Positions 1 to 64,000 of a stretch of DNA of 64,000 nucleotides are shown piece by piece. Under the pieces are notes generated by a model. It was not told where the DNA came from. It saw nothing but the letters and a program-made list of their open reading frames with translations, and did not search any database. The position numbers and the translations under genes were made by a program. This stretch comes from Solibacillus sp. FSL H8-0538 (GTDB lineage: Bacteria; Bacillota; Bacilli; Bacillales_A; Planococcaceae), in the NCBI RefSeq assembly GCF_038003525.1, contig NZ_JBBOPI010000001.1:1293001-1357000 (forward strand), written 5' to 3'. The number at the start of each line of letters is the position of its first letter. The first letter of the stretch is position 1.

Positions 1-380
1 CAGAATCACGTGAAAATCATGAGGCGTGGCATTTTGTATTTACTCGTGTTTACGGGGAGGATGAAGCGCTTGTTTATCCGGACAGCATTCAGGTGAAGCT
101 TGCGAAGGATAATGGGGAAGTACTCGGTGTCAACGCGATGGAATACATTCAAAAAGAATCAATCAAGGACCAGCCAGTTACCCCGGTTGATTGGGATAAA
201 TTCTTTAATGAAAATGTAGTAGTAGAAGAAGTGAAAACGATCTATACAGATAATAAAACATTACAATTGCGAAGATGCTATCAAGTGATTGCTCATGTAC
301 AAAATGAATTGCATGATACGTTTCGTGTGGTAGTCGATGCAGAGACGCATGAAGTGATTAAGACTGAGCAACTCCCATAG
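1..380 (+). CDS. ypeB: Germination protein YpeB, C-terminal part (truncated by window edge)
   Basis: The open frame runs from base 3 to a TAG at 378-380, giving the last 125 residues of a longer protein. It resembles the PepSY-type C-terminal repeats of YpeB, which is needed to place or stabilise the cortex-lytic enzyme SleB in the spore. Supporting features are the repeated pattern of short beta stretches ending in a VVDAETHEV-like turn and the position directly upstream of the PilZ gene ypfA and cmk, as in B. subtilis. The start and the N-terminal membrane segment lie outside the window. No terminator is obvious in the 88 bases before ypfA. The name rests on family resemblance plus synteny. 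Confidence 0.85.
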   Translation, partial: ESRENHEAWHFVFTRVYGEDEALVYPDSIQVKLAKDNGEVLGVNAMEYIQKESIKDQPVTPVDWDKFFNENVVVEEVKTIYTDNKTLQLRRCYQVIAHVQNELHDTFRVVVDAETHEVIKTEQLP

Positions 381-468
381 AATACAAAACATCGGCTGAA
401 CATCTAGAAAATTTAGCCAACCCGTGCGATAATAGAATTACTATTCTATAACGTACAAGGAGAAAAAG

Positions 469-1122
469 ATGGAGCTAAAAATCGGTACACTACTTACATT
501 AGAGCCAACTTATACTGAACGAATTGAAAAATTCCGTTGTAAAGTTGTGGAACAAGAAGAAAATGTTATTTACATTGATTACCCAACAAACGTCATGACA
601 AAGAAAACGGCATTCTTAGTAGATGGCGCGCAATTCCGTGTAAGTTTTCATACAGAAGATAAGCAGAGCTTTGCTTTTAATACGGAAGTATTAGGGCGCA
701 GAGCAGGGAATATTCCAATGATTTTATTGGCTTGCCCGCCAGAGGAAGAGTTTATTAAAATTCAGCGTAGGGAGTACGTACGTGTGGAGACACCCGTTGA
801 CATCGCATTAGAGCATAACGGACGTTTCTATCAGTTTGTTGCCGAGGACATTAGTGCCGGGGGAACAGCGCTGCATTTAAAGTCACTGGTCGATTTTAAA
901 GACGGTGACTATGTGCGACTTATGATTGTCCTACCATTTTCGAATGGCGATATGCGATATGTTCAAACAGATGCTGTCATTATCCGTATTTTTGAACGAG
1001 ATGAGGCTCATATTGCTTCCGTTCAATTTACCGATACGGATGAGCTTGATAAACAGCATATTGTTCGCTTTTGCTTTGAGCGTCAGTTAATAATTCGTAA
1101 AAAAGAAATGAACAAACTATAA
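469..1122 (+). CDS. ypfA: PilZ-domain c-di-GMP receptor, YcgR/YpfA (DgrA) type
   Basis: This 217-residue protein has an N-terminal YcgR-like beta domain (about 1-95) and a C-terminal PilZ domain (about 97-210). The two c-di-GMP binding signatures are visible: an arginine-rich segment RREYVR near residues 99-104 and D127-x-S129-x-x-G132. In Bacillus the family binds c-di-GMP and slows flagellar rotation by acting on the motor. AAGGAG lies a few bases before ATG 469. The gene is flanked by ypeB and cmk as in B. subtilis, and a hairpin with a T tract follows at 1134-1163. No flagellar genes occur in the window apart from chemotaxis genes, so the motor-brake role is family knowledge. Confidence 0.9.
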   Translation: MELKIGTLLTLEPTYTERIEKFRCKVVEQEENVIYIDYPTNVMTKKTAFLVDGAQFRVSFHTEDKQSFAFNTEVLGRRAGNIPMILLACPPEEEFIKIQRREYVRVETPVDIALEHNGRFYQFVAEDISAGGTALHLKSLVDFKDGDYVRLMIVLPFSNGDMRYVQTDAVIIRIFERDEAHIASVQFTDTDELDKQHIVRFCFERQLIIRKKEMNKL

Positions 1123-1133
1123 TCAATTTTTCC

Positions 1134-1163
1134 GAAAGTCGCAATCTTTTTGCGGCTTTTTAT
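1134..1163 (+). terminator. Intrinsic terminator after ypfA
   Basis: The stem pairs 1138-1143 with 1151-1156 (one G-U pair), extended by flanking A/T pairs and followed by TTTT. It separates ypfA from cmk. Confidence 0.6.
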
Positions 1164-1252
1164 TTAGCTTAAAATTTGTCCGTACCTCTAATGCTGAGAG
1201 ACTAATAATAAAATAATTTATGGTACAATATAATTGGAAAGTAGGGATAGTT

Positions 1253-1927
1253 ATGACAAAAAAAATTCAAATTGCAATTGATGGCCCAGCAGGTGCTGGA
1301 AAAAGCACAATTGCCAAAATTGTAGCAGAGGCACTAACATTTACTTACATTGATACAGGTGCTATGTACCGCGCAGTTACGTATAAAGGAATGCAACAAA
1401 ACATACAATTAGATGATTCGGTTCGTTTAGAGGAAATGCTTCGTCAAACAGAAATTAAATTACAACCTTCACCACAAGGACAACTCGTTTTTGTAGACGG
1501 TGAGAATGTATCTGATGCCATTCGTTCAAACAAAGTAACATCAAATGTTTCACAAGTGGCAGCACATCCTAATATTCGTAGGATTTTAGTAACTATGCAG
1601 CAAGAACTTGCGGCTAACGGTGGTGTTGTAATGGACGGGCGTGATATCGCAACGCATGTCTTAAAAGATGCGGAGTTAAAAATATTTATGTCTGCATCAG
1701 TAGAAGAGCGCGCACGTCGCCGTTTCTTAGATAATGAGGGCCGTGGAATTCCCTCGACAATCGAAAATTTACAAGAAGAAATTGCCTTACGCGATAAATT
1801 AGATAGCGAGCGTGAGGCATCACCATTAATTCAAGCAGAAGATGCGCTATACCTAGATACAACGGCATTAACTATTGAAGAGGCAGCAACAAAAATTTTA
1901 AAATTAGCAAACGAAAAAATGATGTAA
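1253..1927 (+). CDS. cmk: Cytidylate (CMP/dCMP) kinase
   Basis: The protein phosphorylates CMP and dCMP to the diphosphates using ATP. It has the P-loop GPAGAGKST near residues 9-17, the YIDTGAMYRA motif and GRDIATHV, all typical of Cmk. I take ATG 1253, preceded by AGGGATAG, rather than the upstream in-frame ATG at 1220, because 1220 falls in the AT-rich promoter-like stretch. The chosen start gives 224 residues, the same length as B. subtilis Cmk, and places the P-loop at the usual distance from the N terminus. It is followed by ypfD as in B. subtilis. Confidence 0.95.
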   Translation: MTKKIQIAIDGPAGAGKSTIAKIVAEALTFTYIDTGAMYRAVTYKGMQQNIQLDDSVRLEEMLRQTEIKLQPSPQGQLVFVDGENVSDAIRSNKVTSNVSQVAAHPNIRRILVTMQQELAANGGVVMDGRDIATHVLKDAELKIFMSASVEERARRRFLDNEGRGIPSTIENLQEEIALRDKLDSEREASPLIQAEDALYLDTTALTIEEAATKILKLANEKMM

Positions 1928-2041
1928 AAGAAATAACAAATACGTCAACATTATGAAATTTCTGAAAATAAAGGTATATTTTTTGTTTTTGTCGAAGTTT
2001 TCGAATAAAATAAAAATGGAATATGCGAAGGAGGGTTACAT

Positions 2042-3190
2042 ATGTCTGAAGAAATGAATTTAGGGTCAAACCAAGAGTTTCGTGAAGGAGATATTGTGAA
2101 AGGCATTGCTGTACAAGTAGATGAAAAGGCAGTAATAGTTTCTATAGAGGGTGCACCTTTTGATGGAATTATACCGATTAGCGAACTTTCAAGCTTACAC
2201 ATTGAAAAAGCTTCGGATGTTGTCTCTGTAGGGGACACACTGAACTTGATGATTACGAAAGTTGAAGAAGAAAACTTTGTTCTATCGAAGCGCAAGGTAG
2301 ATGCCTTGCAAGCGTGGGATAAGCTAGAAGCTAAATTTGCTTCAGGTGAAGTTTTTGAGGCTGAAGTAAAAGACGTCGTAAAGGGCGGCTTAGTAGTCGA
2401 TTTAGGTGTACGCGGCTTCGTACCAGCTTCACTCGTTGAAGATTATTTTGTTGAAGATTTTGAAGATTACAAGGGTAGAACGATGCGCTTTAAAATTACC
2501 GAGTTAGATAAGGACAAGGGGCGCCTAATTTTATCGCACCGTGCCGTTGTTGAATCGGAAAAAGCATCAAAGAAAAAGCAAGTCATTGATACGATTCAAG
2601 AGGGAGATCTGCTAGAAGGCAAGGTACAGCGTTTAGCTAGCTTTGGTGCATTCGTGGATTTAGGTGGCATTGATGGACTTGTGCATATCTCTCAAGTGTC
2701 ACATGAGCATATTGACGATGTGTCATCTGTGCTTTCAGAAGGACAAACAGTAAAGGTTAAAGTATTATCGGTAGATGTAGCAAATGAGCGCGTGTCGCTA
2801 TCGATTAAAGATACACTTCCTGGTCCGTGGACGGATATTACAAACCGTGCAGTTAAAGGAGCGATTTTAACTGGAGTTGTAAAACGCCTTGTTACATTTG
2901 GTGCATTTGTAGAAGTATTCCCAGGTGTTGAAGGACTTGTGCATATTTCTCAAATTTCCCATAAACATATAAACACTCCGCATGAAGTATTAAAAGAAGG
3001 TCAGGAAGTACAAGTTAAAGTACTTGAAGTAAATGCAGGAGAAAAACGCCTTGCTTTAAATATTAAAGACTTACTTGAAAATCCAGGCAAAGAAGAAGTA
3101 TTTGATTACGTGCTACCTGTAGAAAACACAGGATTCTCCTTAAGTGATGTTATTGGTGATAAATTAAAAGGTTTTGCAAATAGAGATTAA
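2042..3190 (+). CDS. ypfD: S1 RNA-binding domain protein YpfD (30S protein S1 homologue)
   Basis: The 382-residue protein consists of four S1 (OB-fold) repeats beginning near residues 16, 102, 188 and 275. The last two carry the near-identical core FGAFV...GLVHISQ. This four-repeat form is usual for Firmicutes and is shorter than the six-repeat S1 of E. coli; in B. subtilis it is not essential and its role in translation is uncertain. GAAGGAGGG stands just before ATG 2042. A strong hairpin with a T tract follows at 3193-3229, so the gene probably ends its own transcription unit. Confidence 0.93.
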   Translation: MSEEMNLGSNQEFREGDIVKGIAVQVDEKAVIVSIEGAPFDGIIPISELSSLHIEKASDVVSVGDTLNLMITKVEEENFVLSKRKVDALQAWDKLEAKFASGEVFEAEVKDVVKGGLVVDLGVRGFVPASLVEDYFVEDFEDYKGRTMRFKITELDKDKGRLILSHRAVVESEKASKKKQVIDTIQEGDLLEGKVQRLASFGAFVDLGGIDGLVHISQVSHEHIDDVSSVLSEGQTVKVKVLSVDVANERVSLSIKDTLPGPWTDITNRAVKGAILTGVVKRLVTFGAFVEVFPGVEGLVHISQISHKHINTPHEVLKEGQEVQVKVLEVNAGEKRLALNIKDLLENPGKEEVFDYVLPVENTGFSLSDVIGDKLKGFANRD

Positions 3191-3192
3191 TC

Positions 3193-3229
3193 AAAAAAAC
3201 GGACGCTTTGATGCGTTCGTTTTTTTTTG
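3193..3229 (+). terminator. Intrinsic terminator after ypfD
   Basis: A GC stem with A-rich left and T-rich right flanks (eight or more T) around a six-base loop. It can act in both directions but no minus-strand gene reaches it. Confidence 0.8.
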
Positions 3230-3245
3230 CGTACACATGTTAACC

Positions 3246-3274
3246 TTTAGAATGTTTCGAAAAAATGCTATAAT
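3246..3274 (+). promoter_or_regulatory. Candidate sigma-A promoter for der
   Basis: TTTAGA at 3246-3251 and TATAAT at 3269-3274 are separated by 17 bases. A second TATAAT at 3288-3293 has no good -35 partner. Both lie upstream of der and downstream of the ypfD terminator. Confidence 0.5.
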
Positions 3275-3328
3275 GGCGGAATTCGTGTATAATACAGAAA
3301 GATTAGAGTTTGGAAGGATGAAGTACAG

Positions 3329-4639
3329 ATGACAAAACCAGTAATCGCCATCGTAGGTCGTCCGAACGTAGGTAAATCGACAATTTTCAACCGTATCGTT
3401 GGAGAACGTGTATCAATCGTGGAAGATATTCCAGGTGTAACACGTGACCGTATTTATAGTTCGGCAGATTGGCTAGCACATGAATTTAATATTATTGATA
3501 CGGGTGGTATCGAAATCGGAGACGAGCCGTTTTTAGAACAAATTCGTCAACAAGCAGAAATTGCAATTGATGAGGCAGATGTAATTATTTTCATGACAAA
3601 TGGTCGTGAAGGTGTAACAGCTGCGGATGAGCAAGTAGCAAAAATTTTATACAAAACAAAGAAACCGGTTGTTTTAGCAGTAAATAAAGTAGATAACCCG
3701 GACATGCGTGAAATGATTTATGATTTCTACTCATTAGGTTTCGGTGAGCCTTGGCCGATTTCAGGTTCTCACGGCTTAGGTCTTGGGGATTTACTTGATG
3801 AATGTGCGAAGCATTTCCCGGAAGAGGACGAAGAGCAATATGATGAAGATACAATTAAATTCTCACTTATTGGACGTCCAAACGTTGGTAAATCATCATT
3901 AGTAAATGCATTCTTAGGTCAAGAACGTGTAATCGTAAGTGATATTTCTGGTACAACACGTGACGCAATTGACTCACCCTACTCACATGATGGACAAGAT
4001 TATGTCATCATTGACACGGCAGGTATGCGTAAAAAAGGGAAAGTGTACGAAACAACTGAAAAGTATTCAGTATTACGTGCGCTACGAGCAATTGAACGTT
4101 CTGACGTTGTATTAGTTGTTTTCAATGCTGAAGAAGGTATCCAGGAGCAAGATAAAAAAATTGCAGGATACGCACATGAAGCAGGGAAAGCTGTTATTAT
4201 CGTTGTCAACAAATGGGATGCGATTGAAAAAGACGAAAAAACAATGAATTTCTATACACATCAAATTCGTGAGCATTTCTTATTCTTAGACTATGCGCCG
4301 ATCGTCTTCGTATCTGCGAAAACGAAGCAGCGTGTGCTTAACTTATTACCAGTAATTCAACGCGTAAGTGAAAACCATGCAATGCGTATTCAATCTTCTA
4401 TTTTAAATGAAGTAATTGAAGATGCAGTAGCACGTAACCCGGCCCCAACAGACAAAGGGCGACGTCTACGTCTGTACTATGCAACACAAGTTGCCATTAA
4501 GCCACCAACATTTGTTGTATTTGTGAATGAACCGGAGCTAATGCACTTCTCGTATGAGCGTTTCTTAGAAAACCGTATTCGTGAAACATTTGATTTTGAA
4601 GGAACTCCAATTCGTTTAATTACACGTGCGCGTGACTAA
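3329..4639 (+). CDS. der: Ribosome biogenesis GTPase Der (EngA)
   Basis: Der has two tandem GTPase domains and a C-terminal KH-like domain and acts in 50S subunit assembly. Both P-loops are visible, GRPNVGKST at residues 10-18 and GRPNVGKSS at 182-190. Each is followed by its DTGG/DTAG and NKxD motifs. The C-terminal KH-like region covers about 350-436. At 436 residues it matches B. subtilis EngA. The start ATG 3329 follows GGAAGGATG. gpsA follows after 24 bases with no terminator, so the two are probably cotranscribed. Confidence 0.97.
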
Positions 4640-4663
4640 TTTGAACTTAAGGGGACAGAAAGT

Positions 4664-5677
4664 ATGGAAAATGTTACAGTTTTAGGAGCAGGTTCTTGGG
4701 GATCTGCACTTGCCGTTGTGCTTGCTGAAAATGGGCATAATACATTGCTTTGGACGCACCGCGAGGACCAGGCAATTGAAATTAATGAACACCATACGAA
4801 TAAAAAATATTTGCCGAATTCCACATTACCGACCAATCTAGCGGCAACGCATGAACTAGCAAAAGCTGCTGCGCACGCGACGACAATTGTTGTGGCAGTG
4901 CCAACGAAGGCAATTCGTGAAGTATGCGAAAATTTATCAGGCATACTTGCAAAAAAAGTTTTATTCGTCCATGTTTCAAAAGGAATTGAGCCGGATTCAT
5001 TATTACGTATTTCAGAGTTAATGAATGAAAGCTTAAATCTGGAAGTCATCGAAGACATCGTTGTTTTATCAGGACCAAGCCATGCGGAAGAAGTTGTACT
5101 ACAATATCCAACAACAATTACGGCAGCCTGTGCTAACTTGGTAGCTGCTGAAAAGGTTCAAGATTTATTTATGAACGGCTATTTCCGTGTGTATACGAAT
5201 GATGATGTAATTGGTGTTGAAATCGGTGGTGCGTTGAAAAATGTTATTGCTTTAGCGGCAGGCATTACAGACGGCTTAAATTACGGGGATAATGCAAAGG
5301 CAGCGTTAATTACACGCGGCTTAGCAGAGATTACACGTCTTGGAGTGAAGATGGGTGGTAATCCGTTTACCTTTGCTGGATTAACGGGTATGGGCGATTT
5401 AATCGTTACATGTACAAGTGTCCATTCACGTAACTGGCGTGCAGGCAATTTACTTGGTAAAGGCATGAAGTTACCAGAAGTGTTGGAACAAATGGGCATG
5501 GTTGTAGAAGGTGTACGTACGACGAAGGCTGCACATCAGCTAGCGTTGAAATACGATGTGCCGATGCCAATTACTTCTGCCTTATTTGAAGTGCTATTTA
5601 ATGATAAAGAACCGAAAGCCGCTGTCGATGAACTGATGATTCGTATGAAAAAACGAGAAATTGACGATATGCGCTAA
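4664..5677 (+). CDS. gpsA: NAD(P)H-dependent glycerol-3-phosphate dehydrogenase
   Basis: The enzyme reduces dihydroxyacetone phosphate to sn-glycerol 3-phosphate for phospholipid synthesis. The N-terminal Rossmann motif GAGSWGSA begins at residue 8. The C-terminal domain carries the conserved [16 protein letters not shown] stretch with the catalytic lysine, plus the [10 protein letters not shown] and RN segments of the family. Its 337 residues fit the family. A perfect 24-bp palindrome about 65 bases downstream of the stop may end transcription. Confidence 0.97.
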
Positions 5678-5742
5678 AGAAAAGTGATTTCGCCCACGAA
5701 TGTTTAAACAGCGCTAAAAATTTAATAAATTGTCACAAATGA

Positions 5743-5770
5743 AGGAGGTATGCATGCATACCTCCTATTC
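5743..5770 (+). terminator. Perfect palindrome, probable terminator after gpsA
   Basis: A perfect 24-bp palindrome (5743-5766) is followed only by a short T-rich stretch (ATTCTTTT). The left arm contains an AGGAGG that resembles a Shine-Dalgarno sequence, but no start codon is suitably placed. Confidence 0.55.
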
Positions 5771-5841
5771 TTTTAATAGCTAAAACGGTATAATTACTAT
5801 CAGTGTGTAATTACATATTTGTTTGAAAGGCGGTTTTAAAG

Positions 5842-6108
5842 TTGCAGAATCCATACTATTTTATGGATGCTTCCATGTTTTTATTGAATTCGGCGAGAGG
5901 CCCGTTAGCGCAAATGCACGCTCTAGATGTAATGTGGGTGTCCTTTTATGCAATTGGCTTATTAATTTTTTCTGTATTATTAATTTCAGTAGTAAGAAAA
6001 TGGATCAATAATCCGGTGCTGGCATTTATTTTGAAATTTCTTGCCTATGGAATGTTATTAATTGGTTCGTTCTTAATGGTACTGGTCGTAGCGACTTGGC
6101 CAAATTAA
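5842..6108 (+). CDS. yphE: YphE-like small membrane protein (DUF2768 family)
   Basis: An 88-residue protein with two hydrophobic segments, about 31-52 (VSFYAIGLLIFSVLLISVV) and 60-86. Position between gpsA and the lipoprotein gene before spoIVA is that of B. subtilis yphE. I use the TTG start at 5842, preceded by GAAAGGCGG, because it gives a protein starting MQNPYYFMD; overlapping frames on this strand look non-coding. Function is not established; the locus is linked to sporulation genes. The call depends strongly on synteny. Confidence 0.75.
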   Translation: MQNPYYFMDASMFLLNSARGPLAQMHALDVMWVSFYAIGLLIFSVLLISVVRKWINNPVLAFILKFLAYGMLLIGSFLMVLVVATWPN

Positions 6109-6130
6109 AGCGTATATTGGTGGTGTAAAG

Positions 6131-6847
6131 ATGATAAAAGGGTGGAAATTACTTGTTTTATTTGCAATGACGGCTGTGCTTCTTGCGGGTTGTATGTTTC
6201 CAGAAGAACAAAAAACGGAGAACCAAGTGCCAGATGTGGATCAGTTGGCAGCGGTACAACGTGCGGTAAATGACTTCCAAAAAGAAACAGGCGTCCTGCC
6301 GATTAAAACTCGTGATATGGATACAGATGTTTTTATAAAATATTTAATTGATTTTGAAAAACTTGTACCGAAATATTTAGCGAGCTCACCAGCTAATTCT
6401 TTCGAAAAGGGTGGTCTTTTCCAATATATTATTTGGAATCCAGAAGAAACCCCGACTGTGAAGCTTGTTGATTTACGTGTACCTGAGCGTATGCGTGAAG
6501 TAAATATTCGCTTTATGGCGACAACTTATCCGCAATACAAGGATAAGCTAGCTGAGTATGTGTACACTATTAATTTTGAAAATATTGGCTATAAAGAGGA
6601 AATTACGGTTCCAAGTCCGTACTCTAACAATCAATTGCCTATTATCGTAACATCTGAAGGTGACTTATTTGTCGACTACTCGATTGATTTATATCAATTT
6701 ATTCAAGAAAATAATGTTACTGTAGAGCCGGGCGAAGATATTCGAAATTTACTTGTTGAAGCATATCCAGTTGTACCTGCCTACTCGCTTCCTTATACAG
6801 TAGATGAAAATAATGAACCGGTCTTCATGTACGACCCAACGAAATAA
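6131..6847 (+). CDS. yphF: YphF-like lipoprotein
   Basis: A 238-residue protein with a lipoprotein signal peptide: a positive N terminus, a hydrophobic core and the lipobox LLAGC at residues 17-21, so it should be anchored to the outer face of the membrane through C21. The rest is soluble and mixed alpha/beta. It occupies the position of B. subtilis yphF between yphE and spoIVA. Its biochemical function is unknown. A clear terminator follows at 6850-6883. Confidence 0.8.
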   Translation: MIKGWKLLVLFAMTAVLLAGCMFPEEQKTENQVPDVDQLAAVQRAVNDFQKETGVLPIKTRDMDTDVFIKYLIDFEKLVPKYLASSPANSFEKGGLFQYIIWNPEETPTVKLVDLRVPERMREVNIRFMATTYPQYKDKLAEYVYTINFENIGYKEEITVPSPYSNNQLPIIVTSEGDLFVDYSIDLYQFIQENNVTVEPGEDIRNLLVEAYPVVPAYSLPYTVDENNEPVFMYDPTK

Positions 6848-6849
6848 TA

Positions 6850-6883
6850 AAAACCTCACACAGCATTTGTGTGAGGTTTTTTT
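6850..6883 (+). terminator. Intrinsic terminator after yphF
   Basis: The stem pairs 6851-6861 with 6869-6879 (11 bp), flanked by A's on the left and seven T's on the right. Confidence 0.9.
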
Positions 6884-6911
6884 CATATAATTAGTGAGTA
6901 CTACATAAATT
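6884..6911 (+). promoter_or_regulatory. Candidate sigma-E promoter of spoIVA
   Basis: CATATAA at 6884-6890 and CATAAATT at 6904-6911 resemble the -35 and -10 elements of the mother-cell factor sigma-E, with 13 bases between them. spoIVA is a known sigma-E target in B. subtilis. The match is by eye and partial. Confidence 0.4.
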
Positions 6912-6933
6912 AATATGAAAAGGGGGAGCAGAT

Positions 6934-8412
6934 ATAAGCGAACAAGTATTTCAACAACTAGCAGAACGAACAAATGGCGATGTATATATCGGCGTTGTAG
7001 GGCCCGTACGCGTTGGCAAGTCGACGTTTGTGAAAAAAGTCATGGAAGGGGTCGTTTTACCGAATATCATAAATGAGGACGATCGTAGGCGTGCAATGGA
7101 CGAGTTGCCACAAAGTTCACCAGGTCCAGTCATTATGACAGCAGAGCCAAAATTTGTTCCTGCCCAGGGGACAACGATTACAATTGGCGACAGCGCTATA
7201 CCATTCCGAATTCGTTTAGCTGATTGTGTAGGATATATTATTGATGGGGTACGTGGGTATGAGGATGAAAATGGTCCGAAATACGTTCATACGCCTTGGC
7301 ATAATGAACCTATCGCCTTTCAAGAGGCTGCGAAAATAGGTACAGATAAGGTCATTCGTGATCATGCTAATATCGGCGTTGTCGTGACAACGGATGGTAC
7401 GGTAAATGGAATTGCTCGTCAAGCTGCACAAGTGGCGGAAGAGCAAATTATTCAGCAACTGCAAGATATCGGTAAACCTTTTGTTATTGTATTAAATAGT
7501 ACAATGCCCGCGCATGCAGAGACGGCAAATTTACGCAATCAATTAATTGATAAATATGATGTGCCAGTCATTGCTGTTTCGGTGGATCAAATGCAGGTGA
7601 GCGATATCGCTTATATTTTGCAGGAGGCGCTTTTTGAGTTTTCCGTGGACCAAATTGAGGTAGAAAAACCAGACTGGCTTGATGTGTTAGAACCCTCACA
7701 TGAACTGAATGCCACATTGCGTGAGGCTATCGAACAATTAAGTGGCGAGTCGATGAAAATTCGAGATGTGCAACAGGCAACGGATATGCTACAGCAGTTA
7801 GAATTTGTTGAGAGTAGTGAGGTAGCGCGTGTTGATGCAGGTTTAGGTGTTGCCACGATTCGTCTTACGATTACCCCGGAAACGTATAAATTTGTATGTA
7901 AGCAGTGGTTGGATTCTCCTGTAGAGTCTAAAAAGGATTGGCTACTATTCATCAAGGAAGCTGCCGAAGCAAAGGAAGCGCATAAACGTTTCCGTGAAGC
8001 GATTAATCAAGCGAGAGAGCATGGTTATGGTGTGACATTGCCAACAATGGAAGAGTTTTCACCAAATGAGCCAGAGCTGATCAAGCAAAATAACTTCTTT
8101 GGCGTGCGTATGAAAGCAACAGCTCCTTCCTACCATGTTATTCGTATCGATATGGAGTCAGAATTTGCACCACTTATTGGCTCGGAATTCCACAGTCAGC
8201 AATTACTAAAAGATTTAACACATGCATATAATTTTGATCGTCAGGCTTTGTGGCAAACACAATTATTTGGTACACCATTACATGAAGTTTTAAAAGAAAG
8301 CATCCGCTACAAAATGAATGCTGTACCAGCTAGTGCGAAGAAAAGAATGCGCCAAACAATAGAGCGCATGGTAAATGAAGGCGATAGAGGGCTCATTACA
8401 TTTATTATTTAG
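6934..8412 (+). CDS. spoIVA: Spore coat morphogenetic ATPase SpoIVA (ATA start)
   Basis: SpoIVA hydrolyses ATP and polymerises on the forespore to form the base layer of the coat. The Walker A segment GPVRVGKST has its lysine at residue 29 when counted from ATA 6934; B. subtilis has K30. The N terminus (SEQVFQQLAERTNG) aligns residue by residue with the B. subtilis start region. From 6934 the protein has 492 residues, the B. subtilis length. AGGGGGAG lies at 6921-6928. An in-frame TGA at 6916 and the absence of ATG, GTG or TTG before the conserved AERT leave ATA as the best start. The first ATG, at 7030, would remove the Walker A motif. Confidence 0.93.
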   Translation: MSEQVFQQLAERTNGDVYIGVVGPVRVGKSTFVKKVMEGVVLPNIINEDDRRRAMDELPQSSPGPVIMTAEPKFVPAQGTTITIGDSAIPFRIRLADCVGYIIDGVRGYEDENGPKYVHTPWHNEPIAFQEAAKIGTDKVIRDHANIGVVVTTDGTVNGIARQAAQVAEEQIIQQLQDIGKPFVIVLNSTMPAHAETANLRNQLIDKYDVPVIAVSVDQMQVSDIAYILQEALFEFSVDQIEVEKPDWLDVLEPSHELNATLREAIEQLSGESMKIRDVQQATDMLQQLEFVESSEVARVDAGLGVATIRLTITPETYKFVCKQWLDSPVESKKDWLLFIKEAAEAKEAHKRFREAINQAREHGYGVTLPTMEEFSPNEPELIKQNNFFGVRMKATAPSYHVIRIDMESEFAPLIGSEFHSQQLLKDLTHAYNFDRQALWQTQLFGTPLHEVLKESIRYKMNAVPASAKKRMRQTIERMVNEGDRGLITFII

Positions 8413-8614
8413 AGATTTAGAAAAATACAAAAATTGTAAAAATATGTACAGGATGGTTTGCCTAATAGGTGAAATGTCCTGTAATTTGTGTTTTATTCTA
8501 AAAAAACCGTATTTATCTATAAAACATGGGTAAATACAGTTGCGTCGCGGTTTTGCATGTGTTACTCTTTTTACAGGATTTAGATTCATGAACCTTTGAG
8601 AGGAGGTGAATGGT

Positions 8615-8887
8615 GTGAATAAAACAGAATTAGTTAACTCTGTTGCTGAAGCTGCAGGTCTTTCTAAGAAAGACGCTTCTAAAGCAGTTGAAGCGGTATT
8701 TGATACAATTCAAGATACTCTTGCAAAGGGTGACAAAGTACAATTAATCGGTTTTGGTAACTTCGAAGTGCGTGAGCGTGCGGCTCGTAAAGGTCGTAAC
8801 CCACAATCTGGTGAAGAAATCGAAATCGCTGCAAGCAAAGTACCTGCTTTTAAACCAGGTAAAGCGCTTAAAGATGCTGTAAAATAA
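8615..8887 (+). CDS. hbs: DNA-binding protein HU (HBsu)
   Basis: A 90-residue histone-like protein with the HU signature ([19 protein letters not shown]) and a C-terminal [15 protein letters not shown]. It bends and compacts the nucleoid as a dimer. I choose GTG 8615, preceded by AGGAGGTG at 8601-8608, since it gives [12 protein letters not shown], the standard HU N terminus. A GTG at 8606 lies inside the ribosome binding site. The gene follows spoIVA after about 200 bases, as in B. subtilis, and ends in a perfect 34-bp palindrome terminator. Confidence 0.97.
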
Positions 8888-8906
8888 TACACGTCTCGAG
8901 TTACAT

Positions 8907-8945
8907 AGAGCAGCCTTCATGAATTCATGAAGGCTGCTCTTTTTA
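8907..8945 (+). terminator. Terminator after hbs (perfect 34-bp palindrome)
   Basis: Bases 8907-8940 form a perfect inverted repeat of two 17-base arms, followed by TTTTT. Confidence 0.93.
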
Positions 8946-9095
8946 CATAAGCACAGATCAAAAAAATGACGTATTTTTCTTTCAATTATGTTCGATTTCT
9001 CCGATTGAAGAATCGGCTTTTGAACTTCTTGGGAGGATATGCTACGATTCATTTGTTAAAATGAACTGTAAATTGTTTTAGGAGGATTTGTTTTC

Positions 9096-9665
9096 ATGAC
9101 GAATGTTGATTTAAAAAAGATAGAAGAAGCAGTAAAAATGATCTTAGAAGCTGTAGGGGAAGATGTAGAACGTGAAGGTTTACTGGATACGCCGAAGAGG
9201 GTATCTAAAATGTACGCTGAAATGTTTAGTGGATTAAATGAAGATCCACGTGACTTTTTCAGTACAGTTTTTCATGAAGATCACGAAGAATTTGTTCTTG
9301 TTAAGGATATTCCGTTTTATTCAATGTGTGAGCATCATTTAGTTCCGTTTTACGGGAAAGCACATGTAGCATATATCCCCAAAAATGGCAAAGTAGCAGG
9401 CTTAAGTAAGCTAGGTCGTTGTGTAGAATCGGTTGCTCGTCGTCCGCAGCTACAAGAGCGCATTACATCGAAGGTTGCTGAGACGATTATGGAAATGCTG
9501 GATCCAAAAGGCGTTTACGTTGTAGTAGAAGCCGAGCATATGTGTATGACAATGCGCGGACTAAAAAAACCAGGTTCAAAAACAATTACATCTGCTGCAC
9601 GTGGTGTTTATGAAACGGATGAAGTGAAGCGTCGCGAAGTAATTACATTTATTCAGATGTCTTAA
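9096..9665 (+). CDS. folE: GTP cyclohydrolase I
   Basis: The enzyme converts GTP to dihydroneopterin triphosphate, the first step of folate synthesis. The zinc ligands C78, H81 and C150 are visible in CEHHLVPF and HMCM, and the [19 protein letters not shown] active-site stretch is intact. Its 189 residues match B. subtilis MtrA. TTTAGGAGGAT precedes ATG 9096. mtrB follows after 59 bases, reproducing the mtrAB pair. A small hairpin in the upstream region (9009-9024) has no T tract. Confidence 0.97.
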
Positions 9666-9724
9666 TTTGCTGGATTTTGTGATATGATAAACATAGAAAA
9701 TGTTGTAATGGGGAGAATCGGACG

Positions 9725-9946
9725 ATGACACAACCTGATTATATTATTATTGAAGCAGAAGAAGATGGCGTCCACGTAATTGGCTTAACGCGTGGTACAG
9801 ATACAAAATTCCATCATTCAGAAAAGCTAGATGCAGGCGAAGTAATGATTGCGCAGTTTACGGAGCACACGTCTGCAATGAAAATCCGTGGTAAAGCCCA
9901 AATTCATTCCGCACATGGAGTTATCCAAAGCGGTTCAAAAAAATAA
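9725..9946 (+). CDS. mtrB: Tryptophan RNA-binding attenuation protein TRAP
   Basis: TRAP forms an 11-subunit ring that binds tryptophan and wraps GAG/UAG-repeat RNA to terminate or block expression of trp genes. The 73 residues match the family. The conserved [16 protein letters not shown] and [15 protein letters not shown] stretches hold the residues for tryptophan and RNA contact, including the KxR pattern near residue 58. It is next to folE as in B. subtilis. The usual main target, a trp operon between aroH and hisC, is absent from this window, and I saw no run of GAG/UAG triplets upstream of a gene here. Confidence 0.95.
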
Positions 9947-9986
9947 AGCTTTGACATTGATACAACACTGAAATGGAGTAATTTCT

Positions 9987-10736
9987 ATGGATGCAACATA
10001 CATTCCGAAAGCAATAGAGCAATTAAAATCAAATATTTTCATGCATGTTCGTCATAGAGCATTATTACACTATACAGGGGAACCGACTTTAGATCAAAAT
10101 CAGCTATTTTTCATTCAACTTCCCTTTTTAAATGATGAAGTATTGAATGGGGAACGCATAATTAGTGCGACGACAGTGGGCATAGTCCATGCGTCCTTAG
10201 TTGAGCATGATAAAATACAAGAGCAGAACGCAACGAGCTTAGAACAGCAGTTGACCGTTCTGTCGGGTGATTATTATAGTGGGCGCTACTATCAGTTGTT
10301 AGCGCATACAGGTAATGTTTTGTTGATTCAAAAGCTCTCTAAAGGGATTGTAAACCGTTGTGAGCATCAAATTGCGGTTTATGAGTCAGCTAATCGAAGT
10401 TTTGCACAGTGGATTGAAAGCTTAACTGTAATTGAGTGTGAGTTAATCGAACAGTTTTATGATGTCTATGGTTTCGAAGCATATAAACCATATCTAAAAG
10501 TAGCTCTTACTATTGTACGATTACAGCTTGAGCTCGAAAAGCTTGAAAACGGTCAAGCATCCTTATTTGGACGAGCATTAGCAGAGAGTGTGCTAGCGTC
10601 CCAATCAATTCAAGACGAACTGCACCGAGAAATTATGGCGCTTACAGGTGCTCTAGATGAACAGTTACAATCTTCAAAGCTTTTAAACGAAGAATTGAAA
10701 CAACACATCAAGAGCATGACGTCTCGTCATAAGTGA
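9987..10736 (+). CDS. hepS: Heptaprenyl diphosphate synthase component I
   Basis: HepS is the small non-catalytic subunit that pairs with HepT to set the C35 chain length for the menaquinone side chain. It lacks DDxxD motifs, is mostly helical and has 249 residues, close to the usual 251. The identification rests on its position between mtrB and menG together with length and overall character. Its stop overlaps the possible GTG start of menG by four bases, which suggests coupling in a hepS-menG-hepT operon. Confidence 0.88.
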
Positions 10737-10756
10737 CAAGAAAGGTTTTGAAAACA

Positions 10757-11461
10757 ATGACAAAATCGAAAGAACAACATGTACACGAAGTATTTGAAAC
10801 GATTTCTGAGAGCTATGACAAAATGAACTCAGTAATTAGCTTTCAAATGCACGTGAAGTGGCGTGAAGATACAATGAAGCGTATGAATGTACAACCGGGC
10901 GCAAAATGCTTAGACGTTTGCTGTGGGACAGCAGATTGGACAATTGCACTTGCGAAGGCTGCTGGTGAGCAGGGAATGGTAAAGGGGCTAGATTTCAGTA
11001 AAAACATGCTGAAAGTTGGTGAAGACAAAGTGAAGCCCTATCCTCAAATTGAGCTTCTACATGGGAATGCGATGGAGCTACCATTTGAGGATAATTCATT
11101 TGATTATGTCACAATTGGTTTTGGCTTGCGAAATGTTCCGGATTATATGCAAGTGTTACGTGAAATGAATCGTGTCTTAAAACCAGGTGGTATAGCCGTG
11201 TGTTTAGAAACTTCACAATCTGAAATTCCTGGTTACCGACAACTATTCCGATTCTACTTTAAATTCATTATGCCGATTTTCGGTAAACTTTTTGCGAAAA
11301 GCTATAAAGAGTACTCATGGCTACAAGAGTCTGCAAATGACTTCCCAGGCATGAGAAAGCTAGCAACTATGTTCGGTGAGGCCGGCTTTGAAAAAGTGAC
11401 GTATAAAGGCTATAGTGGCGGAGCGGCAGCGATGCATATGGGCCTAAAAAAAGAACTCTAG
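10757..11461 (+). CDS. menG: Demethylmenaquinone methyltransferase
   Basis: The enzyme performs the last step of menaquinone synthesis using S-adenosylmethionine. Motif I ([14 protein letters not shown]) and the family signatures [14 protein letters not shown] and LCLETSQ-like segment are present. I choose ATG 10757, with AAAGG about 11 bases upstream, because it gives [13 protein letters not shown], matching the family N terminus. A GTG at 10733 overlapping the hepS stop would add eight residues. The product has 234 residues, the usual size. It lies between hepS and hepT as in B. subtilis. Confidence 0.95.
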
Positions 11462-11480
11462 TGGGAGAAGGTTTTGACGC

Positions 11481-12455
11481 GTGGAAAAGATGAAGCTTAA
11501 ACTACTCTATACCGATATTAAGCCGGACATAGAGATCATCGAAAAAGAATTAGAAAAAGCGTTGAACTCATCTTCACACTTATTGAATGATGCTTCAATT
11601 CATTTATTGCAAGCTGGTGGTAAACGAATTCGGCCGGTATTTGTGTTACTAAGTGCTAAATTTGGAGACTATAATATTGAACGAATGAAAAATATTGCTG
11701 TACCATTAGAGTTAATACATATGGCTTCGCTTGTGCATGATGATGTCATTGATAACTCTGATATGCGAAGAGGAAGACATACGGTGAAGGCACAGTGGAA
11801 TAATCGAGTGGCCATGTATACGGGTGACTTTATTTTTGCACGTGCATTAGAATATGTAACGGTCATTGAAAACCCACGTGCCCACCAAATTTTAGCTCGG
11901 ACAATGGTTGAAATTTGTAACGGTGAAGTGATTCAAATAGAAGATAAGTTTCGTTTAAATCAAAATTTAAAAGATTATTTTCGTCGTATTAAACGTAAAA
12001 CGGCACTGCTTATTGAGTCAAGTTGTGAGCTGGGTGCAGTTGTAGGTGGGGTAGATGAAAAAAACACGCGTCACTTAAAGCGCTACGGCTATTTTGTTGG
12101 CATGAGTTTCCAAATAGTTGATGATATTTTAGACTTCACTGCTACTGATAAGGAACTTGGCAAGCCAGCTGGTAGTGATTTACTGCATGGCAATATGACG
12201 TTGCCGATTTTACTAATGAAAGACGATCCAAAGATTCAGCCATACATCGAGAAGGTGTCAGTGGGCGAATTATCAGAAACAGAACGCAAAGAGATGCTTC
12301 AGATAGTCCGTAAGTCTGCAGCAATTAAACAAGCAATGCATATTAGCGAATTGTATTTAAAAAAGGCGTTAAAAGAGATAGAAGGGCTACCAAATCACCC
12401 GATGAAGAAAAAATTGCGTGATATCGCATTATTTATCGGAAAACGCAAATTTTAG
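11481..12455 (+). CDS. hepT: Heptaprenyl diphosphate synthase component II
   Basis: This catalytic trans-prenyltransferase subunit elongates farnesyl diphosphate to the C35 chain. Both Mg-binding motifs are visible: DDVID followed by MRRGR, and DDILD within QIVDDILDFT, along with GKPAGSDLLHGNMTLP. AGGKRIRPV sits near residue 45. I use GTG 11481, which has GAGAAGG about ten bases upstream; ATG 11490 would give MKLKLLYTD and is the main alternative. The length (324) fits. It closes the hepS-menG-hepT unit, and ndk follows. Confidence 0.95.
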   Translation: MEKMKLKLLYTDIKPDIEIIEKELEKALNSSSHLLNDASIHLLQAGGKRIRPVFVLLSAKFGDYNIERMKNIAVPLELIHMASLVHDDVIDNSDMRRGRHTVKAQWNNRVAMYTGDFIFARALEYVTVIENPRAHQILARTMVEICNGEVIQIEDKFRLNQNLKDYFRRIKRKTALLIESSCELGAVVGGVDEKNTRHLKRYGYFVGMSFQIVDDILDFTATDKELGKPAGSDLLHGNMTLPILLMKDDPKIQPYIEKVSVGELSETERKEMLQIVRKSAAIKQAMHISELYLKKALKEIEGLPNHPMKKKLRDIALFIGKRKF

Positions 12456-12542
12456 CTAAAGGTTGAAGTTTGTTTAGGATTTTGGTAATATTTATCGGTA
12501 GGTGAAAAACCTTTTACTCAAACTTAAGGAGTGTTTAAAACA

Positions 12543-12959
12543 ATGGCAATTGAAAAAACTTTTTTAATGGTTAAACCTGATGGCGTTGAACGTCAATTAG
12601 TAGGAGATATCGTAGATCGTTTAGAGCGTCGTGGTTTCGTATTACGCGCGGCAAAATTAATGGTAATTCCTCAAGAATTAGCTGAAAAACACTATGCAGA
12701 ACACGCAGAGCGTCCTTTCTTCGGCGAATTAACTGATTTCATCACTTCTGGTCCAGTATTTGCAATGGTATGGGAAGGCGAATCTGTAATCTCATTAGCT
12801 CGTATGATGATGGGTGCTACAAAACCTTCTGATTCAGCTCCTGGTACTATCCGTGGCGACTATGCTACAACAGTATCTCACAACATTATCCACGGTTCGG
12901 ACTCTCTTGCATCTGCAGAGCGCGAAATCTCTTTATTCTTTGGTGAAGATTTAGTTTAA
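12543..12959 (+). CDS. ndk: Nucleoside diphosphate kinase
   Basis: Ndk transfers the gamma phosphate of ATP to nucleoside diphosphates through a phospho-histidine. The active-site stretch NIIHGSDS is present near residue 115, along with [11 protein letters not shown] at the start and RGDYA. AAGGAGTG at 12526-12533 selects ATG 12543; the upstream GTG is part of that ribosome binding site. At 138 residues it is about ten shorter than the B. subtilis protein at the C terminus but within the family range. A terminator follows at 12982-13017. Confidence 0.97.
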
Positions 12960-12981
12960 TTCATTATTAAATTTAACATTC

Positions 12982-13017
12982 AAACAGCTATGACCTTCGG
13001 GTGGTAGCTGTTTTTTT
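12982..13017 (+). terminator. Intrinsic terminator after ndk
   Basis: The outer arms AAACAGCTA and TAGCTGTTT enclose an inner ACC-TTCG-GGT tetraloop stem and are followed by seven T's. Confidence 0.9.
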
Positions 13018-13020
13018 ATT

Positions 13021-13194
13021 GTTAAGGAAAGTATAAAATTTCGCCATGTGGATAACATTCAAAAAAGTAAATGCAACGTCTAGGCGAAAGCGCCAGCCCC
13101 TCGAGGTCGCGGTCTGCCCTGGCGAAAGTGGTGGAGCGTTTACTTTCGCTTCGGGCTCGCAAGCAGCTGTCAGGGCTAAGCAGGCGCTTTAGCA
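13021..13194. repeat. Dispersed intergenic repeat A, copy 1 (about 174 bp)
   Basis: Nearly the same sequence occurs at 47842-48016. The two differ by about eight substitutions and one 2-base indel. The core is GC-rich against an AT-rich background and can fold into a large structure whose outer arms are AAAGCGCC and GGCGCTTT. An ATGTGGAT near the left end has an inverted partner ATCCACAT just beyond the right end at 13202-13209. No open frame is shared by both copies. It looks like a non-autonomous mobile repeat rather than a gene. Confidence 0.8.
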
Positions 13195-13210
13195 GCTTCT
13201 AATCCACATA

Positions 13211-13260
13211 AGGAATGACATCAACTCGCCCTATTTTGAGCAAGTTGAGTTTTTCTGATG
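13211..13260. repeat. Dispersed hairpin repeat D, copy 1
   Basis: This is a degenerate copy of the GACATCAACTCGCC hairpin family found also at 33753, 45704 and 50635. The stem is imperfect here (CAACTCGC against GCAAGTTG). It directly follows repeat A copy 1, so the two may form one composite unit. Confidence 0.6.
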
Positions 13261-13334
13261 TAAAATTATTGGAAAAATGAAACTATTAACAACTAAATAT
13301 CGTATAATTGAAATAGAGAAAGGTTGAAATAAGT

Positions 13335-13466
13335 ATGTATATGTGAATTGCGATTGGAATTATTGCTGTAACAGCCATTATTATAGAAATGATTTCAAAA
13401 AATAAGAAATTTGAGTTGAAAAGGTTAGAACTTGAAAAAAGTGTAATTAGAAACATAAACTATTAA
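13335..13466 (+). pseudogene. Broken small membrane protein gene
   Basis: From ATG 13335 the frame reads Met-Tyr-Met-TGA and then continues open for 39 codons to TAA 13464. The readable part has one hydrophobic helix (IAIGIIAVTAIIIEMI) followed by a charged coiled-coil-like stretch (KKFELKRLELEKS). This is the same layout as the intact gene at 13582. If the TGA at 13344-13346 were TGG, a protein of about 43 residues would result. I therefore read it as a decayed paralogue. The alternative is chance open sequence. Confidence 0.45.
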
Positions 13467-13581
13467 TACTCAAAAAGAAACTTATAAAATTGCACTAATC
13501 TAAGCAGCTACTTATACAAACACAACAACCGATTGGCTATTAAGAAAACGACGTAAATCTTTAAGGAAGAGAGGATTTCAT

Positions 13582-13812
13582 ATGGAAGATATTATCATTT
13601 TATCGATCATCTTTGGTTCGGGTGCTTTAATTTCTTTAACAGCCATTTTGACTGGGCATAATCGCTCAAAATTAAAGCTTCAAATTAAAATGCTTGAAAA
13701 AGAAACTGAGTTAGAGCAACTTCGTATTGAAGGCTATGCAATGGAAACAGAAAAAATGAGAATGGAACTGGAACATTCGAAGCAATATTTACTAGAATCC
13801 CGCAAGCAATAA
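13582..13812 (+). CDS. Small membrane-anchored coiled-coil protein
   Basis: The product has 76 residues. An N-terminal hydrophobic helix (about 3-24) is followed by a charged, heptad-like region rich in Glu, Lys and Leu (about 32-76), predicting a single membrane anchor with a cytoplasmic coiled coil. AGGAAGAGAGG stands before ATG 13582, which supports real translation. I do not recognise a named family. The neighbours are ndk, a decayed relative at 13335, and cheR, which has its own promoter-like TATAAT at 13855-13860. Its presence here is an insertion relative to B. subtilis ndk-cheR. Confidence 0.7.
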   Translation: MEDIIILSIIFGSGALISLTAILTGHNRSKLKLQIKMLEKETELEQLRIEGYAMETEKMRMELEHSKQYLLESRKQ

Positions 13813-14664
<852 letters not shown>

Positions 14665-14738
14665 TCGTACAAAAGTAAAGTGAATGTATGTAAACTGCAC
14701 AAGTTTTATGAATTGGAAACTTTTCATATGAATGAAGG

Positions 14739-14773
14739 ACGCTTTTCGTACAATTGGCGAAAAGCGTATTTTT
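14739..14773 (+). terminator. Intrinsic terminator after cheR
   Basis: A perfect 10-bp stem pairs 14739-14748 with 14758-14767, followed by ATTTTTATTT. Confidence 0.88.
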
Positions 14774-14933
14774 ATTTCTGGGTGTTTGAAGCATACATCA
14801 TTTTTTTTAAGTAAAACGTTCAGAATATTCTCAAATAGAGAAAGAATCTTGGAAAATGTGTACTGTTATTTAAAATAAAATATGTTATAGTAAAAAATAA
14901 ATACTTTAGCGAGTTGAAGGGAGAAAGTGTTTT

Positions 14934-16115
14934 ATGCGTTATTTAACAGCAGGTGAGTCTCACGGACCACAACTAACTACAATTATCGAGGGCTTACCAT
15001 CCCTTTTACCAGTGACGGCAGAAAAGGTGAACTATGATTTAAAGCGTCGTCAAGGAGGCCATGGCCGAGGTCGTCGTATGCAAATTGAAACAGATACGGT
15101 TGAAATCGTGTCAGGCGTTCGCCATGGTAAAACACTAGGATCACCGGTTGCGCTTGTTGTAACAAATGATGACTGGAAGCATTGGACGAAAATTATGGGA
15201 GCGGCTGAACTTCCTGAAGATATTGATCCTAACGAAATTAAGCGTCAAATTTCACGTCCACGTCCTGGTCATGCAGACTTAGTAGGGGGCATGAAATATG
15301 GTCACCGCGATCTGCGAAACGTTTTAGAGCGTTCAAGTGCACGTGAAACGACTGTACGTGTGGCAGTAGGTTCTGTAGCCAAAGCGTTACTTAGTGAGCT
15401 AGGGATTTCGGTTGTTGCCCACGTAACAGAAATTGTTGGCATTAAAGCGGACGTTTCAAAAGTAGAAGGTAAATCTGTGGATGAGATTCGTGCTATCGTC
15501 GAATCAGATCCATGCTATTGTGTAGACTCAGATGCTTCAGCGAAAATGGTAGAAGCAATTGATGAAGCGAAACAAGCGGGTGACTCAATCGGAGGCATTG
15601 TCGAAGTAATCGTAGAAGGTCTTCCAGCGGGTATCGGCTCATATGTACACTATGACCGTAAATTAGATGCAAAGCTAGCTGCAGCGATGCTAAGTATTAA
15701 TGCATTTAAAGGCGTTGAATTTGGAATCGGCTTTGAGATGGCTCGCCGTAAAGGTTCTGAAGTACATGATGAAATCCTGTGGGACGAAGACAATGGCTAT
15801 ACACGAGCGAGTAACCGTCTAGGAGGCTTAGAGGGCGGTATGACAACAGGTATGCCAATCGTTGTACGCGGCGTAATGAAGCCAATTCCGACACTTTATA
15901 AACCTCTACAAAGTGTAGATATTGAAACAAAAGAACCTTTTAAAGCAAGTGTCGAGCGTTCTGATAGCTGTGCAGTACCGGCAGCATCGATCGTGGCGGA
16001 GCACGTTATTGCCTGGGAAATTGCGAGCGCGATTGTTGATCAATTCCAAAGCGACCAATTACCACAATTGCAAGCACAAATTGAAGAAATGCGCAAGTAT
16101 ACAAAGGAGTTTTAA
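14934..16115 (+). CDS. aroC: Chorismate synthase
   Basis: The enzyme converts 5-enolpyruvylshikimate 3-phosphate to chorismate with reduced FMN (named aroF in B. subtilis). The N terminus [12 protein letters not shown], the [28 protein letters not shown] signature and [12 protein letters not shown] are all present. The length, 393 residues, is close to the usual 390. It begins the aromatic cluster and aroB starts one base after its stop, so the two are translationally close. AAGGGAGAAAG precedes the ATG. Confidence 0.97.
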
Positions 16116-16116
16116 T

Positions 16117-17208
16117 ATGAACATTCCAGTGCGTACTGCATCTCATTCGTATGATGTAACGATCGGTAACGGCATTTTAAAAGCAGCCGTGTTACGTTAT
16201 GCTCAACTTATCGAGCAATCTGATAAAGTGTTTGTGCTAACAGACGAACGCGTTTGGGAAGCACAACAATCTTATTTTACAGCCAACTTTCCATTTGACT
16301 TTCATGTTTTTGTCATGCCATCGGGAGAGAGCTGTAAAAGCTTTGATAACTATAATGCGACACAAACATTTTTATTAGAAAAGAAATGCACGCGTAAATC
16401 ACTTGTGATCGCATTTGGTGGAGGTGCTGTGGGAGATTTAGCGGGTTTTGTGGCGGCAACGTATATGCGCGGTATCTCGTTTATTCAAGTGCCGACAACC
16501 ATCCTAGCGCATGACTCAGCGGTTGGTGGCAAAACAGCGATCAACCATGCACTTGGAAAAAATATGATCGGAGCCTTTTATCAGCCGCAAGCGGTCTTGT
16601 ATGACACGCAGCTGCTGCGCACACTTAGCAAAAAAGAAGTGCGCTCAGGAATGGCTGAAGTAATTAAGCATGCGATGATTTCAGATGCAGAGTGGTTACA
16701 GCAACTCATGAATGGTGATAAAGTAACAGCATTATCTGAAGACCTACTGGGAAATTATTTAGCAGCGGGTGTGAGGGTAAAAGCCGCAATTGTCGAAGAG
16801 GATGAAACGGAGCAATCTGTTAGGAAGTATTTAAACTTAGGTCATACATATGGTCATGCGATGGAAGCTGCAGCTGGTTACGGTGGTTTAGCGCACGGTG
16901 AAGCGGTAATGATAGGACTTGTGTATAGTTTATTACTAAGTGAGCGCTATGGCACGATTGATCGTAGCTTCACGACGTCATTTTTAACATTTGCTGTTGA
17001 AAACGGCTACCCATTTGAAGCGGTGAGCAAGTTTAGCTTTGATGAACTAATCGAATATCTATTAAAGGATAAAAAAGCGGATTATGGCATTTTGCAATTT
17101 GTTTTATTAGAAGAAGTAGGCAAGCCATTTGTTCAAAAAATTGAGTTAGCAGAGTGTCGAGAGATAGACAAACAATTTAGAAATTTATTAGCGGAGGTGC
17201 TGATATGA
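16117..17208 (+). CDS. aroB: 3-dehydroquinate synthase
   Basis: The enzyme closes the ring of DAHP to 3-dehydroquinate using NAD and a divalent metal. It shows the dinucleotide motif GGGAVGDLAGFVAATYMRG and the metal site stretch GHTYGHAMEA, as well as QVPTTILAHDSAVGGKT. I choose ATG 16117, with AAGGAG inside the end of aroC, giving 363 residues; the open frame extends further upstream but that part overlaps aroC. The stop overlaps the aroH start by four bases. Confidence 0.97.
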   Translation: MNIPVRTASHSYDVTIGNGILKAAVLRYAQLIEQSDKVFVLTDERVWEAQQSYFTANFPFDFHVFVMPSGESCKSFDNYNATQTFLLEKKCTRKSLVIAFGGGAVGDLAGFVAATYMRGISFIQVPTTILAHDSAVGGKTAINHALGKNMIGAFYQPQAVLYDTQLLRTLSKKEVRSGMAEVIKHAMISDAEWLQQLMNGDKVTALSEDLLGNYLAAGVRVKAAIVEEDETEQSVRKYLNLGHTYGHAMEAAAGYGGLAHGEAVMIGLVYSLLLSERYGTIDRSFTTSFLTFAVENGYPFEAVSKFSFDELIEYLLKDKKADYGILQFVLLEEVGKPFVQKIELAECREIDKQFRNLLAEVLI

Positions 17209-17567
17209 TTCGTGGCATTCGAGGTGCAACAACAATTGAATCGGATATACCAGAGCTAGTGTGGAGCGAGACAGTAAAGCTAGTACAGCGAGTTGCTGAG
17301 GCAAATAATGTATCGCCAGAAAATATTGCTTCAATTACGATTTCAACGACACCGGACGTGAAATCAGCGTTCCCGGCAAAATCAGTACGGTTAATGGAAG
17401 GCTGGCAGTACGTACCGATTATGTGCATGCATGAAATGGATGTACCAGGTGCATTGCCACTTTGCATCCGTGTCTTACTACACGTAAATATAGATACACC
17501 ACAACATGAGATTCATCATATTTATTTAAATGAAGCGGTGAAATTACGACCTGATTTAGTGAGATAA
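17205..17567 (+). CDS. aroH: Monofunctional chorismate mutase, AroH type
   Basis: AroH rearranges chorismate to prephenate. The 120-residue protein starts MIRGIRGATTIE, with the family arginines, and ends with the VNIDTPQHEIHHIYLNEAVKLRPDL segment typical of the trimeric fold. ATGA overlap with aroB indicates coupling. In B. subtilis the trp operon lies between aroH and hisC; here hisC starts only 33 bases after the aroH stop. Confidence 0.96.
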   Translation: MIRGIRGATTIESDIPELVWSETVKLVQRVAEANNVSPENIASITISTTPDVKSAFPAKSVRLMEGWQYVPIMCMHEMDVPGALPLCIRVLLHVNIDTPQHEIHHIYLNEAVKLRPDLVR

Positions 17568-17600
17568 GTTCAGTTTACGAATAAGAGGAGACGTTTAACG

Positions 17601-18701
17601 ATGAAATGGAAACAACAAATTCATGGTATGAAAGCATATCAACCTGGTAAACCAATGGAAGAAGTAAAAAGAATGTTCGGATTAGACGAAGTAGTGAAGC
17701 TTGCATCAAATGAAAATCCATTTGGCAGCTCACCAAAAGTAAAAGCATTTTTACAAGCGGATGCTGCGAACCATGCGATTTATCCAGATGGCTACGCACA
17801 AACTCTACGTACAGCAGTGGCAAACCATTATGATGTAAAAGAATCAGAGCTTATTTTTGGCAATGGCTCGGACGATTTAATTGCGATTATTACACGTGCA
17901 TTGTTGTATCCAGGCGTTAACACAGTTATGGCTGATTTATCATTCTCGCAATACTGGCACAACGCTGAAATTGAGGGCGCAGAAGTACGCAAAGTACCGT
18001 TAAAAGACGGCAAACATGATTTAGACAACATGCTTGATGCAATCGATGAAAATACGTCAGTTGTGTGGGTATGTAATCCCAATAACCCTACAGGTACAAT
18101 CGTTTCAGACGAAGAATTAAGCAACTTTTTAGCAAAAGTACCAGAAGATGTGTTGGTTGTGTTAGATGAAGCCTATATCGAGTATGTCAATGATCCAGCG
18201 TATAAGGAAACAATTCATTATTTCCGTGAGTATTCAAATTTAATTTTATTACGTACATTCTCAAAAGCGTATGGTCTTGCATCATTCCGCTTAGGATACG
18301 GTATTGCGCAAGCGGATGTTATTGCGAAGCTAGATCCTGTACGAGCACCATTTAATAACACAATTTTAAGTCAGGCTGTTGCAATTGTCGGGTTATCTGA
18401 CCAAGACTATATTAAACATTGTTGTGAAGCGAATGAAAAGGGGAAAGCGCAATACGTCGCATTTTGTGAAAAACACGGACTCCATTACTTCTCGTCTCAA
18501 ACAAACTTTGTACTATTTGAAGTAAAAGCAGATAGCAACGTTGTATTTGAGGAAATGATGAAGCGAGGATTTATCATTCGCAGTGGTGCGGCACTTGGTA
18601 TTCAAGGCTATATTCGTGTAACAATCGGAACAGAAGCTCAAAATGCAAAATTCCTAACGTTACTCGAAGAAGTTCTGACAGAGCAGGGTGTGTTTGCATG
18701 A
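17601..18701 (+). CDS. hisC: Histidinol-phosphate aminotransferase
   Basis: This PLP-dependent class II aminotransferase acts in histidine synthesis and in Bacillus also transaminates aromatic keto acids, which explains its place among aro genes. It shows NPNNPTG, LDEAYIEY and the PLP-lysine site RTFSKAYGLASFRLGYG near residue 225. Its 366 residues fit the family. A strong AGAGGAGA precedes ATG 17601. The stop overlaps the tyrA start by four bases. Confidence 0.96.
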   Translation: MKWKQQIHGMKAYQPGKPMEEVKRMFGLDEVVKLASNENPFGSSPKVKAFLQADAANHAIYPDGYAQTLRTAVANHYDVKESELIFGNGSDDLIAIITRALLYPGVNTVMADLSFSQYWHNAEIEGAEVRKVPLKDGKHDLDNMLDAIDENTSVVWVCNPNNPTGTIVSDEELSNFLAKVPEDVLVVLDEAYIEYVNDPAYKETIHYFREYSNLILLRTFSKAYGLASFRLGYGIAQADVIAKLDPVRAPFNNTILSQAVAIVGLSDQDYIKHCCEANEKGKAQYVAFCEKHGLHYFSSQTNFVLFEVKADSNVVFEEMMKRGFIIRSGAALGIQGYIRVTIGTEAQNAKFLTLLEEVLTEQGVFA

Positions 18702-19795
18702 CACGGAATGTTTTCGTCATCGGACTTGGACTTATTGGCGGTTCCATCGCTCTAGCTTTACAAAAAGCTCCGCATACGAAAGTGTTTGGCTATGACTTTC
18801 ATGAAAAAACACGCGATTTGGCGAGCACATTAAAAATTGTGCACGAAGTTGTAGATAATCCACTAGAAGCTGTTGAACAAGCGGATGTTATTATTTTTGG
18901 GACCCCCGTAAATGCAACACTTGATTGGATGGAACAATTAAAATCTTGGCCCTTAAAGCGTTCTGTCATCGTTACAGATACCGGAAGCACAAAAGGGTTA
19001 ATTATGGACAAAGCGCAGGAGCTTCGAGACATCGGCATTACATTTATCGGCGGACATCCTATGGCGGGCTCACATAAAAGTGGTGTGACCGCTGCCAAGC
19101 CGTATTTATTAGAAAATGCCTATTATTTGCTAACACCCCAAGTAGATGAGGATCCCAAAAGGATTGATGAACTGGAGCAACTGCTGAAGTTTACGCTTGG
19201 TAAGCTTGTTAAAGTAGATGCAACAGAGCATGATCATATGACGGCAGTCGTAAGTCATTTCCCACATATTGTGGCAGCTTCACTTGTTCATCAGCTAAAC
19301 CGTGAAAAGAATGACTTTCCAATGACTACTTTACTTGCGGCAGGTGGATTTCGTGATATTACACGGATAGCTTCTTCTAATCCGGTATTGTGGCGTGATA
19401 TAACGTTGCAAAATCGTAAGGAGCTTTCTGGACAGCTAAATACTTGGCTTGCCGAAATGACACATGTTAAAGAGCTACTTGAGCAAGGAGAAGAAACAGA
19501 AATTGAACAGTATTTTGCCGTCGCAAGAGATGTGCGAGATGAATTGCCGATTTCTACGGGTGCCTTCTTTATGCCGTTTGATTTATATGTAGACATTCCG
19601 GATTATCCTGGTGTAATTTCAGAAATTACGGGGTATTTGGCAGAGGAACATATTAGTATCATAAATATCCGCATCGTTGAAACACGTGTGGACGTCTTCG
19701 GAATTTTAGTCATTAGCTTCCAAAATAGTGATGACCGCGAGCGAGCAGCAAAATGTATTGCACACCGCGCGAATTTTGAGACGTATATAGCTTAA
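18698..19795 (+). CDS. tyrA: Prephenate dehydrogenase with C-terminal ACT domain
   Basis: The enzyme oxidatively decarboxylates prephenate to 4-hydroxyphenylpyruvate with NAD, leading to tyrosine. GLGLIGGSIAL marks the Rossmann fold at the N terminus, and DTGSTK, GGHPMAGSHKSG and VSHFPHI are family signatures. An ACT regulatory domain covers about 295-365 (LYVDIPDYPGVISEITGYLAE), suggesting feedback control by an aromatic amino acid. It overlaps hisC and is followed by a terminator, so aroC-aroB-aroH-hisC-tyrA is one transcription unit. Confidence 0.96.
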   Translation: MTRNVFVIGLGLIGGSIALALQKAPHTKVFGYDFHEKTRDLASTLKIVHEVVDNPLEAVEQADVIIFGTPVNATLDWMEQLKSWPLKRSVIVTDTGSTKGLIMDKAQELRDIGITFIGGHPMAGSHKSGVTAAKPYLLENAYYLLTPQVDEDPKRIDELEQLLKFTLGKLVKVDATEHDHMTAVVSHFPHIVAASLVHQLNREKNDFPMTTLLAAGGFRDITRIASSNPVLWRDITLQNRKELSGQLNTWLAEMTHVKELLEQGEETEIEQYFAVARDVRDELPISTGAFFMPFDLYVDIPDYPGVISEITGYLAEEHISIINIRIVETRVDVFGILVISFQNSDDRERAAKCIAHRANFETYIA

Positions 19796-19800
19796 TAAAG

Positions 19801-19838
19801 AAGGTGTCTCATTAGGGTTATTGAGACACCTCTTTCTG
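19801..19838 (+). terminator. Intrinsic terminator after tyrA
   Basis: An 11-bp arm at 19801-19811 pairs with 19822-19831, followed by a T-rich stretch (CTTTCTG). It divides tyrA from aroA. Confidence 0.8.
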
Positions 19839-19890
19839 TACAGGAAGAAAACAAAAGGTACAGCACTATTTATTACAAGGAGGAATTCAT

Positions 19891-21183
19891 ATGAGTGAGA
19901 AAACGATTCAGTTTGATCAACCGCAGCTAAAAGGAACGATCACTGTGCCTGGCGATAAATCGATTTCGCATCGTTCGGTCATGTTTGGCTCCATTGCTAA
20001 AGGAACGACGACAGTTGAAGGATTTTTACTAGGGGAAGACTGCCTAAGTACAATTGATTGCTTCCGAAAGCTTGGCGTTAAAATTGACGTAAACGGTACA
20101 AATGTAGTAATTGAAAGCCCTGGTATGGACGGCTGGGCAGAGCCGAAAGAGGTACTCTATACAGGAAACTCAGGCACAACAACGCGTTTAATGCTCGGCA
20201 TCTTAGGCGGAACAAAGCTACATACAATAATGACCGGTGATGCATCGATTGGTAAACGCCCTATGCGCCGTGTTGCTGATCCGCTACGTTTAATGGGGGC
20301 GCAAATTGCCGGTCGAGAAAATGGACAATATACACCACTCGCTATTCAAGGAACGGATTTACAAGCTATTGATTACACAATGCCTGTTGCTAGTGCACAA
20401 GTAAAATCTGCTATTTTACTTGCAGGACTACGTGCACAAGGGACAACGATTGTGCGTGAAAGTGAAGTTTCACGTGACCATACAGAGCGAATGCTACGCC
20501 AATTTGGTGCAATAATAGACGTAACGGATGGTGTCGTTTCATTTGAAGGCGGTCAGCAATTAACGGGAACTCATGTGAATGTGCCTGGAGATATTTCTTC
20601 AGCAGCATTTTTCTTAGTTGCCGGTGCGATTACAAAAGGTAGTGAGATAATATTAAAAAATGTTGGTGTCAATGAAACACGCGCAGGCATTATTGAAGTA
20701 TTAGAGAAAATGGGCGCCGCAATGCGAGTTGGGATCGAGAATGAGCAAGCAGCAGAACCAACGGCAACGATTACGATTAGTACATCCGATTTACAAGCAA
20801 CGACAATTGAAGGAAACATTATTCCGCGTTTAATAGATGAAATTCCGATTTTAGCCCTACTTGCTACACAAGCAACGGGCACAACAGTAATTAAAGATGC
20901 AGAAGAACTAAAAGTAAAAGAAACTGACCGCATTACAGCTGTTGTAACAGAACTGAAAAAACTGGGTGCAAATATTGAAGCAACGGATGACGGTATGATT
21001 ATTAACGGACCAACAAAGCTTCACGGCGGTGCCTTAAAATCATACGGCGACCACCGTATTGGCATGATGGCGGCTGTGGCAGCGCTCGTTACAGATGACC
21101 CCGTAACGCTTGATGATGCAGCATGTATTGCCGTTTCCTACCCAACATTTTTTGAGCATTTAGAAACACTTCTTCAAAGGTAA
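19891..21183 (+). CDS. aroA: EPSP synthase (3-phosphoshikimate 1-carboxyvinyltransferase)
   Basis: The enzyme transfers enolpyruvyl from PEP to shikimate 3-phosphate (aroE in B. subtilis). It shows [44 protein letters not shown] and [10 protein letters not shown]. The segments SAQVKSA and SRDHTE are of the type reported for class II EPSP synthases, common in Gram-positive bacteria. It has 430 residues. AAGGAGGAAT stands before ATG 19891. Terminators on both sides make it a single-gene unit here, although the promoter is not obvious. Confidence 0.97.
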
Positions 21184-21191
21184 AATTCACT

Positions 21192-21222
21192 AAACTCTCC
21201 CGTTCTTGAGGAGAGTTTTTTC
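21192..21222 (+). terminator. Intrinsic terminator after aroA
   Basis: A 9-bp stem, AAACTCTCC against GGAGAGTTT, is followed by TTTTTC. Confidence 0.88.
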
Positions 21223-21284
21223 TTGTGCAAGTCCTAGTAGTACGGTAGCATTAGGATTGAATTAAGAAAGTAAAGGTGAATGAT

Positions 21285-22541
21285 TTGACAAATTTAATGA
21301 ACGATATGCTACAAGCAATTCAAAATGGAGATTTAGCACAAATTGATGTGCTTTTAGAAAGTTTTTTAATAAACGAAGCACCGGCTGAACAATATGAAAT
21401 TGCTGAGGTTTTTATGCAATATGGTTATATAAATGAAGCAGACCGCGTTTTTGAACATTTACAATTCCTATTCCCAGAAGAGGCGCAAATTGCGATTGAC
21501 CGTGCAACCGTGCTAATGGAAAAGGGCGAGGAAGATGATGCACTGGATTTATTAATGGGCGTTCCAGACGATGCACCTGAATATCCGCAAACATTACTCG
21601 TTCTGGCGGATTATTACCAAATGCAAGGATTATTTGAAGTAGCGGAGCAGCGCATTAACGAAGCACTTCAAATTTTACCATTGGAACCATTATTACAATT
21701 TGCTAAGGCAGAGCTATTATTTGAAACAGGCCGTTTTACTGAAGCTGTTCGTATTTACGAAGAACTATATGAAATCGATAAAACATTTGCCGGTGTATCA
21801 CTTGCGCAGCGTTTAGCGGAAGTTTATCGTGCCGGAGCTGGCTATGAGGCGGCGTTTGAATATTATATGGAGGCGCTAGAAGAAGATGTTACACCAGACT
21901 TATTATTTGGCTCAGCTTATGCTGCCTTCCAAACGCAAAAATATGAGCTTGCAATTAAGCAACTTGAAGATTTAAAAGAACTAGATCCCGATTATTTCTC
22001 AGCTTATTTATTATTAGCGGAAAGCTATGCGATGCTTGAAGATAACAAACAAGCGCTTGTTGCGATTAAAGAAGGTTTAAAGCGTGACGAGTACGATAAA
22101 TCATTATTTCTATTTGCAGGGAAGATGGCGCTGAAAAATAGCTTATCTGAGGAAGCAATCGGTTACTTGCAGGAGGCCATTGCACTTGATCCTGAGTACA
22201 TGGAAGCAATTTTAGTGTTAATGTCTGTCTATACAACAGAGCAGCGCTACGAGGCAGTAATTGATCTATACGAATTTGTAAAACGCAATGAATTTGATTG
22301 GTCTGCACTGTATCCATTTGTTGCAGAAGCGTATGATAAAGAAGAACAGTTTGAAAAAGCATATGAAATTTACACGCTTGCATATAATGATTTCAAAGAA
22401 GATGTATCATTTTTAGAAAAATACTGCTACTTCTTATTAGAAGAAGGCAAACGTGAAGAGGCAAAACAAATTGCACAGCAGCTGATGGCACTACAACCTG
22501 CCGAGCAGCAATGGTCGGACCTATTTGATCGCTTTGAGTAA
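21285..22541 (+). CDS. ypiA: TPR-repeat protein YpiA
   Basis: A 418-residue, acidic, wholly helical protein made of about ten tetratricopeptide repeats, seen as a regular 34-residue rhythm with A/G-x-x-x-Y/F pairs. B. subtilis ypiA, at the same place after aroE, encodes a TPR protein of similar length and unproven function, probably a scaffold for protein contacts. I choose TTG 21285 because AAAGGTG lies six to eight bases upstream. GTG 21276 would put the start inside that site, and ATG 21297 is a third choice. ypiB follows in 14 bases. Confidence 0.88.
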   Translation: MTNLMNDMLQAIQNGDLAQIDVLLESFLINEAPAEQYEIAEVFMQYGYINEADRVFEHLQFLFPEEAQIAIDRATVLMEKGEEDDALDLLMGVPDDAPEYPQTLLVLADYYQMQGLFEVAEQRINEALQILPLEPLLQFAKAELLFETGRFTEAVRIYEELYEIDKTFAGVSLAQRLAEVYRAGAGYEAAFEYYMEALEEDVTPDLLFGSAYAAFQTQKYELAIKQLEDLKELDPDYFSAYLLLAESYAMLEDNKQALVAIKEGLKRDEYDKSLFLFAGKMALKNSLSEEAIGYLQEAIALDPEYMEAILVLMSVYTTEQRYEAVIDLYEFVKRNEFDWSALYPFVAEAYDKEEQFEKAYEIYTLAYNDFKEDVSFLEKYCYFLLEEGKREEAKQIAQQLMALQPAEQQWSDLFDRFE

Positions 22542-22555
22542 AGGAGGATTAGTTC

Positions 22556-23107
22556 ATGACTTCTTCCATTCCAATTATCGACAAAAAAACCTTTGTCAGG
22601 TGGTTTCTTAAAAATTACCAACTTAAAAGAAGAGAAGGCGTGTGGATATTAAACTATTTATTAAGCAATGACGCTTTGCTAGAAAATATTCATTTTGTTG
22701 AGGAGGCACACTATTGCCCACGTGCAATTGTTATGTCCTCGGTCGAGAGCAATGGTATTCCATTCCGATTTTATAAAGGTAATATTATGACGTCAGACGC
22801 GGAAAAATCGTTTCATGATTTACGGTTAAATCCGAAAGAAGCCATGTATATGCAGCTTAATTTCCCAAACATCCCGCCAAGTCCTTACTATCTGGCTGTG
22901 TTAGAAGACAATCCATTTATGCCGAAATATTTGCATATAAGTGAAAAGGATCGCGTAATTGCTGAACAATTATTAAAAAATAGTATGCTCGTATTCCAAG
23001 AAGAGAAAATTTTAAAAGAAATAGACGAGGCATTGGATAGCGGAGACAAGGAAAGGTTTTTTGAGCTTTCCAATTTACTACAAGCACTAAAGCAGTCGTC
23101 AAAATAA
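22556..23107 (+). CDS. ypiB: YpiB family protein (UPF0302)
   Basis: A 183-residue soluble protein matching the YpiB family, with the VRWFLKNYQLKRREGVWILNY opening and the conserved VEEAHYCPRAIVMSS stretch. Its N-terminal part resembles the IDEAL/UPF0302 arrangement, and the short C-terminal acidic helix (DEALDSGDKERFFELSNLL) fits that picture. Function is unknown. It sits between ypiA and ypiF as in B. subtilis, with AAGGAGG before ATG 22556. Confidence 0.88.
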   Translation: MTSSIPIIDKKTFVRWFLKNYQLKRREGVWILNYLLSNDALLENIHFVEEAHYCPRAIVMSSVESNGIPFRFYKGNIMTSDAEKSFHDLRLNPKEAMYMQLNFPNIPPSPYYLAVLEDNPFMPKYLHISEKDRVIAEQLLKNSMLVFQEEKILKEIDEALDSGDKERFFELSNLLQALKQSSK

Positions 23108-23166
23108 TGAATGTTGAAGTCCAACAAAGGGCTTCAACATTTCATACTGATTATGGGGGGAATTTC

Positions 23167-23616
23167 ATGATTTTTAATGTTAAAGATGTAGAACAATTCC
23201 AAGAGCAAAAGCAATTTATCGACACAGCTATCGTACCACTGGTTAGCTTAGATTTATCAAACGAAGGCATGAAACAGAGCAGTTCTAAGGTAGAGTATTT
23301 AATGTCATTAACAGCATTTGTAGAGCACCAATTTAAAGGGCGTTTAATGTTAACTCCACCGTTTTCTTATACAGACAATACGCGAAACGATACAAATCCG
23401 GTTCAAATTAAATCCGAGCTGCATGCGGCCGGATTTAAAACTGTTTTTTTTATGACGTGTGACCATTATTGGACAAGTAAGCAAAATGAGATTGAAGTGA
23501 TTTGGTTACCTTCAATACCGCTAGAATCAATGGATAAAGCAGTAAAACAGCGGATATTAGAAGATCAATTAAAACAAGTCATTCCGATTCTCACTAAAGC
23601 TTGGTCACAGCAATAG
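23167..23616 (+). CDS. ypiF: YpiF family protein (DUF2487)
   Basis: A 149-residue soluble protein equal in size to B. subtilis YpiF and in the same place before qcrA. I take ATG 23167, preceded by GGGGGG at 23155-23160, rather than the in-frame ATG at 23107 that overlaps the ypiB stop. The extra 20 residues of the longer form would be encoded across a small GTTGAAG/CTTCAAC hairpin. Function is unknown. No terminator is seen before qcrA, but a promoter lies at 23670. Confidence 0.82.
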   Translation: MIFNVKDVEQFQEQKQFIDTAIVPLVSLDLSNEGMKQSSSKVEYLMSLTAFVEHQFKGRLMLTPPFSYTDNTRNDTNPVQIKSELHAAGFKTVFFMTCDHYWTSKQNEIEVIWLPSIPLESMDKAVKQRILEDQLKQVIPILTKAWSQQ

Positions 23617-23669
23617 AAAAATTGATTCATGAAAAGTTCATAAAGTTATCAAATCCTCATAAAGCATTG

Positions 23670-23698
23670 TTGACCAACCTATTCTCTTGATATATCAT
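23670..23698 (+). promoter_or_regulatory. Candidate promoter of qcrABC
   Basis: TTGACC at 23670-23675 and TATCAT at 23693-23698 are separated by exactly 17 bases, about 80 bases upstream of qcrA. Confidence 0.6.
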
Positions 23699-23775
23699 AG
23701 ATATGTCCTAGTTATTTACTATTTGTAAAAGTATATGTCCGTTGGACTGACCTTTTAGTTAGAGGGGGGAAAAGG

Positions 23776-24279
23776 ATGAGTAATAATCGAGTAACACGAC
23801 GTCAATTTCTAAACTACACTTTAACAGGTGTTGGTGGATTTATGGCGGCAGGTATGTTAATGCCAATGGTGCGTTTTGCAATTGACCCAGTTCTTCAAAC
23901 GAAGGCTGATGGGGATTTTGTTTTAACAAGCCAAAAAATTGCAGATATTACAGAAGCGCCAACAAAAGTTGATTTTACGTTTGAGCAAACTGACGCTTGG
24001 TATAAATCTGAAGTAACAGAAGCTGCATGGGTATACCACGATGGTAGTAAAATTGTGGCACTATCACCAGTATGTAAGCATTTAGGTTGTACTGTAAACT
24101 GGGAAGGTGACCCAGAACATGCTAATCAATTCTTCTGTGCTTGTCACGCAGGTCGTTACGAGAAGACGGGGAAAAACATTGCAGGTACACCACCTCTTGG
24201 GCCGCTAGACGAGTATGAAGTGGCAGAAAAAGATGGTTATTTATTGCTTGGGAAAAAGATTGCAAACACTTTTAGTTAA
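23776..24279 (+). CDS. qcrA: Menaquinol-cytochrome c reductase, Rieske iron-sulfur subunit
   Basis: QcrA carries the high-potential 2Fe-2S centre of the bc-type complex. The N terminus has a Tat-like RRQFLNYTLTGVGG motif and one membrane anchor. The cluster ligands appear as CKHLGC and CACHAG, with the two extra disulfide cysteines of the Rieske fold. It has 167 residues and begins at ATG 23776 after GAGGGGGGAAAAGG. qcrB follows after 22 bases. Confidence 0.97.
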   Translation: MSNNRVTRRQFLNYTLTGVGGFMAAGMLMPMVRFAIDPVLQTKADGDFVLTSQKIADITEAPTKVDFTFEQTDAWYKSEVTEAAWVYHDGSKIVALSPVCKHLGCTVNWEGDPEHANQFFCACHAGRYEKTGKNIAGTPPLGPLDEYEVAEKDGYLLLGKKIANTFS

Positions 24280-24301
24280 TTAGTTAGGGGGTACGAAATC
24301 A

Positions 24302-24976
24302 GTGCTAAATAAAATTTATGATTGGGTCGATGAGCGTTTAGACATCACACCGATTTGGCGTGATATTGCCGACCATGAAGTGCCAGAGCACGTTAACCCT
24401 GCACATCACTTTTCAGCATTCGTTTACTGTTTTGGTGGATTAACTTTCTTCATCACAGTAATCCAAATATTATCTGGTATGTTCTTAACAATGTACTACG
24501 TACCAGACGTAGAGAATGCTTGGAAATCAGTTTATTACTTACAAAACGAAGTAGCGTTCGGGGAAATCGTTCGCGGTATGCACCACTGGGGAGCTTCATT
24601 AGTTATCGTTATGATGTTCTTACATACTCTTCGTGTATTCTTCACAGGTTCATATAAAAAACCTCGTGAATTAAACTGGATTGTGGGCGTTGGTATTTTT
24701 GGTGTAATGTTAGGGTTAGGTTTCACAGGTTATTTACTTCCTTGGGACATGAAGGCGTTATTTGCAACGAAGGTAGGTATTGAAATTGCCGCGTCAGTAC
24801 CATTTATTGGTGGTATGATTAAAGTTTTACTTGCTGGTGATTCTGCAATCATTGGTGCACAAACTTTAACACGTTTCTTTGCAATTCACGTATTCTTCTT
24901 ACCTGCAGTATTATTTGGATTGATGGCAGCTCACTTTGTGATGATTCGTCGACAAGGTATTTCAGGTCCGCTTTGA
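24302..24976 (+). CDS. qcrB: Menaquinol-cytochrome c reductase, cytochrome b subunit
   Basis: A 224-residue b6-type cytochrome with four membrane helices. Haem-ligand histidines are in MHHWGASLVIVMMFLHTLRVF and in FFAIHVFFLPAVLFGLMAAHF, and the conserved cysteine of b6-type proteins occurs in VYCFGG. The start is GTG 24302, preceded by GTTAGGGGGTACG. The split cytochrome b (short qcrB plus subunit IV fused into qcrC) is the Bacillus arrangement. Confidence 0.97.
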   Translation: MLNKIYDWVDERLDITPIWRDIADHEVPEHVNPAHHFSAFVYCFGGLTFFITVIQILSGMFLTMYYVPDVENAWKSVYYLQNEVAFGEIVRGMHHWGASLVIVMMFLHTLRVFFTGSYKKPRELNWIVGVGIFGVMLGLGFTGYLLPWDMKALFATKVGIEIAASVPFIGGMIKVLLAGDSAIIGAQTLTRFFAIHVFFLPAVLFGLMAAHFVMIRRQGISGPL

Positions 24977-25019
24977 TCTGAGCACAACGTTTTTATGATT
25001 TACTAAAGGAGGGGACACT

Positions 25020-25814
25020 ATGCATCGCGGAAAAGGGATGAAATTCGTAGGCGACTCGCGTGTTACGACTCATAATCGTATGCCGAACAAGCCTAAAGAT
25101 TATTCCGAGTATCCAGGTAAAACAGAAGCTTTCTGGCCTGACTTCTTATTAAAAGAATGGATGGTTGGTGCTGTTTTCCTAATTGGGTACTTACTATTAA
25201 CTGTCGCGCACCCTTCACCACTTGAAGGCCCGGCAGATCCAACAAATGCTTCTTATATTCCGTTACCGGACTGGTACTTCTTATCAATGTACCAATTATT
25301 AAAATATACATTTGCTTCAGGTCCATACAATGTTATTGGGGCTGTAATTATTCCAGGTTTAGCGTTTGGTGCTCTAGCATTAGTACCATTCTTAGATACG
25401 ACGCCAGAACGTCGTCCATCTAAGCGCCCATTACCTACTGCATTTATGCTTTTAGCACTTGCATCTATGATTTACCTTACATGGGAATCAGTTCAGGCAA
25501 CAAACTGGGAAGCTGTTGACGCGCAAGGTGTGATTTCTGATAAGGATTTAGGATTATTACCTGATATCGAAATTGATGAGGCTTCACAAGGTTATGAGAT
25601 TTATCAAGCTCAAGCATCTTGTATTGGTTGTCACGGTGGCGATTTAGCTGGTGTATCTGGTCCAATGCTATTAGGCAATGAATTAACAGCTGAAGAAGTT
25701 CATGAAGTTATCGCAAACGGTCGTGGTGGTATGCCAGCAGGCGCGTTTAGCGGTACTGAAGAAGAGCTTCAGGTATTATCTGAATTCATCGCTAGCTTAA
25801 AAGTAGCTGAATAA
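25020..25814 (+). CDS. qcrC: Menaquinol-cytochrome c reductase, subunit IV/cytochrome c fusion
   Basis: QcrC fuses a subunit IV-like membrane part (about 1-165, three hydrophobic helices) to a C-terminal cytochrome c domain. The quinone-site PDWYF motif (PEWY variant) lies near residue 82. The haem c attachment site CIGCH is near residue 202, with a methionine ligand in GGMPAG. It has 264 residues and AAAGGAGGGG before the ATG. A terminator at 25824 closes the qcrABC operon. Confidence 0.97.
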   Translation: MHRGKGMKFVGDSRVTTHNRMPNKPKDYSEYPGKTEAFWPDFLLKEWMVGAVFLIGYLLLTVAHPSPLEGPADPTNASYIPLPDWYFLSMYQLLKYTFASGPYNVIGAVIIPGLAFGALALVPFLDTTPERRPSKRPLPTAFMLLALASMIYLTWESVQATNWEAVDAQGVISDKDLGLLPDIEIDEASQGYEIYQAQASCIGCHGGDLAGVSGPMLLGNELTAEEVHEVIANGRGGMPAGAFSGTEEELQVLSEFIASLKVAE

Positions 25815-25823
25815 TAAGATTGA

Positions 25824-25853
25824 AGAGAGTCAGTTCGCTGGCTCTCTTTTTTT
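25824..25853 (+). terminator. Intrinsic terminator after qcrC
   Basis: A 10-bp stem around a TTCG tetraloop is followed by seven T's. Confidence 0.93.
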
Positions 25854-25942
25854 ACTTTAAAGTTTGTGCCATAATACATAAGAATTCAAAAAAAACGAAA
25901 CTTAATGACATCTGAATCGTATATAGTAAAGGAGTAATCGTT

Positions 25943-26542
25943 ATGAAATCAATTATGATGCAAGGCTGGTATATGATAACGCACCGTGCGTTTTTAACAT
26001 TGCTCTTAATCATTAACGTATTAGGGACAGCATATGGTTACTATTGGTATAAAGGTCAGCTAGCTATTACCGAGCCGAAATTTTATATTTTTGTACCAGA
26101 TAGCCCAACAGCAAGTTTATTTTTCTGTATTGCTATTATTGGTTGGCTACTCGGCAAAAACTTTAAGCTTGTGGAAGTGCTGGCACTCATTACACTGATT
26201 AAATATGGGTTATGGGCGGTTGTAATGAACTTGTTAACCCTAGCGGAATCGGGTTCAATAGGTGGGACAGGTTGGATGCTTATTTTTTCACATTTTATGA
26301 TGGCGGTTCAAGCAGTGCTCTATTTACCTAAGTACCGGTTCGGTGTTGTTCATGTGATCCTTGCGGCGATTTGGACGCTCCATAATGACGTGATCGACTA
26401 TGTGTTTGGGCAAATGCCAATGTACAGAGTGCTTGACCTATATACTAGTCAAATTGGGTATTTTACGTTCTGGCTGTCTATTTGCTGTATTTTGCTTGCT
26501 TATTTAGAAGCTCGCAAGCGTGAATATTTGCAACAGATGTAA
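25943..26542 (+). CDS. ypjA: YpjA family integral membrane protein (DUF1405)
   Basis: A 199-residue protein with about five to six hydrophobic helices and an R/K-rich C terminus (EARKREYLQ). It lies directly downstream of qcrABC, where B. subtilis has ypjA, and has the same size class. Function is unknown; the steady linkage to the bc complex hints at a respiratory or membrane role, which is inference only. AAAGGAG precedes ATG 25943. Confidence 0.85.
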   Translation: MKSIMMQGWYMITHRAFLTLLLIINVLGTAYGYYWYKGQLAITEPKFYIFVPDSPTASLFFCIAIIGWLLGKNFKLVEVLALITLIKYGLWAVVMNLLTLAESGSIGGTGWMLIFSHFMMAVQAVLYLPKYRFGVVHVILAAIWTLHNDVIDYVFGQMPMYRVLDLYTSQIGYFTFWLSICCILLAYLEARKREYLQQM

Positions 26543-26592
26543 AATATATTTAAAATTGAAATTGAATTGTAAGTTAGAAAGGAAGAGATTTA

Positions 26593-27273
26593 ATGGGAAT
26601 GTTTATAGTTTACTTTGCGATTATTATGCTATTACCTATATATGCGCAGATGAAGGTAAAAAGCACATATAAAAAGTTTGCAAAAGTTCCAGCACAAAAG
26701 GGGATGACGGGTGCGCAAGTTGCTCGTTTAATATTAGATCAGCACGGATTAACAGATGTGCGTGTAGTACCGACACAAGGCGTTTTATCAGATCACTACA
26801 ATCCAGCAACTAAAACAGTTGCACTATCTGAAGACAATTATTACAACACTTCGATTGCAGGTACAGCGGTAGCAGCGCATGAGGTTGGCCATGCAATTCA
26901 GCATAAAGAAGCATATTCGTTATTAACACTACGTGCAAAACTAGTACCTGTAGCAAATATATCTTCTAACTTCTCATGGGTTTTCGTTATGATTGGTATT
27001 TTTGCACAATTTTCAGGATTACTTTTATTAGGTATTGTGTTACTTGCAGTTGGAGTAGTTTTCCAAATTGTTACACTTCCAGTAGAGTTTGATGCTTCGA
27101 AGCGAGCGATGAATGAAGTTGTGTCACTTGGTATTATTGGTAATAATGAAGAACGATCTGCTCGCAAAGTGCTAAATGCAGCGGCATTAACATACGTTGC
27201 AGCGGCGGCAGTAGCTGTATTAGAGTTAGTACGTTTAGTATTAATTTATACAGGTATGCGTTCAGACGATTAA
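26593..27273 (+). CDS. YugP-type membrane zinc metallopeptidase
   Basis: A 226-residue protein with an N-terminal membrane helix, a zinc-peptidase motif HEVGH near residue 97, and two or three C-terminal hydrophobic helices. It fits the neutral zinc metallopeptidase family of B. subtilis YugP. At this site B. subtilis has ypjB, so a different gene occupies the slot between ypjA and the YitT-family gene. GAAAGGAAGAG stands before ATG 26593. A strong terminator follows at 27281. Substrates are not known. Confidence 0.88.
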   Translation: MGMFIVYFAIIMLLPIYAQMKVKSTYKKFAKVPAQKGMTGAQVARLILDQHGLTDVRVVPTQGVLSDHYNPATKTVALSEDNYYNTSIAGTAVAAHEVGHAIQHKEAYSLLTLRAKLVPVANISSNFSWVFVMIGIFAQFSGLLLLGIVLLAVGVVFQIVTLPVEFDASKRAMNEVVSLGIIGNNEERSARKVLNAAALTYVAAAAVAVLELVRLVLIYTGMRSDD

Positions 27274-27280
27274 TTAAAAT

Positions 27281-27320
27281 ACACGCATTCGAGTTTGTTC
27301 TCGAATGCGTGTTTTTTTTT
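27281..27320 (+). terminator. Intrinsic terminator after the YugP-type gene
   Basis: A perfect 13-bp stem (27281-27293 with 27300-27312) around TTTGTT is followed by eight T's. Confidence 0.93.
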
Positions 27321-27321
27321 G

Positions 27322-27384
27322 TTATTGAAGTGGTTGTTTTTTTCATCAAACGTAAAGCCTTCACCAGCAACGTCATGCACTTCG
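27322..27384 (-). pseudogene. Duplicated 3' fragment of the yitT-family gene
   Basis: Bases 27322-27384 repeat, with roughly 88% identity, the last 21 codons of the gene that ends at 27478. Read on the minus strand it encodes EVHDVAGEGFTFDEKNN, against EVHDVAGEGFTLDEKKQ in the real gene. It has no start and no body, so it is a dead fragment left by duplication or element insertion. Confidence 0.75.
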
Positions 27385-27477
27385 GGTTGGCACGATGCCA
27401 ATCAGTCAGCCGTTGACGAAAGGATGCGGCGCAGTTAGGCTGACTTCCTTGCGATTGAAAAGTGTGGTCTATGAAAA
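27385..27477. repeat. Hairpin-rich insert between the two yitT 3' ends
   Basis: About 93 bases separate the duplicate from the true gene end. They hold a small hairpin (TTGGC-ACGAT-GCCAA) and a longer one with arms AGTCAGCC and GGCTGACT. The small hairpin resembles those in repeats B and C of this window. It may be a short non-autonomous element whose insertion accompanied the duplication. Confidence 0.5.
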
Positions 27478-28344
27478 TTAATGAAGCGGTTGTTTTTTTT
27501 CGTCCAACGTAAAACCTTCACCAGCAACGTCATGCACTTCGATAATCGACACGAACGCGTGAGGATCAATATCGTTAATAATAGATTTTAGGCGAACAAG
27601 TTCATTTCGTCCGACCACGCAATATAACACATTTTTATGCTCTTTCGTGAAATGCCCGTGCCCGTCAAAAATCGTCACACCTCGCTCCATTTTCTCAGAA
27701 ATAAAGTTCGCAATTACATCCGAATGATTTGAAATAATGAGCGCACCTTTTGCAGAATACGCTCCGTCCTGCACTAAATCAATGACACGTCCCCCCACAT
27801 AAACAGCAACAAGCGTATACATCATGGAACGGGCATCAAGGAATGTTAGCCACGATAATAGAATAACAATGAAATCAAAGGCGAACATCGTTTTTCCCAT
27901 GCTCCAGCCTAAAAATTTATTTGCGAGACGTGCGATAATATCTACCCCACCCGTAGTGCCGCCACAACGGAATACAATCCCAAGGCCGACGCCGACAAAA
28001 ACACCTGCAAATAACGCAACAAGTAGCTTATCATCTTGTAAATTCATTTGGAATTCATAATGCTGGAATACCTTTAAAAAGACCGATACTGAAATGGTTC
28101 CAACAATGGTATAAGCAAATGCTTTCTTCCCTAAAAGCTTCCAACCTAATATAAACATCGGAATGTTTAAAATTAAATTCAGCAATGCTGGATCCCAGTT
28201 TAGTGTAAAATACAAAATAAGGGTAATTCCACTAAAACCGCCTTCTCCAAGATGGTTTTGCATATTAAAGTGAACAAAGCCAAAACTAAAGATAGCTGCA
28301 CCGATTATGATGCCAATAATATTTTGAATTTTAATGCCTTTCAT
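27478..28344 (-). CDS. YitT/DUF2179 family membrane protein (YpjC-like)
   Basis: A 288-residue protein with five to six N-terminal membrane helices (about 8-190) and a C-terminal cytoplasmic DUF2179-like domain (about 210-280, with GRNELVRLKSIINDIDPHAFVSI). This is the YitT family layout, and B. subtilis ypjC stands at the same place. AGGAGGTTTACT precedes its ATG at 28344. It is the only minus-strand gene in the first 35 kb and is divergent from mazG. Function is unknown. Its 3' end is partly duplicated just downstream. Confidence 0.88.
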   Translation of the reverse strand: MKGIKIQNIIGIIIGAAIFSFGFVHFNMQNHLGEGGFSGITLILYFTLNWDPALLNLILNIPMFILGWKLLGKKAFAYTIVGTISVSVFLKVFQHYEFQMNLQDDKLLVALFAGVFVGVGLGIVFRCGGTTGGVDIIARLANKFLGWSMGKTMFAFDFIVILLSWLTFLDARSMMYTLVAVYVGGRVIDLVQDGAYSAKGALIISNHSDVIANFISEKMERGVTIFDGHGHFTKEHKNVLYCVVGRNELVRLKSIINDIDPHAFVSIIEVHDVAGEGFTLDEKKQPLH

Positions 28345-28490
28345 AGTAAACCTCCTATCAAAAAATGAACAAATTACTCATAAATAAGCATATAATTACG
28401 GAAAGATGATGTAAGACTTATTATGTTGCAATTTTCATCTTTTGACAATAGTTAGCGAAATATATACCATAAAGAAAGGAGTGTGAGTCT

Positions 28491-28826
28491 ATGTCGAATG
28501 AAATCTCATTGCAGCAGCTGCAGCAGAGAGTTGATAATTATATCGGACAGTTTAAAGAAGGCTATTTTCCGCCGTTTGAAATGCTTGCACGTTTAACAGA
28601 AGAGCTAGGAGAATTATCGCGAGAAGTGCAGGATGTTTACGGACATAAGAAAAAGAAAATGACTGAGGATGACAATAGCATTGAAGAAGAGTTAGGAGAT
28701 TTCTTCTTCGTTTTAGTATGCTTTGCCAATGAGCAAGGTATTCGTCTAGATGAAGCTTTACTACGCGTACTACAGAAATTCGAAACACGAGACAAAGATC
28801 GTTGGACACGAAAGGACGAACAGTAA
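28491..28826 (+). CDS. ypjD: MazG-family nucleotide pyrophosphohydrolase (YpjD)
   Basis: A 111-residue all-helical MazG-like protein. The Mg-binding pattern is seen as ELGELSREVQ followed by EEELGDFFFVL (EExxE...ExxD). Such enzymes hydrolyse noncanonical or excess NTPs. B. subtilis ypjD sits at the same spot before dapB. AAAGGAGTG precedes ATG 28491, and dapB starts one base after its stop, implying coupled translation. Confidence 0.93.
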   Translation: MSNEISLQQLQQRVDNYIGQFKEGYFPPFEMLARLTEELGELSREVQDVYGHKKKKMTEDDNSIEEELGDFFFVLVCFANEQGIRLDEALLRVLQKFETRDKDRWTRKDEQ

Positions 28827-28827
28827 A

Positions 28828-29625
28828 ATGACAATCAAAGTAGCAATTGCCGGTGCACGAGGAAAAATGGGTATAGAAGCAGTACATACAGTTATTAAGC
28901 GTGAGGGCATGGAGCTAGTCGCTATACTGGACTACAAGCAAGTAGGACAAACATTGGCAGATCTTGATATCTTCCCGGAAAATTACAAGGTTCCAATTTA
29001 CACTGATTTTTGTGCATTAGTAGAAGAAACAAAACCAGATGTACTCGTAGATTTAACGAATCCGCATGCGGTTTATGAACATACAAAGCAAGCATTAGTT
29101 CATAATGTTCGCCCAGTTATAGGAACAACGGGTTTTACAGATGAGCAGTTAGTAGAATTAAAAGAACTCGCGGCATCTAAAAAAATGGGTTGCATTATTG
29201 CTCCAAATTTTGCAATTGGTGCGATTTTAATGATGAAGTTTGCACGTGAAGCGGCAAAGTATTTACCGAACGTTGAAATTATCGAAATGCATCATGATAA
29301 TAAACTAGATGCGCCGTCTGGAACTGGTTTAAAAACAGCGCAAATGATTGCGGAAGTTCGTGACCCAAAAGGCCAAGGTCATCCGAACGAAAAAGAAATG
29401 ATGCAAGGCGCGCGTGGAGCAGAGTTTGAAGGTATGCATATTCACTCTGTCCGTCTTCCAGGACTCGTTGCACATCAACAAGTATTATTTGGCGGTGAAG
29501 GGCAGTTGCTAACAATTCGTCATGATTCGTTCAACCGTGAATCATTTATGAGCGGCGTAACATTCTGTATCGAAAGAGTACTGGATATGGAAGATTTAGT
29601 ATATGGCTTGGAAAATATCATATAA
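28828..29625 (+). CDS. dapB: 4-hydroxy-tetrahydrodipicolinate reductase
   Basis: DapB reduces hydroxytetrahydrodipicolinate in the lysine/diaminopimelate pathway, which also feeds dipicolinate for spores. It has the GARGKMG nucleotide motif at the N terminus, GTTGFT and the catalytic [14 protein letters not shown] signature. I use ATG 28828, giving 265 residues; a longer open frame overlaps ypjD and has no suitable start signal. It belongs to the ypjD-dapB-mgsA unit. Confidence 0.96.
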
Positions 29626-29642
29626 TAGAAGGAATGAATAAT

Positions 29643-30047
29643 ATGAAAATTGCTTTAATTGCACACGACCGAAAAAAAGATAATTTAATTCAGTTTGCCA
29701 TCGCATACCGTGATATTTTAGCTGAGCATGATCTGTATGCTACAGGCACAACAGGCTTATTAATTAGTGAGGAAACGGGTTTAACGATTACGCGTTTTCG
29801 TTCGGGTCCACTAGGGGGCGACCAACAAATTGGTGCAATGATTGCAAATGATGATATGGATATGGTGTTTTTCTTCCGTGACCCGTTAACGGCCCAGCCA
29901 CATGAACCGGATGTTGCAGCGCTTGTTCGTTTATGTGATTTATATCATATCCCGCTCGCAACGAATATGGGAACAGCGGAAATTTTATTAAAAGGCTTAA
30001 AAGAAGGATTTGTTGATTGGAGAATTATTCAAGAGCGACGCCAGTAA
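29643..30047 (+). CDS. mgsA: Methylglyoxal synthase
   Basis: MgsA converts dihydroxyacetone phosphate to methylglyoxal. The phosphate-binding GTTG and the active-site stretch [15 protein letters not shown] are intact. ATG 29643 has GAAGGA nine bases upstream; the earlier ATG 29634 touches that site. The product has 134 residues. In B. subtilis bshB1 and bshA come next; here a 177-base gap without a bshB1 reading frame leads to bshA. Confidence 0.95.
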
Positions 30048-30105
30048 ATTTAATAGTTGGCGCTGTTATATTACATTGTTGTTCTTCAAATGTTTCCATA
30101 AGTAG

Positions 30106-30157
30106 ATGGATTCACCTTCGCGCCTATCGCAAAAACGAGCAGCTAGGGCGAATCCAT
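30106..30157. promoter_or_regulatory. Inverted repeat in the mgsA-bshA gap
   Basis: ATGGATTC at 30106-30113 and GAATCCAT at 30150-30157 form 8-bp arms. An inner TTCGCGCC can pair with GGGCGAA as an alternative. No T tract follows, so it is not a typical terminator. Its role is unknown. Confidence 0.35.
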
Positions 30158-30224
30158 GGCAGTAAAAAATCAACAATTAGAAATAGCAGCGTCAAACATA
30201 GAAATGGCAAAAGAAAGGGTGAAG

Positions 30225-31367
30225 ATGCGGATGCGAAAACTTAAGATTGGTATAACATGTTACCCAACAGTTGGCGGTTCAGGTGTAATTGCAACAGAGC
30301 TTGGCAAAATGCTTGCAGAACGTGGGCATGAAATACATTTCATTACGTCGAGCGTACCTTTTAGATTAAATAAAATATATCCGAACGTCTTTTTCCATGA
30401 AGTCGAAGTGAACAATTACTCAGTATTTCAATATCCACCGTATGATATTGCGCTTGCTAGTAAAATGGCGGATGTTATTCAAGATGAGCAACTAGATGTT
30501 TTGCATGTGCATTATGCAATCCCACATGCGGTGTGTGCTGTACTGGCTCGCGAGATGAGCGGTGAGAAAGTCGGCATTGTAACGACATTACATGGTACAG
30601 ATATATCAGTTTTAGGGGAGGATTCTACGCTTGCACAAGCAATTAAATATGGTATTAACCGTTCCGATTGCGTAACGGCAGTGTCCGATTCCTTAAAGAA
30701 GCAAACGTATGAGTTGATTGACACAACGAAGGAAATTGAAACCATTTATAATTTCGTCGATGGCAATGTGTTCAAGCCGCTCGATCCAGGTAATTTGAAG
30801 GAACAATTCGGTATCCCCAAAGAAGAGCGTGTCATTATTCACGTCTCGAACTTCCGCAAAATAAAAAATCTGCCGGACGTTGTAAATTCTTTCGTGAAAA
30901 TTCGTGACGTCATGCCAGTGAAACTTTTATTAGTAGGCGACGGACCGGAGAAGCAGCGAATAATGGATTTAGTAAAAGCCACTCCTTACAAGCAGGATGT
31001 ATTATTTTTAGGGAAGCAGGAAAATATCGCGGAGCTGTTTGCGATTAGTGACTTAAAACTTCTACTTTCCGAAAAAGAGTCATTTGGGCTGGTGTTACTG
31101 GAAGCAATGGCATGCGGAGTCCCAGGTATAGGAACTGCAATCGGTGGCATTCCAGAAGTAATCGATCATGATGAAAATGGCTATTTAGTAGAGCTAGGAG
31201 ATACAGATGCTGTGGCTCATTATGCGATCGAACTACTGAGTGATGAAGCTAAACTACTTCGTTTCCGTCAAGCAGCAATAAATGCTGTTCAACAAAAGTT
31301 CCACTCCGAAAAAGTAATTCTCCAATACGAACAATTATATGAACGACTGGCGGCTGTAAAATTATGA
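30225..31367 (+). CDS. bshA: Bacillithiol synthesis glycosyltransferase BshA
   Basis: BshA joins N-acetylglucosamine to L-malate, the first step of bacillithiol synthesis. It is a GT4 enzyme with KIGITCYPTVGGSGVIATELGK at the start, HVSNFRK, LLVGDGPEK and LLSEKESFGLVLLEAMACGVP. AGAAAGG at 30212-30218 favours ATG 30225; ATG 30231 matches the B. subtilis start (MRKLKIG). An in-frame ATG at 30156 would add 23 residues preceded by AGGG and cannot be excluded. The stop overlaps cca by four bases. bshB1, normally just upstream, is missing. Confidence 0.95.
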   Translation: MRMRKLKIGITCYPTVGGSGVIATELGKMLAERGHEIHFITSSVPFRLNKIYPNVFFHEVEVNNYSVFQYPPYDIALASKMADVIQDEQLDVLHVHYAIPHAVCAVLAREMSGEKVGIVTTLHGTDISVLGEDSTLAQAIKYGINRSDCVTAVSDSLKKQTYELIDTTKEIETIYNFVDGNVFKPLDPGNLKEQFGIPKEERVIIHVSNFRKIKNLPDVVNSFVKIRDVMPVKLLLVGDGPEKQRIMDLVKATPYKQDVLFLGKQENIAELFAISDLKLLLSEKESFGLVLLEAMACGVPGIGTAIGGIPEVIDHDENGYLVELGDTDAVAHYAIELLSDEAKLLRFRQAAINAVQQKFHSEKVILQYEQLYERLAAVKL

Positions 31368-32539
31368 ATACGAAGAACTGGCAGGCAGCAATGCAGGTCA
31401 TTGAAAAAATAGAACAAGCTGGTTTTGAGGCAGTTGTAGTTGGCGGTGCGGTACGTGATCTGTATTTACAAAAGGCAAGTCATGATGTAGATGTAGCAAC
31501 AAGTGCACTACCAACAGAAGTGAAGGCGCTATTTTCAACTACGATTGATGTCGGCATTGAACATGGCACCGTCCTTGTTACGGACATGGTCGAGCCCATT
31601 GAAGTAACGACATATCGCACAGATGGAACGTATGTAGATCATCGTCGTCCGGATGCTGTACAATTTGTTCGCACATTGAAAGATGATTTACAGCGCCGTG
31701 ATTTCACGATGAATGCAATGGCCCTTACACGTACGAATGAGCTGATTGACTTATATGGTGGTAAAGCAGATATTGATGCGAAAATGATTCGTGCAGTTGG
31801 CGACCCCGTGCTTCGTTTTCAAGAGGATGCACTACGAATGCTACGAGCTGTCCGCTTTAGTGCGCAGCTCGGTTTTGCCATTGAAGAAGCGACAATGATG
31901 GCAATCAAGCAGCATGCAGCAACGATTCAGTATGTTGCGATGGAGCGAATCCATGCTGAGCTATCGAAAATTTGGACAGGTAAGTATGTGGCAATTGGTC
32001 TCGCTTCACTAGAGCAGTCGGAGCTAGCAAGCTTTTTACCAGGTCAATTTAAGGCCTCGCAATGGGCAGACTTTCAAACTGAGGACCGCATTGTCGGCTG
32101 GGCGTATTTATGTGTATTAAATGCCGATTTCGACGCACAGCTATTAACGGTTTATAAATGCTCCAATAAAGATAAAGCCTTTGTTAAGCAAGTTCTACAG
32201 GCATATAAAGCGCTTGAGGCAGGGTGGCAGCCGGTACATTATTTCCGATATGAACTTTATGCACTACAAACGGCATACCGCTTTGCACAGTGGCAACAAG
32301 GAGAGCAAACCGTTTCTTTTGAAGAAATCGAACAAAATAAATTAGCTCTACCAATTCAGCAAACGTCAGAACTTGCAGTATCAGGTCATGATTTTATGCA
32401 ATGGACAAGTAAAAAGAGAGGTCCTTGGTTAAAACAGGTACTAAATGATGCCCTACAAGCCGTACTAAACGGGGAAGTAGCCAATGATCCACAACAGTTA
32501 AAGGAATGGTTAATAAATGCGTTTAACGATGAAGGATGA
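31364..32539 (+). CDS. cca: CCA tRNA nucleotidyltransferase
   Basis: The enzyme adds or repairs the CCA end of tRNAs. The class II nucleotidyltransferase head is clear: GGAVRDLYL, the metal aspartates in HDVDVATSA, and RRDFTMNAMAL. The 391-residue length fits Bacillus Cca. It overlaps bshA by four bases and birA by 23 bases, so bshA-cca-birA are tightly coupled as in B. subtilis. Confidence 0.96.
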   Translation: MNTKNWQAAMQVIEKIEQAGFEAVVVGGAVRDLYLQKASHDVDVATSALPTEVKALFSTTIDVGIEHGTVLVTDMVEPIEVTTYRTDGTYVDHRRPDAVQFVRTLKDDLQRRDFTMNAMALTRTNELIDLYGGKADIDAKMIRAVGDPVLRFQEDALRMLRAVRFSAQLGFAIEEATMMAIKQHAATIQYVAMERIHAELSKIWTGKYVAIGLASLEQSELASFLPGQFKASQWADFQTEDRIVGWAYLCVLNADFDAQLLTVYKCSNKDKAFVKQVLQAYKALEAGWQPVHYFRYELYALQTAYRFAQWQQGEQTVSFEEIEQNKLALPIQQTSELAVSGHDFMQWTSKKRGPWLKQVLNDALQAVLNGEVANDPQQLKEWLINAFNDEG

Positions 32540-33503
32540 GCTTTTACAACGGTTTTTACAAGCAAAGGGTTCACCTATTTCTGGTCAGCAGCTCGCTGAT
32601 GATTTTCAAGTTTCACGTACTGCGATTTGGAAGCATCTACAGGCATTGCAGCAGGACGGGTACACATTTGAAACCGTGAAGAAAAAAGGTTATAAGCTAG
32701 TAGATGTGCCAGATGTTGTTGACGTAGCCCAGTTGAAAGCACAGTTAACGACGGAGCGTTTTGGACAAACAGTGCACTATTTTGAGGAAGTACAATCTAC
32801 GCAATTAATTGCCCATGATTTAGTTCGCGCGGGTGCTCCGGACGGGACGGTCGTGCTAGCAGAGTTTCAAACGGCTGGACGTGGTCGCATGATGCGTGAG
32901 TGGAATTCGAGTGCAGGTAAAGGGATTTGGATGACGGTCATCATTCGTCCCGATGTGTTACCACACCAAGCCCCACAGTTTACACTCGTAACAGCAGTAG
33001 CGGTCATACACGCCATGAAGGCACAGTTCAAAAACTTTACACCAGAAATAAAATGGCCGAATGATATTTTAATTAATGGCCGCAAATGTACAGGTATTTT
33101 AACAGAAATGGTTTCCGAGACAGACCGCATACAAGCGCTACTCATTGGAATCGGCATTAATGTTAATCAACAAATGAGTGATTTTCCAGACGAGCTACAA
33201 TCGATTGCGACGTCGATTGCAATTGAAGAGGGCGAGAAAATTGACCGTGCACAGTTTGTTGCGAATGTACTAGAATTTCTAGAGCAATATAGCGATCATT
33301 ACATAAAGCACGGTTTTGGTTTAATTAAAGAATTATGGGAAAATGCTTCCGGTACAATCGGCAAGCAAGTGAAGGCGACGACGCTTCGTGAAGTTGTTGA
33401 AGGAGTAGCGGTCGGGATTACGGAAGATGGTGTTTTAGAAATCCGTTTGCCGAATGGAGAAATTCAAGGTATTTATTCAGCCGATATTGAAATAAAAAAA
33501 TAA
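32517..33503 (+). CDS. birA: Biotin protein ligase/biotin repressor
   Basis: BirA biotinylates acyl carriers and, with its N-terminal helix-turn-helix (about 4-60, SGQQLADDFQVSRTAIWKHL), represses biotin genes. The ligase part has GRGRMMREW, KWPNDILINGRK and GIGINVNQ. ATG 32517 with AAGGAATGG upstream gives 328 residues; it lies inside the end of cca. The next gene is panB after a 328-base regulatory gap. Confidence 0.96.
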   Translation: MRLTMKDELLQRFLQAKGSPISGQQLADDFQVSRTAIWKHLQALQQDGYTFETVKKKGYKLVDVPDVVDVAQLKAQLTTERFGQTVHYFEEVQSTQLIAHDLVRAGAPDGTVVLAEFQTAGRGRMMREWNSSAGKGIWMTVIIRPDVLPHQAPQFTLVTAVAVIHAMKAQFKNFTPEIKWPNDILINGRKCTGILTEMVSETDRIQALLIGIGINVNQQMSDFPDELQSIATSIAIEEGEKIDRAQFVANVLEFLEQYSDHYIKHGFGLIKELWENASGTIGKQVKATTLREVVEGVAVGITEDGVLEIRLPNGEIQGIYSADIEIKK

Positions 33504-33545
33504 TGTTACGAAAATGATTTACTGTACGTTTTCTTCCAAACTTGT

Positions 33546-33551
33546 TATAGT
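33546..33551 (+). promoter_or_regulatory. -10 element upstream of the panBCD leader
   Basis: TATAGT at 33546-33551 would place the transcription start near 33558, immediately before the first leader hairpin. The -35 match is poor. Confidence 0.4.
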
Positions 33552-33558
33552 AGCCGTA

Positions 33559-33641
33559 GGACAGTATCAACTGTGAACTGTACCTTTTGTAATACAAACT
33601 ACAACAACATATCTGCCTTGATCTTATATGACAGGGACGGA
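33559..33641 (+). ncRNA. Tandem pan-motif hairpins in the panBCD leader
   Basis: Two hairpins share one plan. Hairpin 1 (33559-33584) pairs GGACAGT with ACTGT-A-CC, leaving a bulged A. Hairpin 2 (33612-33641) pairs TCTGCCTTG with CAGGG-A-CGGA, again with a bulged A two to four pairs from the base. Both loops have 11 bases and read ATC...TGA. The pan RNA motif is known as hairpins with bulged adenosines, often in tandem, upstream of pantothenate genes in Firmicutes. Position and structure fit, and a terminator follows at 33680, so attenuation of panBCD is a reasonable inference. The ligand is not known. Confidence 0.72.
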
Positions 33642-33679
33642 AGAAAACACGCGTTTAAACCTATCTTCACGTATGACGC

Positions 33680-33718
33680 TACCCTTCTGTCTAATTTTAG
33701 ATAGAAGGGTATTTTTTT
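33680..33718 (+). terminator. Terminator/attenuator before panB
   Basis: TACCCTTCT at 33680-33688 pairs with 33703-33711, extended by an inner TCTAA/TTAGA stem, and is followed by seven T's. It lies between the pan hairpins and panB, so readthrough must be allowed for pan expression from the upstream start. Confidence 0.85.
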
Positions 33719-33752
33719 GTGTATAGAAAAGTACAACATTCCTATATACAAA

Positions 33753-33803
33753 AGAAAGGACATCAACTCGCACTATAGTGGTGCGAAATGTGTCTTTCTA
33801 ATG
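33753..33803. repeat. Dispersed hairpin repeat D, copy 2
   Basis: It begins GGACATCAACTCGCAC and ends TGTCTTTCTAATG, matching the family at 45704 and 50635. The stem CGCAC/GTGCG is shorter than in the other copies. It lies between the attenuator and panB. Bases 33719-33752 hold nothing else that I recognise. Confidence 0.6.
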
Positions 33804-33831
33804 TTTTCTTCTTAAAAAGAGGAGGAGCGTA

Positions 33832-34668
33832 ATGAAAACAACTAGTGATTTTCTCAAAATGAAGAAGCAGGACGAAAAAATTGTCATGATTACTGCCTAT
33901 GATTATCCAAGCGCAAAATTTTCAGAAGATGCCGGTGTCGACATGATTTTAGTAGGCGATTCTCTTGGCATGGTCGTGCTCGGCTATGATTCAACAATGC
34001 CAGTAACAGTGGAGGATATGGTGCATCATAGTAAAGCCGTTCGCCGCGGCGCACCAACTACATTTATTGTGGTGGACATGCCATTTGGTTCTTATCATGG
34101 TAATATAAATGACACTTTAAAGACAGCGGTTCACATGATGCAAGCGACGAATGCCAATGCGCTAAAAGTAGAGGGCGCGGGTGAAGTAGTCGACGTTATT
34201 AAAAAGCTTACGAATGCTGGAATTCCAGTCGTAGCACACCTTGGTTTATTGCCGCAATCAGCTGGCGTACTTGGGGGCTATAAAGTACAGGGCAAAACAG
34301 CGGAGCAGGCTGTACAACTAATTGAGGATGCGAAAGCATGTGAAGAGGCGGGTGCGTGTGCAGTCGTTTTAGAATGTATTCCATACCAGCTAACAGAGGC
34401 CGTTTCTCGCGTGTTAACAATTCCTACAATCGGTATTGGAGCAGGAGTTGAAGCAGATGGACAAGTACTTGTATTCCATGATTTATTACAATATGGCAAG
34501 CATCATATCCCGAAATTTGTTAAAGGCTTTGCAGAGGTAGGGATTGAAATAGAGCGTGGCATTAACGGTTATACAAAGGCAGTGAAGGCAGGCACATTCC
34601 CTAGTGATCCACACCGTTTTACAATGAATGATACTCAGTTGAATCAATTATACGGAGGCGTCAATTAA
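33832..34668 (+). CDS. panB: 3-methyl-2-oxobutanoate hydroxymethyltransferase
   Basis: PanB makes ketopantoate from ketoisovalerate and methylene-tetrahydrofolate. Signatures are [21 protein letters not shown], the metal and substrate region PFGSYHG and the catalytic glutamate in VVLECIPY. It has 278 residues and GAGGAG before ATG 33832. panC begins directly after its stop. It heads the panBCD operon under the pan-type leader. Confidence 0.97.
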
Positions 34669-35532
34669 ATGAAGGTAGTCCACACAATAGCTGAATTAAA
34701 AGAACTCGTATCAGCGGCGAAAATAGCAGGGAAATCAATTGGTTTTGTGCCAACAATGGGTTATTTACACGAAGGTCACTTAGCATTAGCTACCAATGCA
34801 AGCAGGGAAAATGACATTGTGGTGATGAGCATTTTTGTCAACCCAACACAGTTTGGACCAACTGAAGATTTCAGCTCGTACCCACGTGATTTACCGCATG
34901 ATACTGCACTTGCAGAAACAGTGGGCGTAGATATCATTTTTGCACCGAGTGTCGAGGAAATGTACCCAACTGACGGTGGTATATACATTCGTGCAGGAAG
35001 GCAAGCTGAAATTTTATGCGGCGCTACACGTCCAGGGCATTTTGACGGCGTACTGCAAGTTGTAGCAAAGCTCTTTAATTTAGTCCAGCCAAACTATGCG
35101 TATTTTGGACAAAAGGATGCACAGCAAGTAGCGATTATTCAAACGATGGTACGTGACTACAACTTCCCACTAGAGCTACGCATTGTACCGATTGTGCGCG
35201 AAGAGGACGGCTTAGCAAAATCAAGCCGCAACGTCTATTTATCAGCACAGGACCGTACAGAAGCACCGGCTATTCACGCCGCACTACGCTTAGCTCATGA
35301 CCAGATGTTAAAAACAGGGAATGTGGGACAGGCGGTGGCGATCGCATCAGCGTATATTGAAGAACATACATCAGGCAGTATTGACTACTTGCAGCTTTTA
35401 TCCTATCCAGATTTAAGTGCTATTAATGACAAAACGGAACAAGTGCTACTAGCGACTGCAGTTTATATTGGCAAAACACGTTTAATTGATAATGTCATCT
35501 TTTCATTAAAAGGGGAAAAAGCATATGTTTAG
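34669..35532 (+). CDS. panC: Pantothenate synthetase
   Basis: PanC joins pantoate and beta-alanine with ATP. It shows the nucleotidyl-transferase motif [32 protein letters not shown] and the KSSRN motif in [12 protein letters not shown]. Its 287 residues fit the family. The start ATG 34669 immediately follows the panB stop, and the 3' end overlaps panD by eight bases, showing a compact operon. Confidence 0.97.
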
Positions 35533-35908
35533 AATGATGATGAATAGTAAAATCCACCGCGCGCAAGTAACGCAAGCAGATTTAAATTATGTTGGTTCAA
35601 TTACAATTGATGCAGATTTACTAGATGCAGTAGGGATGCTCCCAAATGAAAAAGTGCATATTGTTAATAATAACAACGGCGCACGCTTTGAGACGTATAT
35701 TATTGCAGGAGAGCGCGGTTCAGGTGTGATTTGTGTAAACGGTGCAGCAGCCCGCCTTGTACAAAAGGGCGATATTGTCATTATTATTTCTTACGTCTAT
35801 GTAGACAACAATGAAGTAGCCGACCATCAGCCAACCGTAGCAATTATGGGCGAAAATAATACGATTAAAGATATTATCAGCTACGAGCCAGAAGCAACAG
35901 TTATGTAA
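35525..35908 (+). CDS. panD: Aspartate 1-decarboxylase proenzyme
   Basis: PanD makes beta-alanine from aspartate. It is a self-processing pyruvoyl enzyme: the cleavage site is the Gly-Ser bond within NYVGSITID (S26 here), which yields the pyruvoyl group. [13 protein letters not shown] and [15 protein letters not shown] are typical. ATG 35525, with GGGGA upstream, gives 127 residues, the B. subtilis length. A bidirectional terminator follows. Confidence 0.97.
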
Positions 35909-35909
35909 A

Positions 35910-35953
35910 AAAAAAGCCGAATTCAGCAGCTTAACGACTGAATTCGGCTTTTC
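35910..35953. terminator. Bidirectional terminator between panD and the ABC operon
   Basis: A 12-bp stem (35915-35926 with 35938-35949), with a run of A on the left and TTTT on the right, serves panD on the plus strand and the convergent permease gene on the minus strand. Confidence 0.88.
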
Positions 35954-35959
35954 TAATTG

Positions 35960-36655
35960 TTATGCTGGAATCGCGGGTACTTTTCGTAAGCTGCTCGCAA
36001 TTAGGACATAAAAAATGATGCTAATCAAAATGAGAAATGTAATGAAGGAAATAAATGTTAAATCATTGAAAACAGTTAGTAGAGATTCATACAAATCAAA
36101 AATGACAGTTGCAATTGGTACGAAAACGAGACAGCCAATGTACGAATAGCCGCCGATTGTCCCAAATCTGTAAAACATCATGTTAATGAATAGTCCGAAC
36201 ATTAACGCATTTATTAGCAATACGGCATCTAGTAAAAAGGTTTGCATGAACGGGTGTTCTACATTGAAAAGTAAAATAGGATGGATTAATATCGCATTTT
36301 TAATGTTAAGTGAGCTGGATAATAATGTGATTCCTTCGTGGAATAAACCAATAATTAAAGCACCAACAATACTCCATGTTACAAAAAACAATCCAATAAT
36401 CGCAATATATTGTACTCGATTCACACCAAGTTTTAAAAAATAGGGCATCGTTTTGTTTATCAGTTTAGAAGCCATAATGGAGTAAAAAATATAAACGGGA
36501 ATAGAAATTGATAATAAGAAATGAATATTTTCACTGAACGCATGGTTTAAAAAGAAAGACAATAAAACAATGCTAGTGATAATGCTCCAGAAAATGATGT
36601 TTTGTTTTTTATAGCTAAGAAATAGAACATAAAAACTTCCCTTTACTATATTCAT
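35960..36655 (-). CDS. ABC-2-like membrane protein, YtrC/YtrD type
   Basis: A 231-residue protein with about six hydrophobic helices and few charged loops, the expected permease partner of the ATPase encoded just upstream, whose stop overlaps its ATG by four bases. With the GntR gene it forms a three-gene operon resembling the B. subtilis ytr operon, which responds to cell-wall antibiotics. Sequence alone does not show what is moved. Confidence 0.78.
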   Translation of the reverse strand: MNIVKGSFYVLFLSYKKQNIIFWSIITSIVLLSFFLNHAFSENIHFLLSISIPVYIFYSIMASKLINKTMPYFLKLGVNRVQYIAIIGLFFVTWSIVGALIIGLFHEGITLLSSSLNIKNAILIHPILLFNVEHPFMQTFLLDAVLLINALMFGLFINMMFYRFGTIGGYSYIGCLVFVPIATVIFDLYESLLTVFNDLTFISFITFLILISIIFYVLIASSLRKVPAIPA

Positions 36656-37518
36656 ACATACAAACCTTCCTTCTGCTGTTTACTTAAATACACTAGCATG
36701 TCGTGCAATGAAACATTTTCGAATTTTAAGTCTGTTTGTTCAATGGATTGCCCGTTTAAATAAATGATTGCTGTCAATTCATTCATAAATGTGTGTTTAT
36801 AAATGACTTCGAAAGGTTCGATCACTTTTTCCACGTTTTGAGGTGCACCCTTTACGGCAATAACATAGTCATTCCACTCATCAAAGTTCTTTTGCAATAG
36901 CAATTTTCCTTCTTGCATAATGAGTACTTCATCAAATAAATTGCTTGCTTCATCAATTAAATGCGTGGATAAAATAAAAAGTCGAGGATATTTAGCCTGC
37001 TGACTAATCAAAAGGTCATAAAATAAACTTCTTGCAGCTACATCTAGACCAATATATGGTTCGTCAAAAATTGTAATGGATGTATTACTCGCAAAACCAG
37101 TAATGATACCTAGAGCCGAAACCATTCCTTTTGAAAGATTTTTAATTTTATCCTTTTTGTTTAGAGCGAAAAGCTGAATGAGCTCTAATGCTAGCTCCGC
37201 ATCCCAATTTGGATAAAAGAAGCTACTAGCCTTTAAACTTTGCCCTATCGTCAATTCCTCCTGGAAGTTTCCAGTTTCCGCAACAAAGCATATATCCTTT
37301 AAAATACGTGAATTATTAAAGACGTTTTTGCCATTAACAAGGATCTCCCCATTTGTAGCAGGAATGAGCCCAGCTAGTAAATTTAAAAATGTAGTTTTTC
37401 CGGCACCATTATGGCCTAAGAAACCGATAATTTTTGGACCTTCAATTTTAAAGGAAATATTTTTTAATGCTCGCTTTTCCTTGTAAGACATACTCACATT
37501 TCTCGTTTCGATTATCAT
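36652..37518 (-). CDS. ABC transporter ATPase, YtrB type
   Basis: A 288-residue ATP-binding subunit with Walker A GHNGAGKTT, a signature LSKGMV (degenerate from LSGGQ), Walker B TIFDEPYIGLD and the H-loop STHL. The C-terminal 70 residues form an extra domain typical of YtrB-like subunits. The degenerate signature is normal for this subfamily. It starts three bases after the GntR gene ends and overlaps the permease gene. It probably acts as exporter or membrane-stress sensor; the substrate is unknown. Confidence 0.88.
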   Translation of the reverse strand: MIIETRNVSMSYKEKRALKNISFKIEGPKIIGFLGHNGAGKTTFLNLLAGLIPATNGEILVNGKNVFNNSRILKDICFVAETGNFQEELTIGQSLKASSFFYPNWDAELALELIQLFALNKKDKIKNLSKGMVSALGIITGFASNTSITIFDEPYIGLDVAARSLFYDLLISQQAKYPRLFILSTHLIDEASNLFDEVLIMQEGKLLLQKNFDEWNDYVIAVKGAPQNVEKVIEPFEVIYKHTFMNELTAIIYLNGQSIEQTDLKFENVSLHDMLVYLSKQQKEGLYV

Positions 37519-37521
37519 ACG

Positions 37522-37881
37522 TTATCCCCTTCGTAACATATTGTTTAATTCTTCTTCCGAGATGCCAAGTCTAGTTGCTTCATTTTTCAATGGTTCAATG
37601 TAGTTAAAGAAAAAACTTTCTTTTCTCTCCTCGATCAAAATAGAGCGAGCGTCAGCACTGACAAACATACCAACACCTCGTTTTTTGTAAATTATGCCTT
37701 TATCTACTAATTCATTAACCCCTTTGCCTGCAGTAGCAGGGTTTATCTGATATTCCTTGGCAAATTCATTCGTTGACGGGATACGATCTTCAGGCATTAA
37801 TATTTCATCCAAAATAGCATCCTCAATACGCTCTCGAATTTGCTGGAAAATGGGCTTTTCATTGCTGAGCGATTGATTCAC
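37522..37881 (-). CDS. GntR-family repressor, YtrA subfamily
   Basis: A 119-residue regulator with a winged helix (about 10-75, with IPSTNEFAKEYQINPATAGKGVNEL) and a short C-terminal dimerisation helix pair, as in the YtrA subfamily. GTG 37881 follows AGGAGGTG with a five-base spacer. It heads the ABC operon and has an inverted repeat in its own promoter region (37903-37924), so self-repression is likely. The inducer is not evident. Confidence 0.9.
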   Translation of the reverse strand: MNQSLSNEKPIFQQIRERIEDAILDEILMPEDRIPSTNEFAKEYQINPATAGKGVNELVDKGIIYKKRGVGMFVSADARSILIEERKESFFFNYIEPLKNEATRLGISEEELNNMLRRG

Positions 37882-37902
37882 AATACACCTCCTAGTTATT
37901 TG

Positions 37903-37924
37903 GTTAGTTGGTTGTGTAACTAAC
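37903..37924. promoter_or_regulatory. Probable operator of the GntR-ABC operon
   Basis: GTTAGTT and AACTAAC form perfect 7-bp arms with an 8-base spacer, just downstream of the promoter elements on the minus strand. YtrA-type GntR proteins bind such dyads. Confidence 0.6.
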
Positions 37925-37951
37925 TGTATAACTATTTCGTTTTTTCGTCAA
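37923..37951 (-). promoter_or_regulatory. Promoter of the GntR-ABC operon
   Basis: On the minus strand TTGACG (37946-37951) is followed, 15 to 17 bases on, by TATACA or TACAGT. The operator dyad overlaps the -10 end and initial transcribed bases. Confidence 0.55.
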
Positions 37952-38122
37952 CTATTTTTTGATAATATTTCCATTAGTGGTATTTGATCCTCGGGATAAA
38001 AAACCTTTATTTTACATTTTTCTGCGTAGTTTTTCTAAGATATATTTTTCCTTATGCGCCCAACTAAGTCAGTGATATATACTAAAACAGGCAACAGATG
38101 ATTAGAATAAGGGAGTGTTTTT

Positions 38123-39165
38123 TTGACAACATTTAAAATTCCAACGATTGATGACGTGGCACGGCAAGAAGCGAGCCGTTACATTGATTCATTAACAAAG
38201 CCACAGGGGGGAGTCTTGGTCGCTTAGAAGAACTTGCCATTGCGGTTGCAGGTATGACAGGACAAGTAAAACTTGATTTACAACCTGGTATTTTAATATT
38301 TGCAGCAGATCATGGCATTGTTGCTGAAGGGGTTTCGGCTTTTCCACAAGAAGGAACGGTACAAATGGCGTTAAATATGGTCGATGGTGGTGCGGGCATT
38401 AACGTGTTCGGTCGTCAAATTGGTGCGGACGTAACTGTTTATGACGAAGGTGTGTTAACGGATTTTGACACAGATGGCGTTGTAAACAAGAAAGTACGTC
38501 GGGCAACAGGAAACTTTGTAAAAGAACGTGCAATGACGATTGATGAAGCAAAACAAGCGGTTCTTGTTGGGTACGAAGCGGCTAAGAGAAAGATAGCGTG
38601 CGGTGTTGGCTGTTTAATCGTGGAGGAAGTAGGTATTGGTAATACTACACCAAGTAGTGCATGCTTTGCTGCGATGACAAAAATCGATCCGAGTGAGCTT
38701 GTTGGACGTGGGACAGGTATTTCGGTCACGCAACTTGTACATAAAGCAGATATTATTCGTGCTGCAATTGGCTTCCATAGTGCTGATGGACAAAATGGTT
38801 ATGAGCTCCTTAGTCAAGTGGGAGGGTTAGAAATGGGGGCAATGGCAGGTGTGATGATTGATGCTGCTGAAAATCGCGTGCCAATTTCACTGGACGGCTT
38901 TATTTGTATGGTTTCTACTTGTATTGCTCGATTACTTGCACCAGGCGTTGAAGAGTATATGATTGTCGGTCACCGCTCTATGGAACCAGGTCATTCAAAA
39001 GCAATTGAATTTCTCGGCAAAGATCCACTTGTTGAATTAAACCTACGTCTCGGTGAAGGTACCGGTGCAGCGATTGCCTATCCGATACTTCTAGCAGCCA
39101 ATGCGATGATTAAGGAAATGGCAACGTTTGAAAGTGCTAACGTTGCGAAGAAGACTGAAATTTAA
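38123..39165 (+). pseudogene. cobT: cobT with frameshift in a G6 tract
   Basis: CobT transfers phosphoribose from nicotinate mononucleotide to dimethylbenzimidazole for cobalamin lower-ligand assembly. TTG 38123, preceded by GGGAG, opens a frame that reads LTKPQGG and stops at TAG 38225. The family motif KPxGSLGRLEELA continues in another frame from AGT 38212. The break is at the run of six G (38206-38211): four or seven G would restore one protein of about 346 residues, the normal size. The rest, including the catalytic LGEGTGAA, is intact. It could be a sequencing error, a phase-variable tract, a recoding site or a young pseudogene. No other cobalamin genes or B12 riboswitch are nearby. Confidence 0.88.
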
Positions 39166-39193
39166 TGAAGCGCTACAACAAATAAATATAGAA

Positions 39194-39229
39194 AGAAGTC
39201 TGTCCAAATGGTTCAGACTTCTTTTTTTT
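39194..39229 (+). terminator. Intrinsic terminator after cobT
   Basis: A 9-bp stem, AGAAGTCTG against CAGACTTCT, is followed by eight T's. Confidence 0.9.
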
Positions 39230-39370
39230 AATCATATGATGTGTTAGTAGTTCCAGTTGCCAATTTGAAGTTATGACGGACGGTTGAGGACATTATTCAG
39301 TATACCAAAAACGAATATGAGAAAAGTGTTTGACCAGGCTTTATCATTCCATATTAGGAGGGATTGTTTA

Positions 39371-39736
39371 ATGAAAAACTTGATTCATATGATCATAACA
39401 GCAGCAATTTTAGTCTTTATTTATTACGTAACACATGGTCAACTAGATTTAAATGTACTGCTATTTATTGCAATTATTATGTTGATTCTGATTGTGTCGA
39501 GTGTACTCGCGACAAAAATGCATCCGCAACATGCAGAGAAACTTGGACTCATAATAAGCTTTTCTATCATCGTATTGTTTGGGCCCTGTTTTGCAGTATA
39601 TGGAGCATTAGGTGACCTGGCGGAGCCTTTAACAAGCGAGGTGTTTATGCGCTGTATATTAATGTTTTCAATAGCGCCGATTATATGGTTAGCTGCAGTT
39701 ATTCTTTCTTACCGTCATTATTTTATTCAACATTAG
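39371..39736 (+). CDS. Small four-helix membrane protein, unknown
   Basis: A 121-residue protein with four hydrophobic segments, about 4-20, 25-44, 56-78 and 92-112, and short loops. I take ATG 39371, preceded by AGGAGGGA at 39356-39363; the open frame extends 29 codons further up but without a good ribosome binding site. I do not recognise the family. It stands alone between the cobT terminator and a promoter for the LysM-3D gene. Confidence 0.7.
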   Translation: MKNLIHMIITAAILVFIYYVTHGQLDLNVLLFIAIIMLILIVSSVLATKMHPQHAEKLGLIISFSIIVLFGPCFAVYGALGDLAEPLTSEVFMRCILMFSIAPIIWLAAVILSYRHYFIQH

Positions 39737-39821
39737 AATTATTACAAATATTTCTGGATTTAGCATGGATGTTTGGGAAAGGATGAAAAATTATCAACAG
39801 TATTGAAATGTTTTTGTCACA

Positions 39822-39850
39822 TTCACAGGGATAAGATTGATTAGTATAAT
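39822..39850 (+). promoter_or_regulatory. Promoter of the LysM-3D gene
   Basis: TTCACA at 39822-39827 and TATAAT at 39845-39850 are separated by exactly 17 bases. Transcription from here would give a 5' leader of about 190 bases. A second TATAAT at 39950-39955 has only a weak -35. Confidence 0.65.
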
Positions 39851-39955
39851 AAAATTTGCTAAAAAAGTACTGGAATATCATGAATAGCTCAGTTAATTTA
39901 TTAATGTAAAATAACATTGGGAAATGTTTCAAATGTAATTTGTTATATATATAAT

Positions 39956-40046
39956 TGTAATAGTTTTGAAATATTAGAAGTGTACAATTAAACCTAGGTA
40001 ATAAAGTTGCGGTTTATACTGCGAAAACTAGGAGGATTGTACTCAT
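39956..40046 (+). promoter_or_regulatory. Leader of the LysM-3D gene with WalR-like site and SD-masking hairpin
   Basis: TGTAAT-N5-TGAAAT at 39956-39972 is close to the WalR direct repeat TGTWAH-N5-TGTWAH, with one mismatch. Further on, CCTAG at 39993-39997 can pair with CTAGG at 40028-40032, which overlaps the AGGAGG ribosome binding site. AAACC at 39990-39994 can instead pair with GGTTT at 40011-40015, so the two stems exclude one another. The rest of 39737-40046 is AT-rich with no gene. Confidence 0.35.
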
Positions 40047-40610
40047 ATGATGTTAAAAAAGGTTTTGGCTTTAGCAAGTGCAATAACATTTAGTTGTGTA
40101 CTGTTTGTCAATACAACTTTTGCTGCAACCCATACAGTAAAATCCGGTGAAACACTTGAAAAAATTTCTGAGAAATACGAAACGACAGTGGATGTACTAC
40201 TTGACTTAAATGATTTAAAAAGTACGGAAGAAGCAGAGTTAGGATTGGTACTACAGCTCCCAAGTCATATTAAAAATAAACCAGCCGTTCAGATTGACGA
40301 AGAAGAAGAACTAGATGTAGTAAAAACGTTCAAAGTATCTGCATCCGCGTACACAGCATATTGTACCGGATGTTCAGGATTTTCAAGAACGGGCATTAAC
40401 CTACGAAAAGATCCAGGTATTAAAGTCATTTCTGTAGATCCGAAAGTCATTCCACTAGGTACAAAGGTTTGGGTGGAAGGCTACGGTATTGCGATTGCTG
40501 GGGATACAGGTGGCTCAATTAAAGGCAATAAAATCGATATTCTTGTTGCAGATAAAGCAACAGCCTACAAATGGGGACGCCGAACAGTGACGGTGAAGAT
40601 TTTAAAATAA
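40047..40610 (+). CDS. Secreted LysM plus 3D-domain cell-wall protein (YocH-like)
   Basis: A 187-residue protein with a signal peptide (about 1-26), one LysM peptidoglycan-binding module (about 28-72, HTVKSGETLEKISEKYETTV) and a C-terminal 3D domain (about 95-187) with the conserved aspartates in AGDTGGSIKGNKIDILV. The 3D fold is the lytic-transglycosylase-like MltA-type barrel, so it probably cleaves or remodels peptidoglycan. B. subtilis YocH has the same plan and is controlled by WalRK. AGGAGGA precedes ATG 40047 (ATG 40050 is possible). A terminator follows. Confidence 0.9.
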   Translation: MMLKKVLALASAITFSCVLFVNTTFAATHTVKSGETLEKISEKYETTVDVLLDLNDLKSTEEAELGLVLQLPSHIKNKPAVQIDEEEELDVVKTFKVSASAYTAYCTGCSGFSRTGINLRKDPGIKVISVDPKVIPLGTKVWVEGYGIAIAGDTGGSIKGNKIDILVADKATAYKWGRRTVTVKILK

Positions 40611-40625
40611 TTTGCTAGGCAGCTT

Positions 40626-40672
40626 AAGGGCTGTGCCAAAGGTGGTAATATAACCTTTTGGCACAGCCTTTA
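40626..40672 (+). terminator. Intrinsic terminator after the LysM-3D gene
   Basis: Long arms (GGCTGTGCCAAAGG against CCTTTTGGCACAGCC) are followed by TTTATT. Confidence 0.85.
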
Positions 40673-40759
40673 TTATTGTCTATGGAAGTCAATTTCTTAT
40701 AAACGTCAAAAGGTAGAATGAAAGCATCATTCTCTCATTTAACACCGATCATTTTCTTG

Positions 40760-40765
40760 TATACT
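40760..40765 (+). promoter_or_regulatory. -10 element upstream of the sugar kinase gene
   Basis: TATACT at 40760-40765 with TTTAAC 16 bases upstream may drive the micro-ORF at 40797 and the kinase gene. Confidence 0.4.
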
Positions 40766-40796
40766 AAAAGGAACGAATTACAGGTGGTGTTTCCAA

Positions 40797-40841
40797 ATGA
40801 GTGCAACCCAAACATCCCTTGAGCCTATAAATCGCACTTAA
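40797..40841 (+). CDS. Possible 14-codon leader ORF or gene remnant
   Basis: ATG 40797 is eight bases after AGGTGGTG and reads MSATQTSLEPINRT before TAA. The good ribosome binding site and nearby promoter suggest that it is translated. It is either a short leader peptide or the surviving head of a lost gene. No regulatory pattern, such as a run of one codon, is visible. Confidence 0.35.
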   Translation: MSATQTSLEPINRT

Positions 40842-40871
40842 GAATCCAAGAAGTATAGTAAAGGAGAGAAC

Positions 40872-41822
40872 ATGATGACAAATTCCGTATTATGTATTGG
40901 CGAGCTGCTAGTTGATTTTTTCAGTATGGAAGTGGATGTAGATTTAAATAAAGCGCAGCACTTTGAAAAACAAGCAGGTGGTGCCCCTGCGAATGTGTGC
41001 GCGGCAATTGTGAAACTTGGAGGTAGAGCTGTTTTTGCTGGGAAAGTAGGCAATGATGCATTTGGTCATTTTTTAGAGCAAACACTAGTGGATGCAGGGG
41101 TAGGTATAGACTTTCTTGTGAAGGATGGCGAAGTTCCAACAACACTCGCTTTTGTATCAAGAGTAGCAGGGGGTGAGCGCGACTTCTTATTTAATCGCGG
41201 TGCGGATGCACAGTTCACACGCGCAGATGTGGATGAAACAACTTTCATTCAGTACAAACTTGTTCATTTCGGTTCGGCAACGGCACTATTGAGCGATCCA
41301 TTTTATTCGGCATATACGCATTTTTACGAGCAATTTCATGCGCAGGGCTCATTTTTATCATTTGATCCCAATTACCGTGAAGATTTATGGAAGGGGCACC
41401 GTACGGAATTTATTGAGAGGTGCCAGCCATTTTTACAGCGTGCTCAATTTGTGAAGGTAAGCGAGGAGGAACTGGAGATTTTAACAGGTCAATCATCGCT
41501 CTCAGTAGGTGTCGCGCGAATGCATGATTTAGGCGTTAAGTGGCTTGCCGTGACATGTGGAGAGGCGGGTACGTATTTCTCAGACGGGGATACGCTCGTG
41601 CAAATACCTTCTATTAAAATAGTGTCCATTGATTCCACCGGTGCGGGGGATGCGTTTGTTGGGGCGATGCTCTGTCAGTTTGCGCAACAAGCGGAGCCAG
41701 GAGCAGTGAAGCAGGAAAAGTTACTAAAAATGGTGGCGTTTGCGAATCGAGTTGGCGCTAAAGTTTGTGAAAAAGTTGGTGCCATCACCGCGCTCCCAGA
41801 ACTAGCAGATGTGCTAGAATAG
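40872..41822 (+). CDS. PfkB-family carbohydrate kinase (fructokinase-like)
   Basis: A 316-residue ribokinase-fold kinase. PfkB signature 1 (GGAPANVCAAIVKLGG) and signature 2 with the catalytic aspartate (DSTGAGDAFVGA) are both present. It resembles bacterial fructokinases, but the sugar cannot be fixed from sequence by eye. AAAGGAGAG precedes ATG 40872 (or 40875). The next gene, a DUF423 protein, follows after 22 bases. Confidence 0.88.
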   Translation: MMTNSVLCIGELLVDFFSMEVDVDLNKAQHFEKQAGGAPANVCAAIVKLGGRAVFAGKVGNDAFGHFLEQTLVDAGVGIDFLVKDGEVPTTLAFVSRVAGGERDFLFNRGADAQFTRADVDETTFIQYKLVHFGSATALLSDPFYSAYTHFYEQFHAQGSFLSFDPNYREDLWKGHRTEFIERCQPFLQRAQFVKVSEEELEILTGQSSLSVGVARMHDLGVKWLAVTCGEAGTYFSDGDTLVQIPSIKIVSIDSTGAGDAFVGAMLCQFAQQAEPGAVKQEKLLKMVAFANRVGAKVCEKVGAITALPELADVLE

Positions 41823-41844
41823 ACTGGATAGGAGGGTTAACTAT

Positions 41845-42210
41845 ATGAAAATAGCTTTATTACTAGGTGCCATTTTTGCTTTATTTGCTGTCGCGCTCGG
41901 GGCATTTGGCGCACACGCACTGAAAGACAAATTTGCAGAACCACGCTATGCGGAAACATGGGAAACGGCTGTCCGTTATCAAATGTATCATGGGCTCGCA
42001 TTATTATGTGTTGGAATTATGGATGATGTATTTGGTGGGATGGTAGGCCTTACATGGGCAACATACTTACTAGCAGCAGGTGTCATCGTATTCTCAGGTA
42101 GCTTGTATGTGCTGTCAATCACAGGCATTCGTAAGCTTGGTGCTATTACTCCAATTGGTGGGGTTCTATTACTTGCTGGCTGGGGTTGTGTCATTGCAGC
42201 CATTTTATAA
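41845..42210 (+). CDS. DUF423 (YwdK-type) membrane protein
   Basis: A 121-residue protein with four membrane helices. The N-terminal GAFGAHALKD motif and the MYHGLALL segment are diagnostic of DUF423. Function is unknown. GGAGGG precedes ATG 41845. It probably shares a transcript with the upstream sugar kinase. Confidence 0.9.
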   Translation: MKIALLLGAIFALFAVALGAFGAHALKDKFAEPRYAETWETAVRYQMYHGLALLCVGIMDDVFGGMVGLTWATYLLAAGVIVFSGSLYVLSITGIRKLGAITPIGGVLLLAGWGCVIAAIL

Positions 42211-42320
42211 ATAAGAAAATGTTTACTGTAAATGGTCTTTATATAGTACATTTTAATTTGCAAATCATTCATTGCGTTCCATAATTTTACATGATATCGT
42301 GAAACTGAGGTGAAAGTTGA

Positions 42321-43658
42321 ATGAAACAATTTGATGTAGCAATAATCGGCGCGGGTCCAGGGGGCTATGTGGCAGCCATTCATGCGGCTAAAAGAGGGAT
42401 GAGCGTAGCGCTTGTAGAAAAGGGAAAGGTAGGCGGCGCATGTTATAATGTCGGCTGTATTCCGTCTAAAATTATGCTTGAACATAGTAAGCTTGTTCAG
42501 GAAATCCAGCGCGGCAAGGACTGGGGCATTACTGTTCCCCTGGTAAACATTGATTTCCCGAAATTAATGAAACGTAAAGATATTGTCGTACAGCAGTTAT
42601 TAGCTAATATTGAAGGTTTTATTGAAAGTGCAAAAATTACGATGTACCGTGGTGAGGCAAGCGTATCAGCTGATCGGATCGTGTACGTTGGTGAGGAAGC
42701 GTTTGAAGCGAAAAATGTTATACTCGCAACAGGAAGTCGACCTTTTGTACCGCCATTTAAAGGGATTGAAACGGCTACCTATTTTACGACGGATACTTTT
42801 TTTGATATCGCACAATTACCAAAGCAGCTAACAATTATTGGTGGTGGAGTTATTGCGATTGAAATGGCGTTTAGTTTAGCACCACTGGGAACAAAAGTTA
42901 CTGTGTTAAACCATAGCGCGGACATTTTGCAAACCGAAGAAGCAGATGCACGCCCAATCATTAGAGAAAAAATGGCGAAACTAGGGATTGAGCTTGTATT
43001 AGACTTTAGTTTTGAAGCAATTAAGGGCCATGAAATACATACATCAAAAGGCGTTTATACATACGAAAATTTATTATTTGCAACAGGGCGCCGTCCGAAC
43101 GTGGAAATCGCGGAAAGTTTAGGCCTTGCGATGGACGGACGTTTAATTGCAGTGAATGAGCATTACGAAACGAGTATTCCCGGGATTTATGCAATTGGGG
43201 ACTTAGTTGGCGGCTACCAGCTAGCACACTCTGCCTCGGCGGAAGGCAAGCATGCAATCGATTCGATGCTAGGGGAGCACCCTATACCTGTCAATCAAAC
43301 CAACATCCCACGCTGCGTCTATACAAATCCTGAAATTGCAACATTCGGCTTACTTGAGCATGAAGTGTCAGAAGAAGCCATCGTCACAAAAATAGCACTC
43401 CCAACAAATCCGAAAGCATTGATGGAAGGCAATACAGAAGGCTTTATAAAGCTGATTACTGCAACATTAGGCGGCCGAATTTTAGGTGCCTGCGTAGTTG
43501 GAGATGGGGCAACGGAAATTCTGAATTCTATGCTAGCGGTGAAGGTGGCAGGTGGAACTGCGAAGGATTTAGAAGGTATGATTTTCCCACATCCGACTGT
43601 GAGTGAGCATATTGGTGATGTTGCTGGGGCGGTGTTTGGATTGGGGATCCATTTTTAA
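42321..43658 (+). CDS. lpdA: Dihydrolipoyl dehydrogenase (stand-alone)
   Basis: A 445-residue flavoprotein disulfide reductase. It has the FAD motif GAGPGGYVAA, the redox disulfide in GGACYNVGCIPSK (CxxxxC), the NAD motif GGGVIAIEMAF, an ATGRRPN segment and the C-terminal HPTVSEH with the active-site histidine. It is a little shorter than usual (about 460-470) and has Ala-Cys-Tyr where Thr-Cys-Leu is common. No E1 or E2 genes of a 2-oxoacid complex are nearby, so its partner is unclear. It may serve a lipoyl-protein complex encoded elsewhere. Confidence 0.9.
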   Translation: MKQFDVAIIGAGPGGYVAAIHAAKRGMSVALVEKGKVGGACYNVGCIPSKIMLEHSKLVQEIQRGKDWGITVPLVNIDFPKLMKRKDIVVQQLLANIEGFIESAKITMYRGEASVSADRIVYVGEEAFEAKNVILATGSRPFVPPFKGIETATYFTTDTFFDIAQLPKQLTIIGGGVIAIEMAFSLAPLGTKVTVLNHSADILQTEEADARPIIREKMAKLGIELVLDFSFEAIKGHEIHTSKGVYTYENLLFATGRRPNVEIAESLGLAMDGRLIAVNEHYETSIPGIYAIGDLVGGYQLAHSASAEGKHAIDSMLGEHPIPVNQTNIPRCVYTNPEIATFGLLEHEVSEEAIVTKIALPTNPKALMEGNTEGFIKLITATLGGRILGACVVGDGATEILNSMLAVKVAGGTAKDLEGMIFPHPTVSEHIGDVAGAVFGLGIHF

Positions 43659-43828
43659 ATAAATCTAAGAGTATAACATAATATTGAATATTTAGTATGC
43701 ATGGAATAATGCTTAGAGTTGTATTTTTATCTGTCATCGTAATTATTTTTTTCAAAGTGCCATTTCTAACCCAAAACTCTAATTTCTACTATACTCAACT
43801 AGTAATTTTATCAAAAGGACGTGTCGAT

Positions 43829-44170
43829 ATGTCAGACGAACAGCGCTTAATTGCGCTTGAAAAAGAAGTGGAAGATGTGTTGTTTCGGCTAATGGAGTTA
43901 GAGGTAATAGAAGAGATTGCAGAGATGAGCTTTGTATTTGCGGGGTTACTTGCATCACTGCAGGAGCATGAGCTAATTAGCTTTAAGCTTGATATGTTAG
44001 TAAATCCGGAAAATTGTTACCCAGAAACAAAATTGTTACTTGAAAGTTTGCACGAGGTGAAGGAGCGTTATTATCGTCGCCGTAAGTTGTTAACACACCG
44101 AGATATTTTGAAAATTTGGTTGCGTAAAAATAGTCGTTACAAATCGGAGTTTTTACCGACGATGTTTTAA
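43829..44170 (+). CDS. Hypothetical helical protein
   Basis: A 113-residue, acidic N-terminal, basic C-terminal, all-helical protein; the first 35 residues have a coiled-coil rhythm and the last 35 are rich in Arg and Lys (RYYRRRKLLTHRD). I choose ATG 43829 with AAAAGGAC upstream. The open frame extends to 43697, but that part encodes an odd hydrophobic stretch over AT-rich promoter-like DNA. No family recognised. It converges on the ABC operon across a shared terminator. Confidence 0.7.
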   Translation: MSDEQRLIALEKEVEDVLFRLMELEVIEEIAEMSFVFAGLLASLQEHELISFKLDMLVNPENCYPETKLLLESLHEVKERYYRRRKLLTHRDILKIWLRKNSRYKSEFLPTMF

Positions 44171-44202
44171 TATAAAACGTTGCGAATTATGTATTCGTAG
44201 CG

Positions 44203-44244
44203 CACAAAGGCTTGGTTCTCGTTAAACAGAGCCAAGCCTTTGTG
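44203..44244. terminator. Bidirectional terminator between the helical protein gene and the amino acid ABC operon
   Basis: A 13-bp stem, 44203-44215 against 44232-44244, with inner pairing. T tracts are weak on both sides. Confidence 0.65.
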
Positions 44245-44246
44245 AA

Positions 44247-44996
44247 TTATTTAGATGATGTTTTTTGTAAAAATGCTTTAGTCCGTTCATGTTGTGGATT
44301 GTCGAATAATTCGTCGGGATGATTTGCTTCGATAATTTCGCCGCCATCCATAAAGACGACTTTATTCGCAACTTCTTGAGCAAAGCCCATTTCATGTGTA
44401 ACGACGATCATTGTCATATGTTCTTCAGCGAGGTCCTTCATTACTTTTAACACTTCGCCTGTTAGCTCCGGATCGAGTGCAGAGGTGGGTTCATCGAATA
44501 ATAAAATTTGCGGGTTCATCATAAGTGCTCGCGCAATGGCTACACGTTGTTTTTGACCGCCAGATAGATTGGCAGGGTAGACATGCGCCTTGTCTGTTAA
44601 GCCTACTTTTTGTAAGAGATCTTGACTGCGTTTTTGAATCGCTTCAGCAGATTCGGTTTTAAGTAAAGTTGGTGAGATTTCTAAGTTTTCCTTCACCGTT
44701 AAATGAGGAAACAGATTGAAATGCTGGAATACCATGCCCATTTTTGCGGTAATTTTTTTTACCTCTTGTGGCTTTGCGTACACACCATCTTTTACTAAAT
44801 AATCGCCCTCAACAAGGATGCTCCCGCCGTTAATTTGTTCTAAATGAACTAAGCTGCGTAGCATTGTACTTTTTCCTGAACCAGAAGGCCCAATGACGGC
44901 AACTACATCATTTTTTTCAATATTAAATGAAATTTGTTTCAATACTTGTAATTGATCGAACGATTTTTTCAAATTCGATATTTCGATAAGAGCCAT
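44247..44996 (-). CDS. Polar amino acid ABC transporter, ATPase (GlnQ type)
   Basis: A 249-residue ATPase with Walker [10 protein letters not shown], signature [15 protein letters not shown], Walker [12 protein letters not shown] and H-loop VTHE. It is closest in plan to GlnQ/TcyN-like importers. I choose ATG 44996, preceded by AGAGGTG, over the ATG at 45005, which lies in that site. It is the distal gene of an operon with the permease (14 bases upstream) and the binding protein. Confidence 0.93.
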
Positions 44997-45010
44997 CGTA
45001 TGCACCTCTT

Positions 45011-45667
45011 TTATTCAAATTTAAAGCGTCTTTCCAACCATTTAAAGAAGATCGTTAACAGCAGCGTCATGACTAAATATATAGCACCAGCGATGAAATA
45101 TGGAACGATTGTAAAGTCACGGTTTACGGCTGTTTGCGCGAAATGGAGCAATTCAGGAACGGCAACTGCATAAAGAAGGGCTGTATCTTTAATCAGTGTC
45201 ACGGATTCATTCGATATAGCAGGAAGCGCCACTCGGAACATTTGTGGCAAAATAATGCGCGTTATCGTTTGCCATTTAGTTAAGCCTAACACTTGTGCAG
45301 CTTCGTATTGACCTTTATCAACCGAGAGCAAGCCACCACGGAAAATCTCAGCAAAATACGCTGCATAATTTAATGAGAAGCCTAAGCATGCTGCTACAAA
45401 ACGGTCCAATACTAAATATTCACCAATGCCCGGAATCATCGGTAATCCGAAACAAATGACTAATAATTGTAATAAGAGCGGCGTCCCACGCATGACGTAA
45501 ATATATGTATGCGCTGACCAAGAGAGCGCTTTAAAGCGACTTTTTACAGCGAGTGTCAATAAAAATCCGAATGGAATCGAGATAAGAATCGCAATAATGA
45601 ACAATAGAACGGTCATTTTGGCGCCTTCAAGCATCGGTAAAACCATTGTATTAAAATAGTCGGACAT
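45011..45667 (-). CDS. Polar amino acid ABC transporter, permease
   Basis: A 218-residue His/Glu/Gln/Arg-type permease with about five membrane helices, the [11 protein letters not shown] motif of the family and the EAA-loop segment ([22 protein letters not shown]). ATG 45667 follows GGGAGGG. It is separated from the upstream binding-protein gene by 428 bases holding two repeat elements, an unusual gap inside such an operon. Confidence 0.93.
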
Positions 45668-45703
45668 CAACGTTTCCCTCCCAAAAAGATAAGTGTTTCA
45701 TTA

Positions 45704-45751
45704 GAAAAGACACAACTCGCCCAAAATAGGCGAGTTGATGTTCTTTCTTAT
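45704..45751. repeat. Dispersed hairpin repeat D, copy 3
   Basis: It reads GACACAACTCGCCC, a short AT loop, then GGCGAGTTGATGTTCTTTCTTATG. The stem is near perfect. The right flank (CTTATGTGG) is shared, in reverse, with the left flank of copy 1. It sits in the leader of the permease gene. Confidence 0.75.
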
Positions 45752-45880
45752 GTGGTTAAGATATTTATATTTTCATAACCATCGAGGAAACTCTTATGTG
45801 TGCAAGTATTTGATTTGTTTATTAAGGGTCTTTACCAAAACATGTCCTTTACTTTAAAAGAAAGTGTACTACTTTAAAGA

Positions 45881-46065
45881 CACATGGAACGGAAGGCGGC
45901 GACTCCTACGGGAAAAGCGTGAGCCTTGAGACCCCGCACGAAGCGTTTAGGAACGAAGGGCTAAGAACGCCACGTCCTGTGGCAACGCCTTCGTGACCAA
46001 CATCGTGTTGGCCCGAGGAGGCTTAAGCCACGCCCGTGGAAAGCGACCGCCTGGAGTGGAATGTG
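45881..46065. repeat. Dispersed GC-rich repeat B inside the ABC operon
   Basis: About 185 bases, far more GC-rich than its surroundings. The ends are inverted: CACAT and AGGCGG on the left pair with CCGCCT and ATGTG on the right. Inside are two small hairpins (GCCACGTCCTGTGGC and CCAACATCGTGTTGG) that recur in repeat C at 57169. It is of the type of the GGAAGGCGGCGACTCC...GGAAAGCGACCGCC repeats scattered in Bacillaceae and Planococcaceae genomes. No open frame of note. Confidence 0.8.
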
Positions 46066-46095
46066 CTATCAAGTTCAGATTTTGGTGTAGAGCCT

Positions 46096-46881
46096 TTATT
46101 TTAAAACTTTATTTTCGCCGAACCATTTTTTAGAAATTTCGGCTGCTGTACCGTCTTCATTCATTTTATCTAAAGCAGCTTGTAATTTTTCGAGTAATGC
46201 TTCATTACCTTTTTTCACACCAATACCATATTGTTCAGGTGCTAATGACTCATCAAGAATTTTAAATGTATCTTGCTCTTGCGTCATATAGTATTCTCCG
46301 ACAACTTCGTCAATAATCACTGCTTGAACGCGGCCTGTTTTTAAATCCGTTAAAGCTAATACATTATCTGAGAATTCTATTACTTTTTTTACTTCGCTAT
46401 GAATCGGATTTGCATTTAGTGCATCCACAGCTGAAGAAAGTGCTTGAACGCCAATTTCCGTACCTGCTAAATCACTTAATGAAGTAAGTGTTGAATCTTT
46501 TAATGTCATGACAACTTGTGAGTTTTCTAAGTATGGTTTTGTAAATAATACTTTTTCTTTACGCTCATCCGTAATTGTGTAACCATTCCAAATTAAATCG
46601 ATACGGCCACTACTTAATTCTGTTTCTTTCGTTTTCCAATCAATTGGTTGGAAAGTTACTTCTACGCCCATATGTTCAGCTGCAGCGCGTGCATAGTCAA
46701 TGTCGAAGCCAACGATTTCATTTTTTTCATCACGGAAGCCCAGTGGTGCAAATTTATCATCAATACCGATGATAATAGTGTCCTTTTCGGCTACGTCATC
46801 CGTTGAAGTTGACGTTCCGCAAGCTGTTAAGACAGTGAGTAATGCTGTAAATGCAAAAAGTAATGTTACAATACGTTTCAT
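46096..46881 (-). CDS. Polar amino acid ABC transporter, substrate-binding lipoprotein
   Basis: A 261-residue SBP_bac_3 family protein with a lipoprotein signal peptide (lipobox LTAC, C21), the ligand-binding opening GIDDKFAPLGFRDEKNEIVGFDIDYARA and the hinge sequence typical of amino acid receptors. It would deliver a polar or sulfur amino acid to the permease encoded downstream. The repeat-filled gap that follows may reduce downstream transcription so that binding protein is made in excess. Confidence 0.92.
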   Translation of the reverse strand: MKRIVTLLFAFTALLTVLTACGTSTSTDDVAEKDTIIIGIDDKFAPLGFRDEKNEIVGFDIDYARAAAEHMGVEVTFQPIDWKTKETELSSGRIDLIWNGYTITDERKEKVLFTKPYLENSQVVMTLKDSTLTSLSDLAGTEIGVQALSSAVDALNANPIHSEVKKVIEFSDNVLALTDLKTGRVQAVIIDEVVGEYYMTQEQDTFKILDESLAPEQYGIGVKKGNEALLEKLQAALDKMNEDGTAAEISKKWFGENKVLK

Positions 46882-47032
46882 TTTTATTATCCCCTTTGTA
46901 TATGTATTTTTCTGCGAATTCCCTTTAGTGTGCTAAATCACTAATACGTTAAAGAGTATCATCGCAAGTTTATTATGTCAATGGGAGATATGATAAGAAT
47001 TAGGGGATAGTATACTTTGAAGTTGGCACTGC

Positions 47033-47074
47033 AAAACATGCTTCTCTCTAAATAACTAGAGCGAAGCATGTTCG
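47033..47074. terminator. Hairpin terminator downstream of the DUF4871-like lipoprotein gene
   Basis: A 10-bp stem (47035-47044 with 47063-47072), with inner CTCTA/TAGAG pairing, ends against the stop codon of the minus-strand lipoprotein gene. T tracts are short. Confidence 0.6.
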
Positions 47075-47575
47075 TTATTCATTAATGTCATAAATTAAAA
47101 CGTCAAATAATTGTTCATTGACATAAAGTAAAATCGCCCATTGTCCGGGCTGTAGTATTTTCACATGAGAAGGGGCATGTGCATCAGCTCCATTTACTGG
47201 TCCGCTTAGGCCGATTGTCCAGCCATCTGTTAATATGGGGTGGACTATTTGTAAATCTTTATGAACTCCAACAACTGTTAGCTTTGTATCTAGGTTTTGC
47301 TCGATCCCCCAAACATGCCACATCCACTTTTGTGTTGTTAAACTTGGCGCGTCTACACCGATCACACCTGACTTATTTTCATTGCCGATAATTCCAGCCT
47401 CTCCAAATTTCATTGCTTTTTTATCCCAGTCTATTGCCTCGAAGTCACTTGGTTGAACATAAGCGGGAATATTTTCAGGTAACGAGATTTCTGATGGTGC
47501 AGTTTCATTTGGTGTACAGCTAACTAGAAAAATCAGTAGGAGTAATAAAGCGGTTGGTATCCATTTTATCTTCAT
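47075..47575 (-). CDS. Lipoprotein, DUF4871-like
   Basis: A 166-residue protein with a lipoprotein signal peptide (lipobox LVSC, C20) and a soluble beta-rich domain with the sequence FGEAGIIGNENKSGVIG and KWMWHVWG, which I associate with DUF4871 proteins of Bacillales. Function is unknown. AGGAGGA stands before ATG 47575. It is a single gene bounded by a hairpin downstream. Confidence 0.72.
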   Translation of the reverse strand: MKIKWIPTALLLLLIFLVSCTPNETAPSEISLPENIPAYVQPSDFEAIDWDKKAMKFGEAGIIGNENKSGVIGVDAPSLTTQKWMWHVWGIEQNLDTKLTVVGVHKDLQIVHPILTDGWTIGLSGPVNGADAHAPSHVKILQPGQWAILLYVNEQLFDVLIYDINE

Positions 47576-47792
47576 GCAAATCCTCCTCTTAGATTGTTAT
47601 TATGTCTTGCATTCTATTTGAATACTGAAATTATTAATGCAGATGTTTTTTTTTCATAAATGCTGTAATTGGAGAAATTAACCTACAACTTATTTGAAAT
47701 TAAGCGTCAATGGCACTTATTTGCGGATAAGTCGTATATTAAATTCGTCAATTCTCGTTTTTCAAAAAAAAAAATGATTTAATAAAATTCGT

Positions 47793-47826
47793 GAAATAAA
47801 AAGAGATGGACCGTAGCAATCCATCC
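47793..47826 (-). terminator. Terminator of the chemoreceptor gene (minus strand)
   Basis: GATGG and CCATC form a short stem followed on the minus strand by TCTTTTTATTT. It lies beyond repeat A copy 2, so that repeat would be transcribed in the 3' UTR. The rest of 47576-47841 is AT-rich, with a run of A's near 47765, and holds no gene. Confidence 0.5.
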
Positions 47827-47841
47827 CTTCATTTTATTTCT

Positions 47842-48016
47842 GTTAAGGAAATTATAAAATACCGCCATGTGGATAACTTACAAAAAAGTAAATGCAACGT
47901 CTAGGCTAAAGCGCCAGCCCCTCGAGGTCGCGGTCTGCCCTCTGGCGAAAGTGGTGGAGCGTTTACTTTCGCTTCGGGCTCGCAAGCAGCTGTCGGGGCT
48001 AAGCAGGCACTTTAGC
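47842..48016. repeat. Dispersed intergenic repeat A, copy 2
   Basis: It is about 95% identical to 13021-13194. The right end is nine bases from the chemoreceptor stop codon. It includes the same ATGTGGATAAC left-end motif and GC-rich folded core. Confidence 0.85.
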
Positions 48017-48024
48017 GCTTTTGT

Positions 48025-50115
48025 TCATAGTTTAAAACGGCTTGCCGCAGCATTTAGTTGGGTTGCTACGTCTTTTAATTCGTGCATCATCTTGACGATT
48101 TTATGCATTTCTTGTACTTGCTCGTCGGCACTAGCCGTTACTTCTTCTGCGGAAGCTGCGGATTGTTCCGAAATGGCTGCGACCGTTTGCATGCCGGTCA
48201 TGACAGATTCTTTTTGTTCAAGCATGATGACTAGTTTATCCATTAAACCTGAGAGCTGCTGCTGAATTAATTTAGCTTGGAGCGATTGTTCATGGAACGC
48301 TGATTCTGTACTTGTTACCGAATCATTTTGCAATGCCAACAGCAGACTGTTTTTCTGTACGATGACAGCCGTTTGTTCCGCTTCTTGTAAAATACTCGTC
48401 ACTGTATGCTGCACGGTTTCAGTTTCACGGTGGGATTGTTCTGCAAGCTTGCGAACTTCATCTGCGACAACTGCAAAGCCTTTGCCATGTTCGCCAGCAC
48501 GAGCAGCTTCAATCGATGCGTTAAGCGCAAGTAAATTTGTTTGTGCTGTAATGCCTTGGATTGAACTCATCACCTGATCAATATTGGCAATTTTTTGTGC
48601 TAGGTTTTTCATCTGTTGTTCTAATTGTGCATTTACATCATTCGTATTATTGCTATGTTCTCGTAGCTTAGTGACTTCTGCCATACCTGATTGTGCTTGT
48701 TCCCCAGTTGCTTTTACTTGTACCATCATATCTTTAGATAGAAGAGAAAGCTCGTCAATCCGGTCGCCTAATAGTGATAGGTGCATATTCGATTGCTCAA
48801 TTTCCTCGGCTTGACTTAGCGCACCCTTGGCAATTTCGTCAATTGCCGTTGAAATTTCTGCACTACTTTGTGACATTTCTTCCATTACGCGGTTCATTGT
48901 TTCGGCCTGTGCGTCTACCTGGGTAGAGGAAGCACTGACATCTGAGACAACCTCATGCATCTGGCTACGCATCGCATTATAGGCTAAGCCAACTGCACCA
49001 ATTTCATCATTTTGTAATTTATTCGCATCCACCGAAATCGTTAAGGCTCCTTGCGCTGCCTGCTGTAATGCATGCTGTACATTTTTCAGCGGCTTTAAAT
49101 TACGGTAAATAGAGAAATAGGTAACCGCTGCTAGTATTAAGCCAATTAAAATACTAGCGGATAAAGACATTTTTAAAATTGTAAAAAACGTTGTTAATAT
49201 TGTTGATTTCGGTAAGAGTGTTTCAATAATCCAGTTGTCTTCACTAGTACCTAATTGAATCGGTAGGAACACAGAGTACGCATCTTCATCAAACGTTGTG
49301 GAATGTGCATAGGAGGACCAAGATTCACCACGTTGAATTGTTTCATTAATGCCGTCCCAGTCTGTTGTAATTTCCGTAATACTTTTCATAATATTATTTG
49401 CATCGTGGCTATCCGAAACGATAGACCCCCCAGATGAAATAACACGCTGAATGGCTGTTTCTGGAGTGTTTTCATGAACAATTGGATCTAAAAAATCGAG
49501 TGAAAAATCAGCAATACTCACGCCGATAAACAAATTGTCTACTATAATCGGCATCGCTACTGATACCATGGAAATTGTGTGGCCATTTAGCTCATAATCA
49601 TACGGCTCTATTATATACGTTTGGCCTTTCGCTTTAGGCTCTAAATACCATTCGCCAGCTGCGGCATCTTCGATAAAGTCAGCGTGGATGTCAACGTTTA
49701 CACGATTTATATAAGTGGCATACATTAAATCTTCTCCAATATATTGCCTGTCTGCTTCGGTTACAGAGGAGAAATTGCGACTATCTAAAATAACCGCGTA
49801 GCCTAAAATCTCTTCATTTGATTCCAGTGCCTGCGTTTTATAATCCAAAATCGTTGCGCCCTTTAATTGGTTTTGTTTATATAAGGAAGCAAGAAGGTCT
49901 CGATCTGCCTGTAACGAACTGATTGTCTCATTGAACTTTTCTTGAATGAGTAGAGCACTGTTTTTTGATAAAGCCTCAACGTATTGCTGCTGATCTTTTT
50001 TGCTAATGTCATACACGTACTGATTAGTGATGATGTTAAATAGAGTGAATAATACCAAAAACACACCAATTGTTATTAAAGATAAACGTAAAACTAAACT
50101 TCGTTGCTTTTTCAT
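48025..50115 (-). CDS. Methyl-accepting chemotaxis protein with dCache sensor
   Basis: A 696-residue chemoreceptor. It has a first membrane helix at about 10-32, a large extracellular double-Cache-like domain (about 35-300), a second helix (about 308-330), HAMP (about 330-385) and a cytoplasmic signalling domain with the hairpin tip [38 protein letters not shown] choose ATG 50115 after AGGTGG; GTG 50127 is part of that site. The C terminus ends RFKL without an obvious CheR-docking pentapeptide. The ligand is unknown; amino acids are common for this sensor type. Confidence 0.95.
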
Positions 50116-50268
50116 ATAGAGCACCACCTATTCTGTATTGAAAGTTAATGTAATAGATATTTCAAAATGTCTATTTAAAAAGAATAATATGTAAAAAATA
50201 TAGCATTTTAGTCCGAAAATGTAAATAATACGAAAATTCATAGATGATAAGTGTTGTCTAAAATCTAC

Positions 50269-50297
50269 TTGCAAAAACCACATCTTATATGTATAAT
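50269..50297 (+). promoter_or_regulatory. Near-consensus sigma-A promoter of an orphan RNA
   Basis: TTGCAA at 50269-50274, a 17-base spacer and a perfect TATAAT at 50292-50297. The start would fall at about 50304. Confidence 0.82.
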
Positions 50298-50303
50298 GAA
50301 GTT

Positions 50304-50417
50304 TAGGTGCCAAAACCTTCGTAGAGCTTCGGCTTTACAACAAAAGCTTCCGCTAACAGCACGGATTCGCTGGGAAGCTTTTGCAGCGAGCAGGGAGATG
50401 AGCCCCTGCTCTTTTTT
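50304..50417 (+). ncRNA. Candidate small RNA, about 114 nt
   Basis: Directly after the promoter the sequence folds into successive stems. The first is GTAGAGC-TTCG-GCTTTAC (50321-50338). The second is an 11-bp stem (50341-50351 with 50373-50383) capped by CAGC/GCTG around ACGGATTC, with a 5-base bulge. The last is a terminator (50388-50417) ending in six T's. No open frame with a ribosome binding site is present, and no plus-strand gene follows for over 800 bases. It therefore looks like a free-standing RNA rather than a leader. I could not match it to 6S, SRP, tmRNA, RNase P or a riboswitch class. Confidence 0.65.
50388..50417 (+). terminator. Terminator of the candidate small RNA
   Basis: GAGCAGGG pairs with CCCTGCTC, followed by TTTTTT. 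Confidence 0.88.
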
Positions 50418-50592
50418 ATGGTTATGTTTAATAACCGTGTTGATATTGTGGAATTAAACTTCAGTAGTGAAAACATATTACAATCGTGCCTAGTACGCTT
50501 GGATTAGCTAGTTACACAACAGGAGCCTTTAATAGACCCTTTTTTAAAGAGAAGTTAAACAAGTTCGTTCAATTACATATAATTTATAAACG

Positions 50593-50630
50593 AAATCCCC
50601 AAGCTGCGACAAATGGCTCGGGGATTTTTT
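50593..50630 (+). terminator. Second plus-strand terminator in the 50.4-50.6 kb gap
   Basis: AATCCCC and GGGGATT arms with inner AGC/GCT, followed by six T's. The stretch 50418-50592 upstream has no gene or clear promoter, so what it terminates is unclear. Confidence 0.7.
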
Positions 50631-50634
50631 ATAT

Positions 50635-50680
50635 GGAAAGACACAACTCGCCCTAATTTGGGCGAGTTGTGTTTTTCTAA
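50635..50680. repeat. Dispersed hairpin repeat D, copy 4
   Basis: GACACAACTCGCCC-TAATTT-GGGCGAGTTGTGTTTTTC forms a near-perfect stem flanked by A and T tracts. It abuts the stop codon of the pyridoxamine-oxidase-like gene, for which it can serve as terminator. Confidence 0.78.
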
Positions 50681-51100
50681 TTATTCTAACGAAAACTCTA
50701 ATTCTTTCGGTGGCTCACCTTTTTTATTCATGAGGCGCATGCGAATTGGTTCAATTTTTAAAATGACCATCTGCTCTCTTTCTTTGAAAACTAGGCTAGC
50801 GAAGAAATCCATTAATTTTAGTTTCAATGCCGCATCATCAAATTCAGTTACTTTGCCTTCAATTTCAACAAAAGCATCACCAAAGCCTTCATTTTCATAG
50901 CCATATAAAATATGTGTATATGGATTTGCTAATAATTCGTCCACCTTATCAGAGTTTTTATCTGTTACGGTATACAGCACGAAATCTTTATTTTTGAATG
51001 TCATATACCGGCTAAACGGCTTCCCATTACTCACTGTCGCCATTGTTCCAATATGGGAGTTATTGAGGACTTCTAAAATTTCTTTTTTTACCGATTCCAT
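50681..51100 (-). CDS. Pyridoxamine 5'-phosphate oxidase-like protein (general stress type)
   Basis: A 139-residue split-barrel flavin-binding protein. The opening VLNNSHIGTMATVSNGKPFSRYMTF and the KVDELLANPYTHILYGYE segment fit the general stress protein 26 / PNPOx-like family, which bind FMN or F420-like cofactors. ATG 51100 is chosen because AAAGGATG contains the earlier ATG 51109. It is divergent from dinG. The precise reaction is unknown. Confidence 0.85.
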   Translation of the reverse strand: MESVKKEILEVLNNSHIGTMATVSNGKPFSRYMTFKNKDFVLYTVTDKNSDKVDELLANPYTHILYGYENEGFGDAFVEIEGKVTEFDDAALKLKLMDFFASLVFKEREQMVILKIEPIRMRLMNKKGEPPKELEFSLE

Positions 51101-51180
51101 TTCGATCATCCTTTCGATGTAACATGCGTTTATCTATTTCCTAACAGATGAAAAATTAAACGGAATATTGTCTACATGTT

Positions 51181-51209
51181 TTGCATGACCGGATAACGAA
51201 AAATATGAT
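51181..51209 (+). promoter_or_regulatory. Promoter of dinG
   Basis: TTGCAT at 51181-51186, a 17-base spacer and TATGAT at 51204-51209, about 40 bases before the dinG ATG. I see no LexA box between them. Confidence 0.7.
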
Positions 51210-51249
51210 AAAATGCCGTTATAATTAATTGAACTGTGAGTTGAGCGCA

Positions 51250-54036
51250 ATGATGGAAAGTCAGAAATATGCAATAGTTGATTTAGAAACGACAGGGCAC
51301 TCGCCGTCAAATGGTGATCGGATGATTCAAATCGCTATTGTCATTATGAAAAATTGGTGTATTGAAAAGACTTTTACAACATTCATTCACCCAGGAAAAC
51401 CAATTCCTTTGCTTATTCAAGATTTAACGAATATTACGGATGTTGATGTTGCGGACGCCCATCCATTTGAGGTGCATGCTGAATATATTTATGAGCTGCT
51501 TCAAGATGCGGTATTTGTTGCACATAATACCGATTTTGATGTGACCTTCTTACAGTCGGAGTTTATACGTGCCGGTTTACCGAAGTGGCATGGTAAAAAA
51601 ATTGATACAGTTGAACTAGCGAAAATATTATTTCCGATGTCTCTGAGCTATAAACTTAGTGATTTAGCGAGCGATTTAAATATTCCGCTTGAAAGCGCGC
51701 ACCGTGCGGATGATGATGCCAAAGCGACGGCTCTTTTATTGAAGAAATGCTGGGAAGAGCTACTTAACTTACCCCAGCTTACTTTAGAGCAACTGCATAA
51801 ACGTTCATTCCGTTTGAAAACAAATTTATCGCAGCTGTTTTTTGAAGCCCTTCATGAAAAACGCAAAAAAGTAGGGGATTCGAAGGACCATGTGTATTTT
51901 AATAAACTGGCAATCCAAAAAATGGCACCAACACCGAGTTCAAGTGTGCCCGAATACCATTATCCAGAGACGAATGCGGAAAAAATGGAGCTTTTGTCTT
52001 GTGCGCTACCAAATTATGAAGAGCGCCCACAGCAATTTCATATGATGGATACCATTTGGCGTAGTTTTAATAATAAAACGGAGCAAGTTATTGAGGCGTC
52101 AACGGGGATTGGGAAAACTTTGGCCTACTTGCTGCCTTCGATTTACTATGCCAAAACAAAAGGTAAAAAGGTTGGTATTAGTACATATACATCACATTTA
52201 CTCGACCAACTATTGTATAACGAAATACCGAAGCTAGAAGCGGTATTAGGTGAAAAAGTGAAAGTTGCACTACTGAAAGGAATGAATCATTACGTGGATG
52301 TCACGCGCTTTGAGCATATGTTAAAAGTGCCAGATGATTCGTATGATGAGACATTAACGGTTCTGCAAGTGTTAATTTGGCTTTCTAAAACGAAAACAGG
52401 GGACTTAGATGAGCTCAATGTAACAGGTGGGGGACAATTACTATTAGATAAAATTCGTAAAATTGAAGTGCCGAAAACGAAGATGCCGCTGTATGATTTT
52501 TACGCGCGTGCGTTGCAAAATAGTCGTCAGGCGGATGTTATTATTACCAATCATGCAATGCTACTCGCTGATTTAGTACGCCATGAACAAATTTTTGATA
52601 ATATCGGCGGATGGATCATTGATGAGGCGCATCAATTTGTGCAAGCTGCTATTCAGCGCGATGAAAAAATCTTCTCCTACACAAACTGGAAGTATTTATT
52701 CGGGCAAATTGGGAATTACACAGATGAACAGTTATTTTATTCCTTACAGCGCGCGGCATTAAAAAAACAACGTGTAGCGAAACAAACATTGCTACTGCTT
52801 GAAAAACGCTTCATGCAAATGACGACACAGTTTGATGGCGCAATTAATCTACTCGTTTCGGATATCCAACAAGCTCTGAAAAACATGAATAAGCACGACT
52901 TGAAACCAACGATTTTCCTACAAGATTTAGACATTGATTTTAAACGCATTGGGCAAGTTTCAGCGGCGATTCAAAATTGGATTGATTTGGCAGAAGAGGT
53001 AGCGGTTCAGTTTGAGGGTGGTGTTGACGAGTTAGCACCAGAACACCAGTATTTACTGGAGCAATGGCAATACTGGATTCGCGAGTTTAAGTTAAAGGCA
53101 TCGGAATGGGATGAGGTATTCCTTATTCAGCATCAGCATTATTCAGCCTGGATTGAAGTAGATCGCCGCAGTATTCCTGCTAGTATTCAGCTCTTTAAAA
53201 AGCCAATTAATGTGACGACAGTGATTCAGCAATTATTTGACCCAATTCGAGAACATGCATCGATTATTTGGACATCTGGTACGCTAACAGTGCCAAATAA
53301 TGAGCGTTTCATTACGGACCAGCTCGGTATAGACCTTACTGTTCCAATCGAAGTGTTGCAGGCGTCACCAAGTTATTATAGCGGTGCGCAAGCCTATGTG
53401 GTAACAGATATGCCGGATATTCAAGCCGTATCCCAGACGGATTATATTGAGGCAGTAGCACATGCCATCACGCGCACCGTTCGTACAACAGAAGGGCGCT
53501 GCTTTGTCCTATTTACATCGCAAGACATGCTGCGTAAAACGGTGGATCTCATCCAAGAAAGCGAGCTACTCAGAGACTATATGTTATTTGCACAAGGTGT
53601 GACAGCAGGAAGTCGCATGCGTTTACTGAAATCCTTTCAAAAGTTTAATCATTCCGTGTTGTTCGGGACAAATAGCTTCTGGGAAGGGGTAGATGTACCG
53701 GGTGACGGACTTTCAGCAGTTATTGTTGTGCGTTTACCGTTTTCATCACCTGATGAGCCGACATTTAAGTCTCGGGCGCATTTTTTACAATCAAATGGCC
53801 GTAATTCATTTGCGGAATTATCATTACCTGAAGCGATTATACGCTTTAAGCAGGGCTTCGGTCGTTTGATTCGTTCAAGCGAAGATAAAGGGGTATTCAT
53901 CGTGCTTGACCGACGAATTGATACAAAATCATATGGTGGGGAGTTTATTCGTGCATTACCCCCGATTTCTATACAAAAACTACCCCTCACATCTATGGTA
54001 CAAGAGCTCGGAACTTGGTATAATGAAAAACGATGA
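51250..54036 (+). CDS. dinG: DinG-family helicase with N-terminal DnaQ-like exonuclease
   Basis: A 928-residue protein. The N-terminal part (about 7-175) is a DEDD exonuclease with DLETTG at residues 11-16. The helicase part has Walker A GIGKT at 286-290, DEAH at 458-461 and late motifs FGTNSFWEGVDVPG and QGFGRLIRS. The Firmicute DinG lacks the iron-sulfur cysteines of E. coli DinG; I see no four-cysteine set here. In related bacteria it behaves mainly as a 3'-5' exonuclease. ATG 51250 or 51253 are both possible; upstream TTG 51229 overlaps the promoter region. Confidence 0.95.
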   Translation: MMESQKYAIVDLETTGHSPSNGDRMIQIAIVIMKNWCIEKTFTTFIHPGKPIPLLIQDLTNITDVDVADAHPFEVHAEYIYELLQDAVFVAHNTDFDVTFLQSEFIRAGLPKWHGKKIDTVELAKILFPMSLSYKLSDLASDLNIPLESAHRADDDAKATALLLKKCWEELLNLPQLTLEQLHKRSFRLKTNLSQLFFEALHEKRKKVGDSKDHVYFNKLAIQKMAPTPSSSVPEYHYPETNAEKMELLSCALPNYEERPQQFHMMDTIWRSFNNKTEQVIEASTGIGKTLAYLLPSIYYAKTKGKKVGISTYTSHLLDQLLYNEIPKLEAVLGEKVKVALLKGMNHYVDVTRFEHMLKVPDDSYDETLTVLQVLIWLSKTKTGDLDELNVTGGGQLLLDKIRKIEVPKTKMPLYDFYARALQNSRQADVIITNHAMLLADLVRHEQIFDNIGGWIIDEAHQFVQAAIQRDEKIFSYTNWKYLFGQIGNYTDEQLFYSLQRAALKKQRVAKQTLLLLEKRFMQMTTQFDGAINLLVSDIQQALKNMNKHDLKPTIFLQDLDIDFKRIGQVSAAIQNWIDLAEEVAVQFEGGVDELAPEHQYLLEQWQYWIREFKLKASEWDEVFLIQHQHYSAWIEVDRRSIPASIQLFKKPINVTTVIQQLFDPIREHASIIWTSGTLTVPNNERFITDQLGIDLTVPIEVLQASPSYYSGAQAYVVTDMPDIQAVSQTDYIEAVAHAITRTVRTTEGRCFVLFTSQDMLRKTVDLIQESELLRDYMLFAQGVTAGSRMRLLKSFQKFNHSVLFGTNSFWEGVDVPGDGLSAVIVVRLPFSSPDEPTFKSRAHFLQSNGRNSFAELSLPEAIIRFKQGFGRLIRSSEDKGVFIVLDRRIDTKSYGGEFIRALPPISIQKLPLTSMVQELGTWYNEKR

Positions 54037-54059
54037 GGAAAGAAAGCAGGTTGACAATT

Positions 54060-54137
54060 ATGAAACAAAATTTTTACAAAAGCGCAGTTAACGGCAACCA
54101 TCCGTTACAATCTGTGAAATTACAGGTGAACGAATGA
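54060..54137 (+). CDS. Possible 25-residue ORF coupled to ypmB
   Basis: ATG 54060 opens a 25-codon frame (MKQNFYKSAVNG...) whose TGA overlaps the ypmB start in ATGA. A weak AGCAGG lies about 11 bases upstream. B. subtilis has the small gene ypmA (about 56 codons) at this place, but this peptide does not resemble it. It may be a coupling ORF or chance. Confidence 0.35.
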   Translation: MKQNFYKSAVNGNHPLQSVKLQVNE

Positions 54138-54616
54138 AAAACTGGCTTATTTTTGGTGCTGTATTTATTTTATCTTTGTCACTTGTCATTTCAGTTTTAG
54201 TACTCTGGAAAGCCGATGCTCCATTCAACGATATGGAACAACAAGCAGAACAGCTAGCACTTGATACAAAGGCGCTTGCTGTTGTTTCAGAATCCTACAT
54301 TTACAATGGTAATAAGCCGTACACTACCGTATTCGGGGTAGACGAATATGGTAAGGAAAAAGCAATTTTCGTCCCAATCAGTTTAGAAGAGAATTCGATG
54401 CAGGAAGTATTTTTGCAGGACGGTATTACAAAAGAACAAGCATTAACCGTTTTAAGTAATGAAACGTCCGTAAAAGAAATACTTCATACAAAATTAGGCT
54501 TTGAAGAGGCGGGCGCGGTATGGGAAATTACTTATACTAACGAAGCTGAAAAACTTAATTATGTCTATATTTTGTTTGAAGACGGACAATGGTGGAAACG
54601 CATTTTGAACTTGTAG
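54134..54616 (+). CDS. ypmB: YpmB family membrane-anchored protein
   Basis: A 160-residue protein with one N-terminal membrane helix (about 5-26) and an extracellular domain of PepSY-like beta-alpha pattern, ending VYILFEDGQWWKRI. This is the DUF5590/YpmB layout and it sits between dinG and aspB as in B. subtilis. Function is unknown. The start overlaps a possible short ORF at 54060. aspB starts 14 bases after its stop. Confidence 0.87.
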   Translation: MKNWLIFGAVFILSLSLVISVLVLWKADAPFNDMEQQAEQLALDTKALAVVSESYIYNGNKPYTTVFGVDEYGKEKAIFVPISLEENSMQEVFLQDGITKEQALTVLSNETSVKEILHTKLGFEEAGAVWEITYTNEAEKLNYVYILFEDGQWWKRILNL

Positions 54617-54630
54617 AGGAGAATAATTCA

Positions 54631-55824
54631 ATGAAACAATTATTAGCTAACCGTGTAAAAACTTTAACACCATCTTCAACGCTGGCGATTACAGCAAAAG
54701 CGAAGGAACTAAAAGAGCAAGGCATTGACGTAATTGGTCTTGGAGCAGGCGAACCTGACTTCAATACACCGCAAAACATTTTAGATGCTGCCGCAATCTC
54801 AATGAATAAAGGATTTACAAAATACACTCCAGCAGGCGGTCTTCCTATATTAAAGCAAGCGATTATTGACAAGCTTTCACGTGACAATAACCTTACATAC
54901 AAAGCAAACGAAATTATCGTTGGTGTAGGTGCAAAACACGTGCTTTATACGCTTTTCCAAGTAATCTTAAATGAAGGTGACGAAGTAATTATTCCGATTC
55001 CGTATTGGGTTTCTTATCCTGAGCAAGTAAAATTAGCGGGCGGTGTACCTGTTTATGTGGAAGGTACAGCTGAACAAGGTTACAAAATTACAGCTGAGCA
55101 ATTAGCAAACGCTGTAACAGATAAAACAAAAGCAGTTATTATTAACTCACCATCTAATCCATCTGGTATGATTTACTCGAAAGATGAATTAGCGGAGTTA
55201 GCTAAAGTTGCCGAAGATAAAGATATTCTAATCATTTCTGATGAAATTTATGAAAAGCTTGTATACAATGGAGTAGAACATTTCTCAATTGCGCAACTTT
55301 CAGAGCAGGTTAAAGCACGTACAATCGTTGTCAACGGTGTGGCAAAATCGCACTCAATGACTGGTTGGCGTATTGGGTATGCAGCAGGGAACGCATCAAT
55401 TGTAAACGCGATGACGGACTTAGCATCCCACTCTACTTCAAATTCAACAACAACTGCACAATATGCAACAGTTGAGGCATATAACGGCTCTCAGGAGACA
55501 GTAGAGGTTATGCGTCAAGCATTTGAATCACGTTTAGAAGTAATTTTCCCTAAAGTTGCAGCAATCCCAGGATTCAAAGTATTAAAGCCTCAAGGTGCTT
55601 TCTACTTACTTCCGGATGTATCAGAAGCAGCTGCTAAAACAGGCTACGCATCAGTAGATGACTTTGCAAGCGCGTTATTAACGGAAGCAAATGTTGCAGT
55701 AATTCCAGGTTCAGGCTTTGGTGCACCAGCAACAATGCGTTTATCGTATGCAACATCATTAGAATTATTAGAAGAGGCAGTTCGTCGCATCGACACATTT
55801 GTAAAATCAAAATGGCAAGACTAA
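54631..55824 (+). CDS. aspB: Aspartate aminotransferase
   Basis: A class I PLP aminotransferase of 397 residues, subgroup Ib. It shows GLGAGEPDFNTP, the NSPSNPSG segment, SDEIYEKLVY and the PLP-lysine site VVNGVAKSHSMTGWRIGY. AGAGGAGAAT fixes ATG 54631; the upstream in-frame start falls inside ypmB. It interconverts aspartate and oxaloacetate with glutamate/2-oxoglutarate and is followed by asnS after 32 bases. Confidence 0.96.
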   Translation: MKQLLANRVKTLTPSSTLAITAKAKELKEQGIDVIGLGAGEPDFNTPQNILDAAAISMNKGFTKYTPAGGLPILKQAIIDKLSRDNNLTYKANEIIVGVGAKHVLYTLFQVILNEGDEVIIPIPYWVSYPEQVKLAGGVPVYVEGTAEQGYKITAEQLANAVTDKTKAVIINSPSNPSGMIYSKDELAELAKVAEDKDILIISDEIYEKLVYNGVEHFSIAQLSEQVKARTIVVNGVAKSHSMTGWRIGYAAGNASIVNAMTDLASHSTSNSTTTAQYATVEAYNGSQETVEVMRQAFESRLEVIFPKVAAIPGFKVLKPQGAFYLLPDVSEAAAKTGYASVDDFASALLTEANVAVIPGSGFGAPATMRLSYATSLELLEEAVRRIDTFVKSKWQD

Positions 55825-55856
55825 GACGTACTGTGCTCTAGATTTTGGAGGGCAAT

Positions 55857-57152
55857 ATGAAAAAAATTACGATTCAAGATATGCCTATGCATATCGGCGA
55901 AACAGTGAAACTAGGTGCTTGGTTAGCGAACAAACGCTCAAGCGGCAAAATTGCTTTCCTACAATTACGTGACGGTTCTGGCTTTGTGCAGGGCGTTGTT
56001 GTAAAAGAGGAAGTAGGCGAAGAGCTTTTTACAGTAGCAAAAGGCATGACACAAGAAACTTCAATGTATGTGATTGGCGAAGTAAAAGCTGACGAGCGTT
56101 CAACGTTTGGTTGCGAGCTTAGTGTAACGGGAATTGAAGTCATTCACGCGGCTATAGATTTCCCAATCACACCGAAAGAACATGGTACAGAGTTCTTAAT
56201 GGACAACCGTCATTTATGGTTACGTTCTCGTAAACAACATGCGGTAATGAAAGTACGTAACGAAATTATTCGTGCAACGTATGAATTCTTCAACGACAAT
56301 GGATTTACAAAAATGGATCCTCCAATTTTAACGGGTTCAGCTCCAGAAGGTACTTCAGAGCTATTCGCGACAAAATACTTCGATGAAGATGCCTACCTTT
56401 CTCAATCAGGTCAGCTATATATGGAAGCAGCTGCCATGGCATTAGGAAAAGTATTTTCATTCGGACCAACATTCCGTGCTGAAAAATCGAAAACTCGCCG
56501 TCACTTAATCGAGTTCTGGATGATCGAGCCAGAAATGGCTTTCGTTGAATTTGAAGAAAACCTAGAAGTACAAGAGCAATATGTGTCGCATATCGTTCAA
56601 TCTGTACTAAAAAACTGCAAGCTGGAATTAGAACGTCTTGGTCGTGATACTTCAAAACTTGAGAACATTACAGCACCTTTCCCGCGCATTTCTTATGACG
56701 ATGCGATCAAATTCCTTCACGAGCAAGGTTTTGACGATATTCAGTGGGGGGACGATTTCGGTGCACCACATGAAACGGCGATTGCCAACACATATGACAA
56801 GCCGGTGTTCATTACTTGCTATCCAGTAGGGATCAAACCATTCTACATGCAGCCACATCCAGACCGTGATGATGTTGTCCTTTGTGCAGACTTAATTGCG
56901 CCAGAAGGTTACGGCGAAATCATTGGTGGTTCTGAGCGTATTCATGACTATGATTTATTAAAATCACGTCTTAATGAACACGGTCTATCAATGGATGCCT
57001 ATGCATGGTATTTAGAATTGCGTAAACAAGGTTCAGTACCTCACTCAGGCTTCGGTCTTGGTTTAGAGCGTACAGTAGCGTGGATTTCAGGAACAGAACA
57101 CATCCGTGAAACAATCCCGTTCCCACGTCTGCTTAATCGTCTTTATCCATAG
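55857..57152 (+). CDS. asnS: Asparaginyl-tRNA synthetase
   Basis: A class IIb synthetase of 431 residues with an N-terminal OB anticodon-binding domain (about 1-110) and a catalytic core with motif 2 ([24 protein letters not shown]) and motif 3 ([13 protein letters not shown]). GGAGGG before ATG 55857 sets the start. The YitT-free order aspB-asnS-dnaD-nth matches B. subtilis. No T-box is seen upstream. A repeat and a terminator follow. Confidence 0.96.
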
Positions 57153-57160
57153 GAAGTAAC

Positions 57161-57212
57161 CTAAGTTCGCCACATCGTGTGGCAAGCGTACCGGTCCAAC
57201 ATCCTATTGGCC
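57161..57212. repeat. Short twin-hairpin repeat C
   Basis: Two small palindromes, GCCACATCGTGTGGC (57169-57183) and CCAACATCCTATTGG (57196-57210), stand in the same order, orientation and spacing as in the middle of repeat B (45969-46013). Both are preceded by CTAAG. This appears to be a minimal unit of that repeat family. Confidence 0.65.
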
Positions 57213-57238
57213 TAAAAATTCATAATTAATTGCACTCT

Positions 57239-57275
57239 AAGGGGTTGCCCGAATTCATTTTCGGGACAGCCCCTT
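57239..57275 (+). terminator. Intrinsic terminator after asnS
   Basis: AAGGGGTTGCCCGAA pairs with TTCGGGACAGCCCCTT around TTCATT; the T tract is weak (CATTACC). Confidence 0.7.
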
Positions 57276-57308
57276 CATTACCTTATTTTAGTCAAAGGGG
57301 GATTCTAA

Positions 57309-58034
57309 ATGAATACTGCATATAATCGAATCCGCGTTTGGACTGAGCAGGGGAATGTTACGATTCCTCAGCTTTTTTTTCAGTTTTATCGACAATTAAA
57401 TGTTGCTGATGATGAAGCAATAATTGTGTTACATTTATTAGCATTTCATGCAGAAGGTGTAGAATTTCCGACACCTGACGATTTAGTAAACCGTACTCAT
57501 TTTCAACCGAATGCCATTTCATTAATGCTGCAGCGTTTAATGCAAAAGGGCTTGCTTGAAATTACTCAAGGGGTAGATGCGGCTGGTAAACTAAATGAAA
57601 AATTTTCGCTCTATCCGTTATGGGAACGCATTTTAGATCATATAGAAGCATCACAACAAAAAGTTGCACAAATAGGTGAGAAAAATGAAGAGGCGGCAAT
57701 TTTCGGCTTATTTGAACAGGAATTTGGTCGATTACTGTCACCAATTGAAATCGAAACGATTGGAATGTGGATTGATGTAGATCGCCATTCTGTTGAAATT
57801 ATTAAAGCGGCACTTAAAGAAGCGGTATTGGCAGGGAAAGTGTCATTGCGTTACATTGACCGAATATTATTTGAATGGAAAAAGAAAAATATTACGTCTA
57901 TTAAGCAAATTGAGCAGCATACTGAGCAGTTCCGTCAACGGTCAACCGTTACACACCAGCCCCAACAGCCACCTGTACAAGATATTGCTACGAAAAAAGT
58001 GTCATTCTATAATTGGCTAGAAGAGAGAGAATAG
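57309..58034 (+). CDS. dnaD: DNA replication initiation protein DnaD
   Basis: DnaD helps load the replicative helicase during chromosome initiation and at PriA-dependent restart. The 241-residue protein has the N-terminal winged helix (about 1-105) and the C-terminal DnaD/DnaB2 domain (about 125-200) with the conserved YIDRILFEWKKKNI, the usual YxxxIxxxW motif. AAAGGGGGA precedes ATG 57309. nth follows within 12 bases. Confidence 0.95.
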   Translation: MNTAYNRIRVWTEQGNVTIPQLFFQFYRQLNVADDEAIIVLHLLAFHAEGVEFPTPDDLVNRTHFQPNAISLMLQRLMQKGLLEITQGVDAAGKLNEKFSLYPLWERILDHIEASQQKVAQIGEKNEEAAIFGLFEQEFGRLLSPIEIETIGMWIDVDRHSVEIIKAALKEAVLAGKVSLRYIDRILFEWKKKNITSIKQIEQHTEQFRQRSTVTHQPQQPPVQDIATKKVSFYNWLEERE

Positions 58035-58045
58035 GAGGGCGAGCC

Positions 58046-58705
58046 TTGCTAACAAAAAAACAATGGAAGCATTTCTTAGATGAAATGGACCGCATGTTTC
58101 CAGAGGCACATTGTGAGCTCGTACATGATAATCCGTTTGAGCTAACAATTGCGACCCTTTTATCTGCCCAATGTACAGATGTTCTAGTGAATAAAGTAAC
58201 GAAAACATTATTTCAAAAATATAAAACACCGCATGATTATTTAGCTGTCCCGTTAGAGGAATTACAGCAAGATATTCGTTCAATCGGATTGTACCGCAAT
58301 AAGGCGAAAAATATACAGTTGCTGTGCATGAAGCTATTAACAGAGTTTCAAGGTGAAATTCCAGCAAATCGTGAAGCATTAGTATCGCTACCTGGCGTAG
58401 GACGTAAAACAGCGAACGTTGTACTATCTGTTGCTTTTGATATACCAGCTATGGCAGTAGATACACATGTAGAGCGCGTATCAAAACGTCTCGGTCTATG
58501 TCGCTGGAAAGATTCAGTACTAGAAGTAGAAGAGACGATTATGAAGAAAACACCGATTGAGAAATGGTCAAAAGCGCATCACCAAATCATTTTCTTCGGT
58601 CGTTATCATTGTAAGGCGCAAAATCCAGGCTGCGGTGAATGTCCGCTCTTAAGTGATTGTCGAGAAGGGCAAAAGCGCTTAAAGAAAGGACTGGTCAAAG
58701 CATGA
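58046..58705 (+). CDS. nth: Endonuclease III
   Basis: A base-excision repair DNA glycosylase/AP lyase for oxidised pyrimidines. The helix-hairpin-helix LPGVGRKTANV contains the catalytic K121, D139 follows in VDTHVERV, and the 4Fe-4S loop CKAQNPGCGECPLLSDC (C-x6-C-x2-C-x5-C) is complete. I choose TTG 58046 after AGGAGGG; it gives 219 residues, the B. subtilis length. The stop overlaps ypoC by four bases. Confidence 0.96.
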   Translation: MLTKKQWKHFLDEMDRMFPEAHCELVHDNPFELTIATLLSAQCTDVLVNKVTKTLFQKYKTPHDYLAVPLEELQQDIRSIGLYRNKAKNIQLLCMKLLTEFQGEIPANREALVSLPGVGRKTANVVLSVAFDIPAMAVDTHVERVSKRLGLCRWKDSVLEVEETIMKKTPIEKWSKAHHQIIFFGRYHCKAQNPGCGECPLLSDCREGQKRLKKGLVKA

Positions 58706-59049
58706 TTGAAGTAAAGAAGGAAGTCATTTCAAAAGAGGCAGTAGACGCATGGATTACTGTGTGGGAAGAGCTTCGTGAAAACATTCATGCGGCTCACGAA
58801 GCGCGTGATGGTTCGGCGAAGCCTTTGATGGAGAAAGGTATTGAACAGTTTGTAACATTTTTACTGCAAGCATCTCACACAGACATTGCACTTCAGGAGC
58901 ATGCGATTTACGAACTATTGCCGATTAATGGGATGGAACGTTTAAGTTTTATCAAAATGAAGCCAGGTCAATACGCTTGTTATCGCCAATTAGATGAGTT
59001 ATATAAAGAAACGAAAAAACGCTGTGCGAGACTTCGTTTAAAAGCTTAA
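58702..59049 (+). CDS. ypoC: YpoC-like protein
   Basis: A 115-residue soluble helical protein in the place of B. subtilis ypoC, overlapping nth by ATGA. The ending YKETKKRCARLRLKA is basic. The longer open frame starting at 58657 is inside nth. Function unknown; the identification relies on position and size. Confidence 0.78.
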   Translation: MIEVKKEVISKEAVDAWITVWEELRENIHAAHEARDGSAKPLMEKGIEQFVTFLLQASHTDIALQEHAIYELLPINGMERLSFIKMKPGQYACYRQLDELYKETKKRCARLRLKA

Positions 59050-59072
59050 GAAATTCATACGGTTTTAACCAC

Positions 59073-59126
59073 AAAAAATCCAGTGGCTGCAGAGAAGGTT
59101 ATTCTCGCAGCTACTGGATTTTTTTT
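59073..59126. terminator. Bidirectional terminator between ypoC and ponA
   Basis: A long stem (59075-59090 with 59107-59121, one or two mismatches) with inner GAGAA/TTCTC, A's on the left and eight T's on the right. It serves both convergent genes. Confidence 0.9.
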
Positions 59127-61755
59127 ATTCATTATTTGGTTCTTGTTCTTCTTCTCCACTATTTGGCTCATTTGGAACTGTTGGTGGCTGAACACCATTA
59201 CCATTTCCATTGCTGTTACCGTTACCGTTGCCATTATTAGTATCTGATCCATTACCATTTTGGCCGTTGTTTTCACCTGGATTTGTTCCGTTATTATCGC
59301 CTGGATCCGTCCAGTCATTTTGATCGTCCTCAACTGGCTCTTGTGGCTCGGGTTCTTCGACAATGCCTTCAATGTAAATCGACACCGATCCTGGTTCACT
59401 TCTTGTTTCACCAGAAAGTGCGACAATAGAGAAGGAATAATTCTTACCAGGCTGGATATTTGGTATTTGTACTGACGTTGCCCCTGTCGTCGCAATAACT
59501 GTAGGTGGCTCACCTTCAACGGTCATAGTTACTTCATATGTGATAGATGGGGTGTCAGCTGCTTCCTCAGTAGCATCTGGAATTGTATGTTCCCAAGTTA
59601 AATCAATTAAGTTCGCTACGTCATTGTAGCTAGCCTTTACATTAAACGGTGGGTCAAGTACTAAAGCCTCATATTCATTTGATACTTCAGTTGGCTGTGT
59701 ACCTTTAACAAATAGTTCCGTTTGTCGCAGTTCAGCAGGTGTGTATTCACTCGCTAGCTTTAATGGGCTTGTTCCTACTTCAATCGTTGCTGATACGACT
59801 GAGCTTGGTTGTTTAAAAGTACCAGCTGGGTTATAAGCGTTTAAATCGGTCATTATTGATTTAAATAAAGTTTGTGGTAAACGTCGCTCCGGCCATGTTG
59901 TAATGGCATCTTTACGTTGCGAATACCCACTCCAAATGGCAATTGAATAATTCGTTGTATAGCCCGTAAACCATGAATCCGGTACAGCGCTACTACTTAA
60001 ATTATGTTTTGCAAATTCATCTGCAGAGTAGTTCGTTGTTCCTGTTTTACCTGCGATATCAACGCCTGAAACCATGGCAGTTGGAGCAGATGCATTTGCT
60101 TTATTACTTACAACATCACGTAAAATATCCGTGACCATATAAGCTGTATAATCACTCATCGCTAAAGTTGTTTCTTTTTTATATGATTTCGATGTAGTAC
60201 CGTCACGGAACACAATTTTTGAAATCGAATGTGGGTCATTGTAGCCACCGTTATTACCAAATGCCGCATACGATGCTGCCATTTGTATAGGCGAAATATT
60301 AATATTACCACCACCGATTGCATCAGATTCTACCACGTAATCTGTCTCAATACCAAGTTTTGAAATGAATTTTTGTGCGTAATCGGTGCCTACTGCTTGT
60401 AATGTTTTTACAGCAGGAACGTTACGAGATGTATATAATGCTTCACGAATCGTCATCGAACCGTTGTACTTTCCGTCCCAGTTAGTAATAACCTGTTTCG
60501 AGTTGGAATACGTCATTTCTTTATCGACAATCGTTTCTCCTGTTGACCATTTTAAATTTTCAATGGCAGGACCGTAATCAATTAATGGCTTCATCGTTGA
60601 ACCAGGTGCACGTGTTGTTAAGTCATAGGCAAAGTTATAGTCAAAATTGCCGGAATAATTACGTCCACCACCGATTGCACGAATTTCCCCCGTCGTTGTA
60701 TCGAGGACAGAAACGCCAGATTCGATCTTTTCAGTAGGGAAGTTGGCATCATTATTCATGATGTTTTCAACTATTTGCTGTGCTTTAGGATCGAGAGTTG
60801 TGTACACTTTAATGCCTTCTGAAATTAAATCACGATCGCCTTTCGCTTCGAGCTCAGATAGTACAACGTCTAGGAAGGCAGGGTAGTTAGTTGTATGATT
60901 CGCAATACGATGCTCCTCAGAGAGTATACCTTCTGACACAGCCACTGCCTTCGCTTCTGTCGCTTGTGCTTCACTAATTTTTTCGTGCTGTACCATTAGA
61001 GATAATACGATGTTTCGACGTTTCTCCGCACGCTCTGGATGTTTGAAAGGGTTGTAATTATTTGGACTTTGTGGCATCCCTGCTAGTAGGGCCATTTCGT
61101 CTAAATTGAGCTCACTTAATTCTTTCCCGTAGAAATATTCCGCTGCTGTACCGAAACCGTAAACCCTTCCGGACATTAGTATTTTATTAAAGTACATTTC
61201 GAAAATTTCTTCTTTTGAATATTGTCGTTCGAGCTTAATGGCAAGCCATGCTTCTTGTGCTTTACGTTCGAGCTTCTTTTCATTTGTAAAGAATGAGTTT
61301 TTTACTACTTGTTGTGTGATGGTACTTGCTCCCTGTGCCCCGAAGCCTTCACGGAAGTTCGCAATAACGGCTGAACCTAAACGCCAAATATCCACACCGA
61401 AATGATCGAAAAAGCGAGAATCTTCTGTCGCGATTATGGCATCGATCATTGGCTGCGGAATGTCTTTGTATGCCACGTATTTGCGATTTTCAACGCCAAT
61501 CGAGGCAAATAGTTCTCCGTTAATATCATAAAATTCTGATGAAACAGGATCTTTTAATAATTCTTCATCTAATTCAGGCGCATTGCTCGCGTAATACGTA
61601 AATAACCCGACCCCGCTTAAAAAGCCGAGAACCCCCAGTAATACAATCGTCAAGAATATACGCTTGATCCATTTTTTTGTAGGTGTTTTTGTTTTTTTTC
61701 TTTGTAATTCACGCTCGCGCTTTATTTCTTCACGAGTTCGTTTTTTTTCAGTCAC
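59125..61755 (-). CDS. ponA: Penicillin-binding protein 1A, bifunctional class A
   Basis: An 876-residue peptidoglycan glycosyltransferase/transpeptidase. After a basic cytoplasmic tail and one membrane helix (about 30-52) comes the glycosyltransferase domain with catalytic ED near residue 111 and GASTITQQ. The transpeptidase domain has STMK near 385, SRN and KTGTTN near 570. A fibronectin-like domain (about 695-785) follows, and the last 75 residues are a disordered Asn/Gly-rich tail. B. subtilis PBP1 ends in a comparable low-complexity tail. The gene forms an operon with recU, starting two bases after its stop. Confidence 0.96.
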   Translation of the reverse strand: MTEKKRTREEIKRERELQRKKTKTPTKKWIKRIFLTIVLLGVLGFLSGVGLFTYYASNAPELDEELLKDPVSSEFYDINGELFASIGVENRKYVAYKDIPQPMIDAIIATEDSRFFDHFGVDIWRLGSAVIANFREGFGAQGASTITQQVVKNSFFTNEKKLERKAQEAWLAIKLERQYSKEEIFEMYFNKILMSGRVYGFGTAAEYFYGKELSELNLDEMALLAGMPQSPNNYNPFKHPERAEKRRNIVLSLMVQHEKISEAQATEAKAVAVSEGILSEEHRIANHTTNYPAFLDVVLSELEAKGDRDLISEGIKVYTTLDPKAQQIVENIMNNDANFPTEKIESGVSVLDTTTGEIRAIGGGRNYSGNFDYNFAYDLTTRAPGSTMKPLIDYGPAIENLKWSTGETIVDKEMTYSNSKQVITNWDGKYNGSMTIREALYTSRNVPAVKTLQAVGTDYAQKFISKLGIETDYVVESDAIGGGNINISPIQMAASYAAFGNNGGYNDPHSISKIVFRDGTTSKSYKKETTLAMSDYTAYMVTDILRDVVSNKANASAPTAMVSGVDIAGKTGTTNYSADEFAKHNLSSSAVPDSWFTGYTTNYSIAIWSGYSQRKDAITTWPERRLPQTLFKSIMTDLNAYNPAGTFKQPSSVVSATIEVGTSPLKLASEYTPAELRQTELFVKGTQPTEVSNEYEALVLDPPFNVKASYNDVANLIDLTWEHTIPDATEEAADTPSITYEVTMTVEGEPPTVIATTGATSVQIPNIQPGKNYSFSIVALSGETRSEPGSVSIYIEGIVEEPEPQEPVEDDQNDWTDPGDNNGTNPGENNGQNGNGSDTNNGNGNGNSNGNGNGVQPPTVPNEPNSGEEEQEPNNE

Positions 61756-61757
61756 GA

Positions 61758-62405
61758 TTAAATCTCCTCACTTTCACAAACGGTTTTGTTTGCGATGAAC
61801 TTTTTTACTGCTGATAAATAATCTAGCCGCGGATTGTAGCCCGTTTTTACTTCAACAGTTTGTTGTTCAAAAATTGTTAGTGGAATCGATTTTCGACCAC
61901 CTTCCTCCATTTGCTGCCATGCAGATTCAATCACCTCAAAAGGGACGATAAAATCACGCATCAGTGCAGAGAAGCGGATGATGAAAAAAGTAATTCCTTT
62001 TTGCATCTTTACGGATTTCATATGTGTTACTTGGTGTAAATGGATGTTTTTCAAAGGAAATGCCGTTTTACTTTCGGTTTCTTTCGCTTCAAAGTCAATA
62101 TAGTAGCCGTTCCATACACCGTTGTAATCCGTCGTAGAAGGCGTTCGGAAATAGGCTTCTCGAATGACCGCCGCACTTCGTGATGGATACTCTACTTTGA
62201 CGATTTGCACAGGAACAGGTTTCTTATGAATGTTTGCCAAATTTTTCTGTAAATAAAATGCATTTGTTTCATTTAAATCATCTTCTAGGCTTTTACCACG
62301 ATTACTATACGAAAAATCCTTGTCTTTTTTCTTTGATTTTGATGCGGCAGGCGTTTCGGTCGGTGTCGCTTTATACAGTTTGCCATTTGGATAACGAATC
62401 GCCAT
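61758..62405 (-). CDS. recU: Holliday junction resolvase RecU
   Basis: A 215-residue resolvase that cleaves four-way junctions and modulates RecA. It shows NRGKSLEDDLNETN, the stalk-like region and the nuclease core TDYNGVWNGYYIDFEAKET with the metal-binding acidic residues. The start MAIRYPNGK at ATG 62405 follows GGAGGGTG. recU-ponA order on one strand is as in B. subtilis. Confidence 0.95.
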   Translation of the reverse strand: MAIRYPNGKLYKATPTETPAASKSKKKDKDFSYSNRGKSLEDDLNETNAFYLQKNLANIHKKPVPVQIVKVEYPSRSAAVIREAYFRTPSTTDYNGVWNGYYIDFEAKETESKTAFPLKNIHLHQVTHMKSVKMQKGITFFIIRFSALMRDFIVPFEVIESAWQQMEEGGRKSIPLTIFEQQTVEVKTGYNPRLDYLSAVKKFIANKTVCESEEI

Positions 62406-62561
62406 GAAATCACCCTCCTAAATATGTGTGTAGCTCGTTACTAGTTTATCACAAAAAAATCGCGTTTTTTCAGTCCTTTTATCATTCTTTGACTAGTTTT
62501 GACGACCGTAAAGGAATTTCTACTTTTCTACTGAATAGTACCGAAGAAAAGGAGGAATGAA

Positions 62562-62759
62562 ATGACTAGGATTGCTGCATTAATTAATCAGCTTGACGTT
62601 GCCACGGAGTTGCTTCACTTACAAATACAAACTGAACAGGCGAGGCTAACACATCGCTACCAATCACAACTTGTGAGAGCGCATCAGAAAGTAAGCTTAG
62701 CAGAAAAGTGTTTTCAAGTAAAGAATAGGTGTTCGCCTATTGGTAGTGAAAAGTGCTAG
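62562..62759 (+). CDS. Small hypothetical protein
   Basis: A 65-residue helical protein with a strong GGAGGAATG ribosome binding region before ATG 62562. The sequence is Gln- and Leu-rich and ends with three cysteines in the last 17 residues. I recognise no family. It lies between recU (divergent) and the yppE homologue, where B. subtilis carries small yppC/yppD genes. Confidence 0.55.
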   Translation: MTRIAALINQLDVATELLHLQIQTEQARLTHRYQSQLVRAHQKVSLAEKCFQVKNRCSPIGSEKC

Positions 62760-62808
62760 AGTTTGGTACACTAAACTGTACTATTGAAATTATTTAGGGG
62801 TGCCATGT

Positions 62809-63177
62809 ATGCAATTAACTGAACAGACAACAATACTATTAACAGAATGCGATGAAGCGATAAATCGTTTTTATAAAATGCGTGAGCTAGATGCAGTGCC
62901 AGATTTTTTCGGACAAGTAAAGCCGTACGCGGATACAGTACATGGCATGCTACATGAATGGCAACAGCAAGCGCATGCTTGGATTCGTGACAACCAGCCG
63001 AAATATATGCATATTCCGCAAATAGATCATGCAGTGGATGCAATGGAGCAGTTTACGGTACAGTCCTTTTATAAGGAAACGAGTAAAAAACGCTTCATTC
63101 AATCCGTGCAATCGGTCCATTATACATTGTCGACATTTCTACGTTATTTAAAGGAAGGTGAAGGCGATGCTCAGTAA
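62809..63177 (+). CDS. yppE: YppE-like protein (DUF1798)
   Basis: A 122-residue helical-bundle protein with the DFFGQVKPYADTVHGMLHEWQ opening typical of DUF1798, whose B. subtilis member YppE has a known fold but no assigned function. ATG 62809 follows AGGGGTG. The gene overlaps the next helicase gene by 11 bases, so they are probably cotranscribed. Confidence 0.83.
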   Translation: MQLTEQTTILLTECDEAINRFYKMRELDAVPDFFGQVKPYADTVHGMLHEWQQQAHAWIRDNQPKYMHIPQIDHAVDAMEQFTVQSFYKETSKKRFIQSVQSVHYTLSTFLRYLKEGEGDAQ

Positions 63178-64000
63178 AAAGCGTTCAATTCAGGAATTGT
63201 TGCGTGAGTGGCAGTACGATGAAGAACTAAAGCAAAATATCGTCCACTGGCATACACTTAACGCTCAGCCTGCGCGTTATGCGGCATTGCCTGACAACCT
63301 TCATCCTTCTATTAAAAGGGCTCTGACGTTTCGCGGAATTGATCAATTGTATACACATCAGCGCGCGGCATTTGATTATGCCGTGTCAGGACATTCCTTT
63401 ACAGCGGTGACACCTACTGCTTCAGGAAAGTCGTATTGCTATCATTTACCTGTTTTACAGCAAATACTTGAAGACCCTTCTAGCCGTGCGATTTATTTAT
63501 TTCCGACGAAGGCTTTGGCGCAAGACCAAAAAACGGATTTAAATGAATTAATTGTAAGTATGGAAGAAGATATTTTAAGTTATACATATGATGGTGATAC
63601 AGCGCCTGGAATTCGGCAAAAAATTCGAAAAGCGGGCCATATTGTTATGACAAATCCGGATATGCTACATTCAGGCATTTTACCGCATCATACCAAGTGG
63701 GTTTCTTTATTTGAAAACCTAAAATATATTGTTATAGATGAATTGCATACGTATAAAGGAGTGTTCGGTTCCCATGTTGCCCATGTTATTCGCAGACTAA
63801 AGCGAATTTGTGCGTTTTATGGTAGCAACCCTACATTTATTTGTACGTCGGCTACAATAAAAAATCCACTAGAGTTAGCGGAAAGCTTAACGAATACGAA
63901 GCACGCGCTCATAACCCAATCTGGCGCGCCGATTGGTAAGAAGACGTTTCTTTTTTACAACCCTCCGATTGTCCACCCGACTTTTGGAGTCCGTCGTAGT
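63167..64000 (+). CDS. mrfA: MrfA (YprA) DNA-repair helicase, N-terminal part (truncated by window edge)
   Basis: The first 278 residues of a superfamily 2 helicase. The Q-motif region YTHQRAAFDYA precedes Walker A PTASGKSYC; then come PTKALAQDQ (Ia), TNPDMLH, the DEVH-like box VIDELHTYKG and motif III TSATI. This pattern fits MrfA/YprA, which with MrfB (YprB) repairs mitomycin C lesions in B. subtilis. ATG 63167 follows AAGGAAGGTGAAGG. The second RecA domain and C-terminal DUF1998 lie beyond the window. Confidence 0.92.
   Translation, partial: MLSKKRSIQELLREWQYDEELKQNIVHWHTLNAQPARYAALPDNLHPSIKRALTFRGIDQLYTHQRAAFDYAVSGHSFTAVTPTASGKSYCYHLPVLQQILEDPSSRAIYLFPTKALAQDQKTDLNELIVSMEEDILSYTYDGDTAPGIRQKIRKAGHIVMTNPDMLHSGILPHHTKWVSLFENLKYIVIDELHTYKGVFGSHVAHVIRRLKRICAFYGSNPTFICTSATIKNPLELAESLTNTKHALITQSGAPIGKKTFLFYNPPIVHPTFGVRRS

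Follow-up and report, generated by a model that had tools for sequence, protein, structure and literature searches.

The question raised by this locus is what a short, strongly folded RNA is for when it carries its own promoter and terminator and lies in a gap between genes of Solibacillus sp. FSL H8-0538. Is it the orphan that the first-pass annotation took it to be, or the local member of something wider, and what in the cell might it act upon? The anatomy of the RNA comes from the window, by which is meant the whole stretch of 64,000 nucleotides of DNA that was analysed, and the rest of the answer comes from its relatives.

The putative RNA gene, of about 114 nucleotides, occupies positions 50303–50417 on the plus strand, the start being judged from the -10 box and the end from the U-run, with homologues in support. 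Ahead of it is a sigma-A-type promoter (50269–50297, plus strand) of a kind common among the four-hairpin loci, in which TTGCAA (50269–50274) and TATAAT (50292–50297) are separated by 17 nucleotides and together score 10/12 against the consensus. Described earlier as one of the best promoters in the window, it is among the four best promoter-like sites in the interval 48000–53000. That interval holds 23 such sites compared with 15.6 expected from shuffles, so a single promoter-like site proves little. As to the fold, 200 dinucleotide shuffles average -32.1 kcal/mol (sd 3.6), and none of them folds as well as the RNA, which reaches -48.2 (z -4.46). Four hairpins, all on the plus strand, make up the molecule. 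HP1 (50305–50318) is the AGGUGCCAAAACCU hairpin, complementary in antisense to 23S rRNA at helix 89 (3' strand). HP2 (50321–50338) has a variable, covarying stem and is capped by UUCG in the window and by GGAAC(A/G) in the tRNA-linked forms discussed below. HP3 (50341–50383) is, by fold and alignment, a long stem with a one-sided bulge and the apical loop CGGAU. HP4 (50388–50411) is the terminator hairpin, with the loop AGAUGAGC and a U-run extending to 50417; within its loop GAUGAGCC (50397–50404) is antisense to a strand of 23S helix 90. The first-pass annotation had described just such a complete unit, with a TTGCAA-17-TATAAT promoter, three stems including a UUCG-capped one and a terminator, and all of these elements are present.

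The surroundings are also as had been described, in that no plus-strand gene follows in the gap. The upstream neighbour is a minus-strand gene for a methyl-accepting chemotaxis protein, and downstream a minus-strand gene (50681–51109, pyridoxamine-oxidase-like) stands between the RNA and dinG, which at 51229, some 810 nucleotides beyond the RNA, is the first plus-strand gene with a recognised family. Two more hairpins are found in the same gap at 50593–50679, the second a terminator-like stem of 20 pairs. The inverted repeat to which attention had been drawn does exist, with arms TGAAGTTTA (50297–50305) and TTAAACTTCA (50454–50463), but the first of these shares sequence with the -10 box and the start site and is not conserved in the homologues, and the repeat is therefore treated as chance.

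Does this RNA belong to a family that has already been described? A search of Rfam 15 had been suggested as a check, and it gave no family at the gathering cut-off at the window RNA; across 12 homologous loci only tRNA and a separate Bacillaceae-1 RNA exceeded the cut-off, and across 4 further homologous loci only tRNA did so. The matches obtained at a relaxed threshold, which flank the RNA or score far under the cut-off, were rejected. Thus, ncr1175 (RF02450, 33.6 bits against a cut-off of 60) falls on the flank at 50593–50675 and not on the RNA, RsaF (RF01858, 15.7 against 60) and, on the opposite strand, BsrG (RF01412, 14.5 against 55) touch the RNA at chance-level scores, and Bacillaceae-1 (RF01690) is 4 kb from it. 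What these four have in common with the window RNA is that they are structured Firmicute RNAs. Elsewhere in the window there are Bacillaceae-1 RNAs at 45944–46011 (plus strand, 72.4 bits) and 27387–27454 (minus strand, 46.8 bits), as well as the cis-regulatory pan motif (RF01749) at 33558–33644 (plus strand, 63.1 bits). Searches among the open-licence papers of PMC turned up no report of this RNA. Of the 9 papers that came up for the exact strings GGTGCCAAACC and GGUGCCAAACC, PMC4690841 was by title the only one concerned with bacterial RNA, and there the string belongs to an antisense oligonucleotide for 23S that includes GAGGTGCCAAACCTC in the region of C2499. With no Rfam 15 family and no report in open-licence PMC, the RNA family looks new. 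The earlier proposal of a new small RNA of this lineage gains support from the missing Rfam match, from the conserved promoter and from the covarying helices. A clear Rfam match and a lack of conserved pairing had both been named as outcomes that would refute it, and it withstood both checks.

The term orphan, by contrast, has to be abandoned, given that the RNA is family-wide, that a form linked to tRNA-Val exists and that the 5' hairpin is antisense to 23S rRNA. BLASTN located the RNA in 13 of 61 genomes, its own included, and a MAFFT alignment of these 13 sequences gave a four-hairpin consensus of 29 pairs, 15 of which have two-sided changes; in the control, run on 12 distinct rows, the observed level was reached by none of 500 shuffles and none of 6 slid versions. 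Covariance models extend the range considerably within the family searched, the Caryophanaceae of NCBI, which we take to be the group also known as Planococcaceae. Model R1, for the four-hairpin form, matches in 118 of 261 family genomes, and model R2, for a three-hairpin form and built on 16 sequences, in 192, part of these matches being weak (E up to 1e-3); the union of the two, compared by hand, is 204 of 261. A draw of 299 genomes from the class contained 31 with R2 matches, and the 13 of these outside the family are all from one genus, recognised as Exiguobacterium by an identical tRNA-RNA sequence.

For a closer view, 60 stretches chosen by hand from the matches were taken with the window and these 61 loci (60 distinct) were fitted to the R1 model. 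In the resulting alignment pairing is kept in 96.8% of cells, with two-sided changes at 26 of 29 pairs, figures to be read with the bias of a model-fitted alignment toward structure and with a fourth helix that is forced in the tRNA-linked rows, where HP4 is absent. The stems of HP2 to HP4 vary freely and compensatory changes occur in every helix save for the inner three pairs of HP1, which are constant in the 60 distinct sequences, the outer pair being A-U, G-C or U-A. HP1 is exactly GGTGCCAAACC (GGUGCCAAACC) in 52 of 61 loci, a count to be read with the bias of the searches toward HP1, and in the other nine, the window among them, the loop has one to three additional bases. The HP4 loop GAUGAGC is invariant in 13/13 sequences of the BLAST-found alignment; GATGAGC in 37/37 four-hairpin loci is so by construction, as it was the sorting criterion. 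The HP3 loop is CGGAU in most loci and CGTAT or CGAAT in several. A promoter scoring at least 9/12 stands directly ahead of the RNA in 28 of the 37 four-hairpin loci, compared with 1.6% of 3700 random positions, and the neighbouring genes differ among genera. There are also second copies in some genomes that have the four-hairpin form: the g18 second copies (L061, L063, L064 and L065) are preceded by a TATAAT box and stand shortly before an ATG, and that in a Viridibacillus arvi contig (L062) is linked to tRNA-Val. Conserved structure, promoter, terminator and wide distribution make a solid comparative case for a real small RNA gene family. The window member, with its own promoter, an intrinsic terminator, a conserved structure and a variable downstream gene, has the marks expected of a trans-acting small RNA gene.

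What, then, might it act upon? The most suggestive feature is HP1, where GGUGCCAAACC is antisense to GGUUUGGCACC. The latter belongs to the peptidyl transferase centre, as part of the helix 89 3' strand (E. coli 2489–2499, a placement that follows the oligonucleotide numbering of PMC4690841). In the unmasked part of the rRNA operon of the same genome, the reverse complement of AGGTGCCAAACCT (AGGTTTGGCACCT) has a single occurrence, within 23S, and that of GATGAGCC (GGCTCATC) likewise a single one, 7 nucleotides beyond the first. By counting, the HP4 target is 2508–2515 in helix 90, so that the two targets flank 2500–2507; the genome has 11 copies of the target 23S stretch. Searched in sense, the HP1 and HP4 strings are missing from the unmasked operon, where CGGAACA occurs once. 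The antisense match is 11–13 nucleotides in loci without an extra loop base and 10 contiguous nucleotides in the window, whose HP1 has one extra A. Among 20000 rRNA sets simulated with a first-order Markov model, the 11-mer was met 18 times, the 13-mer never and the window 10-mer 45 times, whilst an 11- or 10-mer with GCTCATC or GCTTATC within 60 nucleotides was found in none of the 20000, all of these figures carrying a look-elsewhere cost because the pairing idea arose after the loops had been inspected. The window RNA has a single 10-nucleotide antisense match to the operon, at the helix 89 site, and also a 10-nucleotide sense match to the 23S-5S spacer; its match taken alone is not exceptional. 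Across the family, the conserved HP1 segment has a long exact complementarity to rRNA, beyond what chance would give.

On the ribosomal side, a 23S pattern that itself fixes most of the helix 89 site matched in 18 of 39 genomes, the other 21 being mostly drafts from whose assemblies the rRNA is probably absent. GG precedes the helix 89 site in 30/30 loci. At helix 90 the 15 family genomes have GGCTCATC, and 3 genomes of the family with tRNA-Lys-linked HP1, which is without HP4, have GGCTCGTC. Invariance of the inner pairs of HP1 while the other helices vary is what would be expected if the partner is itself invariant. The rRNA site hardly varies, and compensatory change is therefore of no use as a test of the pairing.

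Duplex energies, calculated against the 16S and 23S rRNA of Lysinibacillus and the 5S rRNA of the genome itself, point to the same site for HP1. For 28 distinct versions of HP1 drawn from the 61 loci, helix 89 is the best target (-24.0 kcal/mol, z -6.7), and it is overlapped by each of the eight top-scoring windows among those listed. The hairpin is weak in comparison: in the window the duplex with helix 89 is worth -24.4 kcal/mol against -3.7 for HP1 itself, and over three examples the hairpin ranges from -3.7 to -7.6 kcal/mol and the duplex from -23 to -24. Full-length scans were made in coarse steps on 12 four-hairpin and 10 three-hairpin RNAs. For the 10 three-hairpin RNAs, chosen from 24 and scanned over their first 92 nucleotides, the helix 89 site comes first at -32.4 against -26.4 for the next site, a score matched in none of 16 shuffled rRNA sets (best -30.8, mean -28.0). 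With the four-hairpin RNAs (12 chosen of 37) 23S 1855 comes first and 5S second, and windows of helix 89/90 rank 4th to 7th and 10th. HP4 on its own ties with 5S and other GC-rich sites, making helix 90 energetically non-unique, and GGCUUAUCUCC can also pair with GGAGAUGAGCC on the 5' strand of helix 89, with one G-U pair (scan window 2491). The order HP1 with helix 89 and HP4 with helix 90 is incompatible with one continuous duplex. The best sites of HP2, from a set picked by the GGAAC pattern in which a few stretches are not HP2, are 23S 2431 and 1983; that of HP3 is 23S 1581, with 16S 207 in the three-hairpin form. Matches of the HP2 loop to the A-loop or helix 71, and of HP3 to rRNA, are of 5–8 nucleotides only and no claim is made of them. 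Kissing between the HP1 and HP3 loops was likewise set aside, the complementarity being by eye no longer than two pairs.

A small hairpin with an invariant stem and loop also fits a protein site. In the main rival reading a conserved RNA-binding protein recognises HP1 (GGU-GCCAA-ACC), the RNA acts as its scaffold or sponge, and the 23S match is coincidence or mimicry. The repeated GGA in the loops of HP2 and HP3 does resemble RNAs that bind protein at many sites. The reading is nonetheless unlikely: the one to three bases inserted into the HP1 loop in 9 of 61 loci would be unusual in a tight hairpin-protein site, and the antisense match of 11–13 nucleotides is left unexplained. Nor does CsrA suit as the protein. 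RNAs that sequester CsrA keep GGA strictly in several hairpin loops, whereas here the HP3 loop is without it in several loci (CGTAT, CGAAT), as is HP2 of the window type, and a CsrA sponge was rejected.

Could the RNA instead be an ordinary trans-acting small RNA that pairs with mRNAs through its loops, its match to rRNA being due to chance? Its own promoter and terminator in changing neighbourhoods are the usual anatomy of Gram-positive small RNAs, and four sites for TTTGGCACCT outside rRNA in its own genome, viewed with 60-nucleotide flanks, could include a target. Yet of the 16 sites for TTTGGCACCT in that genome 11 are in 23S genes and one is the RNA gene, leaving those 4 elsewhere; the reversed control of the string has 6 sites. 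Targets in mRNA seldom impose conservation of loops over many genera, and the constancy of the loops here exceeds that usual constraint, such that this explanation is a poor prospect.

The relatives of the RNA also reveal a second context, which is of interest for how it may be produced. The three-hairpin form comprises HP1, HP2 and HP3, with HP3 as the terminator and no HP4, and is found a few nucleotides behind tRNA-Val(GAC) in Sporosarcina, Chryseomicrobium and Viridibacillus. This is the position of 19 of 28 scanned loci, which are 19 of the 20 showing a tRNA end (L102, the twentieth, has only the 3' half of a tRNA), and of 18 of 19 loci in a second set. Exiguobacterium, Planococcus and Domibacillus share with this form no more than HP1 and HP2 (loop GGAAC), their third hairpin being a simple terminator. 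A tRNA 3' end followed by HP1 was seen in 76 stretches of named genomes, from Sporosarcina, Planococcus/Planomicrobium, Paenisporosarcina, Chryseomicrobium, Tetzosporium, Viridibacillus, Exiguobacterium, Domibacillus, Halalkalibacter, Alkalihalobacillus and Bacillus strains. Any tRNA-like end with HP1 was matched in 38 of 398 class genomes, the reversed control giving no match among the genomes listed, and in four genera of another family HP1 lies behind tRNA-Lys(CTT), in 4/4 cases. The association is a variable one: many tRNA-Val genes of the family have no RNA behind them, and of 23 tRNA-like loci examined four have the RNA (L108, L112–L114) and one, L132, a degenerate HP1. The 64-kb window has no tRNA within it, and the closest tRNA in its genome (L120) is followed by a different hairpin. 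Some contigs contain several tRNA-Val 3' ends or RNA copies 2–60 kb apart (L204; L198, L202 and L253; L214 and L228; and those of genomes G195, G238, G200 and G213), an arrangement that resembles stacked integrated elements.

In the tRNA-linked loci HP1 starts about 1–4 nucleotides past the last base of the tRNA, and the four-hairpin RNA starts, judged from the -10 box, within a few nucleotides of the same point. RNase Z cuts CCA-less tRNA precursors directly after the tRNA. Since the RNase Z site and the -10 box would give nearly the same 5' end, one RNA is probably made in two ways, either from its own promoter or by cleavage of a tRNA precursor.

The ends of tRNA genes are also where integrating elements are met, and HP1 occurs in the repeated ends of elements integrated there, so that a role as DNA retains some weight. 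Viral contigs gave 32 stretches with a tRNA 3' end and HP1, by eye 20 tRNA ends and 12 chance matches in coding sequence. HP1 as GGGTGCCAAACCC stands directly behind tRNA-Lys(CTT), or its 3' half, and ahead of a different branched hairpin at L307–L310 and in the viral contigs L312, L315, L317, L319, L325, L326, L329, L334, L337 and L343; in the viral contig L338 (1369–1464) HP1 (AGGTGCCAAACCT) lies directly behind tRNA-Leu(CAA). A tRNA-Arg group in viral contigs (for instance L316) was left uncounted, as there are TGTGCCAAAT repeats downstream of it and its HP1-like stretch may thus be an integrase site. It could accordingly be held that the tRNA-linked form is a tRNA terminator region kept by integrative recombination, with HP1 in the attachment site and the freestanding copies as relics. 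Two viral contigs (L317/L319 and L329/L334) each have two tRNA-Lys 3' ends with HP1 and different hairpins behind, from which integrating elements seem to bring their own version, and members of cluster CL13, tyrosine integrases by eye, are near 8 tRNA-linked loci. Such an origin is very improbable for the family, however, as the RNA persists among constant neighbours, with no member of CL13, in Exiguobacterium and the S. ureae group, and as the four-hairpin copies, which are without a tRNA, show conservation of the promoter and covariation in the helices. For the window RNA itself a mobile-element origin was rejected, there being no match in 50,697 phage or 72,556 plasmid records and no four-hairpin pattern in the viral contigs. 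Finally, a cis-acting leader or riboswitch can hardly be right, for although 12 of 61 loci, from four genera and with the window among them, have dinG further down on the same strand, as the next gene in 10 of 37 four-hairpin loci, and a second copy in g18 lies directly before an ATG, the next gene (an ORF of at least 100 amino acids) is on the opposite strand in 25 of those 37, the downstream clusters differ and a terminator closes the RNA far ahead of dinG in the window.

A trans-acting RNA family absent from Rfam, whose HP1 opens onto helix 89 of 23S rRNA, is thus the reading preferred here, and its chances appear to be evenly balanced. The RNA would be transcribed from its own promoter or else cut by RNase Z out of a tRNA-Val precursor, two routes that would lead to a nearly identical 5' end. 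The weak HP1 would then open and pair with helix 89 on its 3' strand, and HP4 of the four-hairpin form may reach helix 90 or the 5' strand of helix 89. According to PMC12560758, helices 89 and 90–92 are among the regions that are immature in late B. subtilis 50S particles. Helices 89 and 90 are buried in the finished 50S subunit but unfolded late in its assembly, and the action is therefore proposed to fall on immature, exposed or damaged 50S, where the RNA could be an assembly chaperone or checkpoint, or an inhibitor. This rRNA-directed mechanism is one that we infer from complementarity and conservation.

The proposal has partial precedents. In position the RNA is reminiscent of 3'ETS-leuZ of E. 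coli, which lies directly behind a tRNA and is released by processing; here the position is seen and the processing deduced, the position being that of a tRNA trailer in the tRNA-linked homologues and not in the window copy. Differences are the covarying hairpins, the conservation over several genera, the freestanding form with a promoter and the 23S match. As reported in PMC8166272, 3'ETS-leuZ is a 53-nucleotide sponge of RyhB and RybB. The place of action calls to mind the 50S assembly GTPases RbgA, YphC and YsxC, which act while helices 89–92 are immature (PMC12560758); those are proteins, whereas an RNA is proposed at the same place here. In its presumed action the RNA is closest to a further group of molecules. 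The snoRNAs and archaeal C/D box sRNAs pair with rRNA and in some lineages are linked to tRNA. As with these, a short RNA has a conserved segment antisense to rRNA of the functional core, but the host is bacterial and the complementary segment lies inside a hairpin. A C/D box RNA in the strict sense was rejected, RTGATGA being found in 2 of 61 loci, CTGA in 3 and both together in none.

At its fullest, and more tentatively, the picture is that of a ribosome-directed small RNA of the Bacilli, a counterpart of the snoRNAs in action if not in descent, which might open or hold helix 89, and perhaps helix 90, in late assembly or on idle or damaged subunits, and whose supply, from its own promoter or as a tRNA trailer, could be tied to tRNA synthesis. 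If the pairing is real, bacteria would employ a non-coding RNA dedicated to acting on the catalytic core of their ribosomes. To our knowledge, that role has so far been assigned to protein factors, joined in archaea and eukaryotes by guide RNAs. Action directed at rRNA would, if proved, represent a new kind of system, and the tRNA-linked form would offer a simple route by which tRNA processing is coupled with maturation of the 50S subunit. Even without any action on rRNA, what has been uncovered is a widespread and strongly covarying RNA family, with no match in Rfam 15, in common environmental genera.
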